Shown piece by piece: positions 1 to 64,000 of a stretch of DNA of 64,000 nucleotides. The notes below the pieces were generated by a model. That model did not search any database. It saw only the letters and a program-made list of their open reading frames with translations, and was not told where the DNA came from. The stretch's first letter is position 1; each line of letters starts with the position of its first letter. Both the position numbers and the translations under genes were made by a program. Origin of the DNA: Protula sp. h YS-2021 (lineage: Eukaryota > Annelida > Polychaeta > Sabellida > Serpulidae); NCBI GenBank assembly GCA_949752745.1, contig OX457028.1, forward strand, positions 24,368,927 through 24,432,926, read 5' to 3'.

Positions 1-978
1 GGTGATCCGGTGTTCGCTTTTCTTCCAAGGAGAAGCTTTCTGAACGTTTACACAAAAGATATTCCAAGTCCGAGCTTTACTATTGAATTTTACGAAGTCC
101 AAAGATGAGTGATTCCTAAGTTGTACTGTAATTTTTAATCCAAAACTGTGTTGGCGGGTGCCGGTCTAGAGTGCAACTGCCGCTTAAGAAAAGCCTGACC
201 AGCCGTCCCAGTACGACCGGTCAAACCACTTTGTAAGCGAGATTTTCATTGGGTAGATGTGAAGGGCTAGGACAGACGGTATTGGTCACCTGGTCAAGAC
301 TATGGCCAATTTGAAGGCAGAGGAGTGCCCGTAATTAAGCTTTAAAGGCCTGTTTTATTTCGCGTTTGAAAATGCAATTTACTCTGTAAATGGGGGGGGG
401 TAAATTTTGCTCATCGTAAATTTAGTAGTGCTAAGATTAAGGGCTAGTCCCACATGGCGACACAGAGGGGGAGAATATCACTTTAATTACGCGACTTTCA
501 ACAATAGCTATACAAGTTGCACAGAAAGATCTTAAAGCTAACAATAGCAGGGTCTGAAACTAATTGGCGAGAGGATTACCACACCCATATCCAAATATGC
601 AAATAACCTATTGAAACAGCTGGTTTCAAATTAAGTTTTTTTTGTTCACACGTGAATAATAAAGGAAAACATAGACATTTAAATTTTAAGCCACTCGAAA
701 GGGAATACATGTAGTTTTTCCCGTTTGTAAACATTTAAAATATTCCTATTTATAATAGTACTTTGCAACCTGTACTTAGAATTCACATCGCAAGCCTATT
801 GAAAAGACTGTTGATTGGGAAAATTTTGAATCTTGAGTCGAAACGCTCTTTTGTAGTCATGACTCTTGATGAATTTTCAGAAAGACTTGTGGCATTAAGT
901 CCAGACTCAGTGACGCTTGGAGGAGCATAACCGGTAAGAGATCCCCTCTACACTGAGTATGGCAGAGCGTTACACGGC

Positions 979-1242
979 ATGGGATTAGAATTACCGCCAT
1001 TTGGAAAGGGCCGCGTAACCACATCAAAATTTTACAGTGTAAATGAACGAATGGGAAGTTACAATAAAACCTATGATACCGACGTGTTAGTGCCAGAAGA
1101 TTTAGGTTATATAGAACCGTATGCCGAACTGAAAACGTTACAATATGGGCGAAATCAAGAAAGTGCATCCTGTGAAATGTATGAAAGTGTTGCACAAACT
1201 AAGGGGCAGGAAACCGTGCATGCGCGAGAATGTGGGTTGCTT
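979..1242 (+). other. unrecognised open frame, possible exon
   Basis: An 88-codon open frame runs from an ATG at 979 to a good 5' splice-site match at 1243 (CTT|GTAAGT). The frame is also open for some distance upstream but is cut by a TAA at 928-930. The encoded peptide has no hydrophobic segment and I recognise no family. It could be a real exon of unknown type, a fragment of a mobile element, or chance. Only the frame and the donor-like site are seen directly. Confidence 0.15.
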
Positions 1243-3216
1243 GTAAGTACTTCTGCCTCATAGTCCTGACAGGATTGTGACTTGTGGCTGTTGTCCAAAG
1301 CAAATAATTTACTCAGATTCAAGGTCAAATGGCGTTGGCGAAATGTTATTTTACAGATTTCTTTGTTTAAAGCGGAAAGACTGTCATTTTTGAACGCATT
1401 GCATTTTTGAATGAAATGTGATCGGGAATTTCTAGAAATCTTTTGTATTTTTGTCACGTTCATAATGCCAGAATTAATAACGAAAGATGCGCAAAAGCCA
1501 ATTGACCTGAACAGTAAGTTAAAATGAGGGGGGAATGTCGCAAGAAAAGGAAACGCTGTAAAATTCCCCAAGCTGTAGAAAAAAAACAATCTAAAAAAGA
1601 AAGGAAAACAAAAGAAGGGACAAGTAAACTGAGTATACACATGGTGTTTGTAAATTGCGACTGCAAGATGCGGAAGCCATTTTTGACGTTAGTGATAACA
1701 GTATATACTGCGATACGCTGCGTGCGCGAAATGCTTTCATTGGTCCGATGTTAATATTTGCGGTAAAAGAGACAATAAATTGGAAAATGAACAATTTGCT
1801 TGTTCACAATGTAAATAACAACGGGTATTAAATGAGAAAGGAAAAAATACTGCTCAACGATTAATCAAAGAAGCCATGCTTATTTTTGAGACCTTCGCGG
1901 ATGCTTAAAAACGGTGGACTATGCGAATAAACTCTTTTAACTGACGGTGTATCCAAGTTACATAATGCTTCACGCACAATTAAGACACTGTCAAAATCGG
2001 GTAAAGTGTGAAGTGACATTTGCTGCTTTAAAATCTCCACATACATTCTGATATTAACTGTTTATTTCGTTTTCTTCACCTCCACCTCAATCATTTGATT
2101 ATGACACCTTACCGGAGGTGGAACAATAAGCTCTGCTCCTCTCTCAAGTAGTTCCCCTTTTAATAAGAATGCCCCGAACTGAAAACCAAGGATCTGATAA
2201 ATCCACACAATCTAGTATTTTAGAATGGCCCCTTCTCACCCTAAGCCGTAGACACAAAAGATATATTTCCTCGTGGAGTGACACCGATAAGAGCTTTCAT
2301 AGTATTACGGTGTTTTTAACCACTGAACTTGCAATGTTAAATTCCGGAGTCTGTCAATAAAAGATTCTGCGCAGTCTATGAAACATTTGGAATTGGAGTA
2401 CAACTGGGAATGAATCATGGCAAATAAATCCTTTTGCTAATCTTGGCAGACCAGTATATAACTACGGCTAGAATTTTACTTAAAACCTTTATCAATGTTG
2501 TAAAAATGCTGCATGCAGTAGATTCACTGATTTTGAATCGATCAGCTATGTCATGGCCGAAAAGTCCTAGTCTTAGCTTCAATAACAGTAATATAAACTC
2601 AGCTTTTAGGTGCAGGTTTCTTGGACTACCTTTCAGAACTCGAAAACTTGTATTTAATTTTGATACGATTTACAACACACGAGTATTTGCAACCTAGCCA
2701 GTATCGTATGTTTTTAAACTTTTGGATGGATAAAACCGTGCAACAAGTTGGAGTGCTCAACACTTCGCAGTCCTGTATAAAACTTGACCTGTTTGTCACC
2801 TGTTGGTAATGTATTTTTCGATGTCACTCTTGGGATTGAATATATCTTCACATATTTTCCTTCTTTGCTTTTTTACATAATTTTCGTTTAAGTCGTCTTT
2901 TATTGCTGATATTTTTGAAATCAATTTATGATTTTCTACTTTTAAAGACAGCATTTGTTTTCACATTAAATAGCTATGATCTTTTTTCTGAATTCACGCA
3001 AATACAATTCGTTTGAAACATTTTCGACGAAATTTTTGCCATGTAAATCTTGCTGAATACTACTATGGTTCAGACTGAATGACGCAAATCATGCAACACA
3101 AAAATACAAGATATATTTACATCAGTGCAAAGCAGCATACGTCTACTCGCTTGATAGCATTATTATTAATTTACACCGTTATTCTCCAACAGCCAGCTTC
3201 TATGGTGCCCCGGCTC

Positions 3217-3275
3217 GTTGTGTGTAACGCGTTTTTATCTTACAGACCCATTGGGATTCCACAAGAATAGTACTC
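3217..3275 (+). repeat. dispersed repeat fragment (pair with 10390-10452)
   Basis: The stretch around 'cagacccattgggattcc' resembles 10390-10452, around 'cagacccactgggattcc', on the same strand. Both end in 'atagtact'. They are two diverged copies of one dispersed repeat of unknown class. Confidence 0.4.
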
Positions 3276-5540
3276 ACTGAAGAGTGAAACTACTTTTTAA
3301 AAAATCCATCTGCTCTTCGCTTATACATAACAGATAGATTCGCTTACAGATCAACTGTTTTATACCAACGAGACGCACGTGTTTAACACGCAATTTTTAA
3401 CATTGTCGGGTGGATCAGAGATTTTGATAGCTGTGCATTTTCAATTTTGACCATTTTAATCATATACTAGCCACACGCGTAATTATGCCAATTACCAAAC
3501 AATAACTTGGCAGTGTAAGCAAATAATTAAAAAATTATAACTAGTGAATAATTCTTGGGCTGATTAGATGCATTAATAATACGAACCTTCCTTTGATTCT
3601 TTGCAAAATACAACCGTTAAGGATTTTTAAAGAACTGATTGCTAAGAAATTATTTTTAAAAAATTTCAGCTGCCCATAGCCCTTTGAGGGAACAGGTCCA
3701 TTTTCTATTTTAATTGTTTTTATCATAAATTATCTATAAACGGAATATGAAAAGGATTGTTGAAAGAATAAAGCCATGAACATGCTAATAAATGATATTA
3801 ATAAAATGTCAGTCGTTACTGCGAACTGGTAGTTCTTGATATTTTTTTGTTAACTCAAGTTATAAATCCAATAGAAATACGACTGAATAAAGAAGTGAGC
3901 GAAGTAACATTTAAATTTCAAAACCTGTCAGCTGGGCCACAATTCTTTCAGGGATCTTACCTATATGCAATATCGTACTTTTTAGCATGTGCTAGCAATA
4001 TGAAAATAATAACCAAGGGAGGAATTTATCAAATAGAAAATGCCATCTGGCTCATAACCTTTCAGAAGGGTCTGGTGCGTTTACAATATGTACCGTCGCT
4101 GTCTTCGCGACAAGCTATATATTGCTCAAAAAAGATCTTTGAAGAAATGAAGGCGTGAGAATGTTAAGACCTTATTTTTAAAGTGTCAGCTGAGCCGTAG
4201 TTCCTTTACGCATCTGACCCATTTGTCATCATGGAACAGCTATGTATTGAATATGATGGAACAATATTGTAGAACTTGTCAATAAATTATTTTCATTAAT
4301 AATTAGCTGAGATTTTGTCCTTTCACAGTTCTGTTAACAAGAAGTATCACCAGAGAGACCATATTACCTGTGCTTGTTTACCTTCTTACAAAACGACAAG
4401 AATACTTATCTTAATATTGAAAGCACGTTTAATAACAAAAAAAACAGCTACTAGCGCATGTCGAATAACTTTACAATAAATCAATTTCGTGTCGCTTGAA
4501 AGGCCCTCCAAAGATAGCCACAGATTTCTTGCATGGGAATATCAAAGTATCAAACACTGTGGCACATTTCAGAAACACAAAACCCAAGAATTACACACAA
4601 ACAAATAGATTAAACATCCACACAATATGACCTTTTCTGATGAGATTTAGGATACCAAGCACGACTGTTATGGATTTCTAATTTTGCTCAAGAACCTAAA
4701 AAGCTCAATTTTACCTTTTTACAAACCATTGAATCGTTGATCCGTACAGCGCACACACTAGGTCTGCTGTTTCTGTTCATGTAAAATTTAATTACATATT
4801 TTGTGAAATATGTAGTACATGACGGAAATTCTATCTTTCCTTTAGACAATTTTTCATATGCATGATATCAATATTAAGATATGCACTCTTTCTGCTAGGT
4901 GCATTGGGAATAAACAAAGACGAAAAATGCAAGAAATTGAAATTTAAAACACTATTAATCAACCATTTTCCATTTAAAATAATATTTATTACAAGTGACA
5001 AAAAGCAAAAGTCTAACAGTAGAATAAAAATGATTGGATATAAAATGCATAGTTATGTAAGTTAGTGGGATATTAAAAGTTGAATTAAAAGCCAACAGAA
5101 ATCCCATAAATATTCTAACCGCATACAGTTCAAACTATCTGGTTCTACTAGAGAATGCATTGGAATGCATTTTTATCTCAAATATTGACTCTTACGAGCA
5201 CCAGCTTGTTAACCCCTTCGGATTAGGCACAGCATTCAAGGAGAAATTAGAATTCTGACTGAAGATTCACGAGATCCTTTTTTATTTATATAATTTCTCT
5301 TAGAAATATTGTTCATAGGCCATGACAATTGCAAGCAACTACAGGTGTTTAAATTATGAAAAGCAATCCCAACGCCTCCTTACCAAACTATCAATATGGT
5401 TGGTTAACACTTGAGTGAGGATTTCAAGGAAAATGAGAATAGATATCCTGTATTTTGCATATTTTCCAACTTTATTTAAAACAAAGCACACAAAACTTGT
5501 GATGATATCACATCAGTCCAAAACTTAAAACCCAAAGTTA

Positions 5541-5880
5541 ACTAGACCGTTTTCGCTACCGAAAAGCGAAAATTGTAAATAAATACGATTTTGATTTTCA
5601 GAATAGCCCGGAACTGGGAGGTCAAGGTCACCAAGGTACCTCTTACATATCGTCTTTTAGGCCCAAAGGGTAAAAAATAATCTCAAAATCTCTCACCAAT
5701 TTCGATATAATGGCGAACCGTTCACTAAGGTCAAGGTAAAAAAAATTGCAAAGTTTAGGACGTCTCATTATTCTCTATCAGTGAAATTTTCTTTTCCTTT
5801 GTGAAAACGCGTAAACTAAAATATTTAAAACCAGTCACACTAACACTGGTTTTTAGCAAAAATGGTCCCCGTATTGCTGG
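5541..5880 (-). mobile_element. Helitron-like terminus with satellite-type interior (minus strand)
   Basis: Read on the minus strand, the segment ends with an 8-bp-stem hairpin (5550-5572, ttttcgct / agcgaaaa, 7-nt loop), a few bases, then CTAG at 5542-5545 followed by T. A short hairpin followed by CTRR and insertion next to T is the diagnostic 3' end of Helitrons. Inside lies sequence with the 'ggtcaaggtcacc' and 'ataatggcgaaccg' type motifs of the satellite seen at 13.8-16.4 kb. A second similar end, plus strand, is at 16432-16474. No Rep/helicase gene is visible, so it would be non-autonomous. The 5' end is not located. Confidence 0.4.
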
Positions 5881-8560
<2,680 letters not shown>

Positions 8561-9120
8561 TCCCAGCAGGCAAAATGACGTCTTTAAGACGTCTAAAAGA
8601 CGTAATTTTTGGACCATCATGACGTCTTAAAGACGTCTGAAAAAGGTGGATTTTGCAACAAAAACGGACGTCCTTTTTGAGACGTAAAAAAGACGTCCTA
8701 TTAAGACCTAAAAAGGACGTCCTGTTTGGACGTAAAAAAGACGTCGTTTTTGGACGTCTTTATGACGTCTATAAAAGGTCGATTTTGCAACAAAAAAAGA
8801 CGTCTTTTGGAGGACGTGAAAAGACGTCGTTTTCGGACGTGACTACCACATCTGAAAAAGATCGATTCCGCAATTTTTTCTGATGTCAATTTTATAGAAA
8901 TCTATTTGGAGAATAAACTAGATTAAACACAAGAAATACAATATTGTTGCTCTATACAATTGTATTGCTTTTTCTGTAAAATGAACATATAGAATACATA
9001 ATCGCAACAACGCTTTAGCAATAAAAATCTTGTCCTTGAAGCTAACCTGAATCACCATTCTTTTGCCCGAGCACACAAATACATAAAAATGCACTCTGCT
9101 GTCTTACTAAATGAGCACTA

Positions 9121-9265
9121 AATCACAAGGTGCGCTGCGGAAAAGCGCTGAATCACAAATCGCAGTGAAGAAAGCGCACCGAATCACAAGGTGCGCTGTG
9201 GAAAAGCGCTGAATCACAAATCGCAGTGAAGAAAGCGCACCGAATCACAAGGCGCGCTGAACAAA
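9121..9265 (+). repeat. 61-bp tandem repeat, about 2.3 copies
   Basis: Units begin 'aatcacaagg' at 9121, 9182 and 9243, an exact 61-bp period with very few differences. It lies inside the 8561-10874 element. Confidence 0.9.
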
Positions 9266-10389
9266 GCAAGCTGTTGGTGGTCCGAACTATCTTTAGCGTG
9301 CCGAATAGTTCATCGTTTCGCTGTGGCAGTGCGTACATCAAACAGACGGATGGACGGGCAGACACACGGACCAGCCAGAATGAAAGAGGTTGCACCCGTT
9401 TATTTCTCCAAACCGAAGGATGAAACTGTATAAAAAAATATAAATTCATAGATACATATACTCAATCAAATTCGCTTGTCATGCACTTTAAATAAACAAC
9501 ATAAACCATTCAATTTAAGTAATTTCTCGCTGTAAATCCAGTTAAATAATGGTGCAGAATCTGTGATTAGGTTTACACCAGTAAGAAATTACTGAATAAT
9601 TTCTCATAAATCCCATTAAACAATAAGGCATTGAAGTGAATACACTCACACCAACCTTTTGTTTATTGCTACAAATCAATACCAAATCACGCAAAGTTAT
9701 TTTATATATATTTACCGATTAGGCCTCCTCACATTCATTTGACAGGCCCAGTACACAACGTAGACAGGCAGGAGAGCCGTAGAAAACCCTGAAATATACG
9801 TAATAAGGCCTTATCACACTTTGGGTGTTTCGAATAAAATTCGCAAAAACTTTGAATTTCGACTTTCATTTTTATTCCCAGTTATAGTTTGTATTCGAAG
9901 CGCAGAATTTTTGTGCATTTTATTCGAACACCAAAATGTGATTTGGCTTAGACCGGTAACAGACCGTATCACTTCTGTTGAAACGTATTGTAATTTCATT
10001 GTCATTCACTTCACCTCAACAAAACTGTCCTACAAAACTGTTGACAAACCTGTCAGGTAAAACAAAGCTGTCCGAGAAATATTTTATTTTGTTGTTTTAA
10101 TAGAATCATATATTATCGCCCATTTAGAGCGCTGATTTTAAAATACACTTTACTTGACATAATAAGCAAATACATCAAACCATTTATATTAAAGCCAATA
10201 ATAAACCTTACCTTTTAAATTGACAATAAATCCCAATTTCTTCAAAATATGAGATAAAAAATGGTGCGTGATATCGTAAATAACCGCCTTGTGTTCAACC
10301 GGATAACGTCGTTATAAAACAACTGACCTCTGATGAGATCTATTTGTTATGTATACGTTGTTGGTCAACAGACAACCTCTACGACGGTT

Positions 10390-10452
10390 CGGTATTTTGT
10401 GTCTAACACTTTTTTCGCAGACCCACTGGGATTCCGCGGAAAATAGTACTTA
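10390..10452 (+). repeat. dispersed repeat fragment (pair with 3217-3275)
   Basis: This is the second copy of the repeat described at 3217-3275, with the same order of motifs ending in 'atagtact'. It also lies inside the 8561-10874 element. Confidence 0.4.
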
Positions 10453-10874
10453 TAAAACATATAATATATATATATATATATAGAACACAAAAATCTAAGT
10501 TGTAGATTTTGTGCGTATATATATTTAACAAGACTGGAAATACTAATAGTTGGCGTATTTTAAACAATTTCGATCTGTAACTTTTTAAAATCTTGTTTTT
10601 ACCGGCGTCAGAGCAAAAAATATTTATTAATTATTGGATAAAACAAGCAAGGAATGCAACTTTGGATTGCAGACCTTATTTTGTGACCTCTTTGCGATGT
10701 GACCAAAATGAGACCTTTTTGGACCTGTCGAATATCCATATATGGTCTCAATTATGTCGCGACCAAAGTGGGACCTTTTTGGGATTTTCCTAATGTCCAG
10801 ACTTGGTCTGAATCACGTCGTGACCATATTGTGACCTTTTTCAGACCATATTTTACGTCTTTTGCCTGCTGGGA

Positions 10875-12600
10875 TGATAATGTGGAAATTGGTTGCCGTG
10901 CTATTAAACATTTTTCACATCCTTTTCATTAGCCACCAAGGCGACTTAAGTAACTTAAAGCCAAGTCAGTATGAAAATGTGAGTATTGCAATTAGATAAA
11001 ATAGATATAAATTAATCCATACATGCACTTATCACTAAATCAACACTACTGCAATAGAATTGTGCCTTATTTTATTAAAATAATTATTACATTTTGTTTA
11101 ACGCCAGACTGATTTTAGATTAAACTTGGAGATGCAAAATTACTGCAGAATAAAAATGTAATCCAGGCTCCTCATTTACGTTGCTTATGCCTACATCTTA
11201 TAAAGAAAATTAATTTAGGAATAAATGGAAACCATGTATCTTTAAACGTATATTAAAGGCTGATTTATTTTCTACAGATCAGTAGAATAGATACTTGTTA
11301 AATTTTGATCATTCGCAAGGAAAAAGTCCGACACAAAATAAGAAAACTTAAACTCGGCATGTGAAGAGTACCGGCAAGAAGTGCTCTTTTCATCGTTGAA
11401 AACTTACGCGCTATAATTCCTCACATGCTGTAGATATTGGGCTGAGGTAGTTTCTACTATGCCTGCCTTATACATGGTTTCAATATCCCCTCTTGTGTAG
11501 TGAAAAAATGTGGAATATTAGGCATAATTAATGCAAAAAATCGTATTTCCACGTTACCAGAGAAGAAGCAAAAAGCTGAAAAACTCATGACAGGTGTAAA
11601 TTTACTAAAAATGTTAATACAATATTCAGTTAATTAAGGCTTGAAAATGGACAACAAACACTTACCAAAGAATTTATGAACTTTTTCAAGTGACCCCCTG
11701 TGTGTTGAACCAAGCACAGCGACGACAATTGTGAACATACTTCTACACTTTACAATTTTGGTATGCCCAAATGATTACACAACAATTTAAAATACAATTT
11801 GTTATGGAGGGACTTTTAGTCGTGGTATACCAGGGTACTAAACAAAATATTCCAGTTTTTCAGAGCACTGCATATAAAGTGCAAATAAATGTCAAAACAA
11901 AGTGGAGGAGGATCAACCAGATACGAAAAAAGTATGTCTCTGCATAATTTGACAGTGTCAGACTATGTCGGTGAGAGGAAATCAGACTGAAACGAAGTAA
12001 AATCACTATGGGGATTGAAAACCCCCAAGTGTAATAGTGCCTCACTTTTGCGATTTTTAGAATCTGAAGGAAAGCTGTAATACCTTTAATCTGCCATATG
12101 AAAATATCATTCCTTGATGATTGTTTTACTTTAACATTCATCTAAATGGATGAGGTTTGTGTGGGTTTACGTAAAAACACATAAAATGAGGCAATGTTGA
12201 AGAATATGGGATCGGAATTCGTTTGGCTTAGAGCAATGTTTAATGCGTGCAGCGGGAATAGAACTGCCTGGCTCCTTAATAAATGCGACTTGGTGTAACA
12301 AATCCAGTGCTCATCAGGTAAACATGCGGCTATGAAAAACTCATGTTGGCCGTGATGCATTTATGATGCATATGTAGGAAAAGCTTTGTTATTCTGTGTT
12401 ACTACTAGATAGTAATTTGAGTGTTATCATTCCAACCTGCAAACTTTATTGGCAACTAGGTATAAGTTTGTAGTTTTTCTCGAATTTCTGCCCTTTTTTC
12501 CTTCTTTTGGATGGTTTCCAAAAAAAAAAAAAACTCCTCCTACAGTATTTGACAGACGAAGATGCAACTTGGCACATGTATAGAAGCTGACGAAATCTCG
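10875..12600. other. gene-free stretch
   Basis: AT-rich sequence with no recognisable gene or repeat structure. Open frames are short and lack supporting features. Confidence 0.5.
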
Positions 12601-12604
12601 GTGA

Positions 12605-12960
12605 TTCCAAATTGTTTTTGACCTCAACGGTCAAGGTGAAGGTCAAATTGGGGTCAATATCTTTCCATGAAATGATTTCCAGAAAACGCTTGCATCAGCG
12701 GAGATTTATATTTGGTACACTTATAGACGGTCACTTGGTCTCGGCGAAACAGCAAATATTTTTTGAACTTGACCTCAAGGTCAAAGTGAGGTCAAAATAT
12801 TTTCAAAACACCTATTAATCACGAAAAGTGTCCATAAGAGTGCTCAGATCCCAACTCGAATATGTAAAACGTACTCAGTTCCATCCTGAATCTTGATCTG
12901 GAGGGTCAAGGTGAAAGATCACCTGACTAGTGCCATTATTGATCGGCCGACTTATCTCGA
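12605..12960 (+). repeat. degenerate copies of the 'ggtcaaggtcaaa' satellite
   Basis: It contains repeated 'cggtcaaggtgaaggtcaaa' and 'cctcaaggtcaaagtgaggt' blocks with the same spacing logic as the better-preserved array at 13782-14440. The foldback element at 12969-13771 appears inserted between this part and the main array. Confidence 0.5.
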
Positions 12961-12968
12961 ACGGGTCT

Positions 12969-13771
12969 AGGCGGTCTCCCCCCCCCCCCGGCGGACTCCC
13001 CCCTGCCAACTCCCCCCTGGCGATCTCCCCCCCGTAGGCTGACTCCCCCCCGTCCTTCTCCCTCCATGGCAGATTTTTTTAGTTAGTAAAACTTAAATCA
13101 GCAAAACTTGTACATTTCATTCCTTTTTTAATTTTCAACCTCACCTTTCATCTACTTTTACATACTTATCACTAGGAAATTAATCTGCTTTAAAATAGAA
13201 TTACGAAATTACAATCAAACACTTACTGTAAACTGATGTTTCAAATGTGATCACGAAATTTAATCTACAGATCACCAGCTTTACTGTGTCACCACCTTAC
13301 TGCATTCCTCGTATAGTCGTAATGAATTCTCCGTTCTCCGGACGCAAATCTGATATCCATAAATAAACCAAACTACTCCGGAAAACATTATCATCAGTAG
13401 CCTACTCTGGCGATGAAGGCTAATAAACAATTGAAATTCTTGTGCATGCAATGAGCATAACAGTTGATCCGACGTTTCATTGATTCGGTCAAAAATTCAA
13501 TATATCAATCACTTAATTAAACAGATTAAAGAAACATCAATAACCCTTTCTTCTTCATACATCAATAAGGAAAGCAAGTTTGAAGGGGGAGAAGGAAAGA
13601 AGGAGTGAAATGTACAAGTTTTGCTGATGTAAGTTTTAAAAAAATCTGCCGTGGGGGGGGGCGGGGGGGAGAAGGACAGGGGGAGACCGCCTAGGGGGGG
13701 GGGAGACCGCCAGGGGGGAAATCGCCGGGGGGAAACCGCCGGGGGGGAAAGCGCCAGGGGGGAGACCGCCT
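12969..13771. mobile_element. 803-bp foldback element with G/C-rich subrepeated inverted ends
   Basis: The left end begins 'aggcggtctccccccc' and the right end is its inverse, '...ggggggagaccgcct'. Both ends are built from several copies of an approximately 15-bp unit, (ga)ccgcc(a)gggggg on the G strand. The inverted similarity continues inward through 'ggcagattttttt' and 'cagcaaaacttgtacattt', giving arms of roughly 160-190 bp around an AT-rich centre. No coding frame belongs to it. The element interrupts the satellite block. Confidence 0.75.
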
Positions 13772-13781
13772 GTTCCCTCTC

Positions 13782-14440
13782 GAACACGGTTGGGGATAGA
13801 GCGATTTTGAGCTCATTTTCGACCCTTCGGGTCTAAACAACATTATATAAGAGGTACCTCGGTGACCTTGACACTCTCGGTCAGGTTTAGGTCAAAAACG
13901 GGAAGTTGACTAGAGATAGATAGATAGATATATAGATAGAGAGATAGAATTCTGAACTCATTCTCTACCGTTTGGCCTTACATGAGAAGTAACACGGTGA
14001 CTTTGACGTTCTTGGTCACGGGCAAGATCAAAAACCGGAAGTTGACTATTATCTCGTAAACGGTTAGAGATAGAACGCTTTTCGACTCTTTGGGCCTAAA
14101 CAACGTTACATAAGATCTACCTCGGTGACCTTGACCTTCTCTGTCACGGTCAAGGTAAAAACCGGAAGCGGACTGTTATCTCGAAAAGGGTTAGAGATGG
14201 AGCGCTTTTGACTTCATTTTCGACGCTCTGGGCTTAAATAACACTACATAAGAGGTACCACAGTGCCTCGACCTTCTCGATCACGGTCAAGATGAAAAAT
14301 GGGAAGTTGACTATTATCTCGAAAACTATTAAATATAGAGTGATGTTGGGTTCATTTTTAACCCTGTGGGCCAAAACAATGACAAAGAAGGTGTACTGCG
14401 TGACTTTGAGCTTCTTGGTCATAATTTAATACAGATAATT
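13782..14440 (+). repeat. satellite array, about 130-140-bp unit
   Basis: Each unit contains 'gttagagatagagcg', a stretch like 'cgacccttcgggtct', 'ataagaggtacctcggtgacc' in variant form, and 'ggaagttgac'. Roughly five diverged units follow in tandem. The same unit recurs at 15955-16400 and as fragments at 5600-5760 and 12605-12960. A (GATA)n tract sits at about 13912-13947. Confidence 0.75.
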
Positions 14441-14990
14441 TCTTTAGTGTTTTCTGCAAGTGGGCCAATCTCGCTATCTAGCGGAATTCTGTCCAGTTTA
14501 GTTTCATTTTCTGTTCCACATTCCGAGGAGTTTTAATTTCTAAGCCAATCAGATGCGATTAGACAAGCAGTAGAGTGTGGTAATTGTCACGGACACCACT
14601 TGTTTCCTGTATATAATGGCTTGCATCATGCATTTTGATCAGTCTTGTTTCCATTAGCGAAGACCTAGACGCTACCAATCAAACTATGCCATGGGTCGTT
14701 GCCAGAATCGCAGTTAGAGCAAAAACTTCTGGTCCGCCATTTAAAGGCAGATAATAGTTTCTAGGCCCTGGGGTCTAGAGTTAGTCATAGTTATGTTATG
14801 ACATAAGGTTATAGTTTGGCTATAAGGCCCGGGCTTCAGACCGGTTCGAGTATTCGTTTTTAAACTCCAACCGGGCGAGCCCAGGGGGTCTATAGGATTG
14901 CCCTCTGTCCTCCCGTCCGTCTATCCGTTCGTCCGCCCGTCTGTCCGTCCCTCCGTCCGTCCGTGTGTGACACTTTGGATGCTTTTTGTT
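14441..14990. other. gene-free stretch with CCGT simple repeat
   Basis: No gene seen. An impure (ccgt)n tract lies at about 14913-14966, just before the 180-bp tandem array. Confidence 0.6.
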
Positions 14991-15665
14991 TCCACCCAAG
15001 TTCTCCGAAACTATTTACCGTAGGCATATGCAACCTTGCATAGTAAAAATATATATATTGAAGTTGTGCAGCGTCATGTTATTTTTCAACTCGGTAAAAA
15101 ATTGCCAAAATGGTGACTTGTCAAAAATTGCCATTTTTTTATATAACTATAATGTAAGACTTACGCGATTTTCACGCGAGTTCTCCGAAACTTTTTACCC
15201 TAGGCATATGCAACCTTGCACAATAAAAATATATATATTGAAGTTGTACAACGTTGTGTTACTTTTCAACTCGGTAAAAAACTGCCAAAATGGCGACTTG
15301 CCAAAAATGCCAATTTTTTTACATAACTATAATGTAAGACTTAGGTGGTTTCCACGCGAGTTCTCCGAAACTAATTACCCTGATCACATGCAACCTTGTA
15401 CAGTAAAAATATATATATTGAATATATATGAGTAACGTTGTGTTATTTTTCAAATCGGCCAAAAATTGCCAAAATGGCGACTTGTCAAAAATTGTGATTC
15501 TTGAGTTAACTGCAATGTTAGATTTGGGTGCTTTCCACGCGAGTTCTACGAAACTATTTATCCTAGTCATATTCTGCACAGTGAATATATATAAATTGAA
15601 GTTGTGCAATGTCGTATTATTTATCCGAATTGGTCAAAAATTGCCAAAATGGCGACTTGTTGTGT
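14991..15665 (+). repeat. 180-bp tandem repeat, about 3.7 copies
   Basis: The landmark 'ttctccgaaact' occurs at 15001, 15181 and 15361, and as 'ttctacgaaact' near 15544, giving an exact 180-bp period and then one about 2-3 bp longer. Because 180 is a multiple of three, a repetitive 149-codon frame stays open (14986-15435). I treat that frame as a by-product. Confidence 0.9.
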
Positions 15666-15949
15666 CCGGTTGGAGTCTACGCTTTCGATGATGGCTTGTT
15701 CTCTTTATTCTGGGCTTCATAACTGTCATCTAGTAGGGCTTGTTCCCTCAGTGGATGTGCTACTTGGATGTAGGGAACTTTTTAGTTTGACCCAATCGCG
15801 GAATCGCGCAGGATTCGTGCCGTTTGCGAGGGCTCAAGGATTTAAAGAAATCCAGTTGTTGCGTGTTCTTTATTTCTGTTCAAGAATGACATCACGTGGG
15901 AATGTGGGCCGTTGGCAACGAGGCTCTGGAATACGTTTGTATCTAGTTA

Positions 15950-16474
<525 letters not shown>

Positions 16475-17975
16475 TTTTCCTATTCTTTAGTTATGGGGAA
16501 TTCTCGGTAGAAATTATGATTTTCATGGCATATTTCAAAGATCGGAGTTCCCAGTTTCCTTTCTATGCTGCTTAGAGGTAATATTGAGGGCATGTATACA
16601 GGATGAAGATCCCCATTTTATTGTTAATTGTAAGATGAATTCTATAGGAAAAATATAATAAAATTATGAATCTTTACTTCAGTAGTTAATTCCCCCATCT
16701 CCTAATGTCGAAAGTAGCTGTATAGGTCGAGCTTGCACAGTTCGGATTAAATACTTATAGTCATGAATGCCTAATTCCAAACAATAGATCAAAGTGTTTT
16801 TATAACACAGCGGATCAAAAAGTATTTGTGCTCAAAATGGCGATGCTAAAAGACAAACATGTGCAAACTGGGCGGCTCCCTAATTCAGACAAAATATTTC
16901 AGTTTCTTTCAATTTCCTATTGGTTTCTAAAACAGTATATAGAATCCGGATAGTTAGGACATGTCTCTATTCTGGACAATGGGCACAAGTGTTCATACCC
17001 AATTGTAGCTTTTACGGTTTAAATAACAAGCCTAATTGAAAGGCGTTGCCACGTTTTTAGAACTGGGGGCCAAACTTTCGTAACGATAATTGTACTATGC
17101 CCCCCCCCTGAAAAGTGAGGGGGGCTGAGGCCCCTGCACCCATCTCCCGGTGACTACGCCTATGTAATTCGTAGTAGCCAATGGCGCCATATATAAATAA
17201 TATTTTTGCATGTGCCTGTCAGATAATATAAATAAGAACGTGCCGCAGTACATAGGACTACTTCTGTTTGCGAACTGTTTAATCACACAACACTTGTTAA
17301 GTCCCAAGTGGGTATAAATGTATGATATTGTTTATTCAAGTTGTCAGAAAATTTAACTGAATAACTTTATTGATTAAAACTGAAAATAGAGCGGCACTTC
17401 GTTTCTTGTAAGCGATACACTCAGAAACGTGCAAAATCTTTTACATTGTCAGCATTTACATAAATCAAAACATTTAACTGATCAATGCGAATGCTAATTC
17501 AGCGCAATAAACCATACTAGCAGGCGGGAGAAGGGGGGGGGGGTGCTCTCACAGTCTTCAAAGCAACAGGGATTCTCGCCTGAAGATCGCAAAGAATTAA
17601 TTAGCCCCCTCCCCCAAATAATTTTCTTTTTCTCATTTCTTCTATCTGAATACCAGTTATCTGTTCTCACTTAATTCCTCACTTTTAGTGTCGTGTCTCG
17701 ATCGAATTTTTCTGGGAGGGTGGAGTTACTCATCCAATAATAACGTTTTAATAGAACCAGACCTTACGGATCGTAGTGTTGGGTAGTCCGATAATTCTCT
17801 GTTTGCACTTAAAATGGACTAGTTTTCAACTTTTCACTCGCCCCAATGGATCGATTATTCAGTTAAATTAAATTTGCCCCCCCCCCCCTACCCAAAAAAA
17901 TGGTTTGTGGTGGAATTAAAAGATAAAACTGAAGCCAGAATATTGGGAAACTGAGAGCTCAGAGCTCTGCACTTC
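16475..17975. other. gene-free stretch
   Basis: AT-rich sequence with G- or C-homopolymer runs (17100, 17536, 17880). No gene recognised. Confidence 0.55.
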
Positions 17976-18193
17976 CGAGGGCCACTCACGTACCAAGTGG
18001 TTACCGTACGTGTCTCTGACTTTTTAAAATCACTCCTAAATTCAAATGCAGTCCCCACCCTCACCTGTGTGGATAACGCGGGGTACTGAGTAAACATTAC
18101 CCCCTTTCTCCGCGTTTTTTTTTTTTTGGGGGGGGGAGGGGGGGTGGTGGTGGTGTCACGCATGGTAGCACATATGATATCAAGTGACAGCCC
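17976..18193 (-). mobile_element. C-tract-bordered MITE family, copy 1
   Basis: The left end reads 'ggccactcacgtaccaagtg' and then 'ggttaccgtacgtgtct'. The right end reads 'cacgcatggtagcacatatg' then 'atatcaagtgacag'. These are the two inverted ends of a family that recurs at 22245, 23600, 24500, 28138 and 29446 in both orientations, usually next to runs of C or G. No coding capacity. Confidence 0.55.
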
Positions 18194-21100
18194 TGGGCTT
18201 TACCAGATGTACAAATTTGATATGTAGAACACTGAGGACACTGCCGGGCGGGGGGGGGGGAGGGGTAGTGGGGGGTCGGCAGATTGCCTACATTACAGTC
18301 ATCAATTGATTTTAAAAATCAAACCATTATATAATAACTTCAAAAATTTGGACACCTTGTTAATGACGACAAATTTGGCTAGTCTCAACGGTATACGGAT
18401 TAGCCAGGTTTTCAGTACATTTTTTATTTCATTGACTAAGTAAATATTGCGATGTCTCGACGTCTGTAGACCAGTTTCCAACCTTTTTAAAAAGGCACAC
18501 TTGGTTGTTGTTGTTGTTGCTGTTTTTTTTTTTTTGTTGTCGCGACCAGATCGCGATATCTATTTACCGTCTTTATTGCAACATTGGATAGACATCGGCA
18601 TATTGGTTGTATGTAAAAGTCCAAACAATGTTTTTATCGAACGTCGTTAAGACGTTGGTAACACAACCAAAAACAATGTTATTATATTATCGCTCACTAT
18701 AACAAGGGGCATCTGCTAGAGTTATTCAGAAAATAAGTAAAGTTGTGATTTTTAACGTGGCGGCGGCGCACGCACTTTTTTGTCGTTTTTCCTTTTGGAA
18801 AATAAACATGAAAAGTGACTTTGTGGGATTTTAGCACATGTTGGTGACTTAGTGGTGGTTAAATTTTAATCCATGGACACTATGTCCTTGGATTGGCAGG
18901 CTACTTACCAAAAGGCTTTGCGTGGAGTACTGTATCTTCTACACTGTTGATGTCCTGAAGTCCTGACGTCATGCTCCCAAGTGTAAGTTTCGCTGTTTGG
19001 TAGCAACATGAGTCTGTTTTAAGAAGACTCCGCAAATTCGCCTGCAGAAACTGTATTATTGCCATATATGTCATGGCTAAAAAGATTAAAAAACACGTAT
19101 TCTATAGTCAGAAAATCCCGAGTTACGAGGGAACGGGGGTTTTCTGACAATAGACTACACAGTTTTGAATCTATTAACTGTCTTGAAACATTATTATGAA
19201 AAAAAATTATCGTGTGTTCTGAGCTACGATCCATGCTAATTATATTATAAATCTACGCTAAATATAACAGATTATTCATAACTATGCCATAAATTTGGCA
19301 GACTGTTTATAATGTGTCACAACAAACTGCTCATGTTATGTCATTCAATTCAAAGCTAAATATTGTGCGTCAATATTCTCCTTAAGTACTTCTGAGATTT
19401 TTGTCACTTTCTCAGAAAATGATCGCTTAACATTACTGTTTGGCATCCATATCTTAAAAATAAATACAAATAACAAACAACTGATGAATTGTCGCTAGAT
19501 GAATAGTCGGGATACCTATTTTTTTCAAATGTTAAAGCAAAAAGAATTCAAAACACCATTTACAGAAATTGAAGGATCAGCTACCCCGGAGCTCATCCAA
19601 GACCAATCCATATGTAGCGACTTCACATTATTTATTGCTCTGCACGAAGGATAAGCCATTAAGTACTGTTAATGCCAAGGGCTGCTTCACCTGTCAGAGT
19701 AACAACAGTGGTGAATCCCTTGATTTAGCTACTACTTCGGAGTTCAGTTAAGATCCCACTACAGAGAGCAGAGATTTTATTGTACTACACATATGAAAAT
19801 CCCCTTGATTTCTTTTAGGGCCATGGGCTGTCTTACTTATCACAGTTACTGGATCCTTGGGATTATACAAAAAATAGGATTCTGGGAATTTAGAACAGTT
19901 GTCGTACCCTGCCTATTTCAATTGTCGCTAGAGAAATTGTCGTTAGATCACTTGTCGTGGATTCAGAAAAAAAGCATTGAAAACAAGCTTTAACATTTTC
20001 ACCAACCCTTAATGTCAAAGAACCCCTGTCTTTACATAAGTAACCATATGAAAGGGGCAACGAAATTCAATGAGACATAATTCCGATAGCGGTTAGTAGT
20101 ATGCTCATAAGCGAGAAAACACGCTAAAGACAATGAAAAAAATCACCAACCATGTATCAGAAACATGCGGGGACTGAAACAAGACACAAAACAATTTTAC
20201 AGCTGTATGAAATCGGAGCCGTATCATTCAAATGGCAAGCCCGGTATTCTGTGATTAGAAGTCGGGGAATTTTTTTATGCTTTTGAAAGACACAAGGTCG
20301 TTACACACAGTAATCAATGCACAAAAACTGATAAACAGCTTGACGTTTCTTTTCCTTGCAAGGCCGAGGGAAAAAGGCAAATACACAAAAACACTTCGGT
20401 ATAATGTCATGGATACCAACAAAAAAGTACTCTGCGAATAAATATCCGAATTTATGCGCTGTTGTCTCCAGGCGTCGATGTAAATATTGACAGTCATAAT
20501 AGTTCTTCTCATAAGTATATATGATTCAGTGCTATAGTCAGCATACTTCGCTTATTGATTCATCCATATCAGGTGAAGCGCTATATATTCCACACGAAGC
20601 CTAACAATACTTTGCGTCAAGATATGGCGTTTCGGATACTTTTTTTTAACCATGCGTACTAAATACAACACTATAACAACATATTAAAAGGTCATCGCTC
20701 TTGGATACTTTTCGTACATTTTCAGTGTTGTCAAAAAATATTTGGAGCAGACGAACATCGACCACCGCTTGTGTTATGGAATTAAAATATGTTCAGGCAC
20801 AACGCCAGACGCTACACAGGCGGAATAACTTAATCGCAAAGCATAACAAGTAAAACGGACTGTATAACTATTGCAAAAAGGTTTGTCACATAATGTTTGT
20901 CACTATACTGCGCGTGTGTTCTCAAAGTGATTTATAATTATAAGGGTGATAAAGACTAAAAGAGACTCAAGCAATTACACTGGCCCCAAGGTCACGTGGC
21001 CAGTGTGTCCAGCGAAAAAAAGACCGGTTATTATTGAACAACAGAAATGGGGTGACTCATGTCAGGTCGAGGATTTTCTTGAGAAGGTTTGTGAAGGTGC

Positions 21101-22244
21101 TATGATAAAATCAAGGTGCTATGATAAAATCATTATGCTATACACGGGAATTTTCGAATCCATAGATAATGGCCCCAGAGGAAATGTAATAGCGGAATAA
21201 AGCACTCGCATATATGCCCGGATAAAACGGCCTCCGATGTGGCAGCAGACAAAACCATCCCAAGACCGACGAACTGGTGTGGCACGACACAGTGACATCG
21301 ACAAGGAAGTAACTAGCAATATTTCTGGTTTTCAAAGAGGGGACAGACAATAAAATCATATATTCAGTAAACCGGCTAGGGTACAGAAAAGAAGACTTTA
21401 CCAGTTTAGAGTGACTGGATATAGTGGTCAAACGGGACGATTTGGTTAACCATATGGCATGGTTAACCATTGGCCAGTAGCACAATTTGGTTAACAATAC
21501 TGATTTCATTGACACATAATGAAAATTACCATTTTATTCTTAAAGGAAATATGCCAAAACATAATAAACCTTTTTGTTTAAAAGGTAAAGCAAATTTATA
21601 AGTACACTCCTATTTATAGCTTTAAGTCGAAAAGTGCTTGGGGCTGTTTTGTCTGCAATTTCACTTGAGTCGTTTTATCGGCTGACCTTGTATTCGGACA
21701 CCTTATATCCTGGGACGTTTTATCCGTTATCCGTTCCGTTATTAGAGAACTTCACATAATGCCATGTACATGATTGGAAATGACCATAGTGCTCTCTTTA
21801 TAAAAAGACTATTACGAAAGTGATTCAAATGCAAATGACTGAAATCGTAATAGTGAAAGAGTCCTGACAGAACTGCAGAGAAAACATATGCAGTTTAGGA
21901 TCTAATTTAAAATCTTTTTTTTTCTTTTGAGTTGCAAACTCCAGTAAAAATCCTTTGGGTACTTTTTCCTTTTAGGTTTTCGAGTGCAGATTTTGTCAGA
22001 TGTGATGTGTTGTTTAAATTGATAAGAGAACCGAGACATAGAAGTTTCTCACACACCCGAAAAACCCTCATTCTATTTTTGGATATTTTGCGGTCTTAAG
22101 AAGAAGTGGCAATGGAAAAATACGGGCATATCATTCAATACGGAAATTTTTGTCGCAGCAAAGGCCGTTATAAGTGCTAACGTATGACACGTGCTATGTA
22201 CTCTTAATATCCTGCTAATTTGCAGTACCCCTGTTGCTGAGGCG
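18194..22244. other. gene-free stretch
   Basis: No gene recognised. Minor structure: a G-rich run at 18248-18280, paired 'ttgtcgctaga' motifs at about 19488 and 19922, and a roughly 20-bp tandem duplication near 21092-21131. Confidence 0.5.
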
Positions 22245-22525
22245 AGGGAAAAATAAAACTTGTTGACTCTGCTGGGTCAAAAAAAAAAAAAAAAGGCGGA
22301 GACAGGGCGCCGCGCGCGGAGTGCCTATTTCGTTAAGAAAGGGGGTGGGGGTGTAATTTTCATTCAGTACTGTACTCCACGTTTGTCACGAAAAGAGGGG
22401 TTTTTTTCTGCACTCCGCGTTTTGGTTAAAAAAGGGGTATTATTTCACAATTAGCACTCCGCGTTTGCGAGTCGTTTTAAAAAGTCATGGGCACGCATGG
22501 CAACTAGTTGGTAGGTGAGTGGTCC
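22245..22525 (+). mobile_element. C-tract-bordered MITE family, copy 2
   Basis: It contains the family markers 'cactccgcgtttt', 'ggggtattatttcac', 'gtcgttttaaaaagtcatgg' and 'gcacgcatggcaactagttg', followed by 'gtgagtgg'. The 5' half carries a poly-A run and 'gcgccgcgcgcgg'. Confidence 0.6.
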
Positions 22526-23599
22526 TCGAGCTTTTCACAAATGGATTTTGCCCTCTACAGCAAAGCCATGCAAATCAAACGACAATCAAATGAAGATAGA
22601 ATGATTTGAAGCATTTATTAACAGAGCTCTCCACACAAAAGACGACACAAAAAAAATGATAAGAAATAATTTGAATTGCAGCCTTAATCATCGCGCCTAC
22701 GTCCCACCCGCTAAAATAGAACAAGAAATTTCCATTATGTATATTTACGTTTCTTTATACAGGTTTCAGGTTCTTTTGCTACTAGCTTACTTTCAATGAA
22801 TAATCCTTGCAATCTGAAGTTTTGGAAAGCTCAAATTAGTAGGCATTTCATTAGATTTTCTTCAATACCAGTTGTAGTTGGATTTCTCGTTTAGGTTGCA
22901 TTGTTGGTTCGATATTGGCACGTGCAGTGCAAGGATGTAAAACAAAACATCAACACTTAAGAGTTTTAATGATTATTTTGCCGTTTTGCATTAGTTTTTT
23001 TTAAAATGAAACTGAGTGTGAAACATTCGGGAAGACAGAGTATTAGCACAACTGACACAGGAAGGATTGGTTTTTTTTACAACAAGTAACCATTTGTCTT
23101 AAAAAAGATTTCCTGTTGGAATAGGCACATTACTCATGGTGCTAAAAACATTATATTTCATAATAGTTATTATTTTCTGGGATATTTTGTCAAATTACAA
23201 TTTTCATAGAATTTTTCGGTATCAGTTTCAGTAATAATTAATTAGATATCTCGCATACTTGAAGCTCTGTGAATAGTTTTAGATGTATTTAAACATTAAG
23301 CGATATCTTGAAATATTACTGATATCAAAACTTTTTGTCCGGATGTCTTTCTTTTCGAGACTTAAATGTCGAATTATCCTTTTTACAAAATTTCTAAGGC
23401 AGTATTTATTTGTAAAATAACTGTTTGATTAGATATTTCTATTTAAATGAAAGAACTCCAAATAATTCTCAATACAGATAACTAAATATTATAGGAGGTA
23501 TCATTAAGCCAATTAAAGATCCATCCAATCAATGCGGAAGTGTCAGGAGTTTGTATAAATTTGTATAAATATTAAATGGCCGGTAATATATCGACGTTT
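22526..23599. other. gene-free stretch
   Basis: AT-rich sequence, nothing recognised. Confidence 0.5.
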
Positions 23600-23746
23600 C
23601 CCACAAAAAGGGACGTTATTTCGGATTTTTCACTCCTCGTTTGGTTAAAAAAAGGGTGTATTATTTCAAAATTAGCGTTTTAAAAGTCCTGGACACACGT
23701 ATGGTAACAAGTTGGTACGTGAGTGCGCCCCCCCCCCCCTCCCTAA
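23600..23746 (+). mobile_element. C-tract-bordered MITE family, copy 3 (partial)
   Basis: The 3' half of the family is present: 'cactcctcgtttggttaaa', 'gtgtattatttcaaaattag', then 'ggacacacgtatggtaaca' and 'ggtacgtgagtgc', followed by a C run. Confidence 0.6.
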
Positions 23747-24499
23747 CCCCTCATGGGAGTCTGTGGCCTGTGTGAGCTATTGAACCGGTGTTTCCACAGT
23801 AACCAAACACAAGCTTCATAACGCCAACGATCGTTAAAAACACATAAATTTAGATATGATGATTTATCCAAATTCCATTTTGTCTTAACAACCCAAGTCT
23901 TCCGAAAGAGGCTCAAAAGTAATTAAAAGACTGGTCAGAATTGACCTATGTGGCTTAATTTAGAGGTGCGAAATACACTTTTTTTCACTTTCGATGAACT
24001 CCTGTAGCATACGATTATGAATTATTTTGCGCAGTCATTTATTGTTTTGTCTTAATCGGACAACTGTTTCGCTGCAATGAATAAGACTTTATGAGAAATG
24101 ATGACCTTCTTCTGTGAGTACTCTTCCTAATATTTTAAAAGTATTATTTTCTGAGGGCAACTGAAAAAAATTTCAAAGCAATAAAAGGATCCGAATGCAA
24201 GTTCCCCCCCCTTTAACCCTTATCCCCAAATTTATGTTAAACTTTAGATTTAGTTGGATGCCCAACAAATCGAAGCAATGGGGTTTGAGGGGGGGGGGGG
24301 GCAGGGTGGGGGTGAGCCTTGGAATGACCGGGAAGAAAAAAGCTCAATTCGTAAAGATCCAATTTAACTGAAGTGGTTATCAAAAGAATGTCACCGAAAG
24401 AGTTCGATTCGAAAAGATCTAATTGAATTTATGACAGCAGTTCGAAAAGATGGACAATTTGTGACTTAATTAAGAAAGACCACTGTATGTTTTTTCTAG

Positions 24500-24973
24500 G
24501 TATTCCGAAAGAAACCGCATGTTTCACCCTAAAAAGAGGGACTCTTTCGGAATTGCACTCTGCGTCAACAAAATGGGTATTCAGTCATTGTGCGCATACA
24601 CTTCTCAGTGAGTGCCTGTCTTGTTTTCGTTCTATAACGCAGTAACGTGCGTTATGGCTGCTGCGCCTGTGCTTATATAAATACATAATTTGGTGTAAAG
24701 GGTTTTCCAAAATTAAATTTGAAACTCCGCGTTCAAGAGGTGAAATTTACCAGGGTGCCCACGTTAGGTAAAAATGGGGTATTTTTCAAACTTAGTACTC
24801 AGCGTTTAGGGGTCGTTTTAAAAAGTCCATGACTAAAATGACCTCTAAAAGCGTTGTGTTGAATTTGAATTGATACCCCCTTGGACCGCGTCTGGCTAAA
24901 ATTGCTCCCTTTTTCCGCATTTTTTTTTTTTGGACACGTATGGTAACACATAGGATGTCAAGTGCCCCCCCCC
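24500..24973. mobile_element. C-tract-bordered MITE family, copy 4 (rearranged)
   Basis: Fragments of the 3' half in plus orientation (24540-24580 and 24725-24835) are followed by an opposite-orientation piece (24875-24973) ending 'ggtaacacataggatgtcaa', 'gtg' and a C run. The mixture of orientations suggests nested or rearranged copies. Confidence 0.5.
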
Positions 24974-25574
24974 CCATCCCCACCTTGGGTCTGATGAATC
25001 TCGGGTTATGATGACAGTCGTCCTATTAACTACCGCCAGTTTAAATAAAAAGGAAAACCAAATACTTTCTTTGCTAAACCACTCTGTCGATTCTGTCGTA
25101 AAGAACGAAACAACGAAATGACAGCTGATATAGATGAATGTTCAAATTATAGTGTTGCTTGCTGAAGAAAAAAGATGCTTGATATGCGGTTATATTTATG
25201 TACTTAGTTTGACGTTGGTTCAGTTAAAGAAAGACCCCAAATAATATCTTCATGGCTGAATATAATTTTATGTTTGCCTACCACACGGTTGTGCGAACAC
25301 TTTACGTGCAAAGCAGACATATTGTCGGTTGAACAGTGAAATTTCTACCCTGTGAATTTATCTAGAATTTTATGCAATCGTGGGCACTGGAAATTTGTGT
25401 ATTGTGTCTACAAATATGCAATTATTTATGGTTTCAGTCACAGACGAGCACGTAACACTTTTTAGGGTCTTCGAAATGACGAAACAAAACACTTTGTAAA
25501 TTGCTATAAAAGTGCTACGTTTGAATTGAAATAAGCGTACTTGATTTTCAAGTCAGAAAACGAAAGATATGAAA
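24974..25574. other. gene-free stretch
   Basis: AT-rich, nothing recognised. Confidence 0.5.
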
Positions 25575-26346
25575 CCCGAACACTCGCGTAACGTCGGGCC
25601 GACGTCGGAACGGTATAAACCAGGTCGGAAAACGTCGGCATCGGCTTCGATGCATCGGTAATGCATCGGTTATAGGTTGGCAATAGTCGAATTTCCATTT
25701 TTTTCTCATTCGTCGCAAGTTCATCGGTTACCGACGTTGGCCCGATGATTATTTTCCTCAGTTTAATAGATGTTGGCAAATATTCATCGGGCCGACATCT
25801 TTTTCCGACGAACTTCCGACGAATTGGGAATTTGTTTTTGCTAAAAATATTATATTCATATATTACACGTATTTCTCAATGCATATATTATACATATATT
25901 TTTATGCATTGGTTATACGTTGGAAATAGATTAACTTCCGACCAATGGTAAAAAAATTTAACGGATATTGCATACGTATATTCGATGTATTTAGTTATAC
26001 ATACATTATACATATATTTGTATATGTTGGCCCAACGTCTGACATAGACGTACTTCCGACGGAACAAAACTTAATTGTTTTTGAAAAAGATATTACTGAT
26101 GTATAACCGACGGATTACAATAATCGTATAATATACAAATATATCACTGCATCGGCTATACGTCGGAAATATACCGAATTCCGACGAAAACTAATGTTTT
26201 TATTTGAGATATTACAAGCATGTAATATGCGTATAAAAATATACGCATATTATACATATAGTTATATTTGTCGGTGAAACGTCGGAAATATACCGATTTC
26301 CAATGGATCTCTAAATTTGTGTATTTCACGCATAACTTGAAATGAA

Positions 26347-26506
<160 letters not shown>

Positions 26507-26836
26507 CGTTGTGTTCGAGTGCTCCACATATTCCACAGCGTCGGAAAAAAGATGCCGATATTGCCAACGCGTATTATACGTATTTTTTTAAACGTCTTTA
26601 AAACGCATATTTTCCTATGTATAAACGACGTCGGAAATACATCGGAAAAAAGATGCCGATATTGCAATCGTATATTATACGTATTTTTTATACGTCTATA
26701 AAACGCATATTTTCCGATGCTTATTCGGCGTCGGAAATTTATCGATTGACGTTTTGTAGGGGACATTATGAAGAATCAATAGTGGTGCATTATGAATATA
26801 CTTGAAAATTATCCTTTGCCTCAATAAACTAGCCCC

Positions 26837-27030
26837 AGCCGCCGTGGAGTAGAGGTATGTTCCGCGCCTAGGATGCAAGAGTCCCCGGTTCAAACCCGAG
26901 TAAGTACTAGTGTTCAGTTGCAAAATATAGATATGCTATGTTGTATATTGATATGCTATGGTGTATGTATGAATATGTGAATTATGAATGGTTGGTAAAG
27001 GTTCAATGGGTCAGTTAAGGTTAGAAACAA
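26837..27030 (+). mobile_element. tRNA-derived SINE (nested)
   Basis: A tRNA-like head has an A-box-like 'tggagtagagg' (26845-26855) and a perfect B-box 'ggttcaaaccc' (26887-26897), spaced as in RNA polymerase III promoters. The acceptor arms do not pair, so this is not a tRNA gene. A tRNA-unrelated body with 'gatatgctatg' repeats follows. The 3' end is approximate. It is nested in the 25575-27329 element. Confidence 0.6.
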
Positions 27031-27370
27031 TTTTTTTACGTATAAAAATCATCGGAAGTTCGTCGGAAATGCATCGGAATATAAACGTATAACCGACGTA
27101 TAGCCGACGGTTGGTTTCCGACGTCGAAGAATTTGTAGGGATATTTCCGACGGTGGCCCGACGTATTAAAGATATATCGGCCCGATGTATATCCGATGTA
27201 CGAAGCCGCTATATCTATTATGCGTCGGGCCATAGTTAATCCTATGTGCAACCGATACATCGGCCGACGAAGTTGCCGATATTGCCGATCTAGTATAGAT
27301 GTATTTTAGACGTTACGCGAGTGTTCGGGAACTCGTTATGACCTTATCAGTCTAATAAACCTTTAAGAGC

Positions 27371-28082
27371 ATGCACAAGCGGGGAAAGCTAATAGCAATC
27401 TCAAGGCAAGCGAAAACAAGTATCATTTCTGTGAAAAGCCATGATAAAGCTGGTAAAACAGAGAAGCTAACCAAACGCAATGAGAACATACATGAACATT
27501 TCTGCGCTGAGGTTTTTGAAAATGCGCACTTAAAGCAAGGGGATACAAATATCTTGGGGCAGAAAGATAGTTGCGAAGTAGCTACAAACGCCAAAACAAG
27601 TTCGGACGAGGCTGTACTTCGGCCCGGTAGTGATGGGGGAGGGTGCTCAGCTATAGCTGCAAGACTTCCCCGTGACCGGGACCAAGGAACGGGGACAGAG
27701 ACTTCTGAACAATATGCTTCAAGGGCAGGTCAGACCCAAGTTGATATCTCTAGCACATGCTTCGTAAACAATGCTGAATGTGTTTGTGTACCGTCAAAAC
27801 AAGAACGTCAGTCGATGGCTACAGATGAATCATCAGTACAACAAGTATTTACTTCTGATACTCGAACTACAAGTATAAGTGAAACACGAAATAGATCAGA
27901 TAACGATGCAAAAAAACGACCAGGGACCCCGGAAGACTCAAAGTTTCAGTCGGATATATCAATGAAAACGGATGAAAAAACAGGTCTTTCGGATAAGCTG
28001 TTAGAAAATAAGACTGAAAATGGTGTTGGCAAGGGTATAAAGAGTGACGTTATTGCTGAAGGCTCGGATAGCAGCGATTCGG
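27371..28082 (+). CDS. BAHCC1/TNRC18-like: BAHCC1/TNRC18-like protein, exon 1 of those seen
   Basis: An open frame from the ATG at 27371 to a donor at 28083 (GATTCGG|GTAAGC), phase 1. It encodes about 237 residues of low-complexity, Ser/Thr/Lys/Glu-rich sequence ending in an acidic-serine run (EGSDSSDSG), with no fold visible. An in-frame TAA at 27356 limits how far left it can extend. The ATG may be the true start, or the exon may begin at a weak acceptor such as 27366-27367. The right inverted repeat of the 25575-27329 element ends 41 bp upstream, so the true 5' border may have been altered. It is placed in the gene because its phase-1 donor matches the phase-1 acceptor at 29828. Family assignment rests on later exons. 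Confidence 0.65.
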
Positions 28083-28137
28083 GTAAGCCTAAAACAAACG
28101 TAAAGATTGTTAGTATTCTCTCCCTCTGAATCTCTCC

Positions 28138-28468
28138 ACCACCCCCCCCCCCCCACCGGGGAGGCGGCCACTTCGTATTAAACGTGTTACCATGGCTGTC
28201 AAGAAAAAAAAAAAACGCGTAGAAAAGGGGGTTGGTAATTTTGAGGCCAGAAACGGTCCGCGCGAAGTGCCAGTCTCATTAAAAATTACGATTTTCATTC
28301 AGGGCTCCGCGTTTCCCACAAAAAAGGGAGAGGGGGATTATTTCGAAGTTTCCGTGTTTGGTGAGAAAAAGGGGTATTATTTCAAAATTAGCACTCCGCG
28401 CTTAGGAGTCGTTTTGAAAAGTCATGGACACGCAGTTGGCCAGTTGTACGTGAGTGCCCCCTTCCCCC
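28138..28468 (+). mobile_element. C-tract-bordered MITE family, copy 5 (most complete)
   Basis: It begins after a C run with 'gccacttcgtattaaacgtg' and 'ttaccatgg', has an internal poly-A run and the markers 'ggctccgcgtttcccac' and 'ggggtattatttcaaaatta', and ends 'ggacacgcagttggcc', 'gtacgtgagtgccccc'. About 330 bp, the best-preserved copy. It lies in the first intron, 55 bp past the donor. Confidence 0.65.
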
Positions 28469-28469
28469 C

Positions 28470-28471
<2 letters not shown>

Positions 28472-28549
<78 letters not shown>

Positions 28550-28560
28550 CCTCTCTCTCT
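28472..28560. repeat. (CT)n microsatellite
   Basis: About 90 bp of CT with a few interruptions, followed by CCCT-rich sequence. Intronic. Long open frames here are artefacts. Confidence 0.95.
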
Positions 28561-28639
28561 TACCTTCCCCTCCCTCCCGCCCTCCCTCCCTCCCACTTCC
28601 CCTCCCCTTCCTGATTCGTAGCCGGGCCGGGGTATCCAC

Positions 28640-29445
28640 ACTTTGCGTAATGGGGGTTAGGAGTGGGATTGTATACAGGGTAATTTATACCCCACAGGGG
28701 GAGAATATAAGCGATCGACCGCATGTGTCTGTCGGTCGGTCTGTCATCAAGAGCTTGTTAACACGATAACTTAAAAAACTCACGCAAGGATTTTAATGAA
28801 ACTTGGTATGTAGCTTCTATGGGAACAAACACAGATCGGTATTGTAAATGGGCCAGGTTCGTCCAAGGAAAATGGACCAGCTGGACTTGGAAAATTTCAA
28901 CCATTGGTGGCCGTGTTTAACTGATGGGGACCTGTGGGGTATATGTGGGCTTGCACACTGCTCTAGTCCCTTCATTTTGTTGTAAGGAGTTCGTATTACG
29001 TTCAAAACCGCGCCTATATTGGAGGGCTGGGTGGGATGGGGGTTGGTGGGTACAAATAATAGATAAATAAACAAACAAAACGCGTCAGCAATTTATATCA
29101 TGACTGTATCAACACTTATATAACGAGGGCGAGGATATATGCAAGCCAATACCTTGAGTTTGGTCCGACGGATCCAAATTGAAGGGCGTGTGGGATTGGC
29201 GACCCCTAACATGACACAAAGGAATAGAGATTTGGGGAGGGAGGGGAGGGGGTTTCGAATTCCTCTCTCAATAAATCAGAAAGGAAACAGCTGTGCAAGG
29301 ATGTGGGATTGAAGGTCCATGCAGCCGAATTCCGTGACTGGGTATAAAGTTTGTGTTTCATTCAGAGTCGCACCCAGATTGGTGGGCGATGGGGGGATTT
29401 TCGACTCCCAAAAATGACAAATATCCAGGTTTTTAGGGGGTACTC
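28640..29445 (+). repeat. dispersed intronic repeats (shared with 56.8-57.3 kb)
   Basis: Blocks around 'cattcagagtcgcaccca', 'aaatcagaaaggaaac' and 'tgcaaggatgtgggatt' have relatives at 56830-57290 ('cattcagagccgtgtc', 'aaatcagaaatgaaacg'). At 28700-28830 there is a 'gtctgtcggtcggtctgtca' block followed by 'gaaacttggtatgtag', a type of repeat tail common in invertebrate introns. Class unknown. Confidence 0.45.
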
Positions 29446-29748
29446 TAGGGGCCACTTACATACGAATTAGTTTCCACAAATTAGTGACTAAGTGTGAAAC
29501 GTGAAGAACCAAGTGTGAAATAATACCTCCCGCTTTTAACAAAACGTGGAGTGCAGTTCCAAAAGTACCTCTGCCCTTTTTCTGTTGTAAACACGGGATA
29601 CTGAATGAAAAATACCCCCCCTTCCCCTCGTTAACGAAATTAGCACTCCGCACGGACCGCGTCAGGCCTCAGAATGATGCCTATAAATTCTGGGTGTTTT
29701 TTTGTGCATGCATGGTAATCCATGTGATACACAAGTGCCCCCCCCCCC
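29446..29748 (-). mobile_element. C-tract-bordered MITE family, copy 6
   Basis: Inverse orientation: 'gccacttacatacg' at the left, 'aacgtggagtgcagttcc', 'aaacacgggatactgaat', 'gcactccgcacggaccgcg', then 'gcatgcatggtaatcc' and 'gtgatacacaagtg' before a C run. It lies 80 bp upstream of the exon 2 acceptor. Confidence 0.6.
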
Positions 29749-29827
29749 CTGGAATAAGCTCCCCTGGCAGTAAAGCAGGTATTTATTATTTTAAGTTAAA
29801 GTATTGTAATGTCTTGTTTTTTTTCAG

Positions 29828-31072
29828 ATATAGATGTCGGGGTTGAAACCGTGGCAGATGTTATTGCTGTTTCTTATCACTACAGCATAACCCAGGAAAC
29901 GGAGAAACGATATACGGAAGCAGGATCGAGAAAAGTGCACGCAACGACGTACACACCCGAAGTGGGCACACTGGCGAGTCCTTGTGACACCGCGTCATCG
30001 CCAACAAGCCCCGTTGCCATGACATCCGTATCGACTGGTCTTATTGCTGGGCAGCATTTTAGTATCTCATTCAGTAATACACACTGTGAACCAGCTTCTC
30101 AGAATGCCAGTCTTTCAGCTGTAAAGAGAGTGAAAAGTACTTTAGATAGTGCGGATTTGACGCATAATTCTGTTGCTGTGGAAACAAACTCAAGTGAAAT
30201 CAATGATTACAAGGTTGAAAATGAAAATACTGTAGCGTTAGACCTCAGTCTGTCTCTCAAGGACAAGACTGAAAGCAACATGGATGATTCAAAGCAAAGA
30301 AGTGCGGCAAAACATAAGGATAAATCAAACAGTATTGGACTACATAGTGACGACAATGAAAATAGAAAAGCAAGTGTTGTTTCGCCCCCACAACTTGGGC
30401 CTATTGATCGCAATACGCCGAGTGAACACACGAGCAAAAGAAAGGCAGAATCGGCAACAGAGAAAAGCAATAGCAGCGCAGTGCCGGAAAATATACTCAG
30501 CTTGCGAGTACCGGAAAATGTACTTAGCGTTCGAGTACCGAGAACTGTGGACAGTACTCACATGGCAGCCCCGTTTGCCTCCTCAAGTCCATGTTATCTG
30601 TCTTTTGATCCAAGGCTGTTGCAATTTTACAGCGACGAAGACAAGAAAAAACTTGTAGAGTCTGGTTTCATCCCACCGGTTTATAGTCCAACTTCGTTGC
30701 CAAGAGAAAGTGTTTTATTTCCGGAAGCGTTGCACAATGTGGGGAACCACTTGGACCAAGATAATCGGCCTTTTTTCGCGGACACATTCCTTCAGGATAT
30801 GTCGAATCAGAATATTCATGAAAGCCGTTTGTTAAGTTCGTTTTCAAAGAAAACTAAAGACGAGCCCTGCAGTTCTAAAGAAAGTCCCACTTCGGATAAA
30901 ACAGCACGAAAATCGTGGGCGGGAGATGAAACCACGGCCTTCAGTCGACAGTGGGTGCCCATGGATACTGCAAAAAGCTTATCGCGACCGGAGCACAGTA
31001 GAAAGCCGAAGCTTTCCGATCGGGAGAGCGGTGGGCGAAATCGGGCAACACCACCCACACAACCAAGCGCTG
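29828..31072 (+). CDS. BAHCC1/TNRC18-like: BAHCC1/TNRC18-like protein, exon 2
   Basis: Acceptor ttttttttcag|at at 29827/29828, donor CCAAGCGCTG|GTAAGT at 31072/31073. Both are phase 1, so the exon joins exon 1 without a frame break. It encodes 415 residues. The first part is Ser/Thr-rich and disordered. A 9-residue tandem repeat, PENILSLRV then PENVLSVRV (27-bp DNA period), lies at about 30484-30537. A more conserved-looking block follows: 'CYLSFDPRLLQFYSDEDKKK' with 'FIPPVYSPTS' shortly after. The C-terminal part is Lys/Ser-rich with 'DRESGGRNR'. Its role would be within a nuclear chromatin-associated scaffold. The next intron carries the transposon nest. Confidence 0.85.
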
Positions 31073-31786
31073 GTAAGTTGTTGACTTCTTTGTTTGCTAA
31101 AAAATGTATCGAAACGACATTCGAGCTATATTTGAAAAGTTATATATGTTAACAGGCAATGTTGGAAACCCGCCATTTCACATAATGGCAAACCAGACTG
31201 GCACATTCGCGTAATGCCTAAAATCTTGTGCCATTTCACGAAATAACCTGTTCTTTTAGGTTATTTCATGAAATAGCCTGAAGTTTTGATATTTAGTTTC
31301 ACAATGGGCAAATAACACTGTGGCAAATATTGGAAACATAGTCATGTTTGATATAATGTCATCTTTTGTGTAATTGATACAATTGGACCTTCATTTCAAC
31401 ACTGGAGATTGTCTCAGATCCTTTACAATTAGGAAAACCAATATTATAGATTGCAATTCAGGCCAATTCTTTGTTATGATTACAACATTACAGGTGGTGT
31501 TTAGTCACTTTAAACTCATGCAGTCTCGGCGATTGCCAATCTCTAAAATTAATAAGATAAAAATAACAGGAAAACCAACATTACAGATAGCAATTTTACA
31601 CAATCGCAATTCCAGATCAGTTTAGATGATGTACTCGGGAGAGAAAAACTAATTGGTTCGTTAACTACTCTGGAAAGAAACAAATAACCTATAAAAATGT
31701 TTCATTTCATAAAGTGCTAATTATTGTTTAATCTATCGTTTTATTTCGTAAAACGAGCTTTTACGAGTAAAAGCGCAATTCGCGTT

Positions 31787-31950
31787 CTCCACTTTTAATG
31801 GGTTCCCTTCCAGTAATATTTACCACGCAATATAAAAAAGAACTTTTTGAGGTACTGTTCAAGATACTCTAACCCTTCCATCCATCCTATGGCCAATCAG
31901 AATGCCCGAGACGTCGTCTGCTAGTCTCGTATAAACGACATTCCCTTTTT
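31787..31950 (-). repeat. DIRS copy A terminal inverted repeat (3' side)
   Basis: 164 bp starting 'ctccacttttaatgggttcc', the inverse of 39498-39661. A 54-bp non-shared outer segment (31733-31786, 'ctatcgttttatttcg...') lies beyond it. It contains a CCAAT-like 'ggccaatcag'. Confidence 0.9.
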
Positions 31951-32016
31951 AGCCCCAAAAGGCGGTAAAACACGCCCAGGCTAGTTGGGGATGGATGGGA
32001 CGGGTTAAAATCAAAG

Positions 32017-32130
32017 TTAAAAGTGGAGAACGCGAATTGCGCTTTTACTCGTAAAAGCTCGTTTTACGAAATAAAACGATAGTTTTACTTCGCAAAAGCT
32101 TTGAATTCGCTTATCTCCACTTTTAATGGG
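32017..32130 (-). repeat. DIRS copy A internal complementary region
   Basis: Two fused parts. 32017-32082 is the inverse of the left outer end (31733-31797), and 32083-32130 is the inverse of the right outer end (39647-39693). Their junction, 'aaaacgatagttttactt', is what a circle joining both outer ends would contain. This is the known DIRS arrangement for rebuilding full-length circular DNA during replication. Confidence 0.9.
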
Positions 32131-33185
32131 ACTTGAGTCCGGAGCAGGGGAGCCTGCCATTCTTGAACTGCCCAAAAAGGTCGCGAATTACACTATGGCT
32201 TGTAAAAGCTCATTGCATATAGGCGAGGAGTGCTGTGCACTCGACGCAAAGAAGAAATAAAACTTGTCAGCTAAGTTTCAATTCTTTTAATGATTTCCTA
32301 AATAAAGTCCGGAGGCGTACCATTCCGGTCTTTCAACATAAGGTAAATCGTAACAAAGTAAAAAATATCACAGCAACTGTCAGTTGAGATGAGAAGGCTT
32401 CCAACCATGCCATCATCTTTTTTGAGAACTATCACCATCCCCCTCCAACCGCCCACCGGATGGATCCCTTCCTCAAGTTCTCACTATTCACTTGCTATGT
32501 ATTGATGAACAATTAGGTTTATTTAGAAGTACTACAAAACGATCGTAAATCCATAGGAATTACGCAAATAAACTCTTTGACACTTCTAGTAAAGTGACTG
32601 AAGTGTCTTACAAGACATGCAATTCAAACTTGAAAAAGAAAGCGAGTCCGCTGTCTAACTTTTCTTCTTCTCATTTGATAAATTACCACGTTTATTTGAA
32701 ATAAACTCATAGCGATTGACTAGATAGTACTAAAACTACTGTAAATCGTCATAAAATGAAAAACAGAAAAAATTTTGCTTATTTATGACTGTTTTCCTAT
32801 ATGGGGCCGTTATGGTCCCATAAGCCCATAATGACACTATGGTACCTCATACCATGAACCATAAACCGGCTTTCGGCCTTCCGGCTACAACGGGTGTACG
32901 GTCACTGGGTACGTCTGGGACCGACATGGTCCCCCCCCTTTCTTTCTGAAAAACATGAAGAAAGGAGATCAAAACTTAAGCATCCGAGTAGCCGTAAGAC
33001 CGAAGACTGGGCTGTACTCATTACACATGCGATCCTGAACACTTCGGAGTAAATAAATGCTTAATTAAACATAACCGTCCAGCGTTCGTCCGTAACTTAA
33101 TATAAGCACGAACCGAAATGGTCCAAAGGACCTGAGCGAAAGGCGAAATGTTCAGAGTAAGAAGGAAAGACCTTCTTGTAGGTTG
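32131..33185 (-). other. DIRS copy A 3' untranslated region
   Basis: No coding frame. Holds palindrome-like 'ggccgttatggtcccat' motifs near 32800-32940 that echo motifs in the 5' leader. Confidence 0.7.
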
Positions 33186-33285
33186 TTACTTTCGTGGCTT
33201 GTTGTTGTTGTTACTGTTCCCATTACGGCCCTTGGAGAAGTTACTCTTGTGCTTGCCCTTGTTCTTAAACTTGGGAGAAGCATTC
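33186..33285 (-). CDS. DIRS copy A candidate C-terminal basic exon
   Basis: Just past the recombinase stop codon, a pyrimidine-rich 'tttctgttgtag' is followed by one base and 33 codons including the stop. They encode a Lys/Asn/Gly-rich tail (NASPKFKNKGKHKSNFSKGR...). Copy B has a counterpart at exactly the same place, with the same one-base offset after AG and a similar basic peptide ending in its own stop. I infer a spliced tail exon for the recombinase. The matching donor is not identified. Confidence 0.4.
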
Positions 33286-33300
33286 CTACAACAGAAACAC

Positions 33301-34383
33301 TCAGCCTGTAATGGTCGTTTCTGAAGCCACGAACGGTCCTAATGAATATAAGCCAGACAATTCATCTTGAGAAAAATCTTTCAGATAGTATTTAACAAAC
33401 GAGTTGGGGGAAACCCAACAACCTGTTTTTAATATATCCGAAAGGGACACGTTGCGTACCGCCCTGAGGGAATTGGCTACTTGCCTTACCTGATGGGCTT
33501 TGATGTTTGATTCCCCTAACGGGTTAGGGTCGATTTGTGCATCGTCATAGGCTGCCAAAATGATCCTTTTAATATAATTTGAGATCGACTGTTTCGAAAG
33601 ATCTTTGTTAAATTTCGGCATAAACGAAATGATGAGAGCCTTCTGATTATCTGATCGGTAGGCCTCTGACATTTCCAAATACTGTTGCAGCGCTTTGACG
33701 GGACACAAAGAGACCAGACCGTCTGAGTCGGGGTCATCTGGTAGGGATGGGAGAGTAATGTGATCGAACGTTCCCATCCCTTGGGTCATGATGTGGGTTT
33801 TTCCCATGAATCCTGCTCTAGGGACTAGGGTGACCTTCTCCCATGTACCCTTATCTTTATTTACCTTTCTGTCTAGGGCATGGATTTCGCCTCTTCTTTT
33901 GCCCGAAGCTAAGGCCAATAAAAACGTGAATCTTAATGTTGCGTTTTTTGCTGAAATCACGTCCTTACTAAATATATCTGGGCGCTGAAGATACTGTAAG
34001 ACTATTGATAAATCCCACTGCGCTATGTTGGATGGGCAGGGTGGGGAGCTTACTTTAAAATGTCTTACTAGCTGTGATAGGGAAGTATCTTCGCCCGGGT
34101 CGTAGCCTGTAGACGCTTTGAGTCTTGACCCTATAGCGGCCCTATAGCCCTCGATGGAACTTACCTTTAATTTCACCTCCGTGAAAAGGTGATCGAGGAA
34201 ATCCGCTACCACTGCTGGGCTAGCCTGAAACGGATCTAGCTTAGAAGTGCTACACCAAGCGGCAAATTTATTCCACTGCGACCTGTAAACTTTGGCCGTT
34301 GAACCCTTGTGACTGTTTACTATTTTCTCTCTCACCTGCTTAGAAAAACCCTTGTTTTTCAGAAAGGACTGGTCAGACACCAT
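33301..34383 (-). CDS. DIRS copy A tyrosine recombinase (integrase)
   Basis: 360 residues from the ATG at 34383, which overlaps the end of the RT frame. An N-terminal SAM-like core-binding domain (about residues 20-110, 'STAKVYRSQWNKFAAWC') precedes the catalytic domain. Catalytic residues are visible: Arg in 'ASGKRRGEIHALD' (about 163-164), His297-x-x-Arg300 in 'KAHQVRQVANSL', and Tyr in 'SFVKYYLKDF' (332-333). The enzyme would insert the circular DNA copy without target duplication. The same frame stays open upstream to 36258, across most of the RT gene, so the true start is uncertain. Confidence 0.88.
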   Translation of the reverse strand: MVSDQSFLKNKGFSKQVREKIVNSHKGSTAKVYRSQWNKFAAWCSTSKLDPFQASPAVVADFLDHLFTEVKLKVSSIEGYRAAIGSRLKASTGYDPGEDTSLSQLVRHFKVSSPPCPSNIAQWDLSIVLQYLQRPDIFSKDVISAKNATLRFTFLLALASGKRRGEIHALDRKVNKDKGTWEKVTLVPRAGFMGKTHIMTQGMGTFDHITLPSLPDDPDSDGLVSLCPVKALQQYLEMSEAYRSDNQKALIISFMPKFNKDLSKQSISNYIKRIILAAYDDAQIDPNPLGESNIKAHQVRQVANSLRAVRNVSLSDILKTGCWVSPNSFVKYYLKDFSQDELSGLYSLGPFVASETTITG

Positions 34384-36473
34384 AGGTGGAGGTTCAGTAA
34401 GCGAGGGGAGGGGTGGAAGTGATGCCAATGGGGTTGTGATAGCAACTCGTTGTGGCATGGGATCGGTATCGACCTTACTACCTTGCAATGGAGTAGGAGG
34501 GCGAACCATGGGGCTTCCGGTGTCCATGGGGCAATGAGTAATAGGAACGGTGGTTTCAACTCGATTACTCTCTGCAGGACTTGCCCTAAGATTGCTTGTG
34601 GGGGAAAGGCATACAGTACCTCGTCCCGTGGCCACTGACAATTGAGAGCGTCTACTGCCCAAGCTGCTGGGTCCGGGCAAGGAGACACGTACCGGGGAAG
34701 TTGGGTGGTCATCGCGTTTGCAAACAGATCCAGAGTCGGGGCACCCCATGGGGATTGGTGTGTCACCCACTGAAAGGACCGAGGGGATAGGCACCACTCG
34801 GTGTTGATAACTTGACCCTGTCTGGAGGCTAAGTCCGCTAGGACGTTTAATTTCCCGGCCAGGTGACGGGCGGAAACGGTCACCTGTTCCTCCCTGGCCT
34901 TTGAAAGAATTTGGAATGCAAGTTTGGACAGGGATCGTGATTTGGTGCCCCCCTGCTTGTTGAGGTAAGCTATGGCTGTGGAGTTGTCTAACCGAAAAAG
35001 GACTGCCTTGTTTCTGAGTTGGTTGGTCAGCTTGATTAGGGCAATCCAGACCACCCGAAGCTCCAGCCAGTTTATGTGGTAGGACTGAAGCGAGGGTGGC
35101 CATTTGCCCTTCCATACCTGACCATTCCAATAAATTCCCCACCCCGCATGGGACGCATCGGTCTGAATCTCTATCTCCGGGGTGGGGGGCTGAAATGGCA
35201 TTCCTTCGGACATAATTAGAACATCGCACCACCACTGTAGGGCTTGTAGGGTTACCTGTGAAACTTGCATCCTCGCTGCGGGTGAACGACCCTGATGCAA
35301 CGCCCATCTTACCTGGCTTTGAAATGGCCTGTAATGGAGACGGCCCAGGGGGACTGTCTTCTCTGTTGCCACTAACAGGCCGAGGAGCGATTCCATGGCC
35401 TGTAATCTCACCTTCTTTCCTGGGGAAATACCTTTTATGGCATCTGCAATTCTCTGGCGGCGTTCTGGCGTAGGGAACGCCTTTGCTATTGCCAGATCCC
35501 AAAACTCCCCTAGAAAGGTAATGGACTGTTTGGGGGTTAGTTCGGACTTGGCTAGGTTTACTACTAGACCTACCTCTAGTGCCTTGCGAACTAAAGACAT
35601 TGTATGATTCTCGGTTACCTGCCTGTCTTGATTCGCCAGAAACCAGTCGTCCAGATACTGAAAGACTAACATCCCTTCTAGCCGTGCCCATGTTTTCAGT
35701 ACTTTCATGACCTTGGAGAAAACGTACGGGGCCGTAGCCAGACCGAAGGGAAGTGCCAGAAACCAAAATCGTCTTTTCCCTACTTGAAAGGCTAGAAATT
35801 TTCTTGCCGAGCGATGGAGAGGAATATGGAGGTAAGCATCGGAGAGATCTATGGAGGTACCCCACATCCCTTCCCGTAATGACCCTTTTATCACCTGGGC
35901 CGTGTCCATCTGAAAGGTGATCACTCGGAGAAAACCGTTTATGGGGGAAAGGTCGATTACCAGCCTCCACCCTCCGGATTTCTTGGGAACCAGAAAAACT
36001 CTGCTGAAAAAACCCATTTGATTTTCTGGCATTTCCTCTATCGCCTGTTTTTGAGACAAGCTCAGTAGCATTTCTTGGAGAGCTCGGTCTTTTTCTGACC
36101 CCTTGGCGTAAGAGGTGACTAGTTGTCTTGGCGCATGGGCGGTTAGGGGAATAGGGCACCTGAGCCCGTTCCGGTCTCGTTTGAAAGGTAGGGAGTAACC
36201 TCTCTTTAACCAACGTACTACCCTTCGAGACGCCCCCATTTCTGCCCATTGCTGCCAAAACTTTCCTAGTCTTCCTCCTACGGGCAAGGAGGCGTTTAAG
36301 GAAAGTAAATTTTCCAAGTCTCTTAAGTTTGCTAAAGTATCGCCAGGAGATAAGGGAATCTCGTGACGGTACTTTGGTTGGCTGCTACCTGAACGACTGT
36401 GGAGCCGGACCCTCTGTCTTGCTGCCGGGGCTGGGTTTCGGTTTCTTGACAGGGGGCTGTTGTGGTTGCGCAC
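34359..36473 (-). CDS. DIRS copy A reverse transcriptase-RNase H-methyltransferase-like polyprotein
   Basis: 704 residues, starting inside the end of the gag-like ORF (89-nt overlap, different frame). RT core: 'KKSGGWRLVIDLS' (164-176), 'SIDLSDAYLHIPL' (207-219) and the catalytic 'YLDD' box (273-276). RNase H: Asp439 in 'QTDASHAGWG', Glu471 in 'NWLELRVVW', Asp496 in 'RLDNSTAIAYL' and Asp547 in 'LNVLADLASR'. The C-terminal 125 residues ('PTLDLFANAMTTQLPRY', 'APWTPEAPWFALLL') match the domain that DIRS elements carry after RNase H, described as similar to phage N6-adenine methyltransferases. No frame break seen. Copies the element RNA into DNA in the host cell. Confidence 0.92.
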   Translation of the reverse strand: MRNHNSPLSRNRNPAPAARQRVRLHSRSGSSQPKYRHEIPLSPGDTLANLRDLENLLSLNASLPVGGRLGKFWQQWAEMGASRRVVRWLKRGYSLPFKRDRNGLRCPIPLTAHAPRQLVTSYAKGSEKDRALQEMLLSLSQKQAIEEMPENQMGFFSRVFLVPKKSGGWRLVIDLSPINGFLRVITFQMDTAQVIKGSLREGMWGTSIDLSDAYLHIPLHRSARKFLAFQVGKRRFWFLALPFGLATAPYVFSKVMKVLKTWARLEGMLVFQYLDDWFLANQDRQVTENHTMSLVRKALEVGLVVNLAKSELTPKQSITFLGEFWDLAIAKAFPTPERRQRIADAIKGISPGKKVRLQAMESLLGLLVATEKTVPLGRLHYRPFQSQVRWALHQGRSPAARMQVSQVTLQALQWWCDVLIMSEGMPFQPPTPEIEIQTDASHAGWGIYWNGQVWKGKWPPSLQSYHINWLELRVVWIALIKLTNQLRNKAVLFRLDNSTAIAYLNKQGGTKSRSLSKLAFQILSKAREEQVTVSARHLAGKLNVLADLASRQGQVINTEWCLSPRSFQWVTHQSPWGAPTLDLFANAMTTQLPRYVSPCPDPAAWAVDALNCQWPRDEVLYAFPPQAILGQVLQRVIELKPPFLLLIAPWTPEAPWFALLLHCKVVRSIPIPCHNELLSQPHWHHFHPSPRLLNLHLWCLTSPF

Positions 36474-38622
36474 TCGGCTTAGACGGTGCTGGAGAGGACT
36501 GTTGTGGTCTCTTCCTCTTCAGTGGACGTTTGAAGGAGGAGCGAGACATCCTGGACATCAGGGCATAATCTTGCGAAAGCGAACGACTTTCCTGGTTCAC
36601 CCTCTCTATCTCGGCGGGAGGAAATAGTTCTCGTTCCTCCAGGATAGGGGCATGACGCAGGTCCCGCAAACCTTTGACACTAGACCAGCAGTGCTGGAGA
36701 AAGGCATCTCGACGTAAGTAGACCATTGAAGTCATCAAAAAAGTGGAAAGTTTGACCACGTCTCGGGTAGCTAAGGCCAGGCATTCCATCAATTTAGCAG
36801 ACACGGGATCACTAAGGCGAAGTTCTTCCCAACGCGACTTTAGTGCTTTAAGTGCATGATCTTGAAAAGACATAATGTTCAGGATGTGGCGAGAAGACGC
36901 CTCGATGGTCTTTGCGTCTTTCTCCACTAATGGAATGTCTGAGTCACTACGCACTGTGGGCATCCAGACTGTACGCTTCACGGGCTGCTCCAGTGCCTCT
37001 AGGGGAATTTTTTCATCCGCTGACCGATATGGTCCTGGTCGTACTGAGCAATGTTTAGATAAATGGAAACGCGACAACGTGCGACCCTCACCGGCGTCCA
37101 TCTTCTTGAACTCTTTCGCGCGGACCGTGACAGCATGAGCAATGCCCTCACTGGTGGCTAGTGCGATAAACGAGTCCTGTTGTGGTGGAGCTGCCTGAGA
37201 TGTCATCCGAATGGGCGGATCCTCCTTATCTAAATTTGGGGAGCCACAGGAGACCTCTGCTAAGCGGGCTATCTCTTGAATGGCATCCCTGAACGGCACG
37301 TCTTCTGGTGCAATCGTAGAAGCAGAACTCGAGGGGGCCGCGTCCTCGACCGATGGGGCAAGATCTGGTGGAGAGGGAGTACGGATGGGCCGTCTGCCCG
37401 CTGCCGCTGGATCTCTCCAAAGTCGATGCCCTTGGCCGGGAGAACGCACCTGCTCCACTGCCCGTAACGGTAAATGACAACGGGAATGTACTGACGTACC
37501 CTCGGATTCTTCTTCCCCGTCTTCCACCTCCGACTCCTGTTCATCAGATGCTGCTTCTGGGAGTTGGGATTGTGAAAAATGTGACATGTGGGGTTCCCCT
37601 ACTGGGGTGTAAATTTCTTTCTCCCTGTTGCTTGGGACTGCTGCTAGGGGAGAATTTTCCATCGGCCCGATTTCCTCATCATCTTCCAGCAATGCGGAGA
37701 CTTGGCCCGAAAGGGGCACGCCCACGGAATCCTCCTCGCTGATGGTGACCGTTTCGGGAATATCCACGTTAGAGTCCAGCGGGAGGTGAGGTACAGGCGA
37801 GCCCGATATCGCTGCCACTGACTGAATTTCCGGAGGAGGACGAGAAACCGTAGCTGATGGTTTAGGCTTTTGCCTTTGACTAAGCAGACTCTCCTGCTTC
37901 TGAACTTGACTCTGTAAATCCAAAAGTTGTTTTTGCAGTTGCGATTGCATCGACAAAAACGCTGAAAATTCACTCGGGAGACGCTGCAGCTGAGGAGGGG
38001 GGGATAAGTCCTCTCGCGGGGGAATGCCTAACTGGCCTGTAAACGCCGAAAGTACTGTTCCCGTATCCTTATGCGTTAAAGTCACTTGTTCCTCAGACGG
38101 GGACTTAAACGCCCCTCCTGGACTGCCACTGGGTTTCACTCTAGGAGGTGAGGCCCATGCCTCGCGGAGACGATCCCGTTCTTGCCCTTCCGGGATGTCC
38201 AATTCTGCTACAGTCTCAGAAAATGCACGTCCTTTACTCTTGGACTTTTTATGTCTCTTAACTGGCGTAGCGGATTCCGATTCTGCACCAGTGTCTACGT
38301 GTACGGGGGTGGAGACCTGGCCCAGAATAACGGAGCTAGCCTTCTTCATGGTATCACGAATAAATTCACGAGTAACAAACGAAGCTGACGAAAGGAATTT
38401 GCGCTTATCCCTCCTGCGCTCGTTCTTGGTCCTATTCCGTAATAGGACTTTCCAATCCTCTGGAGAAAGATGTAGACACTCGCCACACTGGCTGTCTGGC
38501 TCACACAGAGGTATTCCACTATTCCGTCTACAGCGGTCGCAGATGGAGTGGGGGTTACACGCGGTTGGAGGATGGATACACTGAGGCAGTAACGGTGGAG
38601 AATGTAGACTGGCCTCTGTCAT
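36385..38622 (-). CDS. DIRS copy A gag-like ORF1
   Basis: 745 residues from the ATG at 38622. The frame is open a little further upstream, but a strong 3' splice site (ttgcatttcag) ends 2 bases before this ATG and copy B has the same arrangement, so I take this start. An N-terminal zinc-binding-like cluster has Cys28-x2-Cys31-x8-Cys40-x5-Cys46-x2-Cys49. A basic stretch follows ('RRRDKRK'), then a long disordered acidic/Pro-rich middle. The C-terminal domain is conserved between the two copies ('IMSFQDHALKALKSRWEEL', 'LMTSMVYLRRDAFLQHCW'). The end is basic ('KRPLKRKR'). Likely a nucleic-acid-binding structural protein. Confidence 0.85.
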   Translation of the reverse strand: MTEASLHSPPLLPQCIHPPTACNPHSICDRCRRNSGIPLCEPDSQCGECLHLSPEDWKVLLRNRTKNERRRDKRKFLSSASFVTREFIRDTMKKASSVILGQVSTPVHVDTGAESESATPVKRHKKSKSKGRAFSETVAELDIPEGQERDRLREAWASPPRVKPSGSPGGAFKSPSEEQVTLTHKDTGTVLSAFTGQLGIPPREDLSPPPQLQRLPSEFSAFLSMQSQLQKQLLDLQSQVQKQESLLSQRQKPKPSATVSRPPPEIQSVAAISGSPVPHLPLDSNVDIPETVTISEEDSVGVPLSGQVSALLEDDEEIGPMENSPLAAVPSNREKEIYTPVGEPHMSHFSQSQLPEAASDEQESEVEDGEEESEGTSVHSRCHLPLRAVEQVRSPGQGHRLWRDPAAAGRRPIRTPSPPDLAPSVEDAAPSSSASTIAPEDVPFRDAIQEIARLAEVSCGSPNLDKEDPPIRMTSQAAPPQQDSFIALATSEGIAHAVTVRAKEFKKMDAGEGRTLSRFHLSKHCSVRPGPYRSADEKIPLEALEQPVKRTVWMPTVRSDSDIPLVEKDAKTIEASSRHILNIMSFQDHALKALKSRWEELRLSDPVSAKLMECLALATRDVVKLSTFLMTSMVYLRRDAFLQHCWSSVKGLRDLRHAPILEERELFPPAEIERVNQESRSLSQDYALMSRMSRSSFKRPLKRKRPQQSSPAPSKPSAQPQQPPVKKPKPSPGSKTEGPAPQSFR

Positions 38623-39497
38623 ATCTGAAATGCAAGCAGAGAAAAACAACGGTGAGAATATGTAGTATAAAACAACGCACAAAACTACATTTCTCCGTGC
38701 TTTGCTTCAACTGCAAGCTTTAACCTTCCAAGCTGTGTTTACAATTGCTTAAACACCGCAATAACTCGCTGGGTCTAAGGAAAGACGAAAAGAGATGCTT
38801 CCCGGAACGATAACGTTCCCGGGCCGTAACGGGCTGGACCGTAATGGCACCACCCGTGTCGGATATGGATCTCTCTTGCCTCAGATGCACCTGGGACCAT
38901 CGGACCGTAACGGGTTTTGTGAATCCCGTTGGACCAGAATGGTCTTCTCGCACCCGTGACCGTAAGACCACAAAGGGAAAACGGTCCTGGCAAAGAAAAT
39001 GACCCTCAGACGTCACAGAAAACGTCTCTTTTCGTCGGAGAACGCTGTCAGACTTGCAGAACCTGCTCTACAAAGACTGAGAAGCGACCCATGGAGTAAA
39101 GCTTAAGCAAAAACTGGCCATTTCCGCGATGACACAGCTGGCTGGTAAAGCTTGGAGTCTGATCAGGTCCAGCAGCCTGAAAAGATCCTACTCCTAGACG
39201 AACTGAGGTGGAACTGGTAAGTTCCTCGATCTGAATGAAAGTGGAGAAAGAGGCGCACTTCTCGGGACTAGGAAAGTGTCTCCGTGATCGTGCAAACTCA
39301 ACCTAATCAGACCGAAGAGTAAGATGGCGAATAAACACACTTCGGCTCCATAAATTTATCCCAACGCACAATAATAGATAAAACAATCCATTAGGCAGTG
39401 AATTAAGTAAAAAATGAAGCAATTCGCACCTTAAACCAGTTCCCTTGCTGCAAAAAACCGGCAGCACACAGAATGGCGTGTTGTATCGACGCCACGC
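38623..39497 (-). promoter_or_regulatory. DIRS copy A 5' leader with conserved 3' splice site
   Basis: The leader between the terminal repeat and ORF1. On the minus strand it ends with 'ctctgcttgcatttcag' (AG at 38625-38626) directly before the start codon, suggesting a 5' untranslated intron. Multiple 'ggaccgtaacggg'-type motifs occur at 38815-38980. Confidence 0.5.
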
Positions 39498-39661
39498 AAA
39501 AAGGGAATGTCGTTTATACGAGACTAGCAGACGACGTCTCGGGCATTCTGATTGGCCATAGGATGGATGGAAGGGTTAGAGTATCTTGAACAGTACCTCA
39601 AAAAGTTCTTTTTTATATTGCGTGGTAAATATTACTGGAAGGGAACCCATTAAAAGTGGAG
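39498..39661 (-). repeat. DIRS copy A terminal inverted repeat (5' side)
   Basis: Inverse of 31787-31950. A 32-bp outer segment (39662-39693) follows it, ending 'gcgaagtaaaa'. Confidence 0.9.
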
Positions 39662-39776
39662 ATAAGCGAATTCAAAGCTTTTGCGAAGTAAAAGATTGGT
39701 TTTCACATATTTTCCGGAGAAAAAATATTTTGATATAAATTTCGTGGAATTCAAGAGGTTTTCATCACACTCCAAA

Positions 39777-39941
39777 ATGGAAGAAACCAAAGAGGATAAA
39801 TTCAAACGGGAGTTCTTTAAGCTGCATGAACAACACAAATCGGTCTTCATACCGAAAGAGCCTTACTTCTCTATTATAGAGGAATTGAAACTGTGCTCCG
39901 GAAACACCGCTAAAATAGCAGACGAGAATACTACATTTTAA
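39777..39941 (+). pseudogene. KRBA2/Ginger-like integrase N-terminal fragment
   Basis: In the 307-bp remnant between the two DIRS elements. A 54-codon frame from the ATG at 39777 (MEETKEDKFKREFFKLHEQH...) resembles in layout the start of KRBA2-like transposon-derived integrases: a charged helix, then 'IPKEPYFSIIEELKL'. Just after its stop another frame reads 'YILNKYAVF', like the 'LLKKYDV' that follows in that family, suggesting a frameshift. The remainder of the gene is absent. Assignment is by remembered family pattern, not alignment. Confidence 0.35.
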
Positions 39942-40055
39942 ACAAGTATGCAGTATTCACTATACTCTACAATATCATAGTCTTTTAGTTACAGTTTATA
40001 CTATCGTTTTATTTTCGTAAAACGCGCTTTTACGAGTAAAAGCGCAGTTCGCGTT

Positions 40056-40235
40056 CTCCACTTTTATATGGGTTCCCTTCTGGATAATAATATCACGCAA
40101 ATAGAAATGAAATTTTTCTAGTGAATAGAATGGTCCCTCTACTCTCCATCCTGTTTTCCCTCCAACTCCAGCCAATCAGCAAGCGAGAATGAGAAGACTT
40201 ACGTCATTCGAAGACATCAATCATTCCCTTCAAGC
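40056..40235 (-). repeat. DIRS copy B terminal inverted repeat (3' side)
   Basis: 180 bp starting 'ctccacttttatatgggttc', the inverse of 47809-47988 with one visible difference. It contains 'ccaatcag' as in copy A. Confidence 0.9.
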
Positions 40236-40296
40236 CCAAAAATTGGTGACAACGCACCCAGGCTTGTTGCGGGCTGGCTGGGAGGGAAGATAGGAT

Positions 40297-40410
40297 AAAA
40301 GTGGAGAACGCGAATTGCGCTTTTACTCGTAAAAGCGCGTTTTACGAAAATAAAACGATAGTTTTACTTCGTAAAAGCTTTGAATTCGCTTATCTCCACT
40401 TTTATATGGG
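40297..40410 (-). repeat. DIRS copy B internal complementary region
   Basis: Fused inverse copies of the outer ends (40001-40065 and 47973-48020). The junction 'aaaacgatagttttactt' is the same as in copy A. Confidence 0.9.
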
Positions 40411-41435
40411 ACTAAAGTCCGGAGTAGGGGAGCCTGCCATTCTGTAAAATTGCATGAAAGTAAATCTGCGAATTACGCTGTAAAGCTCGTCAGAGCGCAT
40501 GTCCTTGGACATTTAACGAAGTGAAATTGAGACGAATAAAAAGGCTCAAATTAAGTTCCACTTCTTTTAATTTTCTTCTAAGATATGGTCGGGGGGAACA
40601 CTCCCGAACTGATGACAAAATCCAACAAAATAAATTGGAGATAACCGAATAGAGAGTTGTGGGTTGTACATAGTGACCACGTAGCCCACTCGACTGAGTA
40701 TCCAATCCATCCCCCTCCTGCCTCCCACTGGATGGAGCCCAACCTGGGATACTCTACGTTACATCTAAAACGTACAATTCTAAGTGATAATAACATTTTA
40801 TTATCTTGCAAAAGTTCAACCTAAAACATTAAATCTAAATGATTTATGTAAAAAGTAAAAACTGACACAGGAGAAATTAACTCTAGCTGTGTCCTTAAAT
40901 GCATGCTGGCTAAACGAACCTGAGTAAGTACACATGGGACATATACTAAGGTGTTGCCCAGAACGAGACATAAAACGAAATACTGTTAAAAATCGTTACA
41001 TCGTGGATAAAATGTTCTCCTACACTCACAGAGTGTAAAATTTATCACAGGAAACTAAAAATGCTGAGATTATCCGCAAATCAAGCACTTATGGGTACAG
41101 ATCCCGAAAACGGTACCCTAACTACTCCTATATGGTCACTGCCGGATGGGCTCTCCTTCTCATGGGATCAGGTGGTGGTAAGACCTTGTCTATCGGATAA
41201 GACGAGAGACCGTACACCTGTCACTTCCCCCCCTTCTTTTTTCTAGAGGGAGTCTAGAAAAAGGCGAAACAACATGACTGTCTCTATGAGAAGGGGAGCT
41301 GCTGCAGTGACGGAACCTTACACAAAATAAAAACAGTACGGGACATAAACACGTCCTCAGACCCATACATTTGGATCTCAAAATACATTCGAAAAGACGA
41401 AAGATCTTGTTCATGGTTGCTGAGAAATAACCAGA
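40411..41435 (-). other. DIRS copy B 3' untranslated region
   Basis: No coding frame. One 'gatcccgaaaacggtaccc' motif near 41101 matches motifs repeated in the 5' leader of this copy. Confidence 0.7.
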
Positions 41436-41526
41436 TCATTTCTTGAATTTGTGATGGTATCCACCACGGCCTTTGGATGAAGGGTCCTTCGGTTTGCCCT
41501 TGCCCTTAGGTCTGGGAGTAGAGGGC
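41436..41526 (-). CDS. DIRS copy B candidate C-terminal basic exon
   Basis: After 'tatttttgtttacag' (minus strand), one base and 30 codons including the stop encode PSTPRPKGKGKPKDPSSKGR and a short Gly/His/Lys tail. The position, one-base offset and basic character parallel copy A (33186-33285). The conserved acceptor-like site and reading frame support a spliced tail exon. The donor is unresolved. Confidence 0.42.
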
Positions 41527-41542
41527 CTGTAAACAAAAATAT

Positions 41543-42625
41543 TTAGGTTTTAATTGCTGCTTCCGCTGCAATGAAAGGACCTAAAGAATAAATACCCGAA
41601 ATTTCGTCTTGGGAAAAATCTTTAAGGTAGTACTTAATAAACGCGTTAGGTGAAGCCCAACAACCCGTTTTGAGTATCTCTGATAATGACACGTTATGAA
41701 TGGCCCTAAGGGAGTTAGCCACTTGCCTGACTTGATGGGCTTTGATGTTTAACTCTGTATGAAGGGACGTGTCTGACTGAGATTTTTCATAGGCCGTGAC
41801 AATTATCTCTTTAATGTACCGGGAAATAGTTTGTTTCGAGAGATCTTTATTAAATCCCGGCATATAGGAGATGATTAGTGCATTTTGGTTAGAAGACCTA
41901 TAAGCATCGGAAATCTCTAAGTATTGACGCAATGCTTTCACAGGACATAAAGAGATTAGTCCCGTGGGGACTTGTTCTTCTGGAAGGGATGGGAGTGCTA
42001 TGTGATCAAATGTGCCCATCCCGTGGGTTTTGATGTGGGTTTTACCCATAAAGCCTGACCTGGGCACGAGGAAAACCTTATCCCAGGTCCCATTTTCCTT
42101 GCTCACTACTCTGTCCAGCGCGTGAATCTCGCTTCTCCTTTTGCCCGACGCCAGGGCCAAAAGGAAAGTAAACCTTAGAGTTGCATTCTTTGCAGATATC
42201 AAGGTTTCCCCAAATATATCCGGTCTTTGCAGGAAACGAAGCACTAAGGCCAGATCCCATTTGGCTATGTTGGGCGCACTCGGAGGAGAATTGACTTTAA
42301 AATGTCTAATTAATTGAGATAGGGCCGAATCTTCCCCTGGGTCGTACCCTATGGAAGCTTTGAGTTTAGAGCCTATGGCTGCTCTGTATCCCTCAATGGA
42401 GCTCACTTTCAAGTGTTCGTTAGAAAATAAGTGGTCCAGAAAGTCCGCTACTACAGGTGGGGACGCTTGGAATGGGTCTATTTTAGACTTACTGCACCAT
42501 GAGGCAAATTTATTCCACTGGGCCCTGTATACCTTGGTTGTGGATTGTTTGTGGCTATTGACTATTTTATCCACTACCTTTTCCGAGAATCCTTTTTTCG
42601 TCAAGAAGGATTGGCCAGGCACCAT
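41543..42625 (-). CDS. DIRS copy B tyrosine recombinase
   Basis: 360 residues from the ATG at 42625, collinear with copy A. Catalytic residues are present: Arg in 'ASGKRRSEIHALD', His-x-x-Arg in 'KAHQVRQVANSL', and Tyr in 'AFIKYYLKDF'. The frame stays open upstream to 44596, overlapping the RT gene as in copy A. The recombinase itself looks intact despite the broken RT. Confidence 0.88.
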   Translation of the reverse strand: MVPGQSFLTKKGFSEKVVDKIVNSHKQSTTKVYRAQWNKFASWCSKSKIDPFQASPPVVADFLDHLFSNEHLKVSSIEGYRAAIGSKLKASIGYDPGEDSALSQLIRHFKVNSPPSAPNIAKWDLALVLRFLQRPDIFGETLISAKNATLRFTFLLALASGKRRSEIHALDRVVSKENGTWDKVFLVPRSGFMGKTHIKTHGMGTFDHIALPSLPEEQVPTGLISLCPVKALRQYLEISDAYRSSNQNALIISYMPGFNKDLSKQTISRYIKEIIVTAYEKSQSDTSLHTELNIKAHQVRQVANSLRAIHNVSLSEILKTGCWASPNAFIKYYLKDFSQDEISGIYSLGPFIAAEAAIKT

Positions 42626-44808
42626 AGATGCAGGTTCAGTAGGTGCGGGGCCGGGTGAAAGTGTTGCCAATGTGGTTGGGATAAAAGACCCTTGTGGCAT
42701 GGGATCGGAAGTGACTTGACCACCGAGCATTGAAGTAACAGAGCAAACCATGGGGCTTCTGGTGTCCACGGAGCTACCAGGAGGAGAAATCGGGGTTTCA
42801 ATTTGATTATTCTCTGGAGGACTTGGAGTAGGATTGCCTGTGGTGGGAAGGCGTACAGTACCTCCTGTAATGGCCATGGGCAATTGAGAGCGTCTACAGC
42901 CCATGCCGATGGGTCTGGGCAGGGAGAGACAAATTTGGGTAGTTGTGTCGTTCTGGAGTTTGCAAACAGGTCCAGGGTGGGAGGACCCCACGGTGACTGA
43001 TTTACTACCCATCGGAAAGATGAGCGTGCTAGGCACCATTCCGTGTGGATTACTTGGCCTTCCCTGGAGGCTAGGTCTGCCAGAACATTGAGTTTTCCCG
43101 CCAAATGTTGGGCTATGAGGGTGATATGACATTGACGGGCTCGGTATAGGATCTTGAAAGCTAGTTTCGAGAGTGATAGGGATCTGGTCCCCCCCTGTTT
43201 GTTCAGGTATGCTATTGCTGTGGAATTGTCCAACAGAAATAGGACTGATTTGTTTCTGAGTAGATGGTTCAGTTTGTTTAGGGCTATCCAGACTACCCGT
43301 AACTCCAGCCAATTGATATGATGTTTGTTCAGAGAGGGAGACCATATCCCTTTCCATACTTGGCCCTGACAGTGTATCCCCCAACCTTTTTGTGACGAGT
43401 CCGTTTGAAGTTCTATTTCTGGGGCTGGGAAATGAAAAGGGACACCCTCGGTCATTACGATGGGATCGCACCACCATTGTAGAAGGGATTGTGCCTTCTC
43501 GGGAATTTCCGTTTTGGCTTGTGGGAACCTTCCTTGCCTCAGTGCAATCTTGACCCGTCTTTGGAAGGGTCTGTAGTGTAGGCGGCCCAGGGGGACCGTC
43601 TTTTCGGTTGCCACTAAAAGGCCTAGAAGGGATTCCATTGCCTACAAACGTACTTTTCGACCGATGGGAATTGCATTTATGGCTTGAGAAATTTTTAGGC
43701 ACCTTTCTTCGGTGGGAAATGCTCTGGCATTTTTTAGATCCCATTTCTCCCCGAGAAATATGATGTTTTGCTTGGGAGAGAGTTCTGATTTGGGTAGATT
43801 GACCACCAGCCCGACTTGCAGGGCTTTTCGTACCAACCTTACCGTCTGTCGGTGGGCTATCTCCCTGTCCCGATGGGCTAACAGCCAGTCGTCCAGATAT
43901 TGGAAGACTAGCATGCCTTCTAGACGAGCCCACGCTTTCAGAACTCTCATTACTTTTGAGAAAACGTATGGGGCTGTGGAGAGGCCGAAGGGAAGTGCCC
44001 GAAACCAGAAACGTTTTGTGCCCACTTGGAAGCCTAGAAATTTTTTGGCTGATTGATGTAATGGGATATGGAGGTAAGCGTCGGATAGATCTATCGAAGT
44101 ACCCCACATCCCTGCTTGTAGGCTTTCTTTTATGATTTGGGCCGTGTCCATTTGAAATGTCGTTGTCAGAAGAAACTCGTTGAGGGTGGAGAGGTCTATG
44201 ACTAGTCTCCACCCCCCTGATTTTTTGGGAACTAAGAAAACCCTGCTGAAGAAAGCTGTTTGAGCTTCGGGCATTTCCTCTATGGCTTCTTTTCTTAGTA
44301 GTGATAAAAGCATCTCTTGCAGAGCCAGATCCTTTTCTGAACCCTGGACGTAGGAGGTGGCAAGATTTTTTGGAGCCTGACTGGTGAGAGGTATGGGAAC
44401 TTTGTGTCCCCTCTGATCCCGTTTGAATGGGAGGGAGTAGCCATTTTTTAGCCAACGGACTACCCGGCGGGAAGCCCCAATTTTCGCCCAATCTTGCCAA
44501 AATTTGCCTAGCCTTCCTCCTACGGGCCAGCCGTCGTTGTAGGATTGCAAATCTTTTAAGTTTTCTGCATTTATTAAAGTATCGCCAAGAGACCAAGGAA
44601 TCTCTGGGCGGTACTTTGGTTGGCTGCTACCTGCTCTGCTGCGGCGATGGACCCTCCTGCCTGGTGCCGTAATTCTGTTTCGGCTTCTTGGCTGGGGGCG
44701 GCCGAGGCTGCGCGTTGGGCTTTGACTGCTCTGAGCTCTGGTGCTGGGACCTCTTGCGCTTGAATGGACGTCGGATAGAGGACCGAGACATTCTCGACAT
44801 GAGTGCAA
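42601..44808 (-). pseudogene. DIRS copy B RT-RNase H-methyltransferase ORF with premature stop
   Basis: It encodes the same domains as copy A. The first part (44808-43642, 388 codons) carries 'KKSGGWRLVIDLS', 'SIDLSDAYLHIPL' and the 'YLDD' box. The second (43638-42601, 345 codons) carries RNase H ('LQTDSSQKGWG', 'NWLELRVVW', 'LLDNSTAIAYL', 'LNVLADLASR') and the methyltransferase-like tail ('PTLDLFANSRTTQLPKF'). They are separated by one TAG (plus-strand 43642-43644) where copy A has a Gln codon in the same frame. This is a single-base nonsense change, with no other break seen. The copy is probably unable to make full-length enzyme itself. Confidence 0.88.
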
Positions 44809-46849
44809 AGTCTTGCGACAGGGAACGGCTCTCCTGATTGACTTTCTCGATCTCAGCCGGGGGAAATAACTCCTTCTCGCCGAGGATGGGGGCGTGGCGT
44901 AACTCTCTTAGTCCTTTAACGCTGGACCAACAATGTTGTAGGAATGCGTCCCGTCTAAGAAAAACCATGGACGTCATCAAAAATGTTGCCAACTTGACCA
45001 CGTCTCTAGTTGCCAGGGCCAAACATTCCAGTAGCTTGGAGGTCACCGGGTCACTGAAGCGTAAATCGTCCCATCGCGTTTTCAGAGCTTTTAAAGTATG
45101 GTCCTGAAAAGACATAATATTGAGAACGTGGCGGGAGGTTGTCTCAATAGTTTTGGCGTCCTTTTCCACCAGAGGTATGTCTGAGTCGTTACGGACGGAC
45201 GGCATCCAGACTGTGCGTTTGGCGGGCTGCTCTAAAGCTTCTGTCGGCAACAAATCGTCCGATGGCCGATATGGGCCCGGTCTCACTGCGCAATGTCGTG
45301 AAGCGTGAAAACGGGACAAAGCACGCCCTTCCGCGTTGTCCATCTTCTTAAACTCTCTTGATCGCACTAATATGGCGTTGGCTATGCCCTCGCTAGTCGG
45401 AAGTGCGATGAATGGATCCTGATTCATGGGAGCTGTTTGGGAGGTCATCCGAATCGGGGGATCGTCCTTGTCGAGAACTGGAGAACCGACTGTAACGTTC
45501 GCCAGGCGAGCGATCTCCTGGATTACGTCTCGGAAAGGTACATCTTCCGGAGTCATCGTAGACGACGTGACTGAAGGCGTTGCATTCTCACTACGAGGCG
45601 CAAGGTCCGGTGGAGACGGGGTCCTAATTGGGCGTCTTCCAGCCGCTGCTGGATCTTTCCAGAGTTTTTGACCACTACTCGGAGACCTGACGTAATCCAT
45701 CTCTCGGAGAGGAAGTCGAAACTGGGCTGATGGGAGCGCATCTCCCATTTCCTCATCCGGCCCCTCGTCCTCGGATTCCTGATCTTCCGAGCTTTGCGCT
45801 GACTCTTCCCTATTCTCCACAGCTTCCGAACGTGAGGGAGCTGCGCAGGTGGGAGTATAAATCTCCCGTTCTCGATTAAGTGGGATCGACGACAGAGGCG
45901 AGGTCACCGAAGGAAAAAAGTCGTCATCCTCTTCCCCGGCTAGGCCTGATACTTGACCTGACGGGGGAAACTCCGAAGAACCGGCGTCGCTAATAACTTC
46001 TACTTCCGGTGGCTGACTGTTCGGGCCCAAACCAGAAGGTGGTGAATGGGACGGAGATGGATGCGTCTCCGGAGGAGGGCGTGAAATCGTAGCCGATGGT
46101 TTACGTTTACGCCGCGATTCAGAGGTCTGCTTCTTGAACTGTTGTTGTAGTTCTTGGAGTTGTTTCTGTAATTGAGTCTGTAACGACAGAAACGCAGAAA
46201 ATTCACTGGGCAAACGAGGAACCTGAGGAGTAGGGGGGGGTTCCATCTGAGATGGGATCCCCAGTTGACCCGACATCGTCGAGAAACTTGCACCCGAATC
46301 CGTGTGAGTAACCGTGACCGGCTCTGGTGTGGGTACTGTCTCCGAAACTGTTTCTTTTTTAGCACCTTCCGTAGGACTAAGAGCCCAAACCTTCCTCAAA
46401 GTCTCTTTTTCCTTACCCTCTGGTACGTCTAGTTCAGCTACCGTTTCCGAGTATGCTCTCCGCTTACGGGATTTTCTGCCTTTCTTATCCACTGCGAAGG
46501 CATCCGACTCAGAGCCTGTATCCATTCGCACCGGTGTGGAGACCTGTTCTAAGATCACTGAACTGGCCTTACGCATAGTCCCCTCTAAAAATTCTGGCGT
46601 GAGGAACGGTGCAGAAGATAAGGCTTTCCTTTTATCCCGCCTGCGGTCGTTGCGAACCCTGTTTCTGTAAATGAGTTTCCACTCCTTCCCCGAAAGGTGG
46701 TGACACTCAGCGCACGTATTCCACTCGTCGCAGAGGGGCAAGTTTGTTCTCCGTCTACAACGGTCGCAGACCGAATGAGGGTTAAGAGCTGAGGGCGGAT
46801 GTGTACACTGCGGAAGCGTCGGTAGGTCCCGCAGACCGGCTTCTGTCAT
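44627..46849 (-). CDS. DIRS copy B gag-like ORF1
   Basis: 740 residues from the ATG at 46849. It is collinear with copy A ORF1: the Cys28/31/40/46/49 cluster, 'RRRDKRK', a disordered middle, and the conserved C-terminal block ('IMSFQDHTLKALKTRWDDL', 'LMTSMVFLRRDAFLQHCW'). The start is chosen because 'cttgtttttcag' ends 2 bases before it, as in copy A. The end overlaps the RT frame. No breaks seen. Confidence 0.85.
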   Translation of the reverse strand: MTEAGLRDLPTLPQCTHPPSALNPHSVCDRCRRRTNLPLCDEWNTCAECHHLSGKEWKLIYRNRVRNDRRRDKRKALSSAPFLTPEFLEGTMRKASSVILEQVSTPVRMDTGSESDAFAVDKKGRKSRKRRAYSETVAELDVPEGKEKETLRKVWALSPTEGAKKETVSETVPTPEPVTVTHTDSGASFSTMSGQLGIPSQMEPPPTPQVPRLPSEFSAFLSLQTQLQKQLQELQQQFKKQTSESRRKRKPSATISRPPPETHPSPSHSPPSGLGPNSQPPEVEVISDAGSSEFPPSGQVSGLAGEEDDDFFPSVTSPLSSIPLNREREIYTPTCAAPSRSEAVENREESAQSSEDQESEDEGPDEEMGDALPSAQFRLPLREMDYVRSPSSGQKLWKDPAAAGRRPIRTPSPPDLAPRSENATPSVTSSTMTPEDVPFRDVIQEIARLANVTVGSPVLDKDDPPIRMTSQTAPMNQDPFIALPTSEGIANAILVRSREFKKMDNAEGRALSRFHASRHCAVRPGPYRPSDDLLPTEALEQPAKRTVWMPSVRNDSDIPLVEKDAKTIETTSRHVLNIMSFQDHTLKALKTRWDDLRFSDPVTSKLLECLALATRDVVKLATFLMTSMVFLRRDAFLQHCWSSVKGLRELRHAPILGEKELFPPAEIEKVNQESRSLSQDFALMSRMSRSSIRRPFKRKRSQHQSSEQSKPNAQPRPPPAKKPKQNYGTRQEGPSPQQSR

Positions 46850-47808
46850 ATCTGAAAAACAAGCAGAAGAAAAAACACTGATGAGTAAACTGTACATGTC
46901 CCCAGTAGACAGGTAAAGCATACAAGTAACAGATATTAATATTCTGGGCATTTAACGAGTGACAGTAGGCAGTACGACGACCACTCTCTTTCATCCAGAC
47001 GTTACTAACGTATTTATTGGCGTTTCAGGAATTCAGAACCAGATAAAACGCGAAACGGGACACCTGGGCCCATTTTCGGGATCCTCGGTCGATCCCGAAA
47101 ACGGGATCTGCCCATGAGCCCGAAAACGGTACCCGTCCTTGGTGCCTAAAGATGGGATCCTCTATGGATGGGATCCTAATCCCGACTTAGGCCCGTCCCC
47201 TACGTGGGGGGGGGGCATAAACGGGCTTCCAGATGCCATTTACGGCACCCTGGTGCCGTTTATGGGCTACAGCAGTCCCATAAACGGGCTAAAACTTAAA
47301 AATTCACCAAAATTCGCCAGAACGCCAAAAAACGTTGAAAGTCTGGACCAAAGAAAGTAGCGTCTAGAGGAAACTGGACGAAACTAACTGGTCTCATAGG
47401 AGTGTCTGATACAGCAAAAACGGGCCATAACGCGATGACACCTAAGCTGTAGCTGACTGGGAATCAAAGCAGGCAAAGTGGGCTGCAGAGACTCAACCAA
47501 CTCCGAGGCGATGTGTGCACGAACTAGACTAAGAAGACACGTCCTGTAGCTTCCGAGTGGAGAAGAGAGGCACACTTCCCGGGACAAAAAGTCTCCGCTA
47601 CGTGTAAACTCAACAACTACCAGACCGAAGTCACGAGTGCGACCGTATTGCTCTAATCCTGAATCAAATTAATCCAACATTACAGAGGATGAAGAATATC
47701 CTTAAATGCAATGAAATAGAAAGTTAAAAGCAAAATCGCACCTTGCCTAGTTCCCCTTTTTCAACGAAAAAGTGGAGCACACAGAATTGCGTGTGTTGTC
47801 AACACCAC
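46850..47808 (-). promoter_or_regulatory. DIRS copy B 5' leader with conserved 3' splice site
   Basis: On the minus strand it ends in 'ttcttctgcttgtttttcag' (AG at 46852-46853) next to the ORF1 start. It contains repeated 'gatcccgaaaacggg'-type motifs at 47060-47290. These are specific to copy B, whereas copy A has 'ccgtaacgg' motifs in the same place. Confidence 0.5.
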
Positions 47809-47988
47809 GCTTGAAGGGAATGGTTGATGTCTTCGAATGACGTAAGTCTTCTCATTCTCGCTTGCTGATTGGCTGGAGTTGGAGGGAAAACAGGATGGAG
47901 AGTAGAGGGACCATTCTATTCACTAGAAAAATTTCATTTCTATTTGCGTGATATTATTATCCAGAAGGGAACCCATATAAAAGTGGAG
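47809..47988 (-). repeat. DIRS copy B terminal inverted repeat (5' side)
   Basis: Inverse of 40056-40235. The outer segment 47989-48020 follows it. Confidence 0.9.
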
Positions 47989-48342
47989 ATAAGCGAATTC
48001 AAAGCTTTTACGAAGTAAAACGTGTAATTTCAATCTAAGTGCTCAAGTCGTTGTCATGGTAGTCTCGTTTGCAAAACAAGTAACACGTTTAGAATAAATG
48101 AATGCAGTACCACGGTACGTTGTTTTTTTTTTTTCGAAGTCAATTGAAGGAAACAAAAAAACACACGTTATCACTACCACATATGCCGTTTCACGTAATG
48201 GCAAACCGTGCAGACCGGTTATTTCACGAAATAACCTAAAAAGCGGGTTATTTCGTAAAATGGCAAAAGATTTTAGGCATTACGCGAATTTGCCAGTTTG
48301 GTTTGCCATTACATGAAATGGCCGGTTCCCTACATTGCCTGT

Positions 48343-48345
<3 letters not shown>

Positions 48346-48429
<84 letters not shown>
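48346..48429. repeat. (TA)n microsatellite
   Basis: TA tract of about 83 bp directly abutting the right end of the TGTTA...TAACA element. It may have served as its TA-rich target. Confidence 0.95.
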
Positions 48430-48432
<3 letters not shown>

Positions 48433-48998
48433 CTATATTTGCCTAAATGTTAAAGCTTCCTGCTTACATATTAGCCTGTTAAAGCCAAGGAAAAAAAATA
48501 AACTTGTTTCTCTTCCCCAGCTGGGACTCTTGATATCTGAAATAGAAAAGAAATGATCCGGCTGGGTCTAAAAGAGTTTAAGAGTAATAATAAAAACTGC
48601 AACAATAAAGGAATGGAGCTACCGGATAGTATATAAGATCTTAATGTAAAAATGCGGAAATGGCCTTATAGAAAAGCAGTTTATAATGAAATTTTGCGCT
48701 CGAGCCTTCGTCATTCACATTTTCATACAAGAAACACTTCAGACGTTTCAAAGTGGCAACTTATCAATTGATAATATAGGTGTTATCAAAGTTTATCAAA
48801 CCATTAAACCACATTTTGTGAAAAACGCGAAGTATTTTAGCCCATGCCGGATAACCGAAATTTAAAAAAATAAGAAAGTATGGATAGTTGCTACATGTAA
48901 TAACAGTGATGATCAATCGATTGGAAGATTTCCAAGGGTATTTTTTTGTCTAAATTTTTGACGAATTTGTAATACAAAAAGCTCGGTTTGTTTTTCAG
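48430..48998 (+). other. intron sequence before exon 3
   Basis: No repeat or gene identified. It ends with the acceptor 'ggtttgtttttcag'. Confidence 0.7.
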
Positions 48999-49058
48999 CT
49001 GCAATTCCAGTGGGAATAGCTATAGCGAGAAAGAGGCCAGATACATCGGACAAGAAAG
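48999..49058 (+). CDS. BAHCC1/TNRC18-like: BAHCC1/TNRC18-like protein, exon 3
   Basis: A 60-nt exon between 'tttttcag' (48997-48998) and 'AAAG|GTAAAC' (49059), phase 1 on both sides. It encodes AAIPVGIAIARKRPDTSDKK. The 'PVGIAIA' core resembles a short conserved block of vertebrate BAHCC1, and the phase match to exon 2 across 18 kb of transposon-filled intron supports it. Confidence 0.8.
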
Positions 49059-49195
49059 GTAAACATTTTCACGAGAGGTTCTACATATTACCGGATGACT
49101 CAAGGGTGGGGAGGGTGGGGGAAGGGGTACTTAGACGCGGGGTGACTACGACACCTCATCATTGCCGCTGCCTAGATCACGATTCTAGACTACTA

Positions 49196-49950
49196 TTTTC
49201 TCGATGTCTATACAACGTCGCTCTCCCTAGGTCTTCCCAACGTTGAGAAATAGACGTTGCTTCGACTTCTGTTTGCAGCCTATTCGCAACGTTGATTAGA
49301 CGTCGGATAATCGACATCTCTCCAACGTCCGCAGGTAGACGTTGTTTCGACTTCAATAATCAATCAAAATCCGCCGTTGATCCGATGTCGGGTGTGACGT
49401 CTGTCAAGCGTCACATTGTTTACCGGGATAGTTAGACGCCTATGTTGCCAGTATTGAGTATGACGGCTTTGAGGGTTCTGACAACAAAACAACAAAAATA
49501 GTCACTTTTAATCGATATTCTATTTTTACAACAGCGAAAGCTTTATTTTCGCATCGTTGTCATTACAAAGCGTAATCAATTGAATTGATGTTCTGCTTTC
49601 CAAATATCTCGTTACAAATTTCATAAGCAGGGGGAAGGTCATTATTATTGTCACTAACTGACAGCGTTGACTGCTCAGCTGGTTGCCATGCCAGCTGCCT
49701 GACGTTCATTTTATGTGGGCTGTGGTGTGTGACGCTGCACTGCTCTCATGTTGAATATCCTGCCCCCCCCCCCCCCTCCACCTAAATCGTACATTTCACT
49801 CTTCCTTGTATATATGAAGTGCTATCTGTCCAACGTCTTCGCAACGTCTGTTTGCCGACCGTTTATGATACTTCAGTGATAAACTTGCATTGGTGGATTG
49901 ACTTCGCAACTTCACATAGACGTTGGACAGGTGCCTCTTGATACATTTCG
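49196..49950 (+). repeat. 'aacgttg/gacgt' motif-rich repeat
   Basis: Many degenerate 'caacgttga', 'tagacgtcgg' and 'agacgttg' motifs at 49210-49440 and again, with inverted flavour, at 49828-49940, around a plainer middle with a C run. It is probably a MITE-like element of the same design as 55866-56108. Exact ends not resolved. Confidence 0.45.
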
Positions 49951-50027
49951 CGTTGAGATTTGGATATTTTTGCCCTTTCTATTTTAAATAATCAATTTGG
50001 TGTTTTTTTTTTGTTTGTTATTTTTAG

Positions 50028-50112
50028 AAGCAGAAAGTCAACGCCGAGTTACGACATCTACGCAAGTAACAAGCGCACAGACACAGAGTCCAGACATCGG
50101 GGCCACTGCCAG
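50028..50112 (+). CDS. BAHCC1/TNRC18-like: BAHCC1/TNRC18-like protein, exon 4
   Basis: An 85-nt exon: acceptor 'gttatttttag|aagcag', donor 'ACTGCCAG|GTAGGT'. It enters in phase 1 and leaves in phase 2. It encodes a polar Gln/Thr-rich segment (EAESQRRVTTSTQVTSAQTQ...) with no domain. Confidence 0.75.
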
Positions 50113-50239
50113 GTAGGTTTTAGTTAAATTCATGTTTGGGTCGTGCAGCTGTTCGGAGACAGCTCTTGTGACAGACTTTAGATAGGGGTTTATATACACT
50201 TTAGTTTACACCTGTGACGATATCCCTTTGTTCTTACAA

Positions 50240-50345
50240 TCCATTATTTTAATGTAATGGAAATGGACTGGTGGGAGTCCATTATTTTAAATAATGGACT
50301 CTTTGCTGTTGCGAGTCCATTATTTTAAAACAATGGATTCGCTGC
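50240..50345. repeat. 'tccattatttt' palindromic repeats
   Basis: Three copies of a 'gtccattattttaa' motif in about 100 bp. One forms the palindrome 'agtccattattttaaataatg' plus its completion (about 50276-50301). The same motif forms part of the large hairpin at 51444-51522. Confidence 0.7.
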
Positions 50346-51126
50346 TATTTGAAATGAAAAATAAACAACTGTCCATTTCTTTTTCGTTTAGAACGATTTG
50401 GCGTATCTAAAAAAATATTAAACAAGTATATCAGTAAGAAACTGATTATAGTCCCCGCCGAAAGATATCTGAATGTACACTTCTTCGGTCAAAAACTTAC
50501 TGAAAGATCGTACGTAAAAAAGCAGGAGGGTGGTGGACGGAATTTTGGTCAGCGAACAAAAGTGAAAGCATCGTGCCTCCACAAACAAAAATTTTGGCTA
50601 TGTTGGAAGTTTAATAGTTTCGTCAATTTGTGGTCAAATCAAAAACCAATCCCACGTCGCACAATCGTAATATATATTCCTTCGCTCCAAAAAAACTCAA
50701 AATGCTGTCGTGCAGAATAACTGAGAAATTGCGCGTACAAAAGTGCCCCCACATCACGCCCCCTACAAACAAAAAATTTGGTCAAGTTTGAAGCTTCTCA
50801 GTTTCGTCAATTTTTGGTGAAATTCTAAAATAACCACAGGTCGTCCAACACATGTTGTTACTTCCCACAAAAAATCAAAAGCCTGTGGTGAAACGTGAGT
50901 GAGTAATCGCGCGTACAAGAGTGGGAGCATTGGTGAGGGACAGATGGACGGACGGACAGACAGACAGACGAACAACGCGTGTTTTATAAGTCCCCCGCTC
51001 CGCACGTACCGCGGCGGCGGGGAAATAACAAGCTAAAAAACCACCGTTCCATGTGTTGACCAACCCCCCCCCCCGCCCCCGTTCCTCCATCCCGCCCCTC
51101 ACCCTCCCCTCACCCCGTTGTTTATT

Positions 51127-51149
51127 TGTGTGTGTGTGTGTGTGTGTGT
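51127..51149. repeat. (GT)n microsatellite
   Basis: Short GT dinucleotide tract in the exon 4-5 intron, preceded by C-rich sequence. Confidence 0.9.
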
Positions 51150-51443
51150 TTACTAAATTTTACGAAAGAATTTGCATCCAGTGTGCAATTCAGCTGGGCA
51201 TTTTCATTAACGATATCCAAGAACTCTTTTTCCATGTCTACACTTCGCACACCACCCACTGAATGAAAGACTCGGAACTGTACATTATTTTTCTCACACG
51301 TTGTTTATTGATTTCAAACCAGACAGCGCGTGACAAAATGGGTCATAACAAAGTGGGCGACATAATTTCACACTAGACTTTTGTTAGGGACAGTCCATGG
51401 AATTGGTTGTGAATTGTGTAAACTAAGTCAGATACAGAACTCA

Positions 51444-51522
51444 GAGGGTCCAAGAGTTCAAATAATGGACAGTTCCTCGGCGTTGCCTCGGAACTGTCCA
51501 TTATTTGAACTCTTGGACCCTC
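51444..51522. repeat. 33-bp perfect inverted repeat (hairpin)
   Basis: The arm 51444-51476 (starts 'gagggtccaagagttcaa') is exactly inverted at 51490-51522, with a 13-nt spacer. Partial inverted similarity ('gatacag' / 'ctgtatc') extends outward on both sides. Intronic; no TIR-element interior. Confidence 0.92.
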
Positions 51523-51826
51523 TTCGTACTGTATCCTATACGTAGTTTGGTTCTGTCACCTTGTCTATTCGTATGCCAATCAAATTCGTGTGCGCAACCT
51601 TAGTTTCTACGGAGATGTTTGTTTCGTTCAGAAAGACTTTTAATTTTTTATGATCGATCTAGGGTAATGCGACTGGGACTGTTACAGAACAGATTTTCCG
51701 ATATTCACATCACGCTATAGGTGAAAATATAGAGGACTGCCTGTTGCTTTGTCAAGTAAAAGTCGCAGAATCGATACGATCCTAAAAGAAATGTTTAAAG
51801 TGTGATGTTAATGAGTATTATAAAGA

Positions 51827-51926
<100 letters not shown>

Positions 51927-52412
51927 TGTAACTGCTGACAGACGAATTAATCATTCACATTGATTGGAAAGAATGTCAGTGGACATTGGGGAAGCTCTGT
52001 GCATGAACACGAAAGCAGTTCATTTTTAACCCTGAACGAGTGGGATGAAGGCCATTGCTATCGCCATCTTCTCCACCTGCCGTTCCGTCCATTAATAAAT
52101 ATCTGTGGTTTTATTTGCTTCGTAATTCTGATTTTAATATTGCAGTGTTGGTTATACACCAGATGTTACTGTAACAAAATCTTACTCTGTTGTATGTATA
52201 TAGAAAGCTTAAACAATTATAAACAATTCCTCTTAAAACGTTAAATGTGAAGATATTGTGCACCACCCCGCCCCCACCCTACGCCACCCCCCCCCCCAAA
52301 AAAAAGGGGGGGGGGAGATTTATCGATAAGAGAAATTAACCTGGGATTTCTGTCCCAGATGCCCCAGTTTTCTTTCGTGGTTTTGGTAATCATTGGCTTG
52401 TCAATATTTCAG

Positions 52413-52483
52413 AGAAAGTTCACGAACAACCAGCAGTCATGGTGGGGCAGCGAGTGGTCTCACTTCCAACCTCATGCTTACAG
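52413..52483 (+). CDS. BAHCC1/TNRC18-like: BAHCC1/TNRC18-like protein, exon 5
   Basis: Acceptor 'caatatttcag|agaaag', phase 2 in and phase 1 out. The shortest form ends at the donor at 52484 (CTTACAG|GTAGGC) and encodes RESSRTTSSHGGAASGLTSN then LMLTG. 'GLTSNLMLTGG' (with the first residue of exon 6) matches a conserved block of BAHCC1. Three further donor copies at 52505, 52526 and 52547 follow at exact 21-bp spacing in the same frame, so longer forms ending at 52504, 52525 or 52546 are possible. Confidence 0.82.
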
Positions 52484-52560
52484 GTAGGCTCACAATGCTT
52501 ACAGGTGGGTTCACGATACTTAAAGGTAGGCTCACACTGCTTACAGGTAGGCTCACAACA
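52475..52560 (+). repeat. 21-bp tandem repeat carrying 5' splice sites
   Basis: Units of the type 'tgcttacaggtaggctcaca' repeat four times with a few substitutions. GT dinucleotides fall at 52484, 52505, 52526 and 52547, in contexts cag|gtaggc, cag|gtgggt, aag|gtaggc and cag|gtaggc. The unit is seven codons and remains open (RLTMLTG, GFTILKG, RLTLLTG). Confidence 0.92.
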
Positions 52561-53092
52561 CCAAAAAGTCGTACTTTTTCTCATCCCCGATCCTACTCCT
52601 GGACCTGCCTACTTCATGTCGTTAGTGCTTGGAAGTGATGAAGTGATTCGAGCTCACGATAACTAAATCACAGAAGGCGACTGAGATAAGCTGTATCACA
52701 TCAAAATTCACAGGTGGGATATGCCTTGGTGGCACTGGTTGTCAGTCTGGCTTGGGAAGGGGAATAGCGGTCGGAGCTTTACCATGGAGCCATCCGTACA
52801 CTCCCCAGTCCTATAGCTGTGTCAGACCAAGGGAGGGGAGAACTGTAACCATGCTTAACTCAAAATACAACGTTCCACGATGGCGCCACCAATAATACGA
52901 CTGAAAAGGGAAAAGTTTAAATTACGCGCGAATTTCAGTGAAATGTATGTCGCACCCCTAACCACAAAAACCTGCCCGTTAGATAATCCTGGATCTTGTA
53001 CAATGGAACTGTGTCTGCTTCCATGGACCAGTTTGTGTATCTAATTCGTATTCTTTCCGTTTTTGTGACGTTCTTTTATTCTTTTTTAACAG

Positions 53093-53329
53093 GTGGGAAC
53101 ACAAGCGTGTTAAACCCACCGAGCAGCGAGCGGTGGGCGTCACAGAGGACAGCCGCGAGCGCCGCGTCACGACCTCAGAACGTCACGCAGGCGGGCGGCT
53201 ACTGGCTGGGTAACGGTATCTACAGCCTGCCGCCGCCCAGCAGGCAGGGCGCACAACTACAGTACAACCCGCCGCCGGGCTATAAGATCACACAGGATCC
53301 AGTGACCAGACAGCTCTTTGTGATACCCG
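53093..53329 (+). CDS. BAHCC1/TNRC18-like: BAHCC1/TNRC18-like protein, exon 6
   Basis: 237 nt between 'cttttttaacag' (53091-53092) and 'ATACCCG|GTAAGG' (53330), phase 1 both sides. It encodes a conserved segment ending in 'GYKITQDPVTRQLFVIP'. The 'DP.TRQLFVIP' block is characteristic of BAHCC1/TNRC18 proteins and one of the firmest pieces of evidence for the family. GC-rich coding bias compared with the flanking introns. Confidence 0.9.
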
Positions 53330-53400
53330 GTAAGGAGATTGAGACAGACAGACAGACAGACAGATAGATGCACAGAAAGAGAGTGTGTATAAGAGAGTGT

Positions 53401-53420
53401 GTGCGTGTGTGTGTGTGTGT

Positions 53421-53500
<80 letters not shown>
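53401..53500. repeat. (GT)n/(GA)n microsatellite
   Basis: A GT tract followed by a GA tract of about 75 bp and a G run, 70 bp downstream of the exon 6 donor. A (GACA)n run precedes it at 53340-53365. Not coding. Confidence 0.95.
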
Positions 53501-53714
53501 AGAAACATGTTTTGGTTTATCCAAACAAAGAGCCTACAGTTGGCTAACAAAAGTGTATTGGTGTTTTCCTATTCAAGTGAGTACTGTATTTGTTGAGAGT
53601 ACAGGGTCTCACAGAAGCCAGCGAGTAGTACGAGTAACGCACTGATTATCGTGAGACTTGTTTTTTTTTGTTTTTTTTTTGGATACCGTCCAATATTTAT
53701 GTTGTTCATTGCAG

Positions 53715-54956
53715 ACGTGAGCGGCGGTTACTATGGCTCCCTGTCTCCGCATCAAGCGTCGCCCGTCGCTCGTTCTCCAAGCGAGCGACCCGAGTCACGA
53801 CGCACGCCCACTACACCCGGCTTGCTGAGCCCGCCACCCGACCCTCGACGAACGCCAACCAACCAACTTCTTAGCCCCACAACGGCAAAAACACCGCAGA
53901 AGACCGACTCCCTGCCTAAAAGTGGACTTGTATCTCCCGAAGGAAACATAAAAACATCCCTGCCTGACGGCGGGAGCAGTCGGCGCGATCTGCTCTCACC
54001 GGCATTATCAAGCGGACGTAAAACACCGACAAATGCGTCGTCGACGTCCGTGACCTCGCCGGCTCTGATGCCGCCCCATCCCTACATCCCGAGCGTGCCC
54101 ATCACTCCGGCCGCCCACCCCTTTCCCTATCCGTATCCATATTCCCCGTACTACTGGCCACCCAGTGCCTACCCGCCTCAATCCACGCGAGCGTCCGCTA
54201 AATGGCCACCGCCATCAGCGCAAGCCGTCAACCGCGGTACGTCTCCTGTCGATTTTACTGTAAGAACTAGCGTGACGTCATCGGCCATCTCTAAAGAAAC
54301 TAGAGAGGCCAGCGCGCAGACGACAAAGGCTGGTGTTATTGAGGCATGTGTGCAGACGATCGAAAGCCCCACAGGAAGCGCGCGAAAAGCGGACAAGGTC
54401 GATACACCAGTGTCAGGCAATAAGGCGGTCACGGACAATTCATCTCAGACTGATCAAAGTTTAAATGAACTTACGAGCGATAACGCAACTAAATGTCTCC
54501 TATGCCATTGCTCATCTCAAACGGATAAATCTAAGTCAGGGGTCAAAGAGGAAAATCTCACAATAAAAACGATGTCCAATGCCACAAATTCTTCTAGTCA
54601 AAGTGATGATCTACATTGTGATTTAATTCAAAGTGGTACCAAGGCCGATTTCGAGGGTGATTCCATGGATGGATTGCATATTCTCAGCACACTTGCTTTA
54701 CATTCTACAGCTCCGATTCCAGGAACGACGCACTCACGCAATATCAAGGATCTAACCCGACCATTGTCCATTGACACGAACATGGATTACCCTCTTCCGC
54801 CTCTCTACGGCATGGCACCACTGTCGCCAGATTTGTCTAGTGACTATAATGTGCCAAAGTCGATCTATTTCAGCGATGATTTCATGCGTCGGCGGCCGTC
54901 CAAGGCGTCGTCGCTGTCGGAAGATGACGTTAGCAGCGTGTTCAAAATTGGTACCG
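53715..54956 (+). CDS. BAHCC1/TNRC18-like: BAHCC1/TNRC18-like protein, exon 7
   Basis: 1242 nt: acceptor 'ttcattgcag|acgtg', donor 'GGTACCG|GTGAGT', phase 1 both sides. It encodes 414 residues. First comes a Ser/Pro/Thr-rich part with repeated 'RRTPTT...LLSPPPDP' and 'RRTPTNQLLSP'. Then comes a Pro/Tyr-rich block ('PHPYIPSVPITPAAHPFPYP'), followed by a disordered part with several 'SSQTD' motifs and 'CLLCHCSSQTD'. Near the end is an acidic-serine 'SSLSEDDVSSVF'. Overall a largely disordered, nuclear scaffold-like segment. Confidence 0.9.
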
Positions 54957-55663
54957 GTGAGTTCACATGTTTTCGCGCAAAAAACTGAAAAACAAAATCA
55001 AATTTTTGGGAATACAGATGAAGTGTTGTACGTTATTTCGTAACATTATCCCCTTTTGCAGGCCAACCGACTGTGCTGGACGTCTGTAGTCACATCAAGC
55101 GGGGGGGGGGGGGGGGGGGGAGGGGATATCTATTGCCTTTGTTTATGTATACACGCGAAGTACATGCAAACTTTAACTAATATTGGTGTGTGCGAAGTAC
55201 AAACTATCGTTTTAGTCTCAAGACCATAAGATGAGTAAAATATAGGTGGGGTTTTTGCTGCCCAGCCAGAGTCTATTTTCTAATAAGCCTAGGGCACCTC
55301 GGTTCTTATGGGAATAAATTATGCCTGTTGTGACGCTTTCAACTATCTTTGCATTGGCTGAAACCAAGTTAAGGCGAGTGAAAAATTTTAGTTTCGAAAT
55401 AACGCAGTTTAATTCAAATCTAGGTAGAACCCATGCGAGAGTGCAGAAGGCGCCCTAAATTTTACTAGTTATTTTTGCGAGACACCATTGAAAGGGACAA
55501 TATTGAAAAGGACAACATTGAAAAGGACAACATTGAAAGATAACTGACGTTACTCGACGGTTTCGTCGATACATTGAAAGCGATTTCAAATAAATCTTTT
55601 TGGGTTTATGGTGAAAATAAAATTGAGCGAAAAAAGAAGTCTTCATAACTTCTTGATTGACAG

Positions 55664-55778
55664 GGCCAGAAAATATGGACCCGAAAGAAGTGGAGGTGCG
55701 CAGCAAACTGGCGGAGCTCCAGCGCCAGTATAAAGAGAAACAGAAACAGCTCGCGAAACTGAAACCTAAATCTAAAGA
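55664..55778 (+). CDS. BAHCC1/TNRC18-like: BAHCC1/TNRC18-like protein, exon 8 (coiled-coil)
   Basis: 115 nt: acceptor 'tcttgattgacag', donor 'TCTAAAGA|GTAAGC', phase 1 to 2. It encodes a short charged coiled coil, 'RSKLAELQRQYKEKQKQLAK' then 'LKPKSKE'. The 'LAELQRQYKEKQ..L.KL' pattern is the signature coiled coil for which BAHCC1 is named, so this exon anchors the identification. Confidence 0.92.
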
Positions 55779-55865
55779 GTAAGCATGACCCGGAAATGGC
55801 TAGTCCACTAGTCCACTGTTACATGTATCAAACCCACTTCTGCATTTTTAAGGGTCCAATAAACT

Positions 55866-56108
55866 TTCCGACGTTGATCCAACGTCAATTTGAGGTTGAG
55901 ACATCGGCCCGACCAAATATCAACATTGAGTCTGGTTGTAATTTGCATGCGACGAAAGATCACCGTTTAATCAATCCCTTTGATACAACGTTGAATAGAC
56001 GCTGATAAAGCAACGTTGGTTATACCCCACTCTCTCCGACGTCTAATCAACATCTTTGGTGCAGCGTTGTATAGACGTCGGAAAATTGGCGTTGTATAGA
56101 TCTTATTC
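55866..56108 (+). repeat. 'aacgttg/gacgtc' motif-rich repeat
   Basis: A dense run of 'gacgttgatccaacgtc', 'caacgttgaatagacg', 'cgacgtctaatcaac' and 'tatagacgtcgg' motifs in about 240 bp, in the intron between exons 8 and 9. Same design as 49196-49950. Confidence 0.55.
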
Positions 56109-56181
56109 GCATTTGTATGCAAGTTCGATAAATTGCAAGATGGCGACGTTGTACATATGTGTCTGCTTTTATGTTTTCTAG

Positions 56182-56363
56182 AGGAGATGGGAAAAAATGT
56201 GCTGCTAAAATCCGTAAGCGGCGTGACTCATCCAAATCTCAGACCAAGGACGAGAAATCAGTGCATGCACCAAGTATTCCGACGTCATCAAATAAGCAGG
56301 TCAAAGTCGAAAATACTGACGCCAAGCCAGTGTCGTGTCCGAGAACGAAGGCGCAGCTGAAAT
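56182..56363 (+). CDS. BAHCC1/TNRC18-like: BAHCC1/TNRC18-like protein, exon 9
   Basis: 182 nt: acceptor 'tttatgttttctag', donor 'CTGAAAT|GTAAGC', phase 2 to 1. It encodes a basic segment (GDGKKCAAKIRKRRDSSKSQ...) with a nuclear-localisation-like 'KIRKRR'. It directly follows the coiled coil, as the basic, AT-hook-bearing region does in BAHCC1. Confidence 0.82.
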
Positions 56364-56819
56364 GTAAGCAGCCTGTTTGTTTAGAATGGTCACAATGCGT
56401 AAAAAGCGTTAATCTGGTTTGGCGTATAAGCTGTATAATTTCAGAGGTAAGGTGAGTTATCGTGGTTGGATAGCACCTCCGGGAGGTTCAGCGATGATGA
56501 CGTCAGAGATGATGAAACGTATGAACAATATTTCCGAAATAAGTGACTGCATGTATCGACATCACACGCAATGGACTTCAGTCGTATTAGACAAACAGTA
56601 CTGATGGATTTGTCACTTACCAGGGGGAAATGGCAAGAGGGAGTGCTCCAGTAATCTTGTAAGGTCGGTGCGTGCGGCGAAACACACACCCCAAAGCCAT
56701 ATGCGACTGAAGCCAGCTCATTTCGAAAATGACCAAAAATGTTAAACCAAATCTTAAATCACCGATGTGTTCACCGATTTGCGACCCCCACCCAAACAAC
56801 GACAAATAAACGGAGGGAC

Positions 56820-57300
56820 GTTGGGGTTGTGTTGCATTCAGAGCCGTGTCACGATTTCTGGGTTGGGGGATGGGGAGGGGAGGGCGTGGGGAGTAGGACT
56901 CTCCTTCCATATAAATCAGAAATGAAACGACTGAGCAAGGTATACCACGGACGCATCCATACTTTATGTAATGGGAGAGCACATACATGTCCATACCGTG
57001 ATTTTGTGTAAAGGTGTCGAAGTTACGTATGGAGCCTTACTCAGACTGAGGGGTGGAGAGGCGGTTGCGTACCTTTCCCAACAAAAAAGTCATAAGTAGA
57101 GTGGAAATTGGGTTTCGGGGTCACGGTTACGAATCCTCGTCCCAGAAAATCAGAAATAAAACGACTTTGCACTTTGCACTGGATTGGCGTGGGGGAAGGA
57201 CGGGAGGGGGCAGGGGTGGAGTTATGGACAAGGAAATATGGCACAATATACAAGCAAAACCACTTCGCATCTAAGTTTTATGTAATTGGGATGTGGGTAC
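56820..57300 (+). repeat. dispersed repeat shared with the first intron
   Basis: G-rich blocks with 'cattcagagccgtgtc', 'aaatcagaaatgaaacg' and 'ttatgtaatgggagagc' resemble 28980-29400. At least two tandem-like units can be seen (56830-56990 and 57030-57290). Class unknown. Confidence 0.45.
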
Positions 57301-57882
57301 ATGTAGGCCGAAGCCCTAGACTTTGAATACCCCCAAAAAGCTTAATTTTTACCAAATTTGTAACTAATTTACAGTTATATTATAAGTACCCCAAAAAGTT
57401 TCAGAACATTTAAACGTACTTTACAATCACAGTTTATGTCTGTAAATTGTAACAAATTTATTGTTCCAATTACTTATATAATTTATAATAAGTTTATACC
57501 TAGTTTATAGTCAAAATTTATACCCAGTTTCTAACTGTTTAATTGTTTAACTTGTATTCAATTGACACCTAGAAATTTGGTGTATTTCGCGTACCCAAAT
57601 CTCCTGTTGTCTCCCATTCAAAGTCACGATATATTTTTACGTTGTTATGGTCTTATACGACTGAAATTTTCCTTGCTGAAGCGTTTCAGTCTTAACTAGA
57701 TCTAGTTAATATTTAAAAAGGTGACAGTTGACACTTGAATTTTTGTTGGCAACTTACCTTTAAAGCGCAAAATTGGGTATTCACGAAGGCGTTCACGTTA
57801 AATTAAATATATGTATATATATATATTTCAACTGGGTAGTCAGAGCTCGTGGTGTGGAGTTGTGCAGTTTGTTGTTTGTCAG

Positions 57883-58179
57883 ACATGCAGCCAAGCAGTG
57901 GCACGACGGCGTCCACAAGCGAGACGAGCCATAAGCCACGGCACAGCATCTCTGACGAGCCGAGCCGTAAGCAGACGACACGCCACAGCATCTCCGACGA
58001 GCCGAGCCGTAAGCAGACGACACGGAACAGCCTCCCCGACGAGCCGAACCGTCAGAGGACGACACGACACAGCATTACTGACGAGCCGAGCCGTAAGCAG
58101 ACGACACAACAAAACCTGTCCGACGAACCAAGTCGTAAGCAGACGACACGGCACAGCCTCTCTGACGACTCCGATATGG
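57883..58179 (+). CDS. BAHCC1/TNRC18-like: BAHCC1/TNRC18-like protein, exon 10 (minisatellite-encoded repeats)
   Basis: 297 nt: acceptor 'gttgtttgtcag|acatg', donor 'GATATGG|GTGAGC', phase 1 both sides. After a short leader it encodes about five 14-residue repeats of the form HS(I/L)SDEPSRKQTTR, ending 'HSLSDDSDM'. The DNA period is 42 bp (57930-58172). Repeats alternate acidic (SDEP) and basic (SRKQTTR) and offer serial Ser/Thr sites. I recognise no equivalent in vertebrate relatives. It is kept as an exon because both splice sites and both phases fit exons 9 and 11. Confidence 0.75.
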
Positions 58180-59671
58180 GTGAGCACAAAGCACTAGCCG
58201 CATACACAGCAAATGTTCGTACTAAAAACCGGGCTAATATCAGGTGATTTAACAGTTAAAAATCAGTGTTTTCCACGCAGACAGATTCTACGGTATCGCC
58301 CCAGCCAGGTCTCAGTCTGCCAGTACCCACTCTTCATACTGAGGTACTAAGCCAGGGTGCCAGCTAATGTCTATACACTCCTTCGACCTTCAGTTGACGA
58401 ATTCAGGTTTTGGTAGCCCATACACTATGTAACCTTTCCGTTCGTCTGCACCAACATTGTGCAACTAGCCATTCCTAATTTGAAAGAGATATCATGGCTG
58501 CTTTTAACATTCTCTAAGTGCTCTTCTCTTTCTCAAGATTAAACGGGTTCCCTATATATTTTCCGTTACTTGTTTAGCATTATTGCTATCTATGTTAAGT
58601 TTTATTTTGTCAAAGCGTCCGATGTTCAGGCCGTACTTGGAAAAAATCTCTTAGAAATCGTATCTTTCTGTCGCCATTTAGAATTTCTTAGAGGTTACAA
58701 ACTAATCTTTTAATGCTCAGGCATTCTCGCTGAATCAGATTTGGTTCCTATCCCTGACGCTATTTCCATTTCCTTTTCTACTGAGTGACTTTTTTCAAAA
58801 TTAGATTCATTTTCATGCTTGCCATCGTGATGGGTTGCTTTGCTTTTTGTGTAATCGATATCTTCAGATATTTTCTGAACGTCAACAGGAGTGCCAGTAA
58901 CCTAACTTAGTTCAAATGAAGACATCTATCTGTATCATCTGATCGCTTATTGGGCAACAGCTGTGTCAATGTGGAAACCAAAAATGTCTTTGCATTGCGT
59001 ATCAATTTCTTACAGAATGATTGATTGTCCACTGGTTCTTGAACTGTTTTGTGTGAATTTGAAAGATTTTCCAAATTCGTAAGACCTCTTCACCCAGAAC
59101 CGAATTTTGTGCACCACTTTCAAACTCGCCTTTTAAAAGAGTCAAAACTTAGAGTTACAACACTATGTCTCTCTTCTTTCTTTTAAGCAATGGTAAATTT
59201 AATTTTAACTTTGGATTTGCCGGTAATGGGCCTTTGGAGGCCAAGTTTGATATGGATAACACTCGTACACTCTGGGCTCTTCTATTATGCCCATGATACG
59301 GGCAACACTGTACCCTCTGGGCTCCTCTATGATGCCCATGATACGGGCAACACTGTACACTGTGGGAGCCTCTATTATGCCCGGGCAACACTCTACGTTT
59401 TCATCCCGCTGTCCATCTCTTGTAGTATAAAATGTTCCACGCTGATCCCGAAATTTGGGGCGTTGTTCAGTGAAATTCCTTCGAATTCGTTCCATTCTAA
59501 TTTCGCCAGATCCTATGTTTGTTTTGTTTTTTCTTGTGTACATAGTAAATAAGTTTTCATTAAAATATGTATTAAAATGAGTTTTTTATTAATATGGGCA
59601 GACAATGTCAATAGTCTAAACCCATAAACACGAAATTAAAGACCTTTACCAGGCGTGTGGATACGTTGCAG
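58180..59671 (+). other. intron with a 45-bp tandem repeat
   Basis: Otherwise featureless. At 59265-59400 a 45-bp unit containing 'gcccatgatacgggcaacac' is repeated about three times (copies at 59289 and 59334, plus a shortened third). Confidence 0.8.
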
Positions 59672-59785
59672 GTGAATTAAGTTCCATGTTAGAAGACACA
59701 TTTCTGGAAGGAAATGGCAGTAAAACACGTCGGAGCGCCAAAAAGAAGCTGCCCTTTTCAGCCGGTTTTCAAGATTTTTCACCAG
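59672..59785 (+). CDS. BAHCC1/TNRC18-like: BAHCC1/TNRC18-like protein, exon 11
   Basis: 114 nt: acceptor 'atacgttgcag|gtgaa', donor 'TCACCAG|GTAAAA', phase 1 both sides. It encodes GELSSMLEDTFLEGNGSKTR then RSAKKKLPFSAGFQDFSP. Basic centre, no known fold. The acceptor pyrimidine tract is weak, but both phases fit. Confidence 0.72.
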
Positions 59786-60220
59786 GTAAAACAGGCAGTC
59801 GATATAAAGATCTTGCGGTTCTTTGTTTCTCCGCTATCATGTTTGGCATTTATTATAATGGAGTCGGATCTGCATCAAGTGTGATGTAAGTGCTGTGTAT
59901 GATGGTCTAAAGATTTTACTTGTTTTGATATAACACGCATAGAGCAATAGATATTAATATTGGGTTGTTGCAAAGGATCCTTTTTTAGTGCTTTTGTTTG
60001 ATGAGACCGTGTCAAGGAAATGAATATTTGGGCAACATCTACACTTATGGCGAATATGCATTTCCTCACCCAACAATGTTTCCATTCAGTGCACATATCT
60101 GTCTAAAAATAGTTGATAAATACTAAACACACTATTTTATAGGGCTATGTATTGTCCTATTTTTCTTGGGAAGTCAATGATTGCAGTAATGAAAAACGCC
60201 TAATGAAAACTGGAAATTTT

Positions 60221-60221
60221 A

Positions 60222-60272
<51 letters not shown>

Positions 60273-60274
60273 GA
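60221..60274. repeat. (TAA)n microsatellite
   Basis: About 54 bp of TAA/AAT trinucleotide repeat in the intron between exons 11 and 12. Confidence 0.95.
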
Positions 60275-60598
60275 AGAACACAATCATCAGTACAAAATAT
60301 TTCATATCTTTCTGTGTACTGGAGTCTGTGTGCATTGGTCGTTTTAGTCTTTGGAGATAGTGAAATGTGTAAGTTTTTTGTCTTCCTAATTCAAAATTTT
60401 AATGTGAATGACGGCATGCAAAACTCTTAATTTATCTTATTTGAGTGAAGAGTACTACAAAAGTAATAATTTAAACAATTGGTAAATTTATCGGAAACTT
60501 TATTCGAAAAGGGTGAAGAAAGTGGGGTTTTGAAATGTTCATAAACAAAAGAAAACAGGAATACAGGCTTCATGTAGCTAAGATTTCTTTCTCTTCAG

Positions 60599-60903
60599 GT
60601 ATGTCGGGGAAAAGGCTGAACACTTCGACATCAAGTTTAGGTATTTTAGCTCAATATGCCTCGTCTCAAATTGAGGTCAACCAGGATGGGTCAGCAAAGC
60701 TGAAGAAGAAACGTAAACCATCAACGAAAAGTGATGAATCCAACTATATTCCGTCGAAAAAACGCAAGCCCGGGCGACCTAAAAAGTACAGCAAAGACCA
60801 AGCCGTAACCCAGACCTTGGTGTCGAAATCCAGCAAGAATTTCTCGTTCTTCAACATTGGAAAAGCTGTAAAACGGATGAAAGCGTTAAAGGAAGGCAAC
60901 AAG
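60599..60903 (+). CDS. BAHCC1/TNRC18-like: BAHCC1/TNRC18-like protein, exon 12 (AT-hook)
   Basis: 305 nt: acceptor 'tttctttctcttcag', donor 'GGCAACAAG|GTACAG', phase 1 to 0. It encodes a Lys-rich region with 'SKKRKPGRPKKYSKDQ', a classical AT-hook core (GRP flanked by Lys/Arg), preceded by 'LKKKRKPSTKSDESNY', a likely nuclear localisation signal. AT-hooks bind the minor groove of AT-rich DNA. The position after the coiled coil fits BAHCC1/TNRC18. Confidence 0.88.
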
Positions 60904-61657
60904 GTACAGAGATTTATTTGTTACCGTGCAGAGGGGTGCGGGGGGGGGGGGGGGGTATTGAATCTTCGTCTGCATATATGTATGTGTGTGTGTATGTATG
61001 TAAACTAAAATTTCGGATGATTTTCTGCACGACCCTAAGCCAGGCGCCCATTCTGATTTTTCGATGTCCCACATTGGATTCGCTGCTTTACACACATTTC
61101 AGGCATCAGATGATTTTATGTCGTTTCTTGTTCAATTATTTTGAAATTTGGCATGAACGTTCCCTGGGAAGTTCTCCAATCACCTTATATTTTTATTCGC
61201 GATTTGGCCAAAATTGCCATAAACAGCCCAATTTCATTAAACACCAAAATACTGCTTTTCCACTAAATTCAGTCCGATCTCTTTGAAATTTGGCAGAAAA
61301 GTTTCCCCAGCACGTCCACTACCCAATTTTATCAAAACTTTGTAGATTTCTCGTTTCAGCTTTTTTATGTCTTCGATTATACGGCCTTTACGGCTGCTGA
61401 AATTAAAAATTCTTTCGGGTAATTTTTGAGCACTGCTTATTTGTGATAACGACTGCTAATTCATACGAGGAACTTAAAAAATGGTTACCGAGCTCGTAAC
61501 CAGTTTAACAACTAACCACTGAGATGATATTTTTGCTTTTTTATATATCATTATATATAACAGGTGTGTAAAGAGCTAACCAGTGCCACTTAGTTATGAA
61601 ATATGTACACCTGCCGCTCTAGTTTGTTTGGGAATTATCTTGTTTGGTATATTACAG
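60904..61657 (+). other. intron, no features
   Basis: Contains a G run (60939-60955) and a short TATG/TG-rich tract near 60975-61000. Nothing else recognised. Confidence 0.7.
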
Positions 61658-61978
61658 GGCAGCTTATTACAAGCAATAGGCGAGTGGAGCCGCCGGCGTT
61701 CGGAGCGTATTTTCCTCAGCGATGCCGTGTCACCTGCGAAGAGCACGTCCTCCTCCACCTCGTCGTGCCCGGTGTCCGAAAGCCCCTCTTCGTCTTCCGC
61801 TCGTATCAAAGCATCGACACTGTCGCTTCCTCAGATGGCGCAGGAGGGTGCTGGGAGTGTGGGCGGCAAGGCTAGGGTCCCTACTCTAGCGGAAAGGGTC
61901 CTCAAGCCTGGCATCATGGCGAGTGCTCATAAACCTGCTCAAAGCATGACGCCTTTCAAAGCAGATAGCTCTCAACAG
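61658..61978 (+). CDS. BAHCC1/TNRC18-like: BAHCC1/TNRC18-like protein, exon 13
   Basis: 321 nt: acceptor 'ggtatattacag|ggcagc', donor 'CAACAG|GTAGGA', phase 0 both sides. It encodes a Ser-rich, disordered 107-residue segment ('SPAKSTSSSTSSCPVSESPS') followed by 'KARVPTLAERVLKPGIMASA'. No known fold. The frame is open further upstream with a hydrophobic stretch, but that part lies in the intron. Confidence 0.8.
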
Positions 61979-62251
61979 GTAGGATCGTTACTACAAATAA
62001 CCAAATACGGTGATACAAGCCCTGGGAATAGACAGTGTAAAACCCGAAATATTCATTGTCTGTCAGATAGTAAAGCTGATCTGCCGTTAATAAGAAATCG
62101 TTGGTTACGTTTACCAAAACTGCTTTATATCAACCTTTAGTTCACCAGATATTCACAAGTTCCTCGCTTGACAAGCGTGGCACACAACTCTTACAGGTAA
62201 GAACTCATGGATAAACACTAACAACAGAGGTATTTCTTTTCATGTCACCAG

Positions 62252-62432
62252 AAGCCGTCTGTGACCGAAGCAAGGGAAAGGTACAGCATTCGTAGCAACT
62301 CGTCCGAGTTTGATTCGGATTCCGACGACAATTCGTCCGATTCCGATGAGGTGTTGCCGGAAGTGGGAAAAGACGAAACGGCAGCGGTGTGGGAGCAGAC
62401 GGACGACACTCGCTCGACGTCGCCAGCTCCAG
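62252..62432 (+). CDS. BAHCC1/TNRC18-like: BAHCC1/TNRC18-like protein, exon 14 (acidic)
   Basis: 181 nt: acceptor 'cttttcatgtcaccag', donor 'CCAGCTCCAG|GTAAGG', phase 0 to 1. It encodes an acidic, serine-rich stretch ('SSEFDSDSDDNSSDSDEVLP'), like the acidic tracts before the Tudor-like domain in vertebrate relatives. The downstream intron contains the 43-bp acceptor array. Confidence 0.85.
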
Positions 62433-62737
62433 GTAAGGCTGTCTCGTGCCGGCGAGATCACATGCCTTACACGTGGGCAGCGAATGTGAACACGACGGCT
62501 CACGTAGTGGTGACGTAGTGCGCAGAGGTCTCTATCACGTGATGTTAATTTAACCAAGAAACCCAAATAAGAGAGTATTCGTTGTATTCAAGTAAGCCTC
62601 GTAACGGATTGGGGAGCTGGAGGAATGTTTTAGGATAGACTTCACCATTCTGCAGTTAATAACAAGTACAAGTGTGGGTGGGGGAAGACATGTCCTTCCA
62701 CACTGATCTTGCCATTCTAGTTGTTGATGTTTTACAG

Positions 62738-63726
62738 ATGTGAAGTCGAGTGTTCTGACCCAGGCTGAGTTGTTTTACAGATGTGAGGTCCAGTGTTCTG
62801 ACCCAGGCTGACTTGTTTTACAGCTGTGAGGTCCAGTGTTCTGACCCAGGCTGACTTGTTTTACAGATGTGAGGTCCAGTGTTCTGACCCAGGCTGACTT
62901 GTTTTACAGATGTGAGGTCCAGTGTTCTGACCCAGGCTGACTTGTTTTACAGATGTGAGGTCCAGTGTTCTGACCCAGGCTGACTTGTTTTACAGATGTG
63001 AGGTCCAGTGTTCTGACCCAGGCTGACTTGTTTTACAGATGTGAGGTCCAGTGTTCTGACCCAGGCTGACTTGTTTTACAGATGTGAGGTCCAGTGTTCT
63101 GACCCAGGCTGACTTGTTTTACAGATGTGAGGTCCAGTGTTCTGACCCAGGCTGACTTGTTTTACAGATGTGAGGTCCAGTGTTCTGACCCAGGCTGACT
63201 TGTTTTACAGATGTGAGGTCCAGTGTTCTGACCCAGGCTGACTTGTTTTACAGCTGTGAGGTCCAGTGTTCTGACCCAGGCTGACTTGTTTTACAGATGT
63301 GAGGTCCAGTGTTCTGACCCAGGCTGACTTGTTTTACAGATGTGAGGTCCAGTGTTCTGACCCAGGCTGACTTGTTTTACAGATGTGAGGTCCAGTGTTC
63401 TGACCCAGGCTGACTTGTTTTACAGATGTGAGGTCCAGTGTTCTGACCCAGGCTGACTTGTTTTACAGATGTGAGGTCCAGTGTTCTGACCCAGGCTGAC
63501 TTGTTTTACAGATGTGAGGTCCAGTGTTCTGACCCAGGTTGACTTGTTTTACAGATGTGAGGTCCAGTGTTCTGACCCAGGCTGACTTGTTTTACAGATG
63601 TGAGGTCCAGTGTTCTGACCCAGGCTGACTTGTTTTACAGCTGTGAGGTCCAGTGTTCTGACCCAGGCTGACTTGTTTTACAGATGTGAGGTCCAGTGTT
63701 CTGACCCAGGCTGACTTGTTTTACAG
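62738..63726 (+). repeat. 43-bp tandem array of 3' splice sites, 23 units
   Basis: 989 bp equals exactly 23 x 43 bp. Each unit is the first 35 bp of exon 15 (starting 'atgtgaggtccagtg') plus 'ttttacag', and holds two branch-point-like 'ctgac' motifs. Units differ little: the first is the most diverged ('gaagtcgag'), three units begin 'ctgtgagg' instead of 'atgtgagg' (62824, 63254, 63641), and one has 'ccaggttgac'. Intronic if only the last acceptor (63725-63726) is used. Confidence 0.95.
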
Positions 63727-63917
63727 ATGTGAGGTCCAGTGTTCTGACCCAGGCTGACTTGTCGGATGGCCTGAAGATCCTTTACTTCATGGAGGGACTA
63801 TTTTATGAGGCGCGCGTGAAGGAAATCCAGCCGCCGGATGTGTATGGAGTAATGGTGAAGGGTGAGCGTGGCAACAGGCCGCACATATTATCCAGGGAAG
63901 AGCTACTCAATGATGCG
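63727..63917 (+). CDS. BAHCC1/TNRC18-like: BAHCC1/TNRC18-like protein, exon 15 (Tudor-like domain)
   Basis: 191 nt: acceptor 'gttttacag|atgtg' (the last of 24 identical-type acceptors), donor 'GATGCG|GTAGGT', phase 1 to 0. It encodes a Tudor-like barrel segment: 'LSDGLKILYFMEGLFYEARV' then 'KEIQPPDVYGVMVKGERGNR' and 'PHILSREELL'. The 'PPD.YGV...GERGN.PHI' core is highly characteristic of BAHCC1/TNRC18. The gene continues past the window; a BAH domain would be expected further on. Confidence 0.92.
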
Positions 63918-64000
63918 GTAGGTTTCCATGGCAACGAGACTATACTATGATTATGTAGTGGCTTTATTTTAAAAAAGTAGCAATGAAAATTTTGACGATT
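63918..64000 (+). other. start of the next intron
   Basis: Intron sequence after the exon 15 donor, to the window edge. Confidence 0.8.

Follow-up and report, generated by a model that had tools for sequence, protein, structure and literature searches.

A 43-bp minisatellite has copied the border between intron 14 and exon 15 of a predicted BAHCC1/TNRC18 orthologue, and places 24 in-register 3' splice sites ahead of a Tudor-domain exon. It is a genuine array, large and clean, of a kind already known, the tandem intron-exon border copies named 'mirages', which have rarely been described, and there are signs that such arrays recur in this genome. The reading that we favor, with a probability of about 0.75, is that of an inert minisatellite produced by border duplication, in which the last acceptor would be picked by exon definition and wrong choices would be passed to nonsense-mediated decay (NMD). 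The anatomy of the array, the effect of each acceptor on the reading frame, the matches of exon 15, and the common starting point of 21 orthologues count in favor of this reading; the preference for upstream acceptors in human genes, the weaker score of the last acceptor, and a donor-like motif in 20 units count against it. All positions are those of the window, the whole 64,000-nt stretch of DNA that was analyzed. Exon numbers follow an earlier, sequence-only reading of the window, and the gene model is derived from sequence rather than from transcripts.

Structure of the array

TRF delimited the array at 62728-63762 (+), with 24.1 copies at 98% matches and 0% indels in one assembly, and a listing of the units agreed. 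Every unit holds TTTTACAG and the first bases of exon 15. The 24 acceptors end at positions 62737 to 63726, and all 23 spacings between them are exactly 43 bp, confirming the register that the sequence-only reading had described. That reading had also claimed that the border itself was duplicated, which TRF and the unit listing bear out, and that each unit carried 35 bp of exon, a figure that has to be relaxed to about 33–36 (36 nt are identical downstream of most acceptors). Its branch-point-like motifs can be read directly from the sequence as well, most units having two copies of CTGAC. A query made of two units returned at least 23 matches in the 863-Mb genome, and every listed match lay inside this array. 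On the minus strand no long frame crosses the array, the frames there being mostly of 42 codons (42–74).

The consensus is matched exactly by 19 of the 24 units, comprising 18 of the 22 units numbered 2–23 and also unit 24 (63717-63759, +), which the unit listing and tblastn identify as the last copy, with its acceptor ending at 63726 and its exon part coding; edge divergence is found upstream only. Comparison of the units shows unit 1 (62728-62770, +) to be the most divergent, with 3 changes, every one within the exon-like part. An identical A-to-C change just after the AG marks units 3 (62814-62856, +), 13 (at 63244) and 22 (at 63631), at the positions 62824, 63254 and 63641 where a recurring variant had been pointed out, and unit 19 has a single C-to-T change. 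Because three of the four single-base variant units are alike (probability of at least three by chance 0.00024 in a simple simulation), the common variant suggests duplication or conversion of several units at once, in line with the higher-order expansion proposed earlier.

The trinucleotide TGT stands at each edge of the array, a 3-bp microhomology that fits duplication of the border. The array would have begun as a tandem duplication across the border of intron 14 and exon 15, probably at this TGT, and would then have expanded through unequal exchange or slippage, leaving units 1–23 as intron. It is very unlikely that we are dealing instead with an assembly artefact, or with a rare allele where the true or common one has few units. 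The 24 copies do rest on one assembly, and amphioxus BflGb6 provides a precedent, with haplotypes of 6 and 3 units, one of which was misassembled in the draft genome (PMC3087553). However, the array sits in an 89-Mb contig, the variants at units 1, 3, 13, 19 and 22 give it an inner structure, and similar arrays are located at other exon-like frames in the same genome.

Reading frame and host gene

Presumed exon 14 (62252-62432, +; 181 nt) ends in phase 1 at the donor CAG/GTAAGG; it is recognized by its open frame and splice sites, and tblastn found no match between it and homologues. Sequence and frame analysis place intron 14 at 62433-63726 (+), with a length of 1294 nt via the last acceptor and 305 nt via the first, and it is followed by exon 15 (63727-63917, +; 191 nt), with the donor GCG/GTAGGT. 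The phase of exon 14 fits the Tudor frame through the last acceptor only. Read from exon 14, all 23 of the earlier acceptors lead to a stop after 24 codons, 160–1106 nt ahead of the end of exon 15, while the frame from acceptor 24 stays open through to the exon 15 donor. Two claims of the sequence-only reading, that any acceptor except the last breaks the frame and that the Tudor-like domain is reached through the final one alone, are thereby upheld. A coding use of the array was rejected, since reading on from exon 14 meets a stop in the second unit.

Exon 15 encodes SH3_TNRC18, the first Tudor of a tandem Tudor domain, as seen from its matches to the profile PF24912 (8.6e-25) and to the BAHCC1 structure 8ye8 (1e-12). 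The tblastn matches of five homologues to this exon start at positions 63714, 63726, 63732, 63732 and 63741, with the match to Tubulanus beginning at 63726, the last acceptor. Further downstream, tblastn located a second Tudor exon, which begins at window coordinate 64252 after an intron 15 of 334 nt, then BAH exons and the stop codon, with the intervening exons partly resolved. By homology, we take the host gene, a chromatin gene of an invertebrate, to be the orthologue of BAHCC1/TNRC18 ("winged eye"). From the 137 orthologues found, 21 were picked and their Tudor segments excised by local match; every one of these begins to align at the first or second residue of exon 15, and none has a gap over DVRSSVLTQ. 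At residue 3, 14 of the 21 have R and 2 have K, which makes it likely that the R encoded by units 2–24 is the ancestral state and that the K of unit 1 arose later.

The top homologues of the host protein in one search were from Tubulanus and molluscs. Among the best 120 of 725 in a further search were Owenia, Tubulanus, Haliotis, Mytilus and Lineus, behind a Lutzomyia entry that came first by score, with 57% identity across 28% of the region. The window protein is 59.9% identical to that of Mytilus and 53.4% identical to that of Branchiostoma (290 columns). A tree of 22 sequences grouped the deuterostomes with a support of 100, the arthropods with a support of 100, and the two together at 99, and placed the window protein on the spiralian side, where inner support was weak. 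Identity and tree, from this gene alone, argue strongly against an amphioxus host.

Two further minisatellites lie downstream of the gene's stop codon (20 bp x 17 at L009 4389-4737, and 44 bp x 9 at L009 5419-5900). Between its exons are two similar retroelements, presumably DIRS-like, at 33301-38706 (-) and 41543-46951 (-) of the window. Each contains a frame whose matches to tyrosine recombinases are weak and fall below the cut-off, and the first, which is the only one scanned for it, has a reverse transcriptase frame (PF00078, 1e-19). Tandem repeats at 57937-58168 (42 bp), sitting in open frames, and at 55481-55538 (15 bp) both have unit lengths that are multiples of three. A 21-bp repeat in 4 copies, at 52474-52558, contains TTACAGGTAGGC, in which acceptor-like and donor-like sequences occur together; no exon was recognized directly adjoining this repeat.

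Choice of acceptor

The identity of 16 of the 23 earlier acceptors with the last one extends far past the splice site, to at least 42 nt upstream and 36 nt downstream, so that local sequence would be unable to single out the last acceptor, while its position next to the exon body could do so. The sequence-only reading had suggested that the spliceosome might skip the array by an unknown rule, but the rule need not be unknown. Exon definition has been described above flanking intron lengths of ~250 nt; under it, use of the acceptor that is closest across the exon increases, and exons of more than about 500 nt are poorly included when introns are long (PMC9225289). This published mechanism fits the flanking introns here, which at 305–1294 nt and 334 nt both exceed 250 nt. 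The exon measures 191 nt with the last acceptor versus 234–1180 nt with the earlier ones, 16 of which would produce exons of more than 500 nt. On our favored reading, exon 15 would be recognized as a unit, and acceptor 63726 would be used because the exon is defined across its length from its own donor and is shortest with this acceptor. A wrong acceptor would bring in a premature stop, and the transcript would be removed by NMD.

Splice sites were scored with a splice-site matrix, by which the last array acceptor reaches 7.2, below the 7.6–10.8 of four other presumed acceptors in this gene, and the early acceptors reach 5.7–7.2. Scores so close to that of the last acceptor are what one might expect of a functional decoy, in which part of the transcripts would take early acceptors and be degraded, with array length setting protein dose. 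The premature stops behind all 23 early acceptors are placed as NMD expects, and the upstream site is preferred overall in pairs of competing human acceptors, a preference that long introns reduce rather than reverse (PMC9225289). We nevertheless consider a decoy unlikely: we saw nothing to suggest selection for the array, its units differ as little as those of a young minisatellite, and the arrays of amphioxus are reported without disturbance of splicing (PMC3087553).

The donor-like motif GAT/GTGAGG occurs in 20 units and scores 7.2 with the same matrix, near the 7.8 of the exon 15 donor. A unit would then consist of an acceptor, 2 nt and a donor, and the array could conceivably be removed in steps by recursive splicing. 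This is barely credible, since 2 nt (AT) would be left behind at each step and the frame kept only when the number of steps is divisible by three, the base preceding the donor is T rather than G, and introns of 41 nt would be very short. RNA structure was rejected as a selector, as the last four units with the exon start fold no better than shuffled sequences (z +0.96; equalled or surpassed by 167 of 200 shuffles). No known RNA family was found at gathering threshold in 60000-64000.

Similar arrays in the genome

A search of the same genome for a triple-TTTTACAG pattern gave 195+143 matches versus 265+235 for the reversed pattern, in the listed part of which a single dispersed family, along with a few long arrays, carries much weight. 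These counts give no evidence that the acceptor motif is enriched in arrays. From about 100 listed of the 338 matches, on chromosomes C1-C4, 28 arrays were grouped, and the exon-side flank was inspected by eye for all 28; the 32 control arrays went through the codon-score test below only. Four of the 28 lead from the last copy straight into an exon-like open frame, and no such exon was seen in the exon-side flank of the remaining 24.

Homology confirms one of the four, L058, where 3.4 copies of a 38-bp unit, with ~23 exon bases copied, adjoin a predicted EXOC5/Sec10 exon (PF07393, 6.4e-13; PDB 5h11, an entry titled uncharacterized protein, 4.9e-8); the others are candidates by open frame, splice sites and copied border. 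Searches with these three gave nothing: the exon-like frames L044, L051 and L055 had no PDB match, no pooled protein hit, and no Pfam match at cut-off. L059 (41 bp x 12.1) has 12 in-register acceptor-like positions, one of them without AG, and copies about 11 exon bases, and in L060 (22 bp x 14) the acceptor is copied with almost no exon. The fourth array, L061 (31 bp x 8.5, 66% match), is an old, degenerate array that copies about 20 exon bases. Together with L055 (G000:C3:105067400-105069868), it shows degenerate acceptor copies that precede a 151-nt exon-like frame; downstream, to the end of this 2.5-kb stretch, the exon end with its GTAAGT donor is present at 9 exact sites, its own included; both ends of this frame are arrayed. 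Near the EXOC5 exon, an 80-bp unit x2 with GACAG/GTAAGT (L058 291-452) is possibly a donor-side duplication. None of the five unit lengths (43, 41, 38, 22 and 31 bp) is a multiple of three, which is unremarkable with five loci.

Just behind the last motif, 20 of the 29 arrays, the window's included, have a frame that stays open for 120 nt, compared to 11 of 32 controls. A codon score above 10 was reached by 4 of 29 arrays (3 of 28 without the window's own) and by none of the 32 controls; the one-sided p for 3/28 versus 0/32, computed by hand, is about 0.10, which is not significant alone. The EXOC5 exon, although confirmed by Pfam, was missed by this test with a score of -1.3, and L044 was scored in a frame other than the presumed coding one. 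The codon-score comparison leans towards exon-adjoining arrays.

Discussion

Mirages were described in amphioxus as tandem copies of intron-exon borders with splicing reported as normal (PMC3087553, PMC3902484). Data on Adh3 and globin RT-PCR suggest that they leave splicing undisturbed, their edge units escape homogenization, and their haplotypes vary in length (PMC3087553); PGBD5 and TnC were added as mirage genes (PMC3902484). Like the arrays reported for Adh3, BflGb6/BflGb9, PGBD5 and TnC, at 5' or 3' borders, the present one is made of border-spanning minisatellite copies within a protein gene. The end of the intron, the splice site and the start of the exon are all found in register within its tandem units, the gene is a real one, and one unit lies flush with the true exon. 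Its inner units are homogenized as well, and its edge unit has diverged (unit 1), at the upstream edge only. The unit lengths given for Adh3, 10–72 bp, include 43, whereas BflGb6 is reported with 3–6 units of 150–160 bp, compared to 24 copies of 43 bp here, at 98% match. Normal splicing at the amphioxus globin arrays is suggested by RT-PCR, whereas the present array is known from genome sequence alone. The host differs also: with 53.4% identity to Branchiostoma and a split supported at 99, it is most likely not an amphioxus and looks spiralian. Because the name mirage describes a structure, such a host widens the range of the group rather than excluding the array from it.

Internal tandem repeats at exon-intron borders are also reported from human segmental duplications, with 27 intron modifications. 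These are similarly minisatellite-like, with units of about 30 bp, but they have about 4 units on average, and the variable ones are often accompanied by alternative transcripts and new introns (PMC2812944). The human study of 3' splice-site competition likewise deals with acceptors at least 20 nt apart whose proximity affects choice, although in pairs of sites rather than an array of 24 (PMC9225289). We noticed no splice-junction array from a spiralian in the open-access literature, which does not prove that none has been published. What is new here is the extension of splice-junction minisatellites to an apparent spiralian, with 4 of 28 other arrays adjoining exon-like frames.

We put at even odds the broader proposal that splice-junction minisatellites recur as a class throughout the genome of this spiralian, at acceptors and donors alike, and that the spliceosome reliably takes the copy abutting the exon body. 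If this is true, the genome would constitute a natural test series, with arrays of between about 3 and 24 near-equal sites, of how exon definition prevails over scanning for the first AG. Because so many earlier acceptors are identical to the last one beyond the splice site, the array uncouples the effects of sequence and position on splice-site choice, and clean use of the last copy in cDNA would mean that exon definition holds against 23 upstream competitors. In this apparently spiralian genome, minisatellites of this kind may feed intron gain, cryptic exons, allele-length effects, and wrong gene models.
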